From Oscillospiraceae bacterium (lineage in GTDB: Bacteria; Bacillota; Clostridia; Oscillospirales; CAG-272): DNA of 41,329 nucleotides. Position 1 is the first letter of the stretch; every line of letters starts with the position of its first letter. Shown here piece after piece: positions 1 to 41,329 of this stretch. The stretch is taken from NCBI GenBank assembly GCA_015064085.1, contig SVSX01000013.1, forward strand, positions 1 to 41,329, written 5' to 3'. The notes under the pieces were generated by a model. That model ran no database searches. It saw only the letters and a program-made list of their open reading frames with translations, and had not been told where the DNA came from. A program made the position numbers and the translations under genes.

Positions 1-37
1 CTCGTCGGGAATACTACCTAATTTGACGCTTCAATAC

Positions 38-75
38 TATTTTTTTTGACTGCCTTGCGACAGTCTTTTCTCTGC
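38..75. terminator. weak hairpin, possible terminator
   Basis: A short inverted repeat (GACTG...CAGTC) is flanked by T-runs on both sides, so it could end transcription of the minus-strand locus A. The stem is only about five or six base pairs, so this is a weak call. Confidence 0.3.
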
Positions 76-141
76 GCTCATTTTTAGGCAAGGCGAAGCA
101 CGACTGTTAGTTATCTGTTTCAAACTTGAGCCTCCTTTTGT

Positions 142-185
142 TATCTCTGTGTAATTCCATACAGAGAATTTAATTGATCAGTGGA
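142..185 (-). repeat. 44-base tail repeat, locus A copy (divergent)
   Basis: Read on the minus strand, this block matches 41 of 44 positions of the blocks at 17420-17463 and 19081-19124. It encodes LSTDQLNSLYGITQR followed by a stop. Here it lies just downstream of the membrane protein gene and is cut off from any upstream coding body: a stop codon lies a few codons before it in this frame. An AGGAGG-like site follows, as if another gene once began there, but only a short open frame without recognisable content is visible. Confidence 0.8.
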
Positions 186-190
186 TAAAT

Positions 191-730
191 TCAGTCAGCC
201 TGAACCTCGGGGGGGAAGTCATTCTCCGAGGTTACATTCTCTTGTGCGGGAATTTTTGCTTCTGCCTTTTTTGCTTTTCTTCTCTTTATAGTCAAGACTG
301 TGCTGACACATACATCGGCAAATATAATGAGAAGCAAATCAAAAAGGCTACAATAAGTCGTGATGAAAATTAAGAATGAAATCTCCTCACTTTTTGATGG
401 TGGTACAGGACCAATGCTTCCAGGAGTCAGCACAAAACTTAAGAAGCAAACCCATAATGAAAATATTAGTAGATATACAATTGATGCAATCAATATATAT
501 CGCCAAGGAGCGGTAAAATCTTTTCTTTTAATGATAAAATACATTGCTGTTACAATAGAGCGGAAAAAAAGTAATACTAAAAACCCACACAAATATAAAT
601 TTGTATTAGTTAAATCTAAAATGCAATATATAACAATAGCTGCAACAACATACAGCAGATGGAAGAAAAGGATATAGCAAATGTTTTTCACTATTATTTT
701 AAGATAAGTTTCTTTGAATTTTTCTATCAT
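191..730 (-). CDS. four-TM membrane protein, locus A paralogue
   Basis: This 179-residue protein of unknown function has about four hydrophobic membrane segments and a charged Lys/Ala-rich C-terminal tail ending SENDFPPEVQAD. The start is placed at the ATG ending at 730, giving MIEKFKETYL, because an AAAGGAG site precedes it and the paralogue at 17479 starts identically; the upstream ATG at 769 only adds a segment that reads through the ribosome binding site. The first eleven and last roughly 27 residues nearly match the protein at 17479-17985, while the middle is much less alike. Shared family features are YFI(I/V)K, a PWRY motif and a late Asp/Cys-containing helix. It stands alone behind its own sigma-A promoter at 799-827. 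An immunity-type or envelope role is conceivable but unsupported by any recognised domain. Confidence 0.75.
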   Translation of the reverse strand: MIEKFKETYLKIIVKNICYILFFHLLYVVAAIVIYCILDLTNTNLYLCGFLVLLFFRSIVTAMYFIIKRKDFTAPWRYILIASIVYLLIFSLWVCFLSFVLTPGSIGPVPPSKSEEISFLIFITTYCSLFDLLLIIFADVCVSTVLTIKRRKAKKAEAKIPAQENVTSENDFPPEVQAD

Positions 731-798
731 ATCCAATCTCCTTTCTATCTCTGTGTAATATCCTTTCATTTTTGTTTGTGCGCTTATTGCACAGTTTT

Positions 799-827
799 AT
801 TATAGCACATTCTCCTTTTTTGGTCAA
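799..827 (-). promoter_or_regulatory. sigma-A promoter of locus A
   Basis: On the minus strand TTGACC (822-827) and TATAAT (799-804) are separated by 17 bases, with TGTGC just before the -10 box. The promoter and the following leader, which has a small TGTGC/GCGCACA hairpin and AAAAATGAAAGGA, closely match the promoter of locus B at 14652-14680. Confidence 0.85.
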
Positions 828-882
828 GTATAAATTGAAAGGTAGGATTTTGGGGAATAAGAGAGATGATCGTCACACGCTC

Positions 883-911
883 TTGACAAAAGCTTATAAA
901 TGTGATATTAT
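883..911 (+). promoter_or_regulatory. sigma-A promoter of rimO-pgsA
   Basis: TTGACA (883-888) and TATTAT (906-911) with a 17-base spacer ending in TGTGA. It lies 55 bases upstream of the rimO start and is the only good promoter before the rimO-pgsA pair. Confidence 0.8.
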
Positions 912-965
912 TTAATGTGGTGGAGTATGTAGATACTCATATAACGTTTGAAAGGTACATAATAT

Positions 966-2318
966 ATGAAAATTGGTTTTGTTTCTCTTGGCTGTCCGAA
1001 AAATCAGCTCGACACCGAGGTAATGCTTCACGAGCTTATGGCGGAGGGCTATGAGATAACTCCCGAGGAGACCGAGGCGGAGATCGTCATAATAAACACC
1101 TGCGGATTTATCGAGAGCGCTAAAAAGGAGGCTATCGACAATATCCTTGATATTGCCTGGCTGAAAAATCACAACGGACTCCGCGGTATTATAGTTACGG
1201 GCTGTCTCGCGGAGAGATATAGAGAGTCGATACTCGAGGAATTCCCCGAGGTGGATGCCGTTCTCGGCGTTGGAAGCATCCACAATATCGTTGATGCCGT
1301 AAGATTTGTGACCGAGAAGAAAAAGAAGAGTCAGAAATATTCCTCCTTTGAGGACAAGGAGCAGGTAAGGCTCGGGGGAGACAGAGTTCTCACCACACCC
1401 GAGTACACCGCATATCTGAAGATCGCCGAGGGCTGCGACAACAGATGCGCCTATTGCGCGATCCCCGCGATACGCGGAAAATTCAGAAGCCGCCCCATTG
1501 AGGATATCGTTGCCGAGGCGAAGCAGCTTGAGGCGCTCGGTGTGAGAGAGCTGACTGTCGTTGCTCAGGATACTACAAGATACGGTAAGGATATTTACGG
1601 TGAGTACAGCCTTCACAAGCTCCTCCGCGCGATTACCGACGCTACCGAGATCCCTTGGATAAGGATACTTTACTGCTATCCCGACAAGATCACTGACGAG
1701 CTTGTTGCCGAGATGAGGGATAATCCGAGGATACTCAAATATATAGACCTGCCCATTCAGCACATAAGCGACCGTATGCTCACGGCAATGAACCGCCACG
1801 GAGACTCGAAGACGGTTCGTGAGACGGTTGCGAAGCTTCGCCGCGAGATCCCCGACATCGTGATAAGGACCACCTTCATTGTGGGCTTCCCAGGGGAGAG
1901 CGAGGAGGATTTTGAAGAGCTTCTTGAGTTCGTTAAGGAATCAAAATTCGAGCACGCCGGTGTTTTCACCTATTCAAGGGAGGAGGACACTCCCGCTTAC
2001 GACTTTGAGGATCAGATCGACGAGCAGGTCAAGCAGGACAGAATGGATATCATTATGCGTGAGCAGCTTGATATCAATGAGGCGAGAAACCGCGGAATGA
2101 TAGGGAAGACCATCACCGTTCTTTGCGAGGACTTTGACCCTGTCAGCGAAACCCACTTTGGCAGAAGCGAGGCTGATGCCCCCGAGATCGACGGTAAGGT
2201 GTATTTCCGTGCCGACACGAGAGTTGCCCCGGGCAGCTTCGTTAAGGTCAAGGTGAGAGACGTACTCGATTATGATCTTATAGGCAGACTTGTAACGAAA
2301 GAGCAGAAGGAGAATTGA
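966..2318 (+). CDS. rimO: ribosomal protein S12 methylthiotransferase RimO
   Basis: RimO is a radical-SAM enzyme that adds a methylthio group to a conserved aspartate of ribosomal protein S12. The 450 residues match the family length. The N-terminal MTTase domain opens with MKIGFVSLGCPKNQLDTE and carries the three cluster cysteines at about 10, 46 and 80. The radical-SAM motif CDNRCAYC (Cys157, Cys161, Cys164) follows, then a TIM barrel and a C-terminal TRAM domain from about residue 375. The SLGCPKN start and overall fit separate it from MiaB, which it could otherwise be. It is followed four bases later by pgsA, so the two are probably cotranscribed. Confidence 0.95.
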   Translation: MKIGFVSLGCPKNQLDTEVMLHELMAEGYEITPEETEAEIVIINTCGFIESAKKEAIDNILDIAWLKNHNGLRGIIVTGCLAERYRESILEEFPEVDAVLGVGSIHNIVDAVRFVTEKKKKSQKYSSFEDKEQVRLGGDRVLTTPEYTAYLKIAEGCDNRCAYCAIPAIRGKFRSRPIEDIVAEAKQLEALGVRELTVVAQDTTRYGKDIYGEYSLHKLLRAITDATEIPWIRILYCYPDKITDELVAEMRDNPRILKYIDLPIQHISDRMLTAMNRHGDSKTVRETVAKLRREIPDIVIRTTFIVGFPGESEEDFEELLEFVKESKFEHAGVFTYSREEDTPAYDFEDQIDEQVKQDRMDIIMREQLDINEARNRGMIGKTITVLCEDFDPVSETHFGRSEADAPEIDGKVYFRADTRVAPGSFVKVKVRDVLDYDLIGRLVTKEQKEN

Positions 2319-2322
2319 TAAA

Positions 2323-2934
2323 ATGAAACTTAATCTACCCAATAAGCTGACCGTGCTCAGACTTTGTTTAGTACCCGTTTTCCTTGTTATCGGAATCCTG
2401 CCCGAAAGCATCATTCCCCGCGTGATCTGGTGCGTACTTTGCGCGGCGATCTTCATTGGCACGGCGCTTACCGATATGTTTGACGGAAAGATAGCAAGGC
2501 GTGACAATCTTATCACCGATTTCGGAAAATTCCTCGACCCCGTTGCCGATAAGTTTATGGTCATCGGCGCGCTGTTTGTCATACTTTACCGCTTCGAAAA
2601 TCTTAAGCTCGGAATGCTTGTGACACTTATAATCATTGTTTTCCGTGAGCTTGCGGTCACCTCAATGCGCCTTGTTGTGTCAACAGGAGAGGGTATCGTT
2701 GTGGCGGCAAACTCCCTTGGAAAGATCAAGACGGTGTCGCAGATCGTATTTGTTTCAACCGTTTTCCTCGAGCCCGTGGTGGAGTTCCTCGTCGAGCTTA
2801 TTTTCGAGGACAATATGATGCACGGTATATACCCCCTCACCTGGCTCACAATGGCGTTTACACTTGTGATGACTGTCTGGTCGGGAGTGAACTACATAAA
2901 GTCATATTGGAAATACCTCGATCCCGAAAAATGA
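2323..2934 (+). CDS. pgsA: CDP-diacylglycerol--glycerol-3-phosphate 3-phosphatidyltransferase
   Basis: PgsA joins CDP-diacylglycerol and glycerol-3-phosphate to make phosphatidylglycerol phosphate, the committed step to phosphatidylglycerol and cardiolipin. The 203-residue membrane protein carries the full CDP-alcohol phosphotransferase signature: D54-G55, A58-R59, G68, D72 and D76 (FDGKIARR...GKFLDPVADK). Several hydrophobic helices follow. It starts four bases after rimO, a linkage common in Clostridia, and ends before a strong hairpin terminator. Other members of the superfamily, such as phosphatidylserine synthase, are less likely given the length and the neighbour. Confidence 0.93.
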   Translation: MKLNLPNKLTVLRLCLVPVFLVIGILPESIIPRVIWCVLCAAIFIGTALTDMFDGKIARRDNLITDFGKFLDPVADKFMVIGALFVILYRFENLKLGMLVTLIIIVFRELAVTSMRLVVSTGEGIVVAANSLGKIKTVSQIVFVSTVFLEPVVEFLVELIFEDNMMHGIYPLTWLTMAFTLVMTVWSGVNYIKSYWKYLDPEK

Positions 2935-2955
2935 TCTGAGCCGAATTTATAAATA

Positions 2956-3011
2956 AAAAGGCTGTCGATGCGTGCCTGCTTAAAGCAGATGCGCTGCGAC
3001 AGCTTTTTTTC
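2956..3011 (+). terminator. rho-independent terminator after pgsA
   Basis: A hairpin with outer stem GGCTGTCG/CGACAGC is followed by seven T residues. It lies between convergent genes and reaches the stop of the ThrE-family gene at 3010. It belongs to a group of GGCTGTC-type terminators recurring in this window. Confidence 0.85.
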
Positions 3012-4275
3012 AGCGTTTATTTTTTCTTTTTGTTATCACTCCGAAAAGCAGCCCGAATACTACCGACACCGCCATTATGCCGCACGCCATACCAAGACCT
3101 ATCTGCACAGCTGTGCTTATGTGGGAGAGGGCGGAGGAGGGGGCTTTTGATATCAGCGAGACCATCGCGTTGTAGAGTGAGCCCCCGGGTACTATCGGGA
3201 TCGCGCAAGGAACAAGAAAAACGATAGTCGGCGCTTTGAGCGTTCTCGCGAGTACCTCGGCAAAAAGAGCGAAGAAGAGCGACGAGAAAACAGCGCAGAT
3301 AAAAGGAGACGCGCCGAGTGAGTCACAGAGAAAATAGATGAAATACGTTCCGAATCCGCCAAGAGCCACGGGGATAAGATGTCTTGGATGGGCGTTGAAT
3401 ATCAGCGCAAACGCAAGAGCGCCCACCGTTGCGCCCACAAGCTGAAGGGGGGCTGTGTTCAGCGCGGCATTTGGCAGGATTCCTTTGCCCACAAGTATCA
3501 TCGACACCGAATATCCGAGTGCGATCATAAATGCCGAGATACACGCCCTCACTATCTCAAGAGAGCCCGAGAGCAGGTCTCCGCAAAGGAGATTTCTTAC
3601 CGCCGTTCCGAAGGCAAGTCCGGGGATAAGCAGCATCACCGTGCCGATGATTATTGCCGCGCCGTCAGAGCCGATGCCGAATATCACCGAAATACAGGCA
3701 ATAGCTCCCGCTATGAAGGAGTTTATAGCAAGCTTTGCCATTTGATTTATGGCGGGGGTTTTGGTCTGATCTATAAGAAATATCGCCACACCGATGAAGG
3801 CGGCAATAAGTCCGTCGCCGAGGCTTCCTCCGAAAAACAGAGTGAAGGCAAGGGCGGCGAGAGCCGAGGCGAAGAGACGAACGATTGGGGGATAAATTCG
3901 TTTCCTTTTTGCCTTTTCTATCCTTGCGCGGAGCTCGTCAAGAGAGGGCGGGGCTTTGCAGACCTCTCGTGAAATGTTGTTGAAGAGCTCTAACTTGAAG
4001 AGATTATTTGATATACCCTTGATCCTTCGGGTCTGACTTGAATATTCTCCGTTTTCAAGGCGAATAGCCGCGATGATCACCGAGGGAAGGGTAAAGACCT
4101 CGGCATTGCAAGCGCCGTAGGCGCGGCAGACACGCTCGACGGTGTCCTCTATTCTGTTTATTTCACCGCCGCTTTTCAACATTGCCTCGCCGATGTCGAG
4201 AGCGAGGCAGAGAATAAGGTCGGCTTTTCCCGACGAGGGTGGGGAATTCTTTATAAATTCTATATCATTTGTCAT
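3010..4275 (-). CDS. threonine/serine exporter family protein (ThrE-like)
   Basis: This 421-residue protein has the two-part ThrE layout: an N-terminal soluble stretch of about 120 residues (GEAMLKSGGEINRIEDTVERVCRAYG) followed by about five membrane segments, then a second block of about five membrane segments resembling the YjjB/ThrE_2 half. In many bacteria the halves are separate genes (yjjP and yjjB); here they are fused. Known members export threonine, serine or small dicarboxylates by proton motive force, but the substrate here cannot be read from sequence. It is monocistronic or nearly so, convergent with pgsA, and its stop overlaps the pgsA terminator. Confidence 0.85.
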   Translation of the reverse strand: MTNDIEFIKNSPPSSGKADLILCLALDIGEAMLKSGGEINRIEDTVERVCRAYGACNAEVFTLPSVIIAAIRLENGEYSSQTRRIKGISNNLFKLELFNNISREVCKAPPSLDELRARIEKAKRKRIYPPIVRLFASALAALAFTLFFGGSLGDGLIAAFIGVAIFLIDQTKTPAINQMAKLAINSFIAGAIACISVIFGIGSDGAAIIIGTVMLLIPGLAFGTAVRNLLCGDLLSGSLEIVRACISAFMIALGYSVSMILVGKGILPNAALNTAPLQLVGATVGALAFALIFNAHPRHLIPVALGGFGTYFIYFLCDSLGASPFICAVFSSLFFALFAEVLARTLKAPTIVFLVPCAIPIVPGGSLYNAMVSLISKAPSSALSHISTAVQIGLGMACGIMAVSVVFGLLFGVITKRKNKR

Positions 4276-4332
4276 AAATCTGACTTCCTTTATTTATTAG
4301 ACTATTATTTTAGCATATTCGCCCACGCTTGT

Positions 4333-4378
4333 CAAGAAAAAAAGGGGCTGTCACAAGTCAAAATTGTGACAGCCTTTT
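4333..4378 (-). terminator. rho-independent terminator after the lipoprotein gene
   Basis: On the minus strand a GGCTGTCACA...TGTGACAGCC stem is followed by CC and a run of eight T residues. It lies directly after the stop of the lipoprotein gene ending at 4384. Confidence 0.9.
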
Positions 4379-4383
4379 GGTAT

Positions 4384-5346
4384 CTATTCGATCGGAATGA
4401 ATAAAAATATCATCTCGCTGGCTTTTTCGGAGCTAAAGTAGGTGCCGTATGGGGTAGAATCGACCCAAAGACAAAATTCCATTGCGTGTCGACCGTCATA
4501 GAGCCTTGTGAGTCTTACGTATTCTATGGTTGCCGTGTAGTCGATGACGTAGCCTTCAAAGATTTCGGCTATCTTTTCGTCAACGTACTTTTTCATCTCT
4601 AAGATCTCATCAAGAGAGGGCGGCTCTTTGTCTCCGAGATAACCCGAGTTGTTCTTGTAACTGACAATATCACCGTATTTGTTGACCTCTACATCAAAGG
4701 TCTCGAAGGTCTCAACACCGTTTATGCAACGCACATATTTGAAAAGCGTAGTTCCTTTTTCCGTAGTACTATCGTCGGCTTCTAAAAAAGCTTTGCTGTT
4801 TTTGACCTTGGAGGCAAGAAATTCCTCTGCGATCTCGCTTTTGCTAAGATGATCGAGCTCTTGGGCGTTGCTGCTTTCCTTTTTGGCGTAATAGCTGTCA
4901 CCGTAGTAGCATCCTACGTATGCCACTTGATTTGTGATCGTGTTAACACCCGCGGAAAGTGAGAAGTCGTTGTCGGTGTAGTCATATTCGTCGATATTGG
5001 TGTAGAGCGATACTGTGTTTCTGACAGAGCCCGAGTAGCTCAGGGTTTTCTTGATACCGTTGATCTTTATAGACAGTGTCGGAGCTGCGTTTTCGTTTGT
5101 AAAGCTCTCATAGTAGGTGTCGCTGTCGGGGAGATTAGGTACGTCGTCAGGCCTGTTTGGATTGCCATAGGTTGAAATAAGGTAAGGGCGGTATTCAAGA
5201 ACTGTATATTTGGGCTCAAGTGGCTCTGTTGCGGTTGTAGTCGTTTCTGCCGTCGTCGTGACCTCGGGAGGGGTGTCTCCCTCGTTGCAGGAAGCAAGGA
5301 GAGAAAAAATGAGTAATAGGGCTAATACTAAAGATATTTTTTTCAT
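4384..5346 (-). CDS. hypothetical lipoprotein
   Basis: A 320-residue secreted lipoprotein with no family I recognise. The start is the ATG ending at 5346 because it gives a normal lipoprotein signal peptide (MKKISLVLALLLIFSLLASC, lipobox cysteine at 20) and has a GGAAG ribosome binding site; the longer open frame upstream would put a hydrophilic stretch before the signal. A Thr-rich linker (TTTAETTTTATEP) follows the cysteine. The remainder is a soluble extracytoplasmic domain with many Tyr, Asp and Ser residues. It is alone between its own promoter (5402-5430) and terminator. Confidence 0.8.
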   Translation of the reverse strand: MKKISLVLALLLIFSLLASCNEGDTPPEVTTTAETTTTATEPLEPKYTVLEYRPYLISTYGNPNRPDDVPNLPDSDTYYESFTNENAAPTLSIKINGIKKTLSYSGSVRNTVSLYTNIDEYDYTDNDFSLSAGVNTITNQVAYVGCYYGDSYYAKKESSNAQELDHLSKSEIAEEFLASKVKNSKAFLEADDSTTEKGTTLFKYVRCINGVETFETFDVEVNKYGDIVSYKNNSGYLGDKEPPSLDEILEMKKYVDEKIAEIFEGYVIDYTATIEYVRLTRLYDGRHAMEFCLWVDSTPYGTYFSSEKASEMIFLFIPIE

Positions 5347-5401
5347 ATTTTTTCTTCCTTTCATTTTTTGTTTTTTGTGCATTTCTCCTATGCACATCTT
5401 T

Positions 5402-5430
5402 ATTTTAGCATAAAATGGTTTGTTTGTCAA
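5402..5430 (-). promoter_or_regulatory. sigma-A promoter of the lipoprotein gene
   Basis: On the minus strand TTGACA (5425-5430) and TAAAAT (5402-5407) are 17 bases apart, with TATGC before the -10 box. Confidence 0.8.
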
Positions 5431-5565
5431 TGGTTTTTTGCACCGCTGACATTCCCCCTCGCGGACTACCCGACGCCGTTTGCGGCAAAAATGACAGGAT
5501 AGTTATCTTTCACTTACGGTCAAATCATTTGAAACAAAAAGCCTTTTTCATTGATGCTTGTCCGA

Positions 5566-5594
5566 TTGACAAGCGCCTGCTTTTGTGATATAAT
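5566..5594 (+). promoter_or_regulatory. sigma-A promoter of the ABC transporter gene
   Basis: TTGACA (5566-5571) and TATAAT (5589-5594) have a 17-base spacer ending TGTGA. This is a near-consensus promoter 50 bases before the start codon. Confidence 0.88.
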
Positions 5595-5643
5595 TTATAA
5601 GTTATAATAATCTTAGCAATATATGGCACAGGAGATTTAAAGA

Positions 5644-7401
5644 ATGAAAAAAGAAAAAAAGGGAAGCATACGGCTTATCGCAAAATTCCTTCCTTATTAT
5701 AAAAAATACAAATGGATAATGGTCTTCGATCTTTTCTGCGCAATGCTCACCACCGTTTGTGAGCTTATATTGCCGCTGATCGTCCGTGAGATAACCAATG
5801 CCGCCACAAGCTCCCCTATGGCGCTGACACTTGAGCTGATACTTAAATGCGGAATTCTCTATCTTGCCCTGAGACTTATTGACACCGTGGCGAATTACTA
5901 TATGGCGTCGGTAGGTCATATTATGGGAACACGGATCGAGACCGATATGCGCCGCGATTTCTTCGGACATCTTCAGAAGCTGTCCTTCTCCTATTACGAT
6001 AACGCCAAGGTCGGCTCACTTATGTCGAGAATAACAAGCGACCTCTTTGATATCACCGAGTTTGCGCATCACTGTCCCGAGGAATTCTTTATCGCGGGAA
6101 TAAAGATAGTCTGCTCTTTTGCGATACTCTGCACGATGAGTGTGCCGCTGACGCTGATCGTATTTGCGGTGATACCGCCAATGATCCTTATCCTCACCGT
6201 CTTCAACCGACGTATGCGCGCGGGCTTTAAGGAGTCGAGAGTGCAGATCGGAGAGCTGAACTCGGGTATTGAGGACAGCCTTCTCGGAATTCGTGTGGTC
6301 AAATCCTTTGCCAACGAGAAGATCGAGGAGGAAAAGTTTGAGAAGGGAAACCTGAAATTCCTTTCGATAAAGAAAAAGGTCTACCACGCAATGGCTGGAT
6401 TTCAGTCCTCGACCCGCTTCTTTGACGGACTTATGTATATCATCGTCGTTGTGGCGGGTGCGCTCTTTATGATGAAGGGTGACATTAATGCCGCCGACTA
6501 TATGGCATACCTGATGTTTGTTACAACTCTTCTTACCTCAATAAGAAGAATAGTTGAGTTTGCCGAGCAATTTCAGCGCGGACTCACGGGCATCGAGCGC
6601 TTTTGCGAGATCGTGGACACCGAGCCCGAGATCAAGGACGCAAAGGACGCGAGTGATATCGGCGAGGTGAAGGGAGACATTGAGTTCAAGAACGTTTCCT
6701 TTAGATATGAGACCGAAAACAAAAACGTGCTGTCACACCTTGACCTCAAGGTGAGGGCAGGGGAGAGTGTGGCTCTTGTCGGACCTTCAGGCGGTGGAAA
6801 GACCACTCTTTGCTCACTGATCCCCAGGTTTTACGACACCACGTCGGGTGATATAACGATCGATGGCAGATCTATAAAGAGCGTTACGATGAAGTCGCTC
6901 AGAGAGAAGATCGGAGTCGTGGCTCAGGACGTTTACCTTTTCTCGGGAACGATAAAAGAGAACATAGCCTACGGAAAGACCGACGCTACCGATGAGGAAA
7001 TACGTGAGGCGGCTCGCCTTGCGGGTGCTGACGAGTTTATAGAGGCTCTGCCTCAGGGCTACGATACCTACGTCGGCGAGCGCGGAGTCAAGCTCTCGGG
7101 CGGACAGAAGCAGAGAATATCAATTGCCCGTGTCTTTCTGAAAAATCCCCCTATCCTCATACTTGACGAGGCGACCAGCGCCCTCGACAACGAAAGCGAG
7201 AAGCTTGTGCAGAGATCTCTCGAAAAGCTCGCGAAGGGAAGGACCAGCTTTACGATTGCTCACCGTCTCACCACAATAAGAAATGCCGATCGAATTCTCG
7301 TGCTCACCGAGAACGGCATAGAGGAGAGCGGTACTCACGAGGAGCTTGTTGCCAAGGGCGGCATATACAGTGAGCTTTATAAGATGTACTCCGAAATGTA
7401 A
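5644..7401 (+). CDS. ABC transporter, fused permease and ATP-binding protein (exporter type)
   Basis: A 585-residue half-transporter of the MsbA/LmrA/multidrug type, expected to dimerise in the membrane and export a lipid, peptide or drug. Residues about 1-320 form the six-helix transmembrane domain. The nucleotide-binding domain has Walker A GPSGGGKTT near residue 380, Q-loop VVAQDVYLFSG, signature LSGGQKQR near 484, Walker B ILILDEATSALD near 505, and the switch histidine in TIAHRLTT. All catalytic residues are present. No partner half-transporter is adjacent, so it is probably a homodimer. The substrate cannot be inferred. The gene has its own promoter and terminator. Confidence 0.92.
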   Translation: MKKEKKGSIRLIAKFLPYYKKYKWIMVFDLFCAMLTTVCELILPLIVREITNAATSSPMALTLELILKCGILYLALRLIDTVANYYMASVGHIMGTRIETDMRRDFFGHLQKLSFSYYDNAKVGSLMSRITSDLFDITEFAHHCPEEFFIAGIKIVCSFAILCTMSVPLTLIVFAVIPPMILILTVFNRRMRAGFKESRVQIGELNSGIEDSLLGIRVVKSFANEKIEEEKFEKGNLKFLSIKKKVYHAMAGFQSSTRFFDGLMYIIVVVAGALFMMKGDINAADYMAYLMFVTTLLTSIRRIVEFAEQFQRGLTGIERFCEIVDTEPEIKDAKDASDIGEVKGDIEFKNVSFRYETENKNVLSHLDLKVRAGESVALVGPSGGGKTTLCSLIPRFYDTTSGDITIDGRSIKSVTMKSLREKIGVVAQDVYLFSGTIKENIAYGKTDATDEEIREAARLAGADEFIEALPQGYDTYVGERGVKLSGGQKQRISIARVFLKNPPILILDEATSALDNESEKLVQRSLEKLAKGRTSFTIAHRLTTIRNADRILVLTENGIEESGTHEELVAKGGIYSELYKMYSEM

Positions 7402-7420
7402 CGTCATATTTGCAAGAGCA

Positions 7421-7465
7421 AAAATCGGCTGTCACAGGTCAAAGCTTGTGACAGCCGATTTTTAT
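7421..7465. terminator. bidirectional terminator between convergent genes
   Basis: A long perfect stem (AAAATCGGCTGTCACA with its complement) has A and T runs on both sides, so it can serve both the ABC transporter gene and the convergent AraC gene, whose stop codon it overlaps. Confidence 0.9.
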
Positions 7466-8343
7466 GTGCTTTTTTTCATTGTCCCTATATATTCCGAGGG
7501 GGATATCTCCTCGCTTTTTTTAAACATCGCGCTGAGATAATGGACGGAGGAAAGGTTAAGGGTGTCGGCTATCTTGGTCAAGGACTGCCCCTCCAACAGC
7601 AGCTTTTTTGTCAGCTCTATGCGCAGCGTGCTGAGATATTCCACGATCGTCACGCCATAGGCTCTTTTGAACTCCCTTGTGAGGGTGGTCTTGTTGGTGT
7701 TGAAAAGAAAGCAAAGCTCGTCAATTGCGATCTTTTCGGTAAAGTTTGCCTCAAGATATTCTTTGACCTCACCTATCTGTGGAAAGGAAGATCCATCTCT
7801 CACTCTTTGCTCGGCTCTCTCGTTCTCAAGAATATTTTCCTTCATACGAAGCACCTTTATAAGGAATATCTGCAGATAATTTTTGAGTAGCTGATCCGCG
7901 CCAAAGGCGAAGCCCTCTCGCTTTTTCATTTCTCTTTGATTGGGGACGTCGTAGGGCGGGAGATATACGCTTCTTGCCTCCTTTATTATTTCGGCAAGCA
8001 TCTTCTGAAGCTCGTCGCTCAGCTTGAGCGGCGCGTGTGTGAGGACGTCAAGCTCTCTGCTGTTACTTTCAAAGCCGATAATTATGATATTCGGTGCTGC
8101 GTCCTCACTGCAGGTGAGGGAATGGACCTCTCCCGCGTTGTGGAATATTATATGATTTTCCTTGAGCTTTCCCGTGTAATTTTCCGACTTTATCTCGATC
8201 TTCCCCTTGTCAACGTAGACCAACTCGCAAAAGTCGTGGCTGTCATCAGCCGTGTGAAAGCTTGGCGTAAATTCAAAATAATGCACGTTTGCGAGTCTCG
8301 TTACTAAAAGATCCTCGCGAAATTCCTGTAATACAAACTCCAT
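7462..8343 (-). CDS. AraC-family transcriptional regulator (cupin + HTH)
   Basis: A 293-residue one-component regulator. The N-terminal half is a cupin-like sensing domain (HYFEFTPSFHTADDSHDFCELVYVDKG...HIIFHNAGEVHSL). The C-terminal hundred residues hold two helix-turn-helix motifs, the second ending in LSSVHYLSAMFKKSEEISPSEY, where the usual F-x-x-x-F-K-x-x-x-x-x-P-x-x-Y pattern is recognisable. It is divergent from the creatinase-like gene cluster with 124 bases between starts, so it probably controls that cluster in response to a small molecule, perhaps the cluster's substrate. The ligand is unknown. Confidence 0.9.
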   Translation of the reverse strand: MEFVLQEFREDLLVTRLANVHYFEFTPSFHTADDSHDFCELVYVDKGKIEIKSENYTGKLKENHIIFHNAGEVHSLTCSEDAAPNIIIIGFESNSRELDVLTHAPLKLSDELQKMLAEIIKEARSVYLPPYDVPNQREMKKREGFAFGADQLLKNYLQIFLIKVLRMKENILENERAEQRVRDGSSFPQIGEVKEYLEANFTEKIAIDELCFLFNTNKTTLTREFKRAYGVTIVEYLSTLRIELTKKLLLEGQSLTKIADTLNLSSVHYLSAMFKKSEEISPSEYIGTMKKST

Positions 8344-8467
8344 ATGCCCCTCCGTAGGTCTAAATGTTTACAATATTATACAACATATTTACTATTTTGT
8401 AAAGACAAAAAATAATATGTGTGATAGAATAAAGAAAAAATAAAATAATATAAAGGAGAAATGTACT
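8344..8467. promoter_or_regulatory. divergent promoter/operator region
   Basis: This AT-rich gap holds a forward promoter (AAGACA at 8402-8407, TAGAAT at 8425-8430, 17-base spacer ending TGTGA). It also holds an imperfect inverted repeat, TTTACAA at about 8367 with TTGTAAA near 8397, which is a candidate operator for the AraC-type protein. No clean reverse promoter could be chosen. Confidence 0.55.
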
Positions 8468-9640
8468 ATGAAGAGAATCTGTATTCCTGATTACGAATAT
8501 AAGGAAAGGATAGAAAGAGCCGCAAAGCTTGTTGCAGCCAAGGGACTTGACGTTATGCTCGTTTGCTCCACCGAGAGCGACTACGCTAACGCAAGATATT
8601 TTTCGGGCTTCTGGCCGCTCTTTGAGCGCGCGGGTGTTGCTATATCGGCAAAGGGTGACGCGGCGCTTCTCGTTGGACCTGAGTCTGCTGTTTTCGGCAA
8701 GGACTGGTCAAAGATCGAGAAGGTCTTCGTTCTCCGCGAGTTCCGCGAGTCGGCTGACCCCTCCTATCCCGAGCTTCAGGCAAGTACCTTTAACGACGTA
8801 TTCAAGGCTATCGGCGTAAGCGGCGAGAATATAAAGATCGGTCTCGGAAGCTACGTTGAGTGCACACTCCCCATTTACGAGGGACTTAAGGACGCATACC
8901 CCAAGGCTGAGATCGTAAAATGCAACGACATTATGGTCGACCTCAGAAAGATCAAGAGCGAGAACGAGCTTGCTTGTATCCGTGAGGGCTTCCGCATAAT
9001 CGAGCTTGCTACCGACGAGGTCATAAGAAATCTTAAGCCCGGTGTAACAGAGCTCCAGATGGTCGGCGTTGCGCAGAGAGTTATCTACGAGAACGGCGCT
9101 GAGTACGAGGGTCTTCCTATGTACGTTTTCAGCGAGGAGTCCACTCGTCACGCTATTTCCCGCTCGACCTACAGAACGATCGGCAAGAACGATATCGTTC
9201 AGCTCAACCTTTCCGCTAAAATAGACGGCTATTCGCCCTCTATCGGTCTTCCCGTGGTTATGGGTAAGCTCGAGGGTGAGCGCAGAGAGATCGTGCAGTT
9301 CTGTCTTGATATGCACAACTGGACAGAGGCACAGCTCCGCACAGGCGTTATGGCAGACAGCGTAGCAAAGGAATTCCTCAACAGATATAAAGAAGCGGGC
9401 TACGAGAAGAACTACGTTTACGGACCTTGCCACGGCACGGGTATGATCGAGGTCGAAGCTCCTTGGATGGAGACCTCCACGAATTATCCTCTCGAGAAGA
9501 ATATGACCTTCCAGGTGGACACCTTTATTTCAGGACCTACCTTCGGCTGCCGTTGGGAAAAGGGCGTTGCCATCAAGGACGACGGCGCGGAGAGCTACAC
9601 CGATTATCTCAAGAAGGGAATAATAGAGCTGGGCTTCTGA
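8468..9640 (+). CDS. M24-fold creatinase-like / Xaa-Pro peptidase-like hydrolase
   Basis: This 390-residue protein has the two-domain layout of the M24 family: an N-terminal creatinase-type domain to about residue 165 and a C-terminal pita-bread domain. Metallopeptidases of the family use Asp, Asp, His, Glu, Glu as metal ligands. Here the two Asp positions read QLNLSAKIDGYSPSIG, so both appear lost; the His region is GPCHGTGMIEVE, and the first Glu region is MTFQVDTF. This points to a non-metal, creatinase-like enzyme acting on a small amidino or amide compound rather than an aminopeptidase. It is the first gene of a tight three-gene cluster, with the next start two bases after its stop. Confidence 0.8.
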   Translation: MKRICIPDYEYKERIERAAKLVAAKGLDVMLVCSTESDYANARYFSGFWPLFERAGVAISAKGDAALLVGPESAVFGKDWSKIEKVFVLREFRESADPSYPELQASTFNDVFKAIGVSGENIKIGLGSYVECTLPIYEGLKDAYPKAEIVKCNDIMVDLRKIKSENELACIREGFRIIELATDEVIRNLKPGVTELQMVGVAQRVIYENGAEYEGLPMYVFSEESTRHAISRSTYRTIGKNDIVQLNLSAKIDGYSPSIGLPVVMGKLEGERREIVQFCLDMHNWTEAQLRTGVMADSVAKEFLNRYKEAGYEKNYVYGPCHGTGMIEVEAPWMETSTNYPLEKNMTFQVDTFISGPTFGCRWEKGVAIKDDGAESYTDYLKKGIIELGF

Positions 9641-9641
9641 T

Positions 9642-10004
9642 ATGAGTACGATTGGAAAACTTGATTGGATAATCCCCGACTGTGAGCTTCCCCCCGAGGG
9701 AGACGGAGTGCTGAAGGGTCACGAGAGTGTTATCGTCGTTAACGATTCCGAGAAGGCGGCAAAAATAAAGGTAACGCTTTTCTTTACCGACAAAGAGCCC
9801 TATTCCGATATTGAGTGGACTGTTGAGCCGAAGCGCGTAAGATGCTTCCGTATGAATCAGCCCTCGGATATGAGCGGGTACGTCGTACCCCTTGAGACTC
9901 AGTACGCGATGAAGCTTGAGTCCACCGAGCCTATCGTGGTACAGTACGGAAGACTCGACAACAGACAGACAAATCTTGCTTATTACACGACTCTCGCCTT
10001 CTGA
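9642..10004 (+). CDS. ASRT-like (sensory rhodopsin transducer family) small-molecule-binding protein
   Basis: A 120-residue all-beta protein resembling the Anabaena sensory rhodopsin transducer family. The hallmarks visible are W-x-I-P-D near the N-terminus, GHESVIVVNDSEKAAKIKVTLFFTDKEP in the middle, a conserved Arg-rich strand (KRVRCFRMNQ), and VVQYGRLDNRQTN near the C-terminus. No rhodopsin or chemotaxis gene is present. Members of this superfamily are thought to bind small ligands, often near metabolic genes, so a binding or accessory role for the substrate handled by the flanking creatinase-like and creatininase-like enzymes fits best. The assignment is by eye. Confidence 0.75.
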   Translation: MSTIGKLDWIIPDCELPPEGDGVLKGHESVIVVNDSEKAAKIKVTLFFTDKEPYSDIEWTVEPKRVRCFRMNQPSDMSGYVVPLETQYAMKLESTEPIVVQYGRLDNRQTNLAYYTTLAF

Positions 10005-10024
10005 GAGCCCGAAAGGAGATATCT

Positions 10025-10759
10025 ATGATTTTAGACAGATGCTTCCCGAGGGAAGTTAAAAAGGTTCAGGAGAATAATATCCCCCTTGTTATCTGCGGCG
10101 GAACTGTGGAGTATCACGGACCTCACTGCTCCTACGGCTGCGACACACTTGTGGCTGAAGGACTTGTGAAGAAGCTCGCGGAGAAGAAGGAGATAATGAT
10201 AGCTCCCACAATATCCTATTCTCCCTCAAGCTATGCCGTGGGTGACTCGAAGAGCGGCACTGTTCACGTAAGGGAGCAGGCGTTCGAGAACTACGTATAT
10301 TACGTTTTTATGAGCCTTCTCGAGGCAGGGTTCAGAAATATCTACGTTGTTATTCACCATCAGTTTGAGCAGGAATCCGAGATGCCGATGACACTTTGCT
10401 ACCGTATGGCGGCAAAGCGCGCGACGATGGAGTATCTCGAGAAGACCCTCGGTCAGGGGTGGTGGGGAAGTGAGTCCTACGCGAATTATTACGAGGAGCT
10501 TGAAGGCGCGAACAACCCCTTCGGCTGGATAAAGGTTATTCCCACAATGTCGACCGAGGTGCAGAACGCCACGGGCTACGACCACGCGGGTAAGTATGAA
10601 TGCTCGATACTTATGTCGCTTTATCCCGACTGCGTCCAGCTTGACAGAATAGACGATATCAAGCATTGGTTTACCGAGTCGGCAAGGGAAGCAAACAGTG
10701 ATCTTGGCGACGAAATGGTCGCAAAGTCACTTGAATACCTTGAAAAGGCAATAAAATAA
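10025..10759 (+). CDS. creatininase-family amidohydrolase
   Basis: A 244-residue protein of the creatininase fold, whose members hydrolyse cyclic or linear amides with divalent metals. The first metal region is clear: GGTVEYHGPHCSYGCDT matches the family E-x-HGPH-x-x-x-x-x-D pattern. The central motif, usually NGHGGN, is changed to VIHHQFEQ, and the last ligand region reads DHAGKYECS. The metal site may thus be kept while the substrate pocket differs from true creatininase. It is the last gene of the M24/ASRT/creatininase cluster, has an AAAGGAG site, and is followed after about 75 bases by a strong terminator. Confidence 0.82.
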   Translation: MILDRCFPREVKKVQENNIPLVICGGTVEYHGPHCSYGCDTLVAEGLVKKLAEKKEIMIAPTISYSPSSYAVGDSKSGTVHVREQAFENYVYYVFMSLLEAGFRNIYVVIHHQFEQESEMPMTLCYRMAAKRATMEYLEKTLGQGWWGSESYANYYEELEGANNPFGWIKVIPTMSTEVQNATGYDHAGKYECSILMSLYPDCVQLDRIDDIKHWFTESAREANSDLGDEMVAKSLEYLEKAIK

Positions 10760-10835
10760 AAAATACCGACACGCATTGGCGTGATACTCTTATCGGAGTA
10801 AACACAATATTATAAATTTGCTCCGCAACAATCAA

Positions 10836-10878
10836 AAAATAACTCCCGACAGAAAGTCTGTCGGGAGTTATTTTATTT
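10836..10878. terminator. bidirectional terminator
   Basis: A long perfect hairpin (AATAACTCCCGACAG with its complement, loop AAAGT) has A and T runs on both sides. It ends both the creatininase gene and the convergent HD-domain gene, overlapping the latter's stop. Confidence 0.93.
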
Positions 10879-11439
10879 TCCTTCTCTGTTAATCTTTTGA
10901 ATGCTATCTTGTTTTACAACCTCTCGCAATTCTTTTGTCCAATCGGACCATTCTGAATTCTTTTGACCGTATGTAAGATTTTCCTCATACTCTCTCGGAA
11001 GCCAAGTTGAAATATCCGCCTCGTTATGGGAAATCAACGCTTCAATATTATCAAGGGCTTTATACAGCTTCGCTTCGTCAGTTCGCATTTCTTTCATCTC
11101 AGTAAAAAGAAGATTTAGTTCATCTCTTGTATTAGACGGCAATAAGGAAATCAATTTTTCAATCGCTAATTCTTCCTCTACTTCATCATTTTGGCTCTTT
11201 AAAAATGCAGGAACATCTCCCGTAATGGCTTCTCCAAAGTCATGAATCAAACACATCTTTATGACTCTATTTATATCCACATTAGGATATTCATCGGCAC
11301 AAAGCATAGCCATTACGGCCAGTCTCCATGAATGCTCGGCAACAGACTCCTGTCGGCCACTTGATGTCCAAGAATGACGAGTATTACATTTCAACTTCTC
11401 AACAGCATTTAAAAACTCAATATACTTTTTGCAATCCAT
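10873..11439 (-). CDS. HD-domain hydrolase, YfbR/HDDC2-like 5'-nucleotidase
   Basis: A 188-residue protein of the HD_3 type. The motif residues are visible: R-H-S-W near residue 20, AEHSWRLAVMA, then the catalytic LIHDFGEAITGDVP, and later ALDNIEALISHNE. This arrangement matches the YfbR/HDDC2 5'-deoxynucleotidase group, which dephosphorylates (deoxy)nucleoside monophosphates. The start is set at the ATG ending at 11439 (MDCKKYIEFLN), which has an AGAGG site; the longer frame would add 15 untypical residues. Its base composition is more AT-rich than its ribosomal-protein neighbours, and a MITE-like repeat sits just upstream, so it may be a recent arrival. Confidence 0.85.
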   Translation of the reverse strand: MDCKKYIEFLNAVEKLKCNTRHSWTSSGRQESVAEHSWRLAVMAMLCADEYPNVDINRVIKMCLIHDFGEAITGDVPAFLKSQNDEVEEELAIEKLISLLPSNTRDELNLLFTEMKEMRTDEAKLYKALDNIEALISHNEADISTWLPREYEENLTYGQKNSEWSDWTKELREVVKQDSIQKINREGK

Positions 11440-11511
11440 TTTTTCCTCTTTTGCGCTAGTTTCGTCTTTGTTTAACAAATGCATCGGGCAAAGCCCATAC
11501 CTCTACGGTTG

Positions 11512-11710
11512 CGCGTCCTAAGGCTCCCTCGGGAGGGAGCTGTCACCAAAGGTGACTGAGGGAGAGCGCGTTACAATAAAGCTTATCAAAACCTCAAAGT
11601 TACGCAGGCTCCTTTCGTCACGCTACGCAGCGAACCCCCAAAACTCATTTCATTCGCTTCGGGGAACCCCTGCCGCGTGCCACCTTCCTCCCGGAGGAAG
11701 GCTTTTGCGC
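11512..11710. mobile_element. MITE-like repeat with imperfect terminal inverted repeats
   Basis: The left end carries a GCTCCCTC/GAGGGAGC hairpin followed by a GTCACC/GGTGAC hairpin. The right end, read in reverse, carries AAGCCTTCCTCCGGGAGG then AAGGTGGCAC, which mirrors the left end. There is no coding sequence inside. This pattern (GGGAGGGAGCTGTCACC...GGTGACTGAGGGAG) is familiar from non-autonomous repeats of Clostridia. It sits between rplL and the HD gene. Confidence 0.75.
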
Positions 11711-11726
11711 TAACCCCATTATAACA

Positions 11727-11767
11727 CAAATCGGCAGAGAAAACAAGTTCTCTGCCGACTTTTTGTG
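11727..11767 (-). terminator. terminator of the rplJL operon
   Basis: On the minus strand a GTCGGCAGAGAA stem with its near-perfect complement and a short loop is followed by a T-rich tail, about 70 bases after rplL. Confidence 0.88.
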
Positions 11768-11833
11768 CTTACAATTTCTCCGTTAAGAACAACAAAGAAA
11801 TGCGTGTAGGTCTTTTTATGTTGAAAAGTTAAA

Positions 11834-12211
11834 TTACTTAACCTCAACCTCAGCGCCAGCCTCTTCGAGGGACTTCTTGATGGACTCAGCCTCGTCCTTG
11901 GAAACGCCTTCCTTAACAGCCTTGGGAGCGCTCTCAACCATTTCCTTAGCTTCCTTAAGTCCAAGACCTGTGATCTCACGAACAGCCTTGATAACGTCAA
12001 GCTTCTTAGCGCCGAAGCTCTTGAGAACTACGTCAAACTCAGTCTTCTCCTCTGCAGCGGGTGCAGCAGCGCCTGCAGCAGCAACAACTCCTACGGGAGC
12101 AGCAGCGGATACGCCGAACTCCTCTTCAACTGCCTTTACAAGGTCAGCAAGCTCAAGTATTGTAAGTGTCTTGATCTCTTCAACAATGTTTGTAATCTTT
12201 TCAGATGCCAT
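11834..12211 (-). CDS. rplL: 50S ribosomal protein L7/L12
   Basis: L7/L12 forms the multimeric stalk of the large ribosomal subunit that recruits and activates translation factor GTPases. The 125 residues match the family: an N-terminal dimerisation domain ([34 protein letters not shown]), an Ala-rich hinge at about 36-52, and the C-terminal factor-binding domain ([39 protein letters not shown]). It has a strong AGGAGG site, follows rplJ by about 90 bases, and is closed by a terminator. Confidence 0.98.
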
Positions 12212-12300
12212 TTTAAATTTCCTCCTGTAAAATGGATTTTTTATAAATTTTGATTTTGCGCTATGCGCATATGCGGCTTATGCCGCGTGGTTTGGCAGAC

Positions 12301-12825
12301 TTAAGCCTCTGCCTCTGCTGCGGGAGCAGCTTCGCCGTTCTTGTCGATAACTGCCTGAAGAGCATAAGCGAAACCGTAAAGCGGAGACTTGATGCTTCCA
12401 AGAAGCTTTGCAATAAGAACTTCCTTAGAGGGAATATCAGCGAGTGCGTTAACTGTTTCCTTGGAAACGACCGCACCGTCAAGATAACCCGCGAGAATCT
12501 CGAAGGATTCGATCTTTTCAGCGTACTCCTTGATAACCTTTGCGGGAGCAATAGGATCGGATTCGCTGATAGCGATAGCGGTCATACCTGTGAGGTACTG
12601 CTTCATATCGCCGAGGCCTACCTCGTCACAAGCTCTGCCTGTCAAAGAATTCTTCACAACCATATACTTAACGCCCGACTCGCGGAGAGCCTTACGGAGC
12701 TTGGTATCTGCGTCAACGGTGATTCCCTGATAGTTTACGAGAACGCCCGCCGGAGAACTTTTGAGCATTTCGGCAAGATCTGCAACAACAGCCTGCTTCT
12801 GTTCAAGAATGGATTTGCTTGGCAT
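12301..12825 (-). CDS. rplJ: 50S ribosomal protein L10
   Basis: L10 anchors L7/L12 dimers to the ribosome and represses its own operon by binding the leader mRNA. The 174-residue form begins at the ATG ending at 12825 (MPSKSILEQKQ), chosen for its GGGAGG site and the family start; the longer frame reads a hydrophobic non-family extension. The core KYMVVKNSLTGRACDEVG and the Ala-rich C-terminus (EAAPAAEAEA) are typical. Expression is likely governed by the leader and attenuator at 12866-12990. Confidence 0.97.
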   Translation of the reverse strand: MPSKSILEQKQAVVADLAEMLKSSPAGVLVNYQGITVDADTKLRKALRESGVKYMVVKNSLTGRACDEVGLGDMKQYLTGMTAIAISESDPIAPAKVIKEYAEKIESFEILAGYLDGAVVSKETVNALADIPSKEVLIAKLLGSIKSPLYGFAYALQAVIDKNGEAAPAAEAEA

Positions 12826-12865
12826 TTGTTTTTCACCTCCCAATGTGAAAATAAATAGTAGGAAT

Positions 12866-12990
12866 AAAAAAATCTTTCCCCAGCAAAGCAAAACTTCGCG
12901 CGAAGAAAGATATAAAGCAAAATTAACTTAAAATCTCTCCTCGGTAGGGAAGCAAAGCTTTTACTGAAACCTACTGTCTTTGGATAACGC
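12866..12990 (-). ncRNA. ribosomal protein L10 leader with attenuator
   Basis: The minus-strand leader contains AAAGACAGTAGGT and, about 20 bases on, CCCTACCGAGGAGA, the conserved pairing elements of the Firmicute L10 leader bound by L10(L12)4. It is followed by a terminator-like hairpin (12866-12911): ATCTTTC pairs with GAAAGAT before seven T residues, with an inner CTTCGCGCGAAG palindrome. This is transcription attenuation of rplJL. Confidence 0.88.
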
Positions 12991-12995
12991 ATAAT

Positions 12996-13024
12996 ATGAT
13001 ATCACATCATTTGCGATTTGTCAA
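12996..13024 (-). promoter_or_regulatory. sigma-A promoter of rplJL
   Basis: On the minus strand TTGACA (13019-13024) and TATCAT (12996-13001) have a 17-base spacer ending TGTGA, just upstream of the L10 leader. It means rplJL is transcribed apart from rplKA, which is not in this window. Confidence 0.88.
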
Positions 13025-13042
13025 TAGCTTTTTGAAAATTTT

Positions 13043-13582
13043 TTAAATATTTTTATTGTTTCTTATAACCCTCTCCGCCGCGTCCAGCATTTTCTTGCGA
13101 AGCCAGTCGGGAGAGACTATCTTAATGTCGGTCTCGAACGCCATTATGATTCCGATGAACATCTCGACACTCTGAAATTCGCACTCATAAACGTGCTTCG
13201 GAAGCTGAGCCACGATAAAGGGGCGCAGATTCATAACCGTCAGCTTGTCCTTTATCTCGAGCTGAGCGCTGTAGGGGATCTGCATCTGTATCACCGATCT
13301 TTCGGCAAAGCCGCTGTAGCCGAAGCCGCTGACAACGTCGGAAAATTCCGAGTCGTTCTCGGTGAGGGTCACCAAGGGGAGAGAGAACTCCGACTCGTAG
13401 TAGAAGCCCTTGTGAGAGGCGCTGTACTTTAGCGGCGCGCCGTAGGCTGTGCGCAGATGATCGATATCTCTTTGCGCCTGTCTGTGGGAAATGTTGAATT
13501 TCTCTGCGAGGCGCATTGCGTTGGGATAGCAGTTTTCGCAGATCTTTTTATGTAACCATTGAATTCTTGCGTCTAAATTCAT
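13043..13582 (-). CDS. HTH transcriptional regulator, WYL-domain-like
   Basis: A 179-residue protein whose N-terminal helix-turn-helix (NAMRLAEKFNISHRQAQRDIDHLRTAYGAPLKYSASHKGFYY) is the DeoR/HTH_11 type that normally precedes a WYL ligand-binding domain. The C-terminal part is shorter than a full WYL protein, but it keeps a strand-rich region (AQLEIKDKLTVMNLRPFIV) and a closing SPDWLRKKMLDAAERVIRN helix like that of WYL regulators. It lies 15 bases after the membrane protein gene upstream and is probably cotranscribed. Target and ligand are unknown; the short C-terminal domain may be a variant rather than a truncation. Confidence 0.72.
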   Translation of the reverse strand: MNLDARIQWLHKKICENCYPNAMRLAEKFNISHRQAQRDIDHLRTAYGAPLKYSASHKGFYYESEFSLPLVTLTENDSEFSDVVSGFGYSGFAERSVIQMQIPYSAQLEIKDKLTVMNLRPFIVAQLPKHVYECEFQSVEMFIGIIMAFETDIKIVSPDWLRKKMLDAAERVIRNNKNI

Positions 13583-13597
13583 AGCGAGTCCTTCCCG

Positions 13598-14518
13598 TCA
13601 GGTCTCGTTCGAGGCGTCGCCGCCCTCAGAGCCTTCCTCAGCGTTGTCCTCGCCGTCAGAGGCTGCGGCGGGCTCGGGGAGCTCCTCGCTGTCGAGCTCC
13701 TCACATCTGTCAAATATCTCATCCGAGTGTGTCAAAAGGCAGATGAGACGCGAGAGGAAATATATGAAGAATGAAAGGAAGAGGGCAAAAACATTGAACT
13801 GCGCCGAAAGCGTTCCGAAGCGGATTATCGACGGAATGGCATAGACACCGCAGGTGAAGGTAGAGAAGCAGAGTGAAAAGACGTAAAGCCAGGTCTTTTC
13901 TGTGCCGACACGCGCCTTCGACTCGGAAACAAAGAAGAGAAGCGAGGAGATCGCCGCCATATTGAAGAGTATCTGATTGGGCGAGTTCATAGGGATCGTA
14001 ACGTCAAAATAAAGTGTTGCCACAATAAATACGACAGATGCGATGAGTACAACGACCAAAAGTCCCTGCGAGTCAACGGGGCGCTTGGTGGTGTTCATAA
14101 AGAAATATACCGACGAGAGCGCCAAAGCCGCCGCGAAAAAGAGGGTCTTGGTGTTGGCTTCGCCTATTGCGCTGAGGGCGGCGTAGGAATAGACGGTAAA
14201 AAACGCGATTATAAGAAGTGTGATAGCCGCGAAGGCGCTTGAAAAGGCGACAAAGATATTTCGGTCGTCACAGCCCACAAGCTTTTTCTTTCTGAGTATC
14301 ACCGAGCAAACAAGGAAGAAAGCCACGAAAAGGGCGAAAAATATATGCATAACGGTGGGGAGAAGAGCCCCCGCTTCAAAATATCCGATCTCTTCATCAA
14401 AGAAGGAGAAAAGATTCACGCATCTGAGCGCAGCGCCAATGAGTGTTGCCACGATCGTAATTATCAAAAGCGGACGAAGCACCGAGCCTCTCGCTGTTTT
14501 TTCATTTGTTACGTTCAT
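13598..14518 (-). CDS. polytopic membrane protein of unknown function
   Basis: A 306-residue protein with roughly eight hydrophobic membrane spans and a cytosolic, highly acidic C-terminal tail of about 45 residues rich in Glu, Asp, Ser and Gly. The start is placed at the ATG ending at 14518 (MNVTNEKTARGSVL) because a GAGGT site precedes it; the longer frame would add an extra hydrophobic stretch. It shares an operon with the WYL-like regulator. I recognise no family motif. Confidence 0.75.
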   Translation of the reverse strand: MNVTNEKTARGSVLRPLLIITIVATLIGAALRCVNLFSFFDEEIGYFEAGALLPTVMHIFFALFVAFFLVCSVILRKKKLVGCDDRNIFVAFSSAFAAITLLIIAFFTVYSYAALSAIGEANTKTLFFAAALALSSVYFFMNTTKRPVDSQGLLVVVLIASVVFIVATLYFDVTIPMNSPNQILFNMAAISSLLFFVSESKARVGTEKTWLYVFSLCFSTFTCGVYAIPSIIRFGTLSAQFNVFALFLSFFIYFLSRLICLLTHSDEIFDRCEELDSEELPEPAAASDGEDNAEEGSEGGDASNET

Positions 14519-14818
14519 ATAATACCTCGCAAAAAAACATATATAATATATTATAAACTTAAATTTTGAACACATTGTAAACAAAACCGCGATTTTGAAA
14601 AATATATTAAATAAATGTTTTTTTAACTTTTTATGAAGATTTTATACGGTATTGACAAACAAATCCAACTGTGCTATCATAAAACTGTGCAATGAGCGCA
14701 CAAATAAAAATGAAAGGATTTTTGCCTATGAAAATGTAACTGAAATGAAAGGAATAGTATGGAATTGTTGCAGGTTTTTTCTTAAAAAGGAGAAGTAATT
14801 ACTAAGGGAGGATTCAAG
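14519..14818. other. AT-rich intergenic region with locus B promoter and leader
   Basis: This 300-base region between divergent genes is very AT-rich. It carries the locus B promoter (14652-14680), a leader hairpin (TGTGC/GCGCACA, about 14685-14702), and a long leader with several tiny ATG frames (for example ATGAAAATGTAA near 14728), ending in a GGGAGG site before 14819. No clear reverse promoter was found for the membrane protein gene. Confidence 0.65.
14652..14680 (+). promoter_or_regulatory. sigma-A promoter of locus B
   Basis: TTGACA (14652-14657) and TATCAT (14675-14680) have a 17-base spacer ending TGTGC. From the end of the spacer through AAAAATGAAAGGA the sequence matches the inverted locus A promoter and leader with few differences, so the two promoters are copies. 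Confidence 0.85.
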
Positions 14819-15418
14819 ATGAAAGTCAGTTTATTAGGTGACCTTTTACGGCTTTACCAAAAACCTGTGTTGGGAATATCATTTATTTTGATACTTTCCG
14901 CGGTCTTGTTCTTCTTTGCGTGGAAAAGAAAAAAGACTTCACGTTGCGTTCTTTCAGTGATTTTGGCGGTTATCTTACTTGCGACATATCCATTGGTGAT
15001 ATTTTTCACGTGGGGGTATCATCCGGATATCAAGATCGAAGTTCCAAACAGTGATAAAACCCTTATAGTAAAAGAAAAAACCTACTTGTTTTCCGCCGAA
15101 GCGGAAATATATTATCACAAATACGGCTTTGACATTTACCTCGGTGATATTATATGCGGTGATGACGGCTACAGATTTTTCTCAAAAGGAGATTATACAG
15201 TAAAAGATGTCGGATCGGATGAGGTCCGTATCTCCTGTGGAAAAAAGTATTATTCAAACGACGGTGAGAAGCAATATGTTTATAATGTTGCCAAGGCAGA
15301 TCAAATCGCGCGGGTTTGCTTGATATGCAGTATTTTGGCTGCCATTGCGCTAATATTTGTGTTTGTTTGGCTTTTCAGATCCCGAATCTTTAGAAGATCA
15401 CCTCGCAGAAGAACATAG
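14819..15418 (+). CDS. hypothetical membrane protein
   Basis: A 199-residue protein with two N-terminal hydrophobic spans (about 17-34 and 42-62), an extracytoplasmic soluble domain of about 100 residues rich in Tyr, Lys and Asp, and a third span near 163-186 followed by a very basic tail (RSRIFRRSPRRRT). The domain resembles no family I know. It is the first gene after the locus B promoter. A 30-base stretch within it (14939-14968) recurs exactly downstream of the gene at 15456-15485. Confidence 0.7.
   Translation: MKVSLLGDLLRLYQKPVLGISFILILSAVLFFFAWKRKKTSRCVLSVILAVILLATYPLVIFFTWGYHPDIKIEVPNSDKTLIVKEKTYLFSAEAEIYYHKYGFDIYLGDIICGDDGYRFFSKGDYTVKDVGSDEVRISCGKKYYSNDGEKQYVYNVAKADQIARVCLICSILAAIALIFVFVWLFRSRIFRRSPRRRT
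14939..14968 (+). repeat. 30-base direct repeat, copy 1
   Basis: This stretch inside the first locus B gene is identical to 15456-15485, 517 bases downstream in noncoding DNA, and marks a past duplication. Confidence 0.9.
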
Positions 15419-15455
15419 CGACATCATAATAGTAAAGGATTTTGATCTTGAGGCG

Positions 15456-15485
15456 TCACGTTGCGTTCTTTCAGTGATTTTGGCG
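15456..15485 (+). repeat. 30-base direct repeat, copy 2
   Basis: This noncoding copy is an exact match to 14939-14968. It sits between the first membrane protein gene and the lipoprotein gene and looks like the remnant of a partly deleted second gene copy. Confidence 0.9.
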
Positions 15486-15519
15486 ATAATTTGGAAATTG
15501 TAAAGGAGGATGAACCTTC

Positions 15520-16494
15520 ATGAAAAAAGTACAAACTGTAGTAATTATCCTTTTGGTTTCGACAATTATTTTGTTATCCGCGTGCAGTGCAAAAAAAAGG
15601 CCAGGAAGCATACCTGAAACATCGGAAAATTTCTCACAAGAATTTATGGATTCATTTGTATCAGAATATCATATGTGTTATCCGAATCTGTATTACCTGT
15701 CTATGAAGCCATATGAAGTAAGATACGACAATAGAGTAGGCGGACGTTTCGGCACTATGCCATTTTCAACTTATACTTATCTTATTTCTTCCATTCCCAA
15801 CGTAAATAAAGACCATTTTGTAGCAGTAACGATCTACAGTCCCCACGGAGGCGGTTTTGCTGAACCCTCACAAAACTACGTTTTTCAAAAAGAAGACGCC
15901 CCAACGCCTATAAAGGACTATACGGTAAGCAGCGTATCTGTGGTTGGATATCGGTTTTCTCCCGGTTATTATTTTGGAAGAACCTCTGATTTTGAAACCT
16001 TACAAGACCAGGCAATAAATTATTTTAAATCCTTTTTGGAAAATGAAAATACAAAAATATTTGCGGAATATAAAGCCGAGGACTACCCCGAGCTTATAAG
16101 CGCTTTGCAGGAAGGCTTCACAAATGCGATATCGGCAAACAAGTACGACAGTAATATAAAGCGTATATACACTTGCGACGAAGGAGACACACGAGGAGAA
16201 ACAAATATATATTACTCTTTGCTTTTCAGATTTAACGAAGCCGAAAATCTTGTTTGGCTCGTTTCCCTCTCAAAGGATACGAAAACCGATACGCTCTGCT
16301 ACAGATACACTAATTACAGTAACTATTCCGTAAAAACACTTGAGAACGGAGATCTTTACACGGAAGCTGAGGAGAAGAACTTTTGCGCGCCTATTCCCGA
16401 TGATATAGCCGCAATTTTGAGTTCAAATTGGGCAGGCTTGTATTCTCCCGACTCGCAAGATACCGAAGCAACGACCGTGGAGCAGACCAATTGA
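15520..16494 (+). CDS. hypothetical lipoprotein
   Basis: A 324-residue lipoprotein of unknown function. The signal peptide has a hydrophobic core (VVIILLVSTIILL) and lipobox LSAC with the cysteine at 22. The mature part begins with a Lys/Ser-rich segment, is rich in Tyr, Asn and Ser, and contains a Gly-rich loop (SPHGGGFAEPS). An AAGGAGG site lies upstream. Five bases after its stop begins the 129-base repeat that opens the first cassette, so the cassette array is attached directly to this gene. Confidence 0.75.
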   Translation: MKKVQTVVIILLVSTIILLSACSAKKRPGSIPETSENFSQEFMDSFVSEYHMCYPNLYYLSMKPYEVRYDNRVGGRFGTMPFSTYTYLISSIPNVNKDHFVAVTIYSPHGGGFAEPSQNYVFQKEDAPTPIKDYTVSSVSVVGYRFSPGYYFGRTSDFETLQDQAINYFKSFLENENTKIFAEYKAEDYPELISALQEGFTNAISANKYDSNIKRIYTCDEGDTRGETNIYYSLLFRFNEAENLVWLVSLSKDTKTDTLCYRYTNYSNYSVKTLENGDLYTEAEEKNFCAPIPDDIAAILSSNWAGLYSPDSQDTEATTVEQTN

Positions 16495-16498
16495 ATAT

Positions 16499-16627
16499 CC
16501 CACGGACAGAGGATAAAATCCGCGGTATACGACCACAACAATTCGAATAATCTTAGTTTGAAAGGAGCAGGTCTATGACATCTATTAAAAAGATCCTTGC
16601 GGGAATTGCTACATCATATTTTCCGCT
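16499..16627 (+). repeat. 129-base direct repeat, cassette 5' end, copy 1
   Basis: This copy is nearly identical (about two mismatches) to 17995-18123, with a constant offset of 1496 bases. It starts with a CCCACGGACAGAGG block, includes the ribosome binding site and start codon of the MTSIKKILAG gene, and ends where that gene is cut in this copy. Confidence 0.95.
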
Positions 16628-16640
16628 AAATAACCACTAA
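16575..16640 (+). pseudogene. truncated 5' fragment of the MTSIKKILAG membrane protein gene
   Basis: The ATG and first 18 codons (MTSIKKILAGIATSYFPL) equal the start of the gene at 18071, including its GAAAGGAG ribosome binding site. The frame then runs into an 11-base tandem repeat and stops after three more codons. It could still be translated as a 21-residue peptide, but it reads as the remnant of a gene whose body was replaced. Confidence 0.85.
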
Positions 16641-16669
16641 ATAACCACTAAATAATTACCAAATAATAG
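16626..16669 (+). repeat. 11-base tandem repeat at a cassette junction
   Basis: Four adjacent 11-base units occur: two identical CTAAATAACCA, then CTAAATAATTA and CCAAATAATAG. They lie exactly where the copied gene start ends and new sequence begins, so they mark the recombination or insertion boundary. Confidence 0.88.
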
Positions 16670-16676
16670 GCGAAAA

Positions 16677-17396
16677 ATGAATACAAACACTATTTACAAG
16701 TTATCAAATTCCGATATCGTTCTCAAATTCGAAAAGGATATTCAAATCACAAAGTTAGGTAGTATATTCAATGAAAAAATCTCTCGGGAAATGCAATTTG
16801 AAGTTGTTTCATCAATCTTGTTCCTAAACAAAAATTGTATTTCGATAGACATTATGGAACGAGGGGTAACAGGAGGTGCGCTCCGTTGTGTTGCTGAGCA
16901 CATAGAGAAAAACATTCATAATATGACAAACACCGTCTGCACCACTGTTTGGAGGGCATTATCGGAGGCAATTGAGGAACTGTCGTTACCTAAAATTGAC
17001 TGTGGGAATGGCAGTGAGCCGTTTAAGCTGAGCATCTCTATCTACGACTTTGAAAATAGAATGCGTTTTGCGTATTTTATGGATAACGCTATGTATCTGG
17101 ATCGTTCCGTAAAGAAAAAGTATAGTGATCTCTCTTTAGGCTTAAGGGTGAAGGATGATATAATTTACTATTACCTTATTTTTGAAACCTTGGATGATTT
17201 AAAAAAAGCCGAACAAATATACACGATCGAAGAAATAAATAACTATGTTTGGGATCTATGCAAAGAAGATGACCCATACGGTGTTTTTGAAAAAAAGATA
17301 CCCTTACCGATAGTAGCAACAAGGCAACAGATCATTAACAACGGTTTGGCAATGGGGATTATGAGAAATAATCTTCAATTTTCAACGCTGATATAA
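16677..17396 (+). CDS. hypothetical cytosolic protein, variable core of cassette 1
   Basis: A 239-residue soluble protein of unknown function, with no signal peptide or membrane span. It begins MNTNTIYKLSNSDIVLKFEKD and has alternating strands and helices and a Tyr-rich stretch (DDIIYYYLIFETLDD). The ribosome binding site is weak (ATAGG). It fills the place occupied by the membrane protein core in cassette 2. Its stop codon is directly followed, in another frame, by sequence encoding DIIDGTINILSAEQLNSLY, the conserved cassette tail. So either the true gene once ended with that tail and suffered a frameshift, or the core was inserted next to an old tail. Confidence 0.65.
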   Translation: MNTNTIYKLSNSDIVLKFEKDIQITKLGSIFNEKISREMQFEVVSSILFLNKNCISIDIMERGVTGGALRCVAEHIEKNIHNMTNTVCTTVWRALSEAIEELSLPKIDCGNGSEPFKLSISIYDFENRMRFAYFMDNAMYLDRSVKKKYSDLSLGLRVKDDIIYYYLIFETLDDLKKAEQIYTIEEINNYVWDLCKEDDPYGVFEKKIPLPIVATRQQIINNGLAMGIMRNNLQFSTLI

Positions 17397-17419
17397 TTGA
17401 CGGAACAATTAATATTTTA

Positions 17420-17463
17420 TCCGCCGAGCAATTAAATTCTCTGTATGGAATTACACAGAGATA
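17420..17463 (+). repeat. 44-base tail repeat, cassette 1 copy
   Basis: This copy is identical to 19081-19124 and closely similar to the minus-strand copy at 142-185. In the conserved frame it encodes SAEQLNSLYGITQR and a stop; the frame is open from about 17371 but does not match the frame of the gene ending at 17396. Confidence 0.95.
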
Positions 17464-17478
17464 GAAAGGGGATTGGAT

Positions 17479-17985
17479 ATGATAGAAAAATTCAAAGAAA
17501 CTTATCTTAGAATAATAGTGAAAAACGTTTGCTATGTTGTTTCCGCGTTTTTGCTAACTTACCTTATTATTATGCTTGAGATCGTTTTTCCTTCCATCGA
17601 TATAATTCAACCATTCATTATGGTCTTTTATATCGTTACCATATCAGCGATGTATTTTATCGTTAAAGGTGAAGATTATGCACATCCTTGGCGCTATCTG
17701 GCGGTTACGACAATTGTGTACATTATCGTAGCATTGTTATGGTTTTATTTGATAATATACCCTGAACAAAACAAATCAACATTGGGATTTGGCGATGCTC
17801 TTGCCTTAAATGGTATGTCGTTAGTCAATGTGTATATTTTTGCTATACTTTGGCTTGTTGATATTTGTTTTAGTATTGCTGCGACTGTAAAAAATCTAAA
17901 AGCAAAAAAGGCAGAAGCAAAAATTCCCGCACAAGAGAATGTAACCTCGGAGAATGACTTCCCCCCCGAGGTTCAGGCTGACTGA
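17479..17985 (+). CDS. four-TM membrane protein, cassette 1 paralogue
   Basis: A 168-residue protein with about four membrane spans, paralogous to the locus A protein at 191-730. The ATG at 17479 (MIEKFKETYLRIIVKN) is preferred over a TTG two codons earlier because AAAGGGG lies seven bases before it. Shared features are YFIVKGEDY and HPWRY after the second span and a late WLVDICFSIAATVK helix. The C-terminal roughly 27 residues (KAKKAEAK...SENDFPPEVQAD) match locus A exactly and cassette 2 in part. The C7 run near the stop (encoding PP) could be slippage-prone. Function is unknown. Confidence 0.75.
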   Translation: MIEKFKETYLRIIVKNVCYVVSAFLLTYLIIMLEIVFPSIDIIQPFIMVFYIVTISAMYFIVKGEDYAHPWRYLAVTTIVYIIVALLWFYLIIYPEQNKSTLGFGDALALNGMSLVNVYIFAILWLVDICFSIAATVKNLKAKKAEAKIPAQENVTSENDFPPEVQAD

Positions 17986-17994
17986 ATTTATCTA

Positions 17995-18123
17995 CCCACG
18001 GACAGAGGAGAAAATCCGCGGTATACGACCACAACAATTCGAATAATCTTGGTTTGAAAGGAGCAGGTCTATGACATCTATTAAAAAGATCCTTGCGGGA
18101 ATTGCTACATCATATTTTCCGCT
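17995..18123 (+). repeat. 129-base direct repeat, cassette 5' end, copy 2
   Basis: This copy matches 16499-16627 and opens the second cassette. Here the gene start it contains is followed by a full-length coding body. The hairpin that terminates transcription at 20022 is represented only by its left arm in both 5' copies, so transcription can run on through the array. Confidence 0.95.
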
Positions 18124-19125
18124 TTTGATCTTATGTGTACTGCTGCAAAATATGATTGGTATCTCTTCGGGCATACCGTTTATAGCAGAATTACTTGGCG
18201 TGCTGATGATATCTTTTCCAACGTATCTTGCGTCTGTCGGCATTGCGATTATATTGATCAGATTTATTAATAAAGAATTGAGATCAGCTATTGAGTTTAT
18301 ACTTCATATATTGCTGATTATTATTCTTGTTATTTCAATTGTTTTAACATTTGTAGATTTTGCGGATATGATCTTTTGTATCTATGGACTGATTTTGACC
18401 GCGATAGTTATATTTACGGTTGATTTTATAATTTATAAACGCAAATGTGAGATATCGAGCTTGTTTTCGGCAAAATCATTCTATATAACCGTTTTGGTAT
18501 CCGTTCTCGTCGGTTGCTTGATAATTTGCTCGGTTATAATGATTGGCAACGCAAAAAATAAATCTATTGATAATGATGATTCAAGAGCAATATCAGCGAT
18601 AGAATACAATATTGAATCACAATATAACCTTGATTCTTTTGATCTGACAAGAATAAGCATATCAAGCTCGGAAAAGAAATATCAAATTTACGTTGTCGGT
18701 GTTTATATTAACGATAAAGGATATTATGAAGAATGGGATACCTCATACGATATAACAAACGAGGAATATGATATTCTTTATGAAGTAAATAACAGCAACA
18801 CTGTTTACAATTCGTATGCAACAAGTAGTCACCCCACGATATATACGGACTTTTCGGCAGAAGCATATTTAATATTGAATAAAAAAACAACTGTGCGGTA
18901 ACCGAACATAGTGCTACTATAGGAGGAACGGCACCGTCTGCAAAAATATACTATAAGACAAACTCAAACACAACAACTGCTGACCATACAGGAATGATTA
19001 AAGGCGAATGTGATAGCGGAACCGATTATACAACTTTAAATTTTATTACAGCCATAATCGATGAAACTATTGGTGGTCTGTCCGCCGAGCAATTAAATTC
19101 TCTGTATGGAATTACACAGAGATAA
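18071..19125 (+). pseudogene. membrane protein with apparent frameshift at an A7 run (core of cassette 2)
   Basis: The first frame (18071-18901) gives 276 residues: about five hydrophobic spans to residue 165, then an outside domain (IDNDDSRAISAIEYNIESQY...). It runs into a stop soon after seven A residues at 18881-18887. Shifting to the -1 frame at that run opens a continuation from 18886 to 19125 that adds NNCAVTEHSATIGGTAPSAK, a Gly/Thr-rich stretch, and the conserved end LSAEQLNSLYGITQR. One missing A would explain this exactly. Alternatives are RNA polymerase slippage on the A-run, programmed frameshifting, a sequencing error, or reversible phase variation. The start is supported by GAAAGGAG. 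Function is unknown. Confidence 0.72.
19081..19124 (+). repeat. 44-base tail repeat, cassette 2 copy
   Basis: This copy is identical to 17420-17463. It forms the end of the continued reading frame described for 18071-19125 and lies just before the ribosome binding site of the next membrane protein gene. Confidence 0.95.
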
Positions 19126-19143
19126 CGACAGGAGGTTTTATTT

Positions 19144-20007
19144 ATGCAAAAAAGCAATTATTTGAGAATTATTTTCAAAAAAATTTTGTTGCTATTTTCC
19201 TTTGAGTTAGTTTTAATGTTACTTGGTTTTGTTCATAATACGGATTTCTTTCTAAATCTTATTTTTGTGACAGGTATTGTAGTCCTCTTTTCAACCTTGC
19301 TGGTTTTTTTAAATAGAAAAGAGAAACAAGGTCGGTGGATAGGCACAATTGCTTTGGTAATTCTGATACCTCTCTTTGCGATCTTCTTTAGATGGATAAA
19401 TCTTGAAGTGTTGGATATAAAAAACGACTATATTGAAGATATTTTTGAGCCTTCGTTGCACGTGATTATCCTTATCTGTTTCTTGCTGATCGATGTTTTG
19501 GTAAATATTTTTAATACCTTGAAAATTAAAGAAAACGGAGGGCTTAACGGAAATAGATATATCAGAATAATAATAAAAAATCTATCCTTTACAGCTTCAT
19601 ATTTGTTGATATCTTTCCTTTTTTCGTATTTGGTTTATGAAAAAGTTATCCATGAAGATTATCTGTTCGGCTTCTTTGCGATAATGGTATGCATATATAC
19701 CCCCGCGTATTTCATCGTAAAAGGGAACGACTATGACACCCCGTGGAGATACATCGGAATTGGAGTCATCATTTCAGCAATTTTAAACGCAATAGTTCAC
19801 TTGGCTTTAATTATGGAGTTTGGAGATAGTTGGGATGGTATAGAGTTTTATATTCTAGCTTGGGTTGCTATGTCGTTCTTTGGTTTTCTTTTCCTGTTGG
19901 ATTGCTGTGTCAGTGCTATTCACACATTCAAAGAAAAAAGAAAAAAAGCAGTTAAGTTGAGAAGCCCTTCGGAAAATGACTTCCCCCACGAGGTTCAGGC
20001 TGACTGA
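19144..20007 (+). CDS. duplicated-domain membrane protein, cassette 2 paralogue
   Basis: A 287-residue protein with about eight membrane spans, apparently an internal tandem duplication of the four-TM domain seen at 191-730 and 17479-17985. The N-half starts NYLRIIFKKILLLFS and the C-half RYIRIIIKNLSFTAS; each half ends with a late LLIDVLVNIFNTLKIKE or LLDCCVSAIHTFKEKRKK helix. Only the C-half keeps YFIVKGNDYDTPWRY. The final residues (SENDFPHEVQAD) match the other paralogues. AGGAGG precedes the start. It closes the second cassette and is followed by an intact terminator. Confidence 0.75.
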   Translation: MQKSNYLRIIFKKILLLFSFELVLMLLGFVHNTDFFLNLIFVTGIVVLFSTLLVFLNRKEKQGRWIGTIALVILIPLFAIFFRWINLEVLDIKNDYIEDIFEPSLHVIILICFLLIDVLVNIFNTLKIKENGGLNGNRYIRIIIKNLSFTASYLLISFLFSYLVYEKVIHEDYLFGFFAIMVCIYTPAYFIVKGNDYDTPWRYIGIGVIISAILNAIVHLALIMEFGDSWDGIEFYILAWVAMSFFGFLFLLDCCVSAIHTFKEKRKKAVKLRSPSENDFPHEVQAD

Positions 20008-20021
20008 ATTTATCTACCCAC

Positions 20022-20054
20022 GGACAGAGGATAAAATCCTCTGTCCGTTTTTAT
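20022..20054 (+). terminator. rho-independent terminator closing locus B
   Basis: ACGGACAGAGGA pairs perfectly with TCCTCTGTCCGT around a TAAAA loop and is followed by T residues. The left arm also begins both 129-base cassette repeats, where the right arm is missing. Confidence 0.93.
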
Positions 20055-20100
20055 GCTCAAAGCATAAATTTTAAAAAAGTATTAAATAAATATTATAATG

Positions 20101-20129
20101 TTGACTTTATTTGTAAAACGTGGTACAAT
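20101..20129 (+). promoter_or_regulatory. sigma-A promoter
   Basis: TTGACT (20101-20106) and TACAAT (20124-20129) with a 17-base spacer ending GTGG, upstream of the small protein gene and esterase gene. Confidence 0.82.
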
Positions 20130-20165
20130 AGGATATATTAATATGCATTTAAGGAGGAAATAGAT

Positions 20166-20456
20166 ATGGCAGAAGATAAAAAGACGGTTGGAGGCAAGTA
20201 TCTTGAGTATAAGGGAAAGCCTCTTGTAAGACAAGGCGACACTATTTGCTATGGCGATATGGACGACAAATATATTCTCGTGCTTGAGATATTCTCATAT
20301 AAAAAGAGCGCGGGAGGAACAGACGTGCCCGACGATATCTTTATTCAGGTGATCAATCCCAAGGATTCGACGGACATAAAGAAGCAGGGACAGAAGAAGG
20401 GACTTTACGACGCTCTTGATATCGGACTCGTATGGCTTGAGCGCGCCTTGATGTAA
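20166..20456 (+). CDS. small conserved hypothetical protein
   Basis: A 96-residue soluble protein with a strong AGGAGG site. It starts MAEDKKTVGGKYLEYKGKPLVRQGDTICYG and ends LYDALDIGLVWLERALM, and is predicted mainly beta with a C-terminal helix. I recall similar short proteins only as unnamed Clostridial proteins and assign no function. The esterase lipoprotein gene follows after 20 bases, so they are probably cotranscribed. Confidence 0.75.
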   Translation: MAEDKKTVGGKYLEYKGKPLVRQGDTICYGDMDDKYILVLEIFSYKKSAGGTDVPDDIFIQVINPKDSTDIKKQGQKKGLYDALDIGLVWLERALM

Positions 20457-20476
20457 AAAACTTTTCGGAGGGATCT

Positions 20477-21859
20477 ATGAAGACTGTCAGGCTGAAACGG
20501 ATATTTTCGCTGTCGCTTGTATTCGCTATGCTGCTTGCGGGGGCGTCCTGCTCACGGAAGGGAGACGAGCCTCTCGGAGAGCCGAGTTCGCAAACGACTG
20601 CCGCCGAGGCGACCACCTCGGCAACCACCACCGCCGCGACTACGGCGGCAACCACCGTGCCGAAGCGCGATCCTGTGACTCTCGGTGTGATAGAGAACGG
20701 AAGGTGCGAATTTTCCGTGCTGTGTAATTTCAACAGCAGGACGACCAAGGCGGAGGCAGAGGAGCTTGTAAAGCGGCTCAAAAATGAGTGCCGCCTCGAG
20801 CTTACTCTTAAGGATATCAACACAGAGGCTAATCTTGCGGGTAAGACACTGATAGTCGGAGGAGGCACAGAGGCGGCGGACAAGGTCGTTGAAAGCCTCA
20901 AGGGCTATAACGATTTCGCGGTGTCTGTTGAGAAGGACAGCCTTATCCTTGCGGCAACCACCGACGTGGCGTATAACTACCTCTTTGATTACATTATAAA
21001 TGAGTTCTTCTCAAAAACAAAAAACGGTAAGCTTGTGCTCACCGACGAGGATAGCATACTTTACAGCTCCTCGCAGCTTTACGGAAAGACCTATCCCGAG
21101 TATTGGAGGGAGATAAACGGAAAGTGTGAGCCCACCGCGATGCTCGAGCTCTTTGAGGATCACTACACCGTAGGCACACCCAATCTTCCTATGAAATACA
21201 GGCTTTACGTTCCCTTTGACTATGATCCCGCAAAGGAGTATCCATTTGTGCTCTTCCTTCACGGGGCGGGTCACCGCGGATACGACAACGCCGAAACGGT
21301 AAAGGGAATTGTCTATAATCTTTTCAACCATTCCGACCCGAAGGTCGATGATATGATCGTTCTTGTTCCTCAGTGTCCAAATGGATACCAGTGGGTAGAT
21401 TATCCTTGGTCAAACGGCAACTACAGCACGAACGCGGTAGCCGAGTCTGCCGCGATGAAGACACTCCTGGAGCTTATCGGCAAGATAGACGGGGAATTTT
21501 CCATTGATGACTCACGCAGATACGTTTTCGGTCTTTCTATGGGCGGATACGGAACGTGGGATATTATAACGAGACATCCTGAGATGTTCACGGCGGCGGT
21601 CGCCCTTTGCGGCGGAGGAGATACCGCAAAAGCCGCTGTCAAGCTCAAGGATATGCCTATATGGGCATTCCACGCGGCTGACGACACGACGGTGTCGGTG
21701 GAGAATACCCGAGCTCTTGTGAAGGCAATAACCGACGCGGGCGGAACAAAGGTGAAATACACCGAGTACGCGGCGTCCTTGGGGTACGGTCACGGCATCG
21801 GAACGCTGACGGCAAGAGACGAGACTGTGTTCAGCTGGCTCTTTTCGCAAACTAAATAA
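20477..21859 (+). CDS. secreted alpha/beta-hydrolase lipoprotein (esterase/peptidase-like)
   Basis: A 460-residue lipoprotein. The signal peptide ends at the lipobox cysteine at 25 (LAGASC) and is followed by a Thr/Ala-rich linker of about 30 residues. A beta-rich N-terminal region of about 150 residues precedes an alpha/beta-hydrolase domain. Visible catalytic elements are the oxyanion-side FLHGAGHRG, the nucleophile elbow GLSMGGYGTWD, an acid candidate in AFHAADDTTVS, and the histidine near YGHGIG. It resembles polymer-degrading carboxylesterases or feruloyl-type esterases anchored outside the cell, but a prolyl-oligopeptidase-type peptidase is also possible. Confidence 0.85.
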   Translation: MKTVRLKRIFSLSLVFAMLLAGASCSRKGDEPLGEPSSQTTAAEATTSATTTAATTAATTVPKRDPVTLGVIENGRCEFSVLCNFNSRTTKAEAEELVKRLKNECRLELTLKDINTEANLAGKTLIVGGGTEAADKVVESLKGYNDFAVSVEKDSLILAATTDVAYNYLFDYIINEFFSKTKNGKLVLTDEDSILYSSSQLYGKTYPEYWREINGKCEPTAMLELFEDHYTVGTPNLPMKYRLYVPFDYDPAKEYPFVLFLHGAGHRGYDNAETVKGIVYNLFNHSDPKVDDMIVLVPQCPNGYQWVDYPWSNGNYSTNAVAESAAMKTLLELIGKIDGEFSIDDSRRYVFGLSMGGYGTWDIITRHPEMFTAAVALCGGGDTAKAAVKLKDMPIWAFHAADDTTVSVENTRALVKAITDAGGTKVKYTEYAASLGYGHGIGTLTARDETVFSWLFSQTK

Positions 21860-21887
21860 ATAATAAATAATAAATAATAATAAAATT

Positions 21888-21936
21888 ACCGCTTTTTCGG
21901 TCGGAAATGATGACCGAAAAAGCGGTTCTTTTTTGT
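21888..21936. terminator. bidirectional terminator
   Basis: ACCGCTTTTTCGGTC pairs with its full complement around a nine-base loop and is flanked by a T-run on the right and an A/T-rich run on the left. It serves the esterase gene and the convergent nucleoside operon. The 25 bases before it are a run of ATAATAA-like units. Confidence 0.92.
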
Positions 21937-21956
21937 TTATAGCTTGGCGATACGGA

Positions 21957-22706
21957 TCAGTTTTTGTCCTTTTCAAAAAGCTTCTTGAGCCTTTCCTCCT
22001 CGCCGCTCTCTGCGTCGGATCTGATGTGGTAGACGCGTACCTTTTCTTCCTCCGCCTCGTCGGAGTCCGAGACTATAGGCTTGGGCTTCGAGAATATGTC
22101 GAGCCCTGAGCGTCTTTCGCTCTTCTTCGCAAGGAAAATGAGCGCTGTGGATACAATATAGAGCGCCAGCGCAACCATCCAGGGGGCAACGAAAAGCTCG
22201 TGCTTTACGCTGACGGGGTAGAGCAGCAGCTTGTGGTAGAGATATACCGTGATCTCGGGAAGGAGCGAGAGTGGGATCGGCAATAATCCGAGTATCGCGA
22301 GGACAGCTCTGTTCGGGATAAGTGTGGTGTAAATATCCTTGATCTTTTTCCTCTCGGCGGCGCTTTTTTTGTCCGAGTGCGCAAGGACAGCCACCACCGC
22401 CGTCACAAGATAAATACCGAAGCCGATAAGCGAGAGGGCGGAAAGAATGATGATCACGGTAAAGACCGTCTTATAGAACAAGATTCCCTCCGCGGTCTCT
22501 TGCGTAGACGACGAAAAAAGGTAATATCTTGCGTTATCAAAGGAATTTTTCAAAAGCTCGAGAGCCGATATCGGGTCTCTTTTTTCTCCGTCAAGTGAAA
22601 AGCGTATCTTCGGAATAAGCATATAGACGGTAAGTATAAGGTATGAGAGAAGCGGGGCGGCGTATCTTGCGTATATCAGCCCTTTTCCCTTTGTTTTTTT
22701 CTTCAT
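21957..22706 (-). CDS. hypothetical membrane protein at the end of the deo operon
   Basis: A 249-residue protein with about four membrane spans (near 14-32, 78-105, 135-155 and 172-192) and a cytosolic charged tail of about 60 residues (DSDEAEEEKVRVYHIRSDAESGEEERLKKLFEKDKN). No family is recognised. It follows cdd by 18 bases and so is likely the last gene of the nucleoside operon, but nothing in the sequence ties it to nucleosides. Confidence 0.72.
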   Translation of the reverse strand: MKKKTKGKGLIYARYAAPLLSYLILTVYMLIPKIRFSLDGEKRDPISALELLKNSFDNARYYLFSSSTQETAEGILFYKTVFTVIIILSALSLIGFGIYLVTAVVAVLAHSDKKSAAERKKIKDIYTTLIPNRAVLAILGLLPIPLSLLPEITVYLYHKLLLYPVSVKHELFVAPWMVALALYIVSTALIFLAKKSERRSGLDIFSKPKPIVSDSDEAEEEKVRVYHIRSDAESGEEERLKKLFEKDKN

Positions 22707-22724
22707 TATTTGCTCCGTTCAGGT

Positions 22725-23126
22725 TTATTTAAGCTCAAATCCGAGAGGCAGAAGCTCCGAAAGTGAGTAGACTTTGTAGTTGCATTCGAGGTCGGCGAGG
22801 ACTATTTTGAAATCACCGTCGCAAAATTCGCTCATTACCTGTCTGCATACGCCGCAGGGAGGACAGATGCCGCAGTCCTTCGCTCCGCGCTTAGCGCCGA
22901 CAACGGCTATCGCCGAAAAGGAGCGCTCTCCCTCACTGACCGCCTTGAAGAAGGCTGTTCTTTCGGCGCAGTTTGTGGGGGTGTAGGATGCCGACTCAAT
23001 ATTGCAGCCGCTGTATATCCTTCCGTCCTCGGTAAGGAGGGCAGCGCCCACAAGAAAATCCGAGTATGGCGCGTAGGCGCGCTCTCGTGCTTCCTTTGCC
23101 TTTTTTATAAGCTCCTCGTAGTTCAT
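22725..23126 (-). CDS. cdd: cytidine deaminase
   Basis: This enzyme deaminates cytidine and deoxycytidine to uridine and deoxyuridine in pyrimidine salvage. The 133 residues match the tetrameric bacterial form. The zinc site is complete: Cys53 and catalytic Glu55 in TNCAERTAFF, and Cys91 and Cys94 in PPCGVCRQ. The substrate-binding CNIESASY motif is also present. Its ATG overlaps the deoB stop by four bases (ATGA), which implies translational coupling. Confidence 0.96.
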   Translation of the reverse strand: MNYEELIKKAKEARERAYAPYSDFLVGAALLTEDGRIYSGCNIESASYTPTNCAERTAFFKAVSEGERSFSAIAVVGAKRGAKDCGICPPCGVCRQVMSEFCDGDFKIVLADLECNYKVYSLSELLPLGFELK

Positions 23127-24301
23127 TTAGCCTCCTTGAATCTCAGTGGGATAGGGCTTCCGTCGCAGTTGTAGTCAATACCGAGAAGCTCCTTTGCACT
23201 CGCTCCGATATCGGCGAAGGTGTCGCGTATTCTCAGATCGTCGGGAAGGATATCCTTTGAATATACGATAAGGGGAACGTACTCCCTTGTGTGGTCGGTG
23301 GTAGCCATAAAGGCGGGGTCACAGCCGTGGTCGGCGGTTATGATCAGAAGATCCTCATCGCCCATTCCGGCGATGATCTCGGGAAGCATTGCGTCGAACT
23401 CATTCAGCGCTCTTGCGTACCCCTCGGGGTTACGGCGGTGACCGTATTTTGAGTCAAAATCAACGAGATTTACAAAGCAAAGGCCCTGAAAATCCTTCTT
23501 TGTCAGCTCAATAGAGAGCTCGATGCCCTCTTTATTAGAGTGGGTGTGGGTAGCTTCGGTGAATTTTCTGTCGGCAAAGATGTCTGATATCTTTCCAACC
23601 GAGATCGAATCGAGTCCAGCGTTGAATACCGCCTCGGGAAGAAGGAGAGCAGGGGGCTCGAGGGAGAAATCCCGCCTCTCGGGCAGACGTTCAAAATTCG
23701 GGTAAGTGCCGCCGAAAGGTCTGGCAATAACTCTTCCCACACTGTATTCGCCAACAAGCATTTTACGGGCGGTCTCACAGATAGAGTAGAGCTCCTCAAG
23801 CGGAACGATATCGACGTGCGCCGCTATCTGAAATACACTGTCGGCAGAGGTGTAGACTATAAGATCTCCGCTTTCAAGATGCTCTCTTCCGTAGTCGAGA
23901 ATTACCTGAGTGCCCGAATATGGCAGATTGCAGAGTACGCCTCTGCCGCATTTTTTTGAAAAATCCGCTATAAGCTCGGGGGGGAATCCATTTTCAAAGG
24001 TCGGAAGAGGTCTGTCCGAGATGTGTCCCGCGATCTCCCAATGACCTATTGTGGTGTCCTTGCCCATTGACGCCTCGCGCATTTTTCCGTAAGCACCGCG
24101 AGGGTCGGATACCGTACCTAAAAATCCGAGTCCGTCGATGTTTCCAAGACCCAATGAGAGCAGATTGTCTATCTTCAAAAGTCCTGTTCTGTGAAGAGAG
24201 CCGAGGGTCGACGCCCCACTGTCTCCAAAGTCGTCGGCGTCGGGGGCTTCTCCCGCTCCGAGACTGTCAAGCACGAAAAGAAATATCCTTTTTTTCTTCA
24301 T
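23123..24301 (-). CDS. deoB: phosphopentomutase
   Basis: DeoB interconverts (deoxy)ribose-1-phosphate and -5-phosphate, linking nucleoside breakdown to the pentose phosphate pathway. The 392-residue protein shows alkaline-phosphatase-superfamily metal motifs: FVLDSLGAGEAPDADDFGD at the start, the phosphorylated-residue region MGKDTTIGHWE, and VDFDSKYGHRRNPEGYA plus LLIITADHGCDP and TTDHTREYVPL near the end. It lies between deoD and cdd in one operon. Confidence 0.96.
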   Translation of the reverse strand: MKKKRIFLFVLDSLGAGEAPDADDFGDSGASTLGSLHRTGLLKIDNLLSLGLGNIDGLGFLGTVSDPRGAYGKMREASMGKDTTIGHWEIAGHISDRPLPTFENGFPPELIADFSKKCGRGVLCNLPYSGTQVILDYGREHLESGDLIVYTSADSVFQIAAHVDIVPLEELYSICETARKMLVGEYSVGRVIARPFGGTYPNFERLPERRDFSLEPPALLLPEAVFNAGLDSISVGKISDIFADRKFTEATHTHSNKEGIELSIELTKKDFQGLCFVNLVDFDSKYGHRRNPEGYARALNEFDAMLPEIIAGMGDEDLLIITADHGCDPAFMATTDHTREYVPLIVYSKDILPDDLRIRDTFADIGASAKELLGIDYNCDGSPIPLRFKEAK

Positions 24302-24309
24302 TTTTTACC

Positions 24310-25035
24310 TCATATAGACGTTGCAAGGTCAAGGGCAAGTGTCATCATATCGGTGAAGGAATTCTGTCTTTCCTCGGCAGAGAGAGCCTCGCCCGTAACA
24401 AGAGAGTCGGATACTGTGCAGATAGCGAGGGCATTTTTTGAGGCGCGTGCCGCGTTCAAATAAAGCGCGGCGGCTTCCATCTCCACCGCGAGAACTCCAA
24501 GCTTTCCCCAGGAGGTGCTTTCGTCGGAGAAATCGGCGTAAAAGGTATCGGAGGAGAGCAGATTTCCTACCTTATAGGAAAGCCCCATTTTTTCGGATAT
24601 CTCCGCCGCCTTGCGCAGAAGCTCAAAGCTTGCGATGGGCGCGTAGCTTCCGTTGAGACGGTATTGAGACGCGAAGGAGGAATTCGTACAAGCGCCCATG
24701 CCGAGCACGATGTCACGAAGCCTCAGTGAAGGGGAGATAGCTCCCGCAGAGCCGATCCTTATTATATTGTCGACCTCGAAAAAGTTGAAAAGCTCATAGC
24801 TGTAAATACCCATAGATGGCATACCCATTCCGCTTGCCATTACCGAAACGGATTTTCCCTTGTAGTATCCCGTATAGCCCTTAACGCCTCTTACGTCGTT
24901 GAAGAGCTCGGCACTTGTGAGAAAGTTTTTTGCCACGAATTCCGATCTTTTGGGGTCTCCCGGCATAAGAACTGTTTTTGCTATCTTGTCGGGAGACGAG
25001 CAGATGTGCGGTGTTGGATAAGGCTTGTTTTCCAT
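24310..25035 (-). CDS. deoD: purine nucleoside phosphorylase, DeoD type
   Basis: DeoD cleaves purine nucleosides with phosphate to a free base and (deoxy)ribose-1-phosphate, the substrate of DeoB. The 241-residue length fits the hexameric family. Visible features are the N-terminal TPHICSSP, phosphate-binding MPGDPKRSEFVA, the MGMPSMGIYSYEL and IRIGSAGAI stretches, and the substrate loop VEMEAAALYLNA followed by the catalytic region TVSDSLVTGE. It is eight bases upstream of deoB in the operon. Confidence 0.96.
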   Translation of the reverse strand: MENKPYPTPHICSSPDKIAKTVLMPGDPKRSEFVAKNFLTSAELFNDVRGVKGYTGYYKGKSVSVMASGMGMPSMGIYSYELFNFFEVDNIIRIGSAGAISPSLRLRDIVLGMGACTNSSFASQYRLNGSYAPIASFELLRKAAEISEKMGLSYKVGNLLSSDTFYADFSDESTSWGKLGVLAVEMEAAALYLNAARASKNALAICTVSDSLVTGEALSAEERQNSFTDMMTLALDLATSI

Positions 25036-25056
25036 AATGCTGCTACCTTTCTTATA

Positions 25057-25647
25057 TTACTGCCTGTCGTTATCGATAACGCCCTCCATATAGTAGGACG
25101 CCTCCATATCGGCAACGCAAAGTGAGAAAGCCAGAGGGAACATCTCAAGCGCCTTTCCCACCTGATTTGCGTCCTCAGGACCTGAAAAGCCCATATGATA
25201 GCGGATCGCAAAGGCTTCGTCGCGCGTGAGCTTCATATATCCCGAGATTATGTAGACCGATTTCTCGCCGTGACCGTAGGGGAGAGTATCGTCAATAGTG
25301 TAATAGGGAACAGACTCCCAGACACCGTTTTTCTTCACGTTGCGCATCTCGCTCTTATAGAAATTCACCTTGCAAAGGTCGTGAAGGAGCGCGACGATCG
25401 CGAGACTTTCCTCCGAGAAGTTAAAGCCGTACTTGTCACGGAAGCGGGGTCTTTTCGCAAAATCGCAGAGACATTCGTAAACGTTGAGGCTGTGCTCGAG
25501 CAGCCCACCCTCATACGCTCCGTGGAAGCGTGTACTTGCGGGAGCGGTGAAAAAATCGCTTTTGAGAAGATAATCAAGGAGCTTGTCGCTTCCTTCTCTC
25601 TTGATACAGGCGTTATAGATCTCAATAAATTTTTCTTTGTTTGTCAT
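25057..25647 (-). CDS. HD-domain phosphohydrolase
   Basis: A 196-residue HD-superfamily protein. The motif residues are present in order: HGAYEGGLLEHSLNVYE, then VALLHDLCKVNFY, a PYGHGEKS histidine, and a late VADMEAS aspartate. The pattern resembles the HD part of YhaM-type 3'-5' exoribonucleases, but the OB-fold nucleic-acid-binding domain is missing, so substrate and activity are open: nucleotide phosphohydrolase is the other option. It is the first gene of the deo operon, 21 bases before deoD, and its position suggests a nucleotide-linked role. Confidence 0.8.
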   Translation of the reverse strand: MTNKEKFIEIYNACIKREGSDKLLDYLLKSDFFTAPASTRFHGAYEGGLLEHSLNVYECLCDFAKRPRFRDKYGFNFSEESLAIVALLHDLCKVNFYKSEMRNVKKNGVWESVPYYTIDDTLPYGHGEKSVYIISGYMKLTRDEAFAIRYHMGFSGPEDANQVGKALEMFPLAFSLCVADMEASYYMEGVIDNDRQ

Positions 25648-25709
25648 AAATAATTTATCCTCTCATACAATTTTTAAGGTGTGGAAATAATATTATCATT
25701 ATTATTATC

Positions 25710-25738
25710 ATTTTAACATAAAATAAAATATAAATCAA
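25710..25738 (-). promoter_or_regulatory. probable promoter of the deo operon
   Basis: On the minus strand TTGATT (25733-25738) and TAAAAT (25710-25715) have a 17-base spacer ending TATGT. The leader between promoter and gene contains repeated ATTATTATC units. Confidence 0.6.
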
Positions 25739-25792
25739 CAGTAAAAAAAGTGTTTTTAAAAATAAAATTTATAAAAAGCAATGGGAGGTACT

Positions 25793-26956
25793 ATGTTCAG
25801 AAAAAAAGAATGTGTAGCGATGCTGTTAGCGGGAGGGCAGGGGAGCAGACTAATGTCACTCACCTCAAAAACCGCAAAGCCAGCTGTAGGCTTTGGGGGG
25901 AAGTACAGAATAATTGATTTTACACTCTCCAACTGTGTTAATTCGGGCTTTGACACCGTGGGGGTGCTGACTCAATATCAGCCACTATTCCTGAACGATT
26001 ACATCGGTAGCGGACTACCCTGGGATCTTGACAGAGAATTCGGAGGAGTGAAGATCCTTCCACCCTATCAGGGGAAGAAGCGAGCCGATTGGTATCGGGG
26101 AACGGCAAATGCCATATATCAGAATATGGAATTTATTGAAGGCTACGATCCCGAGTATGTGCTGATACTTTCGGGAGACCATATATATAAAATGGACTAT
26201 TCAAAAATGCTTGAATATCACAAGGAGAAGGGGGCAGACTGTACGATCGCGGTCATAGACGTCCCTCTTTCCGAGGCGAGCAGATTTGGAATTATGAGCG
26301 TTGACGAGTCGGGGCGGATTTATAAATTTACCGAGAAGCCGAAGCAGCCCGACAGCACAAAGGCGTCGATGGGAATATATATCTTTTCAAAGGATAAGCT
26401 CTTCAGATATCTTACCGCCGATGCCGCGGACAAGGGGAGCTCAAACGATTTTGGAAAGAACATTATTCCCGCAATGCTGAAAAACGGTGAGAAAATGATA
26501 GCCTATCCATTCAGCGGATATTGGAAGGACGTGGGCACACTCGGCTCACTCTGGGAGGCGAATATGGATCTTCTTTCAGATCCATCTATCTTAGGTGACG
26601 AGAGCTGGAGGATCTATACTCGTCACAGCCCCTCAGCTCCGCAGTTTATTGGCGAGGGCGCAATACTCGAAAATTCCTCGGTTACCGAGGGCTGTGAGAT
26701 ATACGGCAGAGTTGAAAATTCTGTTCTCGGAGCGGGGGTCAAGGTGATGCGAGGTGCTCTTGTCAAGGACTCGGTGCTTTTCTCGGGAGTATTTGTCGAC
26801 GAGGGCGCGCGGGTGAGCCGCGCTATAGTTGACTCGGATGCCCATATAGGGGAAAACAGCACTGTCGAGGGTGAGCGTGATAATATTGCCGTGGTTGAGT
26901 CGGGTTTCAGGGTTGAAGTCGGGAAAAATTTTCAGGATCTGAGGGAGGAGAGATAA
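25793..26956 (+). CDS. glgC: glucose-1-phosphate adenylyltransferase
   Basis: GlgC makes ADP-glucose for glycogen synthesis. The start is set at 25793 ([20 protein letters not shown]) because the in-frame ATG at 25781 lies inside the GGGAGG ribosome binding site. The 387-residue protein shows the nucleotide-binding [13 protein letters not shown], the allosteric/catalytic [38 protein letters not shown], the substrate loop [10 protein letters not shown], and a C-terminal left-handed beta-helix. It starts divergently from the deo operon, and glgD follows after two bases. Confidence 0.96.
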
Positions 26957-26958
26957 AA

Positions 26959-28092
26959 ATGACGGTTGCGGGACTTGTTTTTTCTAACGTATATGACGGT
27001 GCGCTCCCGGAGCTCACCGCAAGAAGAACTATGGCGGCTGTGCCATTCGGGGGTAGATACAGGCTCTTTGATTTTGCGCTTTCCAATATGGTAAACTCGG
27101 GTATATCGAGAGTCGGTGTGATAACACACAATAACTATCACTCACTGCTGGGACATATCGGAAACGGCAAGGATTGGGATATGTCAAGGCGCTCGGGGGG
27201 GATCAAGATACTTCCGCCCCTTGTGAGAGCCTATGAAAACGGCGGCGCGAATATTCTTCCCACCACAAGACTTGAGGCGCTTGAGGGGGTAATTGGATTT
27301 ATTGCCTCGTCAGCCGAGGAAAATATACTTTTCTCAGATTGCGACACCGTCTGCAATATCGATCTTCGTGAGCTTTTTGAGGCGCACAGGAGAAGCGGGG
27401 CGGGCGCGACCGTTCTCATAAAGAAAATGACTATCAAGGAACGGCTGGGCTCGGGACAAAGATATTTCTGTGAGGTTGGAGAGGACGGATTTCTCACCGA
27501 CGTATACGCCGCGGGGCGGGGAAGCTTTTCCGGCGATCTTCTCACCGATATCATAATTTTCAAGAAGGATTATCTTCTCTCGGAGCTCTCAAGGGCGATC
27601 TCCCACGGTGGCAGAGATTTTTACCGTGACGTGCTGGCGGTCTCTGTTGAAAACGGTCAGGTCTTTTCACACAGATTTGAGGGAACGCTTATGAGGATAT
27701 CCTCGCTCGAGGATTATTTTGACCATTCGATGTCACTTCTTGAGAAAGAGGTGAGAGACAGCCTCTTTTGTAACTTGTCCCGTCCGATACTCACCAAGGT
27801 GAGAAATTCGCCGCCCACTGTCTACAAAGAGGGATCTTCGGTGAAAAATTCCTATATCGCAGACGGCTGTACCATAGAGGGCAGTGTCGAGAACTCGATA
27901 ATCTTCAGAGGAGTGAAGATATCCCGCGGTGCATCGGTCAGAAACTGCGTCATAATGCAGGACTCGGTGATAGGCAGAAACGCCGAGCTTTGCTATGCAA
28001 TATCCGATAAGGACGTGGCTGTGAGAGACGGAAGAAAGCTTTTTGGCTATAAAAGCGTTCCGCTATTTATGCCAAAGGGGGCAAATATCTGA
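26959..28092 (+). CDS. glgD: glucose-1-phosphate adenylyltransferase subunit GlgD
   Basis: This 377-residue homologue of GlgC is of the GlgD type found in Firmicutes. It has a weakened active site: the N-terminal AGGxGxRL loop is replaced (MTVAGLVFSNVYDGALPELT), while the scaffold motifs VPFGGRYRLFDFALSNMVNSG and NILFSDCDTVCNI remain. GlgD forms a heteromer with GlgC and modulates activity and regulation. It lies two bases after glgC with a GGGAGGAG site inside the end of glgC. Confidence 0.94.
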   Translation: MTVAGLVFSNVYDGALPELTARRTMAAVPFGGRYRLFDFALSNMVNSGISRVGVITHNNYHSLLGHIGNGKDWDMSRRSGGIKILPPLVRAYENGGANILPTTRLEALEGVIGFIASSAEENILFSDCDTVCNIDLRELFEAHRRSGAGATVLIKKMTIKERLGSGQRYFCEVGEDGFLTDVYAAGRGSFSGDLLTDIIIFKKDYLLSELSRAISHGGRDFYRDVLAVSVENGQVFSHRFEGTLMRISSLEDYFDHSMSLLEKEVRDSLFCNLSRPILTKVRNSPPTVYKEGSSVKNSYIADGCTIEGSVENSIIFRGVKISRGASVRNCVIMQDSVIGRNAELCYAISDKDVAVRDGRKLFGYKSVPLFMPKGANI

Positions 28093-28121
28093 GAACTGTC
28101 CTCTTCGCTCCTAAAAAATAC

Positions 28122-28150
28122 TTGACCTTTTCGAAAAAAAGAGATATAAT
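28122..28150 (+). promoter_or_regulatory. sigma-A promoter
   Basis: TTGACC (28122-28127) and TATAAT (28145-28150) with a 17-base spacer, upstream of the small protein and PHP genes. Confidence 0.85.
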
Positions 28151-28174
28151 TAAGGAAATAGAAGAGGTGAAAAA

Positions 28175-28522
28175 ATGGGACTTATAAAAACAGTAATAAA
28201 AAGACACACCAAGAGCAAAAATCCAAACAGCAAGAGATATCGCAGAGATATGGCAGAGCAGATCTGCGGACAGCATATAAAATACGTTACCGAGCGCATA
28301 GGCGACGTTGAGACTGTCATAGGCCGCAACGGCGGACTCAATATAAGAAACGATGAATTTATCGTCTACGCCTCCGCCGACATTATTTTCAGGTGTCCCG
28401 TTGACGATCTGGTGGCAAGTGAGCTTCTTTCAAAGGACGGTGTCGTGCTGTCGGGTCCCGACCTTGAGCACGGCGGCGTACATAGGTCGATAATCGCCTT
28501 TTACGTTTATTACAGAAAATAA
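28175..28522 (+). CDS. small conserved hypothetical protein
   Basis: A 115-residue soluble protein with a basic N-terminus ([20 protein letters not shown]) and a mixed alpha/beta body ending [13 protein letters not shown]. An AGAGGTG site precedes it. It is followed after 16 bases by the PHP gene, so the pair is probably cotranscribed from 28122. I know no function for it. Confidence 0.7.
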
Positions 28523-28538
28523 AAAAGGTGGTATCCTT

Positions 28539-29558
28539 ATGAGAAAGTATCTTCTCCCCGAAAAAGGGGAATTCTACAAGGCAAATCTTCACTGCCACAC
28601 AACGATCTCGGACGGCAGACTGTCTCCCGAGGAGGTAAAAAAGGGCTATAAGGAGCAGGGATATTCTGTGGTAGCCTTTACAGATCACGAGGTGTTTATA
28701 CCGCACCCCGAGCTTTGCGACGGTGAATTTCTTGCTCTCAACGGTTATGAGCTTGAGACGATCGAGCCTGTCCTTGACGTAAAGCACAGAAGGTGTACCC
28801 ATCTCTGCTTTATTGCAAAAGACCCCGAGAAAAAGGATCAGGTCTGCTTTTCCAAGGATTACATATGGGGTAACGCAAAGAATTATCTTGACGTGATAAA
28901 TTACGACAGAAGCGCACCCGACTATGAGAGGGTATATTCCCACGAGGGAATAAACGATTTGATCGCAAATGGTAAGAAGGCGGGATTTTTCGTTACCTAT
29001 AATCATCCCAGATGGTCGCTTGAGACCGCTGAGGAGTATTGCGGATACAAGGGAATGGACGCTATGGAGATCCTTAACTACGGTTGCGCGGTTATGGGAT
29101 ACGACGATCACAATGAACAGGCGTATGACGAAATGCTGAGGTCGGGAAGCAGAATATTCTGTGTTGCCGCGGACGACAATCATAACAAAGCCCCTATGGA
29201 CGACAAGCTCAGGGGAGACAGCTTCGGCGGATACGTTATGATAAAAGCGGATAAGCTCGAGTATAAGACTATCATAAGCGCTCTCGAAAGCGGAAGCTTT
29301 TACGCCTCCTCAGGACCTCAGATCAAGGAGCTTTACTATGAGGACGGAGCTATTTATATAAGCTGCTCCGAGGCTTTAAAGGTGGTTGCGAATTACGGTA
29401 TGAGACGGGCGAGGGTCGTTGTTACCGATGACACTCCGATAACCGAGGCAAGCTTTTCTGTAGAAGCAGACTCGGGATACGTAAGACTTACGGTGATAGA
29501 TAAAAACGGAAAATTCGCCCATACCCACGCTTACTTCGTTGATGATCTGAACAAATAA
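28539..29558 (+). CDS. PHP-domain metal-dependent phosphoesterase-like protein
   Basis: A 339-residue protein with PHP-superfamily metal-binding motifs in order: [17 protein letters not shown] near the start, VAFTDHEVF, a central His/Glu region, [10 protein letters not shown] and VAADDNHNK. These histidines and aspartates bind three metals in related phosphoesterases, phosphatases and the polymerase PHP domain. The C-terminal 90 residues form a beta-rich accessory domain ([20 protein letters not shown]), a pattern seen in stand-alone PHP hydrolases. The substrate is not evident. Confidence 0.88.
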
Positions 29559-29682
29559 GTCGGCACTGCCAACGGCGGCGGAAGATGAAATTGTCGTTTT
29601 GTGTAATAGTTCGTTTGTTTTGTTCCTTTTATTTCAATGCTTTTTTTGTTACAATAATAAAAAACAAAAGGAGAGAACTATT

Positions 29683-30729
29683 ATGATAACATCACAGGAT
29701 ATCAAAGCAGCCGCCAAAAGAATGGGCGCAGACATCGTCGGTATCGGCTCGATAGACCGCTGGAGCACAGCTCCTATTCAGATGGACCCCAAGCAGATCA
29801 TGCCTAAGGCAAAATCAATTATAGCGCTAGGTTTCCGAGTCCTACGCGGATCACTCAGAGGCATCGAGGAGGGAACGTATTTTTCGAATTATTCGGCAAT
29901 GGGTTACGGCGGAATTACATATCTCTATATGCCAATGACCGTTATCAATCTCAGTAAAATGATCGAGGATGCGGGTTATGAGGCAGTTCCTATGGGACAT
30001 CAGAGTGATTGGAGAGCGATTGACAGCACAGGATATTTGCGCGAAAATTATTCAAGACCCGTTGCTCCCGGCAAGGCGGCACCCGACGTTATGGTAAGTA
30101 TGCGTATAGCAGGCTTTCTTTGCGGACTTGGTGAGATAGGATACTCCAAGATGCTGCTTACTCCCGAATTCGGTCCTCGTGTACGAGTCGGTATCATTAT
30201 AACCGAGCTGGAGCTTGAGCCGGACCCGATCATTGAACCCGGAACACTTTGCAACCGTTGTATGGCTTGTGTTCGCGAATGTCCGGGCGGATGTATTCCC
30301 GCTGACAGAACGATCAAGGCAAACGTAAACGGATACGAGCTTGAATGGGCAGATGTTGAAATGGATAAGTGTGATAAGGTATTCCAAGGCGCTACCGAAT
30401 GCAAAGAGGGAGAGTACGGAGATTACATTTCAAAGCCGGGATATGAGGGCAAGTACGTACACTCGGAGATCTCACCCTTTGTACACGCTCCCAAGGCATT
30501 GTACAAAACAGGAAAGGCAATTTGTGGCGCGAAGGGATGTACTCGCGCGTGTATGATCAGCCTTGAAAAGCGAGGCGTTCTGAAGAACAAATTTGAAAAT
30601 CCCTTCCGTACCGAAAAGCCTTGGAAGGTGGATTGGTCGCAGGAGGCTATTGAGGTTGATTACAAAGCACCCTATGAGGGACTCGATTCTCCAAATGCAA
30701 AGAAATTTAAGGATACTGATACTGACTGA
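29683..30729 (+). CDS. 4Fe-4S protein, QueG/reductive-dehalogenase-like
   Basis: A 348-residue iron-sulfur protein. The start at 29683 (MITSQDIKAAAKRMGADIVGI) has an AAGGAG site; the longer upstream frame would add a hydrophobic Cys-rich leader that looks spurious. A ferredoxin-type cluster motif CNRCMACVRECPGGC lies at about 186-200. A later group (CGAKGCTRAC, near 284) is not a full second ferredoxin motif. The N-terminal half resembles the cobalamin-binding domain of epoxyqueuosine reductase and reductive dehalogenases. A true tRNA-modifying QueG would carry two classical clusters, so this is more likely a paralogue with an unknown reductive role, probably acting with the next gene. Confidence 0.75.
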   Translation: MITSQDIKAAAKRMGADIVGIGSIDRWSTAPIQMDPKQIMPKAKSIIALGFRVLRGSLRGIEEGTYFSNYSAMGYGGITYLYMPMTVINLSKMIEDAGYEAVPMGHQSDWRAIDSTGYLRENYSRPVAPGKAAPDVMVSMRIAGFLCGLGEIGYSKMLLTPEFGPRVRVGIIITELELEPDPIIEPGTLCNRCMACVRECPGGCIPADRTIKANVNGYELEWADVEMDKCDKVFQGATECKEGEYGDYISKPGYEGKYVHSEISPFVHAPKALYKTGKAICGAKGCTRACMISLEKRGVLKNKFENPFRTEKPWKVDWSQEAIEVDYKAPYEGLDSPNAKKFKDTDTD

Positions 30730-30735
30730 TCGAAT

Positions 30736-31773
30736 ATGATAAAATACAGTGTAGGATTTCAGTTATATGAAAATGGGGAAGAACCCTTTTCTCAAATTGT
30801 AAAAGCATATAAGGAGCGCATATCCGAGGTCTTTTTCCCGTGGCAGGATATTGCCACGGGTAGGAGTGCCCTTGCGACCCGTCACGGATATACCGATTGG
30901 TCGGCACAGGCAAGAACTGAAGAAGAGCTTCGTGCAATCAAGAATTTGGGAATAAAGCTTGACCTGCTTTTCAATGGAAACTGCTATGGCGAATATGCGA
31001 TCTCGGAAAAGCTTGCTAATACCGTTGTTTCTGTTATTGAATATCTTGAACACATTAGTTGCGGTGTTGATATCATTACAACCGCGTCTCCCGCGATTGC
31101 GCATACGGTGAAAAAGCATTTTCCCCAAATTGAGGTGCGCGCATCGGTCAATATGCGAATCGGGACGGTGAAGGGGATGGAATATCTTGCCGATCTCTTC
31201 GATTCCTTCCACGTGCAGAGAGAATATAATCGAGATTTTGAGCATTTGAAAATGCTTAAGGATTGGGCGGATAAGGCGGGGAAAAAGCTGATAATGCTTG
31301 CAAACAGCGGCTGCTTTGTCAACTGCTCTGGACAGAGCTTTCACGATAATCTTGTAGCTCACGAGGCAGAGATCTGCGAGGTGAAAAATCTTGATGATTT
31401 TTTGCCGTATGTCTGTTGGCGCAGCTTGAAGAAAAAAGAAAATTGGCATATGCTTCTGGAAAATACCTGGGTGCGTCCCGAGGATATTCATTATTATGAG
31501 GGGATTTTTGATACGGTCAAGCTTGCCACAAGAATGCATTCGCTCCCCGGAATGGTGATCGACGCTTATGCCAGAGAGAGCTATGTCGGCAACACTCTCG
31601 ATCTTTTTGAGCCGGGATTTGGCAGAGCCATCGCCCCATTTATAATCAGTAATCAGAATTTTCCGAAGGATTGGTTTACCAAAACCTCTTCTTGTGATAA
31701 ATTATGTCATAAGTGCGGTTATTGCAAGGACGTGCTCTCTCAGGTGATTATCAACACAGAGGAAAATATATGA
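30736..31773 (+). CDS. peptidase U32-like TIM-barrel protein
   Basis: A 345-residue protein that resembles the U32 family in its barrel and Cys-containing motifs: ISCGVDIITTASPAIAHTVKK, EVRASVNMRIGTVKGMEYL, and IMLANSGCFVNCSGQSFHDN, which is close to the U32 pattern LxNxGCxxxC. The C-terminal CDKLCHKCGYCK gives a four-cysteine cluster that could bind iron-sulfur or zinc. Some U32 relatives are Fe-S enzymes in hydroxylation pathways rather than peptidases. Its start is six bases after the Fe-S gene, with no evident ribosome binding site, so it is probably translationally coupled. Confidence 0.62.
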   Translation: MIKYSVGFQLYENGEEPFSQIVKAYKERISEVFFPWQDIATGRSALATRHGYTDWSAQARTEEELRAIKNLGIKLDLLFNGNCYGEYAISEKLANTVVSVIEYLEHISCGVDIITTASPAIAHTVKKHFPQIEVRASVNMRIGTVKGMEYLADLFDSFHVQREYNRDFEHLKMLKDWADKAGKKLIMLANSGCFVNCSGQSFHDNLVAHEAEICEVKNLDDFLPYVCWRSLKKKENWHMLLENTWVRPEDIHYYEGIFDTVKLATRMHSLPGMVIDAYARESYVGNTLDLFEPGFGRAIAPFIISNQNFPKDWFTKTSSCDKLCHKCGYCKDVLSQVIINTEENI

Positions 31774-32588
31774 TCATAAACAATCAATTTTTTGATGATC
31801 TCCGCATTTCGGATATATCGGGCTCTTCAGGTGTACGAGCTTATGGAAGGAAGGCGGATCATAGCAATCGCGGACGAAAGAACAATGGAATTCTGTATAT
31901 TTGGAGCGGGGAGGCAAGGTTTTACGACGCTCAGAAAGAAAAAGTCGTTGCCAGCAACGGTGATATGGTATTTCTCCCCAAGCACAAAAAATACAAAATG
32001 GAATACACGGCTGAAAGCACCACTTTTGTTTTGGCGAATTTTGAATTACAGGATAAAAATAATGATGATATCTGTCTTTTTGAAGATATTACAATTCTGG
32101 CGAAGGATGATATGACCCAGCGCATCGCAAAAACAATGATGAGCTTCGAGCTTTGCTGTAGCCTCAGAACCATTGAAGCGACATTGAGAAAAAAAGAGCT
32201 GATGTACAGACTATTTGGCCTGATCTACAATTCAAAGCCGTATCTGTCACAAAGAAGTGATATTGATCTGAAGATCTTTGACGGTGTCCGTTTGTTAGAG
32301 CAAACTTATCTTGAAAATCTGCCAATTTCCAGATATGCCGAGGCATGTCACGTGAGCGTAAATACCTTTAGAAGCGTATTTCAAAAGCAATTTGGAGTAT
32401 CTCCGCTCAAATACAGAAATCATCTGCGAATCGAGAGAGCAAAGGAGCTGCTGAGCGAGGGAGGCTTTACGGTAGCGGAGGTGGCATACGCCAGCGGGTT
32501 TGAAAACATAGGCTATTTTTGCAGATATTTTCGGCAGATCACGGGAGAATCCCCGAGTGAAACGAAAAGAAAAAAACAAAACAGTTGA
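31770..32588 (+). CDS. AraC-family transcriptional regulator
   Basis: A 272-residue regulator. The start (MIINNQFFDDLRISDISG) overlaps the previous stop as ATGA, which supports coupling and excludes the longer upstream frame. Residues to about 150 form a cupin-like domain (LYIWSGEARFYDAQKEK...GDMVFLPKHKKYKME). The C-terminal double helix-turn-helix contains ISRYAEACHVSVNTFRSVFQKQFGVSPLKY and VAEVAYASGFENIGYFCRYFRQITGESPSE. It probably autoregulates and controls the Fe-S/U32-like pair. A terminator follows 60 bases downstream. Confidence 0.9.
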   Translation: MIINNQFFDDLRISDISGSSGVRAYGRKADHSNRGRKNNGILYIWSGEARFYDAQKEKVVASNGDMVFLPKHKKYKMEYTAESTTFVLANFELQDKNNDDICLFEDITILAKDDMTQRIAKTMMSFELCCSLRTIEATLRKKELMYRLFGLIYNSKPYLSQRSDIDLKIFDGVRLLEQTYLENLPISRYAEACHVSVNTFRSVFQKQFGVSPLKYRNHLRIERAKELLSEGGFTVAEVAYASGFENIGYFCRYFRQITGESPSETKRKKQNS

Positions 32589-32650
32589 TTGCTATTAAAT
32601 GCTCTCCTCGGTCATTAAAAGAGCTATATCATTAAATTTCAATATAAAAC

Positions 32651-32696
32651 GGGGGCTGCCGCAAATGCAAATTTGCGACAGCCCCTGCTTTTTTTG
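32651..32696 (+). terminator. terminator after the AraC gene
   Basis: GGGGCTGCCGCAAAT pairs with AATTTGCGACAGCCCC and is followed by a T-rich run. It is convergent with the minus-strand Gly-rich protein gene that ends at 32701. Confidence 0.88.
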
Positions 32697-32700
32697 TTAT

Positions 32701-33711
32701 TTAGTGATAATCTCGGTTATAGCTGTTTCCGTAGCTGTTGTTGTATCTTCCGCCGTCTCCGCCATTGCCACCGTTTCCTCCGTTGCCGCCCTTACTTGCG
32801 TCAGCCTTCTTCTTGTTCTTTCCTATCTTTATGAAGAGAACGATCGCGATAACAAGAAGGATAACAGCGAAAACAATGGTGATTATGGTGCTTTCGTTCA
32901 GACGCTTCTCGAATACGTCGGGAATATCGTCAACCACGATAACAGCGGGGATGCCCGTCTGCTCGGTAAATTTCTGAAGCGCGGTGTCTACCGTTGTCGG
33001 ATTCATTTCAAGATTTGATTTGTTGGTGAGGTGGGATTTAACCTGATTGTGGTTTTCGTCGCACTTGAAATTCGATTCAAGGTCGAGCGCCACGATCTCG
33101 TCGGTCATCTTCTCCATTACCGCCGCCAGATTTGAGCTGAGGGAATATTTATACGAGCTCTGATTTATATGAGTCTTCATATAGTTTCCGAATTTGGTAT
33201 CGTTAGCGCCGAACATAGTATTTATATCGGTTGCGATATCGTCACCCACCCAGGCAATATAAGTGTAGAAATCCGATTCTTCATCTACGAGGAAGACGAT
33301 CAGAAGATTGTCCTCATAAGCGGTAGATGAGCCGAACTCAGCGCTGTACTGCTCGTTGGCGTAATCCTGGAATGTGATCTCATCGTAATAAGACGAGCCG
33401 CCGCTTGTGATGTCGGCAAAAGCCGAGCCAAATGATGTGATTATGAGAGCTATCGAGAGAAATACGAGAATAATGGGAGCGAGGAGCATACCCATAAGAC
33501 CGCCGAGGCAGCCGCCTCCGCCGTAATATCCTCCGAATCTGGGGCCCCAGCCCCAACCCCAGCCTCCGTGCATAGGGGGTCTGTGATATGGAGGTCTTCC
33601 ACCGAAGCCTCCTCCGCGAGGTCCGCCGCCGAATCCGCCACCGAAGCCTCCTCCGCGCGAGCCACCGCCAAATCCACCGCCGCCTCTTGCGCCGCCACCA
33701 GGTCCTGGCAT
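32701..33711 (-). CDS. Gly-rich TPM-like membrane protein
   Basis: A 336-residue protein. Residues 1-66 are a Gly/Arg-rich low-complexity region (GGGFGGGSRGGGFGGG repeats, then PPYHRPPMHGGWGWGWGPRF), followed by a hydrophobic span near 70-100. A soluble domain of about 180 residues (DYANEQYSAEFGSSTAYEDNLLIVFLVDEE) includes TALQKFTEQTGIPAVIVVDDI, reminiscent of the TPM/DUF477 fold, and a second span lies near 275-297. The C-terminal tail is again Gly/Asn-rich. The start has an AGGAGG site. It lies downstream of folC and may be read through from it or have its own weak promoter. Confidence 0.7.
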   Translation of the reverse strand: MPGPGGGARGGGGFGGGSRGGGFGGGFGGGPRGGGFGGRPPYHRPPMHGGWGWGWGPRFGGYYGGGGCLGGLMGMLLAPIILVFLSIALIITSFGSAFADITSGGSSYYDEITFQDYANEQYSAEFGSSTAYEDNLLIVFLVDEESDFYTYIAWVGDDIATDINTMFGANDTKFGNYMKTHINQSSYKYSLSSNLAAVMEKMTDEIVALDLESNFKCDENHNQVKSHLTNKSNLEMNPTTVDTALQKFTEQTGIPAVIVVDDIPDVFEKRLNESTIITIVFAVILLVIAIVLFIKIGKNKKKADASKGGNGGNGGNGGDGGRYNNSYGNSYNRDYH

Positions 33712-33808
33712 AATAATGTCCTCCTAAAATTTTAATTTTATATAAGCATTTTACCACATTGCGGTGATAAAATAAATTGGTTATTTTAAAGAATATATGA
33801 ATAATGCG

Positions 33809-35080
33809 TTAAAGCGAGTTGAAGATCCCGATCAGCTCGGCGTACATATAGAGTGAGCCAAGGCAGACGAGGGGCGTATTCGTGGCTTTCGCCTCGCGTA
33901 TAGCCTCTGTCAGCGCATCTTTCAGCGAGTCAAAGGGAAGGGCATCGACACCGGCTTCCCTCAGTACCTCTGCGTATTCCGCGGCGCTGAGAGATCTCGG
34001 GTTGTCGGGGGTCACGGTAAAGGCGTGGGAGGCTACAGTCGCAAGCTCTCCCGCGATAAATCGGTAATCCTTGTCCTTCATAACACCGCTGAGGACGAAT
34101 ACCTTGCCGTCTTTGAAATATTCCTTGATGCTTCTCACCGCCGCCGAGATGCCCTCGGGGTTGTGAGCGCCGTCATAGATGATAGGCGGCTCTTTTGAAA
34201 GCAGCTCAAAGCGGGCGTGCCAAACGGCGCGTGAAAGTCCTTCTTTAATATTCTCATCGTTTATTTTAAAGCCGTTTTCTTTCATTATATCAACAGCTGT
34301 CAGCAGATTTGCCGCGTTGAGAGGCTGATAGAGACCGAGAAGCTTTATTTTAAGCCCTTTGCGCTCACCAAAATCAAACTCAGTTCCCTCAAGGGTCGCC
34401 CTGACGTTTTTCAGTGCCGAGCGATCTGTGCGGTATATCGGAGAACCCTTTTCCTTTGCCACTGCCTCGATGACGGCATAGGCTGAGTCGTCGTCGCCCC
34501 CAAAGAGCACTGGCCGACCGTCCTTGATTATTCCCGCCTTTTCATAAGCTATCTTCTCAACGGTGTCTCCAAGGAACGCCGTGTGGTCGAGGGCAATGCC
34601 CGTTATGACCGAAAGGATCGGGGAGCGGATAATGTTGGTCGAGTCGAGACGTCCGCCCATACCCGCCTCAAGAATTACCACGTCAGCGCCCTTGCGCTTG
34701 AAATATTCAAAGCCGATAGCCGTTATAAGCTCGAACTCGGTGGGCTTCTCCTCCATTGCGTCGGCAATGTGTGAGACGTATTCGGTGATCTCTGCAAGAT
34801 CATCGTCGGAGATCGGGCTTCCGTCAAAGCAGATCCGTTCATTGAAAAATCTTATATAAGGCGATGTGAAAAGCCCCGTCTTGTATCCCGCGCTGCGCAG
34901 AACCGAATCGAGCATCGAGCAGAACGAGCCCTTTCCGTTAGTACCCGCCACGTGTATAAATCGCAGTGAGTCCTGTGGGTTTCCAAGCCCTTCACAGAGC
35001 GCTCTTATGCGCTCAAGCCCCGGCTTACAAAAGCTCCAGCTTATCGAATGTATATATTCTATGGCTTCCTTTGCGTTCAT
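33809..35080 (-). CDS. folC: bifunctional dihydrofolate synthase/folylpolyglutamate synthase
   Basis: FolC adds glutamates to folates (and may couple glutamate to dihydropteroate), which keeps them in the cell. The 423-residue protein has the Mur-ligase layout: P-loop HVAGTNGKGSFCSML at about 43-57, the MGGRLDSTN and GIALDHTAFLGDT motifs of folate synthases, and GAHNPEGISAAV of the C-terminal domain. It starts 11 bases after folT and is cotranscribed with it under the THF riboswitch: uptake and retention of folate under one switch. Confidence 0.95.
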   Translation of the reverse strand: MNAKEAIEYIHSISWSFCKPGLERIRALCEGLGNPQDSLRFIHVAGTNGKGSFCSMLDSVLRSAGYKTGLFTSPYIRFFNERICFDGSPISDDDLAEITEYVSHIADAMEEKPTEFELITAIGFEYFKRKGADVVILEAGMGGRLDSTNIIRSPILSVITGIALDHTAFLGDTVEKIAYEKAGIIKDGRPVLFGGDDDSAYAVIEAVAKEKGSPIYRTDRSALKNVRATLEGTEFDFGERKGLKIKLLGLYQPLNAANLLTAVDIMKENGFKINDENIKEGLSRAVWHARFELLSKEPPIIYDGAHNPEGISAAVRSIKEYFKDGKVFVLSGVMKDKDYRFIAGELATVASHAFTVTPDNPRSLSAAEYAEVLREAGVDALPFDSLKDALTEAIREAKATNTPLVCLGSLYMYAELIGIFNSL

Positions 35081-35091
35081 AGTCTTTCCTT

Positions 35092-35634
35092 TCAGTCCTC
35101 AAGAATTGATTTGATCTGCCCACTGACAGTCTTGTTTTTCAGTATTATAAGCAGCAGTGTATATTCGAGAACTCCAACGATGGTGTAATTGAGGAGTCTC
35201 CAGAGCATAAGCTCGGGTATCGGCATATCGTACCACGCCGCGAGACCGAAGGTCTTTACCACCACAGAGCCGAGTATATGAGACAGCGAGACCGAAGGTA
35301 TAAGGCGCAGCCAGAGAGGGCATTTCTTAAAGATAATAGAGCATATTCCGCTCACAGCGCCTACCGTTGCCGCGCCGAGGGTGATAATGGGGTTTATCGA
35401 GTAGCCGACAAGAACACAGCCGAGCAGGTCGGCGAGTACCCCAACTATAACACCCGCCAAAGGACCGAAAACAAATCCCGAGAGAATAATGGGCAGATTT
35501 TCGAAGCTGAAGCGAAGAATATCTCCCACGGGGATCTGCAGATATTTTCCGCAGACGATGCTGAGCGCCACAAAGATGGCGGAGCAGGCAAGTATCTTCA
35601 GATGCTTGTCCGCCTTGTTTTTTTTGACTGACAT
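35092..35634 (-). CDS. folT: ECF transporter S component, folate specific
   Basis: FolT is the substrate-binding membrane component of an energy-coupling-factor folate importer; it works with shared EcfA/EcfT subunits encoded elsewhere. The 180-residue protein has about six hydrophobic spans and ECF-S features such as the ILRFSFENLPIILSGFVFGPLAGVIVG stretch and DLLGCVLVGYSINPIITLGAA. The folate assignment is supported by the THF riboswitch in its leader and by folC as the next gene. Confidence 0.92.
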   Translation of the reverse strand: MSVKKNKADKHLKILACSAIFVALSIVCGKYLQIPVGDILRFSFENLPIILSGFVFGPLAGVIVGVLADLLGCVLVGYSINPIITLGAATVGAVSGICSIIFKKCPLWLRLIPSVSLSHILGSVVVKTFGLAAWYDMPIPELMLWRLLNYTIVGVLEYTLLLIILKNKTVSGQIKSILED

Positions 35635-35659
35635 AAAAATAACCTCCTTTTTCCTGAGC

Positions 35660-35805
35660 TCATAGGCTTAAGGAGAAAGAAGGACACCGACCTTACGCCG
35701 TATGAAGCGGGATGCAGGATACAAACCGCAAGCGAAAGCTTTTCGTCTTGGCGGCAACTCCCCGTCCGTCAAGCACTTCACGCCTGTATCCTTACTCTTC
35801 TACAC
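35660..35805 (-). promoter_or_regulatory. tetrahydrofolate (THF) riboswitch, class I
   Basis: The aptamer is at about 35700-35805 on the minus strand. Stem P1 pairs GUGU-A-GAAG (35797-35805) with CUUCAUAC (35700-35707). P2 pairs GGAUACAGGCG with the GCGGUUUGUAUCC segment, followed by UGCAUCC as in the family consensus; GUGAAGUGC and GGAGUUGCCGCC occupy the expected joining and loop positions. A following hairpin (GGCGUAAGG with CCUUAAGCC) may be the expression platform and lies upstream of the AAGGAGG site. THF binding is expected to lower folT-folC expression. Confidence 0.88.
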
Positions 35806-35831
35806 GAAATATTATTAAGAATTACTACTAT

Positions 35832-35859
35832 ATTATACCACAAAATGAGTGATTGTCAA
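35832..35859 (-). promoter_or_regulatory. sigma-A promoter of folT-folC
   Basis: On the minus strand TTGACA (35854-35859) and TATAAT (35832-35837) have a 16-base spacer ending TGTGG, placing the riboswitch in the leader. Confidence 0.85.
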
Positions 35860-35907
35860 CATCAAGAAAAAAATTATCAAAAATATTATAAATATTATGA
35901 AAACCTA

Positions 35908-35937
35908 TTGACATTTTTTCTCTTTTTTTGTTATAAT
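35908..35937 (+). promoter_or_regulatory. sigma-A promoter of the solute-binding protein gene
   Basis: TTGACA (35908-35913) and TATAAT (35932-35937) have an 18-base, T-rich spacer, 37 bases before the start codon. Confidence 0.82.
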
Positions 35938-35973
35938 AAAAATAACTAACCAAAAAGTGAAAGGGGAAGGTTA

Positions 35974-37485
35974 ATGAAAAACACAAGAAAAACTATGATA
36001 AGACTGCTGTCACTCATTATGACGGCACTGATCCTTCTGCCCTTTATGTTTTCCTGTAAGGGAGATGAGAAGGGCGAAGAGCCCGCGGTGACCACAACGG
36101 TATCGAGCGGCGATGCTGTATCGACCACCACCTCGGATGGCGGCTCAGGACAGTTAACGACAACGGCAGAGATCAAGAGCTCTCTTACAACAAAGGATTG
36201 GGGCGGCATTGATTTCTCTATTGCGGGATATCACGATCCTTATAAAATAAGCGATCAGAATTATGAATTTGTCAGCAGCCGTGACGGATCAATGGTAAAT
36301 GATGCGATATATCAGCGCAACAGTGTTATAAAAGAGGTCTACGGTATCAACGTAAAGTTCAAGGGCTATGAGAAAAACGCAAATGATATCGCAAACACAC
36401 TCAGCTCGGGTGAGGATAAATGGGAGCTGATCGTTCAGAATATGCCCAAGATGAACACCTACGCGCAGATGGGCTACCTCACAAACCTTAACACCGCCGA
36501 GTACATTAATTTTGAACAGCCCTGCTGGAACAAGAATGTAAACGAGCAGCTTACAGTAAGTGAGAGGCTCTATTTCACCACGGGAGATATCCTTCTTTCG
36601 GACAAGGATGCTCTTTACGTTGTAAACTACAACAGAGATATGCTTGCGGCTGTTGATCCCAACGCGGATCTTGAGGCGCTTGTAAAGAGCGGAGATTGGA
36701 CCCTTGAAAAGATGAAGGAATACTCCTATTTGATGACGGTTGCCGAGGGAGAGCAGAAGAGATACGGTCTCGCTATTGACGGTACTGAAACTCTCGGAGC
36801 ACTCACACTTGCGGCGGACGTTCGCTTCTCGACCAATCTTCACGGTTATCTTATGGACAGCGCAACGAGCAACGACGCAGATGACAAATGGGATATTATT
36901 GCTGAAATGATCTTCAATTCGGTCAAAAAGGGCAGCTGCTATGTTACCGAAAAGGAAAGCTCTGTTGTATATCCCTTTATGATGTTCGAGCCTCAGAAGG
37001 CATTTATGCAAGTGAACACCCTTCTCAACTCGGGTTATACCATAGACGGTATGGACTTTAACTGCGGTGTTCTTCCTCTTCCTAAGGCAGACAAGGCACA
37101 GGAGAACTACCTCAACGTATTCAAATCGGATTGCTCGTATCTTGTAGCTATTCCCAAGGGAGCGAATTCCGACGGACTTGCGGGATACGGAACTCAGCTT
37201 CTCTGCGAGACCTCAACGATGTCAAGCTTCTTCGCTTACGCGGTCGCGAGAAGCGCGTTCTTCGGATCGGAGTACGCACCCAAGTGTGTGGAGATGTTCT
37301 CTTACATTATGGATAACTACGTATATGATTTCGGATTTTACTGTAGTCTCGGAACGTACAGAGATACACTTAGAAATATTATGCCATATGAGTCAAACGT
37401 TTACGATAGACTTATGGGTCATAGCTCATATGTAGCTCAAAATAATCAGGAGCTTGACAGGATCAACTCGAATTATGCTAAATAA
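35974..37485 (+). CDS. extracellular solute-binding lipoprotein (ABC importer type)
   Basis: A 503-residue lipoprotein resembling family 1 carbohydrate-binding proteins. The signal peptide ends at Cys28 (FMFSC, a loose lipobox), then comes a Ser/Thr/Gly-rich linker to about residue 65. The mature domain has two-lobed binding-protein traits: MVNDAIYQRNSVIKEVYGINVKF near the start, WELIVQNMPKM, and GVLPLPKADKAQ toward the end. No permease or ATPase gene is next to it, so it is an orphan that must work with a transporter encoded elsewhere or act as a sensor. The ligand is unknown; a sugar is likely. Confidence 0.85.
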   Translation: MKNTRKTMIRLLSLIMTALILLPFMFSCKGDEKGEEPAVTTTVSSGDAVSTTTSDGGSGQLTTTAEIKSSLTTKDWGGIDFSIAGYHDPYKISDQNYEFVSSRDGSMVNDAIYQRNSVIKEVYGINVKFKGYEKNANDIANTLSSGEDKWELIVQNMPKMNTYAQMGYLTNLNTAEYINFEQPCWNKNVNEQLTVSERLYFTTGDILLSDKDALYVVNYNRDMLAAVDPNADLEALVKSGDWTLEKMKEYSYLMTVAEGEQKRYGLAIDGTETLGALTLAADVRFSTNLHGYLMDSATSNDADDKWDIIAEMIFNSVKKGSCYVTEKESSVVYPFMMFEPQKAFMQVNTLLNSGYTIDGMDFNCGVLPLPKADKAQENYLNVFKSDCSYLVAIPKGANSDGLAGYGTQLLCETSTMSSFFAYAVARSAFFGSEYAPKCVEMFSYIMDNYVYDFGFYCSLGTYRDTLRNIMPYESNVYDRLMGHSSYVAQNNQELDRINSNYAK

Positions 37486-37497
37486 TTATATATAATA

Positions 37498-37526
37498 TTA
37501 GGGGCTGAAAATCAGCTCCTTTTTTA
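37498..37526 (+). terminator. terminator of the solute-binding protein gene
   Basis: GGGGCTGA pairs with TCAGCTCC (one G-U pair) around AAA, followed by six T residues. Confidence 0.88.
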
Positions 37527-37535
37527 TGTAACCTC

Positions 37536-37564
37536 TTGAAATGAGAGAGAAAATGTGATAGAAT
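37536..37564 (+). promoter_or_regulatory. sigma-A promoter of the esterase gene
   Basis: TTGAAA (37536-37541) and TAGAAT (37559-37564) have a 17-base spacer ending TGTGA. Confidence 0.78.
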
Positions 37565-37609
37565 AGGTGACAAGGAAAATGCATTGAGCATAAGAATCAG
37601 GAGGAGTAA

Positions 37610-38437
37610 ATGATATACGAAACAACTGTACTTTCGGAAAAATATCCCGACTGTACCCTCACGTCCTACGTTTGTGACATCAACGAGGAGCTTAAGATCG
37701 GTCCGAGAAGGGCTGTGATAGTCTGCCCCGGCGGCGGATACGTTTTTCTGTCTGAAAGAGAGGCAGAGCCGATAGTGAGAAGCTATTTCGGAGCGGGTAT
37801 GAACGTTTACCTCCTTCGCTATTCGATAAAAGAAAAGGCGGCTGACTTTGCTCCGCTCATAGAGTCGGCGCTTGCCGTCAAATACGTAAGAGAACACGCA
37901 GCCGAGCACAATACCGATCCCGAAAAGATATTTATCTGCGGATTTTCCGCGGGCGGTCACCTTGCGGCATCCTGCGGTATACTCTGGAATTCCGCTCCCG
38001 TCCGTGCCGCTCTCGGGATCGACGAGGGAAAAGCACCCGAGGGTATAAACCGACCCGACGGAATGATCCTTTCATATCCCGTTATCACGGGAGGCAAGTT
38101 CAGACACGTGACGTCGATCAACAAGGTCTGCGGAAAGGACGATCCCACCGAGGAGGAGAGAGATGTATTTTCACTTGAAAAGCGAGTAGACCCCACAGCT
38201 CCCCCCGCCTTTATATGGCACACCGTCAGCGATAGCTCTGTTCCCGTAGAGAATTCGCTTATGCTTATGAATTCTTACGTCAAGGCTAAAGTTCCCTTTG
38301 AGGCGCATATCTATCCAAACGGACCTCACGGACTCGCACTCGCAAACGAGGAGACCTGCTGTCTCAAGGAAAAACTGATCGTCAAGCAGGTTCAGAGCTG
38401 GATGCCGCTCTCAATAGAATGGATGAAAACAGTATAA
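37610..38437 (+). CDS. alpha/beta hydrolase, acetyl-xylan/BD-FAE-type esterase
   Basis: A 275-residue cytosolic alpha/beta hydrolase. The oxyanion region VIVCPGGGYVFLSEREAEP and the nucleophile elbow ICGFSAGGHLAASCG are those of the BD-FAE / acetyl-xylan esterase group. The acid and His are probably in WHTVSDSSVPVENS and YPNGPHGLAL. It has an AGGAGG site and its own promoter. It may remove acetyl groups from imported sugar or xylan fragments, which fits the solute-binding protein upstream, but this link is inferred. Confidence 0.88.
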   Translation: MIYETTVLSEKYPDCTLTSYVCDINEELKIGPRRAVIVCPGGGYVFLSEREAEPIVRSYFGAGMNVYLLRYSIKEKAADFAPLIESALAVKYVREHAAEHNTDPEKIFICGFSAGGHLAASCGILWNSAPVRAALGIDEGKAPEGINRPDGMILSYPVITGGKFRHVTSINKVCGKDDPTEEERDVFSLEKRVDPTAPPAFIWHTVSDSSVPVENSLMLMNSYVKAKVPFEAHIYPNGPHGLALANEETCCLKEKLIVKQVQSWMPLSIEWMKTV

Positions 38438-38446
38438 GATACATAA

Positions 38447-38473
38447 TTAGCACTCTTCTTACAAGAGTGCTAA
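38447..38473 (+). promoter_or_regulatory. CIRCE operator (HrcA binding site)
   Basis: TTAGCACTC and GAGTGCTAA are separated by exactly nine bases: a perfect CIRCE element, about 120 bases before the clpB start. HrcA represses at CIRCE and is released on heat stress. A second GAGTGCTAA half-site lies at 38559-38567. Confidence 0.97.
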
Positions 38474-38593
38474 TTTTAACTTTGCGTTCATAAAATAATG
38501 TTTAAATGTTCATATAAAAGGTGTAATATTGTATCGTGAGATAGCGAAGTGCTCTCTCGAGTGCTAAAATACAATAGAACAGGAGGAACGTTT

Positions 38594-41176
38594 ATGAATT
38601 TCCGTAAATGTACGCAAAAAAGTCTTGAAGCTCTTGAAGCCGCAAGCGGAGCGGCATCGAGCAGATCAAATCAAAAAATAGAGCAGACGCATCTTGCTTA
38701 TGCTTTGCTCGAGGATGAAGACGGATTGATTTTCGGTCTTCTTAAAAATATGGGTATCGACGCGGCGGCAATGAGATCCGACTGCGACGGTCTGCTCGCA
38801 AAGCTGCCGAAGGTGTCGGGAAACGCTGAAAATTATATGTCTCAGGGACTCGACAAGGCTCTTTCGGAGGCGGAAAGCGCCGCTGCCTCGATGAAGGACG
38901 AATACGTATCTGTAGAGCATCTTTTCCTCGGACTTCTTAGAAAGTCGGAGCGGGAGCTTGGCGAAATATTCAGGAGATATTCCGTGAAGGAAAAGGAATT
39001 CCTCGAGGCGCTGAAGAAGGTCAGGGGAAACCGAAAGGTTACCGATCAGAATCCCGAGGGAACTTACGATGTTCTTACAAAATACGGAACAGACCTTGTG
39101 GAGCTTGCGAGGGCGCAGAAGCTCGATCCCGTTATCGGTCGCGATGACGAGATCAGAAACGTAATAAGAATTCTTTCGAGAAAGACGAAAAATAATCCCT
39201 GCCTTATCGGTGAACCGGGTGTTGGTAAAACGGCGATCGCCGAGGGACTCGCCCTCAGAATAGTCCACGGTGACGTCCCCGAAAATCTGCGTGACAGAAG
39301 CATATTCTCCCTCGATATGGGAGCTCTCGTTGCGGGAGCGAAATACAGAGGCGAGTTTGAGGAGAGGCTTAAGGCAGTTCTTGAGGAGATAAGGTCAAGC
39401 GAGGGAAGGATAATCCTCTTTATAGACGAGCTTCACACAATAGTGGGCGCGGGTAAGACCGAGGGGGCTATGGATGCGGGAAATCTGCTCAAGCCTATGC
39501 TCGCGAGGGGAGAGCTCCATTGTATCGGCGCTACTACCCTCAACGAATACAGAAAATATATCGAGACCGACGCGGCACTTGAGCGAAGATTTCAGCCCGT
39601 CACCGTTCCCGAACCCACCCTTGAGGACACCATAGCTATCCTGAGAGGACTCAAGGAGAGATACGAGGTCTTCCACGGAGTCAAGATACACGACGGGGCG
39701 TTGATCAGCGCGGCGACTCTTTCGAACAGGTATATAACCGACCGTTTTCTCCCCGACAAGGCTATAGACCTTGTGGACGAGGCGTGTGCCCTCATAAAGA
39801 CCGAAATGAACTCGATGCCCACCGAAATGGACGAGATCGCGAGACATATTATGCAGCTTGAGATCGAGGAGGCGGCGCTGAAGAAGGAGAAGGATAAGCT
39901 TTCGGCGGAGAACCTCGAAAAGATAAGAGCCGAGCTTGCCGAGCGCCGAGCGGTCTTCAGTGAGATGAAGGCAAAGTGGGAGAATGAAAAACAGACAATA
40001 AGCAGGGTACAGCATCTCAGGGAGGAAATCGAGCGCACGGGGGCAGAGATCGAAAAGGCTCAGGGCGAATACGATCTTGAGAAGGCGGCGGAGCTGAGGT
40101 ATGGAAAGCTTCCCGAGCTCAAGCGTCAGCTTGCCGAAGCGGAGTCGATAGCCGAAAGAGAAGAGAAAAATACCCTTCTTCGCAACGAGGTCACCTCGGA
40201 GGAGATAGGAGAGATCGTCTCAAGGTGGACACAGATCCCCGTTTCCAAGCTTATGGAGGGAGAGAGAGAAAAGCTCCTTTCTATGGAGGATATCCTCCAC
40301 AAGCGAGTCATAGGACAGGACGAGGCGGTAAAGAAGGTAAGCGATGCCATACTCAGAAGCCGAGCGGGAATAAGAGATCTTCACAGACCTATAGGCTCGT
40401 TCCTCTTCCTCGGACCTACGGGTGTGGGTAAGACGGAGCTTGCCAAGACCCTCGCCACGGCGCTATTTGACAGCGAGAAGAATATGATCCGCATCGATAT
40501 GAGCGAATATATGGAAAAATATTCGGTCAGCCGACTGATAGGAGCGCCTCCGGGATATGTTGGCTACGACGAGGGCGGTCAGCTTTCCGAGGCTGTAAGG
40601 CGTAAGCCCTATTCGGTAGTGCTTTTCGACGAGATCGAAAAGGCGCATCCCGACGTATTCAACGTGCTGCTTCAGGTCCTTGACGACGGCAGAATAACCG
40701 ACAGCCACGGCAGGACGGTCGATTTTAAAAATACGATAATAATTATGACATCTAACCTTGGCTCGGATCTGATACTCGACGGGATCGGCGAGGACGGTGA
40801 GATAAGCGAGAGCGCACGCGACGGCGTGAGTCGTATGCTTCGCGCCTCCTTCCGCCCCGAATTCCTCAACAGGCTTGATGAGATAATCTTCTATAAGCCG
40901 CTGAGCGCCGAAAATATCAGAATGATCGTCGATCTGCTTGTAAAGGAGCTTGCGGCAAGAATGAAGGAGAAGCGGATAGAGCTCCGTGTAACTCCCGAGG
41001 CTATGGACTATATCGCGAAGGCGGGCTACGACCCGAGCTTCGGAGCGCGACCCCTGAGAAGATTTATTCAGACCAATCTTGAAACTATGGTAGCCAGAAG
41101 GATCATTGAGATCGATCCCGAACCCGATACCGTCTTTGAGATAGGTTTCGATGGGGAAAAGCTGAATATAAGATAA
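38594..41176 (+). CDS. clpB: ATP-dependent disaggregase ClpB
   Basis: ClpB is a hexameric AAA+ chaperone that extracts proteins from aggregates together with DnaK. The start at 38594 ([17 protein letters not shown]) has AGGAGG in front; the longer frame adds 15 unlikely residues. The 860-residue protein has an N-domain, AAA-1 with Walker A GEPGVGKT near 206 and [12 protein letters not shown], a long coiled middle domain (about 400-525) that marks ClpB rather than ClpC, and AAA-2 with [15 protein letters not shown] near 606, [14 protein letters not shown] and the C-terminal [12 protein letters not shown] sensor motif. Expression is likely HrcA/CIRCE controlled. Confidence 0.96.
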
Positions 41177-41185
41177 TGAAAGAAG

Positions 41186-41269
41186 GGGCTGTCACATTTG
41201 GCAAGACCGAAAAAGTCCGAAAATAAATAAAAAATCCCGTTTGCGCACAAAAAACGCAAATGAGACAGT
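41186..41269 (+). repeat. long-loop inverted repeat after clpB
   Basis: CTGTCACATTTG (near 41190) pairs at 11 of 12 positions with CAAATGAGACAG (ending near 41268), with about 55 AT-rich bases between. It starts like the GGCTGTC-type terminators elsewhere in the window, as if one had been split by an insertion. The last 60 bases also contain a GAATTTC/GAAATTC palindrome; the region continues past the window edge. Confidence 0.6.
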
Positions 41270-41329
41270 AATAGGTTGAATTTCTTCGAAATTCTTCATC
41301 TTTATGGACTTTTTCTACCGCCGTTTTCG

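Follow-up and report, generated by a model that had tools for sequence, protein, structure and literature searches.

Tandem genes with shared ends and divergent cores in an Oscillospiraceae bacterium: a probable variable accessory operon shaped by recombination

The window analysed here, the whole 41,329-nucleotide contig SVSX01000013.1 of an Oscillospiraceae bacterium (GCA_015064085.1, a draft assembly of 89 contigs, 82% complete), contains a low-GC gene row at 14652–20048. The row is interior to this 41-kb contig, and its flanks are largely housekeeping, with rplL on one side and a 96-aa gene (20166) and an esterase gene (20477) on the other. It comprises a membrane-anchored protein (P0005), a lipoprotein (P0006) and two units of the type gene 1–gene 2 (16499–17994 and 17995–20054), bounded by a single strong promoter match at 14652 and a single intact terminator of its type at 20020–20048. 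A third, deleted and rearranged copy, which the initial annotation of this DNA had missed, is found on the minus strand at 131–829. The features are:

131–185, minus strand: gene-1 tail of the third copy, fused behind gene 2
191–730, minus strand: P0007, the gene 2 of the third copy, its start taken as the ATG at 730, shortly after the promoter leader
781–829, minus strand: promoter of the third copy, related to the promoter block
14618–14734, plus strand: promoter and leader block, TTGACA at 14652, 17-nt spacer, TATCAT ending at 14680
14819–15418, plus strand: P0005, 199 aa, membrane-anchored, with a domain of the type 'IKEW..GSGAEIYY'
15520–16494, plus strand: P0006, 324 aa, a lipoprotein by visual recognition of its lipobox
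16499–16627, plus strand: first copy of the start block, with left arm and loop of a terminator (16501–16521), then CCGCGG, ribosome site and the first gene-1 codons
16575–16640, plus strand: gene-1 stub of unit 1, 21 codons, MTSIKKILAGIATSYFPLNNH and stop
16677–17396, plus strand: P0001, 239-aa soluble protein in place of the gene-1 core
17390–17464, plus strand: gene-1 3' tail of unit 1, ending in IIDGTINILSAEQLNSLYGITQR and stop, inclusive of the 44-nt repeat 17420–17463
17479–17985, plus strand: P0002, the gene 2 of unit 1, 168 aa, a membrane protein of polytopic type
17947–18022, plus strand: gene-2 end block of unit 1, running into a broken terminator
17995–18123, plus strand: start block, copy 2, a repeat of 16499–16627
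18071–18901, plus strand: gene 1 of unit 2, piece 1 (P0003), 276-aa ORF, polytopic
18882–19125, plus strand: gene 1 of unit 2, piece 2, in another frame, ending in LSAEQLNSLYGITQR and stop, with the 44-nt repeat 19081–19124
19144–20007, plus strand: gene 2 of unit 2 (P0004), 287 aa
19969–20044, plus strand: gene-2 end block, last copy, a repeat of 17947–18022
20020–20048, plus strand: intact intrinsic terminator, −22.2 kcal/mol, z −7.05, 13 pairs and a T run

The start blocks of the two units (16499–16627 and 17995–18123) are 98% identical over 129 nt. Regions 17373–17463 and 19034–19124 are 79% identical over 91 nt and include an exact 44-nt identity (17420–17463 and 19081–19124), which together with the preceding bases forms the coding 3' end of the original gene 1 in both units. 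The end blocks (17947–18022 and 19969–20044), which reach from the end of the gene into the intergenic region, are 93% identical over 76 nt; this near-identical 3' end codes SENDFPPEVQAD or SENDFPHEVQAD. Sharing between the units is far above chance: the longest exact word common to both is at least 60 nt, whereas 20 shuffled pairs yielded no more than 13 nt. The shared start, tail and 3' end had been described in the initial annotation, and these values bear it out, as they do both encoded 3' ends and the protein lengths of 239, 168, 276 and 287 amino acids.

The promoter at 14652 scores 11/12 and is the top promoter match in the stretch (42 matches versus 23.6 expected). Over 117 nt, its block matches a locus of contig C57 at 96% identity, where the ORFs behind it display no clear similarity to array proteins, and related copies are present on contig C43 (twice) and at the left end of the window. 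The 129-nt start block opens with the terminator left arm, whose sole intact terminator in the row is the one at 20020–20048; at both internal joints (P0006/unit 1 and unit 1/unit 2) the left arm is kept and the right arm is replaced by the next start block. Because the terminators are broken at both joints, the row P0005–P0006–unit 1–unit 2 can be read, from its sequence, as a single operon. The left arm with its loop (up to 2 mismatches) occurs 6 times in the own genome and 0 times in the reversed control, and all 6 occurrences lie at the row or adjoin relatives of row genes.

Among the three gene-2 copies of the window, shared ends are 92–100% identical at the DNA level, versus 47–49% in the cores. 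Unit 1 and the third copy agree in 56/60 nt (16/16 identical codons) over the first 20 alignment columns and in 69/69 nt (23/23 codons) over the last 23, as compared to 144/303 nt in columns 21–140, with a transition in columns 141–160 (40/60). Units 1 and 2 agree in 34/36 nt over the last 14 columns and in 201/414 over columns 1–160; for unit 2 and the third copy the values are 36/39 over the last 19 columns and 202/429 over the preceding ones. The gene-2 5' end is common to unit 1 and the third copy only, as just 22 of the first 60 nucleotides are identical between units 1 and 2. The third copy retains only the last bases of gene 1. P0004 probably consists of two fused gene-2 copies, since its C-terminal half aligns with gene 2 and its N-terminal half matches the gene-2 profile with an hhalign probability of 82.7 (blastp 25.5% over 98 aa). 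The gene-1 tail and the gene-2 end block also contain hairpins. The idea that these might be mobile palindromes was dropped, as the gene-2 hairpin, judged by eye, is the less perfect one in unit 2.

The P0001 ORF is bracketed by the 21-codon stub and the surviving tail of the lost gene 1 of unit 1, and is non-homologous to the gene that it replaced. In unit 2, gene 1 is split over two frames, with the switch near an A7 tract (18881–18887); given this broken gene, part of the row may be decaying. The initial annotation had described each unit as combining a variable with a multi-TM protein, which is partly right, but in unit 1 a soluble gene replaces gene 1, and gene 1 of unit 2 is broken. The similarity of P0003 to a 268-aa membrane protein of another genus (G099; 22.6% over 164 aa, E 6.5e-4 in a set of 24 proteins) was judged too weak.

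Four of the five array gene families recur on own-genome contigs C43 and C27. C43 carries a P0001 paralogue (33% identical, with its own promoter and terminator) and a P0006 paralogue; a P0005 paralogue lies at the end of C27. The P0005 family is present in 17/295 genomes of the bacterial family and the P0006 family in 9/295, own genome included in both. The partnership of P0005 and gene 2 is seen again on C27 and in genome G248, where the gene-2-like protein was recognised by eye and is absent from the results of the gene-2 profile search; profile matches in G260, G105 and G112 (E 1e-5 to 9e-4) were not counted, the frames in G260 and G112 being short Cys-rich proteins. Comparable blocks occur in other genera: in G099 a 56-nt end block is found three times beside relatives (100, 89 and 66%), and in G206 a 40-nt start block three times beside relatives (100, 98 and 65%). 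A contig search for the P0001 family returned 5 loci, of which four are, judged by length and place, the contigs of G099 and G120 and one (L063) is new; for P0002 the search of genome contigs gave no match. Contigs tend to end at such loci (C23 begins and C27 ends at one, and three G099 contigs are short), as repeats would cause them to do. The 177-nt end-plus-start block (17947–18123) is absent from all 58 relatives searched (other species, one genome each), a search of the kind that the initial annotation had suggested, and a shared gene order with the same cores in all relatives was not found. An origin from phages or plasmids was rejected: viral contigs contained no relative of P0002, the P0001 family or gene 2, and plasmids no relative of P0001.

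Pfam and NCBIfam gave only sub-cut-off matches on seven array proteins, in line with the initial statement that no known domain is recognised. For 7 P0001-family members, Pfam returned 8 families, each in 1/7 and with a best E of 0.0042, which is weak and inconsistent. Among 12 P0005-family members, Pfam listed Wzy_C in 2/12 (best 5.5e-5) and DUF5412 in 1/12 (0.045), and NCBIfam listed RodA in 1/12 (9e-4); these were taken as membrane-segment or chance matches. PDB sequences and PADLOC gave no match. The predicted fold of P0001 (mean pLDDT 80) had 0 matches at E ≤0.001 among PDB and viral structures, and polymerase-beta and thymidylate-synthase rows (TM about 0.2 or less) were regarded as noise. 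The P0001 family thus matched no known immunity family or fold in Pfam, PDB, PADLOC or the fold search.

Neither the array nor 20 further ORFs of the window (966 to 26953) contained a recognisable toxin domain, no Rhs core was found in the own assembly (82% complete), and the zinc-protease motif had 0 matches in six frames of 6 own-genome stretches (84,179 bases). In other genomes, relatives of array proteins adjoin toxin-type proteins. G099 has 9 Rhs cores, and its P0001 relatives are located amid fragments of a protein that bears RicinB: at L058 downstream of it, in the same orientation and separated from it by a transposase-like fragment (by eye), and at L056 interleaved with its pieces. 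In G120 the P0001 relative lies at a contig end, adjoining gpmI (label by eye). G126 displays the order CBM96/Big_2 protein with a C-terminal zinc-protease-type tip (HELGHLYGTPDH), lipoprotein, P0005 relative; in G322 this order recurs, the tip being represented by a 119-aa piece (31% over 81 aa, E 3.6e-10). Such a tip, with a lipoprotein in between, is therefore found upstream of a P0005 relative in 2 of the 11 loci read, and not in the window. The lipoproteins of G126 and G322 are weakly alike (34% over 53 aa), and neither matches P0006 at E 0.01. In G164 the P0005 relative adjoins a CBM96/RicinB/Big_2 protein. At the other 8 of the 11 loci (L126–L136) no toxin was recognised, most small ORFs being judged by eye; the neighbours are lipoproteins, small membrane proteins and housekeeping or enzyme genes. 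Among genomes with the P0005 family, those with Rhs are not enriched (4/17 versus 105/295 overall, assuming the same 295 genomes in both counts), and 5/9 for the P0006 family and 2/3 for the P0001 family are numbers too small to judge. As to the toxin/immunity or adhesin layout proposed initially, no toxin part was recognised among the window ORFs scanned, the immunity part is possible in view of the neighbours of the relatives, and no finding supports an adhesin cassette.

Based on this dataset, we hypothesize, with a probability of roughly 0.6, that the row is a variable accessory-gene operon, which was assembled and given new cores through homologous recombination at its short shared end blocks. 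That recombination built the array appears very probable in itself. The initial proposal of core shuffling at the ends is well supported by DNA and codon identity confined to the ends, by the third rearranged copy and by the absence of the 177-nt block from the 58 relatives. One unit would have been duplicated through its ends, and paralogues or donor DNA would later have supplied other cores by exchange, for which the end blocks may have provided the homology; array length and content would be expected to differ between strains. The array products are probably envelope-facing or protective proteins. For P0001 and the P0005–lipoprotein pair the likeliest role is immunity to competitors' toxins; the chance that at least one array product has such a role falls slightly short of even, and it is unlikely that all of them do. 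A bolder version appears rather doubtful to us: half terminators and ribosome-site start blocks would serve as shared sockets by which plain homologous recombination swaps even unrelated genes into the operon, giving a strain-specific protective repertoire of envelope and cytosol that includes antidotes to secreted zinc-protease-type effectors, with neither an integrase nor a neighbouring toxin.

A tentative alternative is an orphan immunity array proper, in which all genes protect against toxins of competitors and were retained after loss of the toxin, the soluble protein acting in the cytosol, the polytopic ones in the membrane and the lipoproteins outside. The mix of soluble, membrane and lipoproteins and the recombination at end blocks would fit the EsaG, TsaI and TipC arrays as described in the relevant sections of Garrett et al. 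(2022, PMC9484751), and the toxin-type neighbours of the P0001 family (G099) and the P0005 family (G126, G322, G164), as well as an own assembly devoid of an Rhs core, point the same way. However, the pairing of P0005 with gene 2 recurs on C27 and in G248 with no recognised toxin, the P0005 family lacks Rhs enrichment, and the sections on tsaI genes report little recombination among them (PMC9484751).

Ordinary vertical tandem duplication of one ancestral unit, with constrained ends and fast-diverging cores, is very improbable. In its favour, the breakpoints are identical at both joints, so that the joint itself was probably duplicated; identity in codons and non-coding DNA at the ends next to cores at 47–49% is hard to obtain without exchange, however, and the 239-aa gene is non-homologous to the gene replaced. 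Still less probable is an assembly artefact joining repeats from different loci or strains: the draft state of the genome and the breaking of contigs at such arrays would allow for it, but block use is consistent across the two loci of the window and C43, C27 and C57, the joints and most ORFs are clean, and the main row lies well inside its contig. A site-specific, integron-like cassette system with the hairpin as recombination site, which the conserved hairpin at unit ends and the changing cores might recall, is least probable of all, as the hairpin is scored as a terminator, T run included, no exact match to its pattern occurs in viral contigs, identity reaches beyond it, and no integrase or recombinase is found among the 20 window ORFs scanned.

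For the operon re-cored through its end blocks, which remains our preferred reading, several consequences follow. Four unnamed protein families (P0001, P0005, P0006 and gene 2) are pointed out, together with one candidate effector–antidote order (zinc-protease-type tip, lipoprotein, P0005 relative). Since draft assemblies are fragmented at such loci, the diversity of the latter is probably underestimated.

Several known systems may be compared with this row. Gut bacteria reportedly gather orphan protective genes against the type VI secretion system in recombinase-linked acquired interbacterial defence (AID) or orphan immunity islands; unlike in these, neither a type VI secretion system nor a recombinase was seen here. 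The T6SS immunity arrays of the Gram-negative Vibrio cholerae adjoin T6SS clusters, as far as described in the pertinent part of Kirchberger et al. (2017, PMC5361080), whereas no secretion cluster was seen around the present array. The following comparisons draw on the corresponding sections of Garrett et al. (2022, PMC9484751). The lpl cluster of S. aureus consists of tandem lipoproteins with a block of about 130 nt common to the copies and recombination across two adjacent genes; its block is central in each gene, whereas here the blocks are at the ends and several gene families take part. The closest known process appears to be the homology-block recombination of the T7SS immunity arrays esaG (S. 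aureus) and tipC (streptococci), in which homologous recombination reassorts the cores and adds or removes copies. The tipC paralogues are in tandem with conserved blocks at both ends, and esaG has one conserved block over the gene end and the downstream intergenic region; soluble and extracellular membrane-anchored members occur, and repeats were suspected to confound an assembly. Likewise, the present copies are in tandem with conserved end blocks and divergent cores, and one block extends across the end of the gene and the intergenic region. Unlike in those arrays, the joint here is half a terminator, no toxin or secretion system was found adjoining the row, unrelated families are mixed, and a non-homologous gene sits inside the remains of another. 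If our reading is correct, homology-block recombination would extend from immunity rows of one family to unrelated families exchanged via the same ends.

The row of genes (14652–20048) lies on contig C23 of a draft genome of 2.02 Mb in 89 contigs, which is 82% complete. Its G+C content is 34–40%, against 42–53% in the remaining window, the first kilobase excepted. The flanking genes are mostly of housekeeping type: one flank encodes ribosomal L7/L12, creatininase and an HD protein, the other an esterase, cytidine deaminase and phosphorylase; 3 of the 20 scanned ORFs have no family. Rfam lists a THF riboswitch (35703–35801, minus strand) and a ribosomal L10 leader (12858–13001, minus strand) in the window. 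The initial annotation had described tandem cassettes with constant ends and swapped cores, and had suggested shuffling by homologous recombination; sequence comparison bears out the repeats that it named, far above chance. The array is real and interesting, yet not categorically new. Its parts are:

14819–15418: P0005, ahead of both units
15520–16494: P0006, a lipoprotein, ahead of both units
16499–17994: unit 1, with gene 1 remnants, P0001 (239 residues, soluble) and gene 2 (P0002)
17995–20054: unit 2, with gene 1 (first piece P0003) and gene 2 (P0004)
131–829, minus strand: third, deleted copy

Gene 2 is carried three times in the window: in unit 1, as the C-terminal half of P0004, and at 191–730 on the minus strand. 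Unit 1 and the third copy are identical at 56 of 60 and 69 of 69 nucleotides of their ends, and at only 144 of 303 in columns 21–140. The 3' end is likewise shared between the two units (34/36 nucleotides; preceding part 201/414) and between unit 2 and the third copy (36/39; preceding part 202/429), while unit 1 shares its 5' end with the third copy alone, agreeing there with unit 2 at 22 of 60 positions. Conserved residues at these common ends use identical codons in 16/16 and 23/23, 10/11 and 10/12 cases, and hence protein constraint alone is insufficient as an explanation. The N-terminal half of P0004 also resembles gene 2 (hhalign probability 82.7), so that P0004 is probably a fusion of two copies. 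The promoter leader of the third copy joins the last bases of gene 1, followed by gene 2, whose end passes into another gene 1 tail at a short TTTATC match, as deletions would leave them.

Gene 1 of unit 2 begins MTSIKKILAGIATSYFPLLI... and its final codons, up to the stop, read ...LSAEQLNSLYGITQR. Its frame shifts near an A7 tract (18881–18887); as assembled, the gene could be broken by decay, read through slippage, or mis-sequenced. P0003 had no relative within its own genome, where it was searched. In unit 1 the same start persists for just 21 codons and the same tail at 17390–17464, and between them sits P0001, which has a start and a stop of its own. A P0001 relative (33% identical) stands alone on contig C43 with its own promoter and terminator. 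Taken together, this makes P0001 look like a newcomer inside a gene that it replaced.

The top promoter match is at 14652 (TTGACA, a 17-nucleotide spacer, TATCAT, preceded by TG). The terminator ACGGACAGAGGATAAAATCCTCTGTCCGT has its sole intact copy at 20020–20048 (−22.2 kcal/mol); hairpins of a weaker terminator type are located within genes. At each of two joints, where P0006 meets unit 1 and where unit 1 meets unit 2, left arm and loop persist but CCGCGGTATACGACC... takes the place of the right arm; folding there yields only −6.2 kcal/mol, no better than shuffles. Since the breakpoint is identical at both, the joint probably arose once and was then duplicated along with the unit. Left arm and loop with up to 2 mismatches occur six times in the genome (C23, 3; C43, 2; C27, 1), and a reversed-pattern control gave 0 matches there. 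Searching the same genome for the promoter gave 17 matches with E up to 1, including the query itself; 8 of these have an E of 1.5e-4 or lower. On contig C57, promoter and leader are 96% identical over 117 nucleotides; the ORFs behind (150, 93 and 300 residues) match array proteins at best at E 0.033. Some promoter matches precede genes of a lipoprotein family that has at least 7 members in this genome. These combine a constant promoter and leader (MKKISLVLALLLIFSLLASCNEGDTPPE or close to it) with a Thr-rich linker and C-terminal parts that differ, and provide another example of an invariant start before a variable core:

window, 4384–5430, minus strand: lipoprotein with constant leader
L093, 1966–2916, 2974–3543 and 3500–4060: the same family
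L034, L036 and L037: the same family

Four of the five families have relatives in their own genome: C43 carries those of P0001 and P0006, and C27 those of P0005 and gene 2. The 177-nucleotide block of gene 2 end and next start (17947–18123) is absent from all 58 other genomes. Family profiles, own genome counted, hit 3 (P0001), 4 (gene 2, the other three doubtful), 17 (P0005) and 9 (P0006) of 295 genomes. P0005 adjoins a gene-2-like protein on C27 and in genome G248, so the two look like partners. The rows that hold P0001 relatives in genome G099 also contain polytopic proteins, proteins judged by eye to be lipoproteins, and pieces of a RicinB-bearing protein, together with a 56-nucleotide hairpin block in three copies; in G206 a 40-nucleotide start block precedes three genes, one P0005-like. 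This way of building thus seems to recur with different blocks. A gene labelled gpmI by eye adjoins a P0001-like gene (L059, G120) and P0005/gene-2-like genes (L133, G248), perhaps an insertion hotspot or a coincidence. In G204 (L140, 900–6300), ten small ORFs with partial repeats, most with a lipoprotein-like or membrane segment, end in a P0006-like gene.

Profile and fold searches identified no product. Because of toxin-type neighbours of relatives, our best guess is immunity, and we put the chance that at least one product has this role slightly below one half. The motif HExxHxxGxx[HD] matched twice in 11 P0005 stretches, and in none of 6 own-genome, 7 P0006, 5 P0001 and 12 other stretches. 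Both loci show the same order in two genera:

L135 (G126), 5259–9512, minus strand: tip HE[LF]GHxYGxxDHY, lipoprotein, P0005 relative
L126 (G322), 5810–7398, minus strand: tip with the same motif, lipoprotein, P0005 relative

In G126 the tip belongs to a CBM96/Big_2 protein of 988 residues (ending ...TVIHELGHLYGTPDHYE...), with the lipoprotein starting within about 25 nucleotides of its stop on the same strand; in G322 it is a 119-residue ORF with HEFGHFYGAEDHYD, 31% identical to the G126 tip over 81 residues (E 3.6e-10). The motif suggests that the tip is of zinc-protease type. Tip, lipoprotein and P0005 relative form a candidate effector–antidote set. At L129 (G164), a CBM96/RicinB/Big_2 protein truncated by the contig end has a P0005 relative upstream; in the remaining 8 of the 11 P0005 loci no toxin was recognised. 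Rhs cores occur in G099 (nine) and G120 (one), and in 105/295 genomes anyway; the P0005-family genomes show no enrichment (4/17), and the own assembly has no Rhs core. Rows of Rhs tails in G099 (L082, L083, L085, L086), each with a distinct C-terminal tip and then small genes, look like displaced toxin–immunity cassettes. Also in G099, L056 (2701–3120) and L058 (1937–3463) share a RicinB-bearing end (33/33 residues) and then diverge.

Among the matches listed, judged by title and start of abstract, no such array was described in gut Clostridia; subscription papers were mostly outside reach. In Garrett et al. (2022; PMC9484751), esaG undergoes the same recombination process with three blocks, one covering the intergenic region, and tipC with blocks at both ends; the polytopic tsaI shows little such recombination, and lpl lipoproteins are also mentioned. 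The locus studied here operates like those of esaG and tipC. The toxin beside the array that belongs to that kind was sought, and none was recognised in the array or the 20 scanned ORFs. Compared with the esaG and tipC arrays as presented there, the locus further differs in combining several families, in having an unrelated gene as replacement, and in its half-terminator joints.
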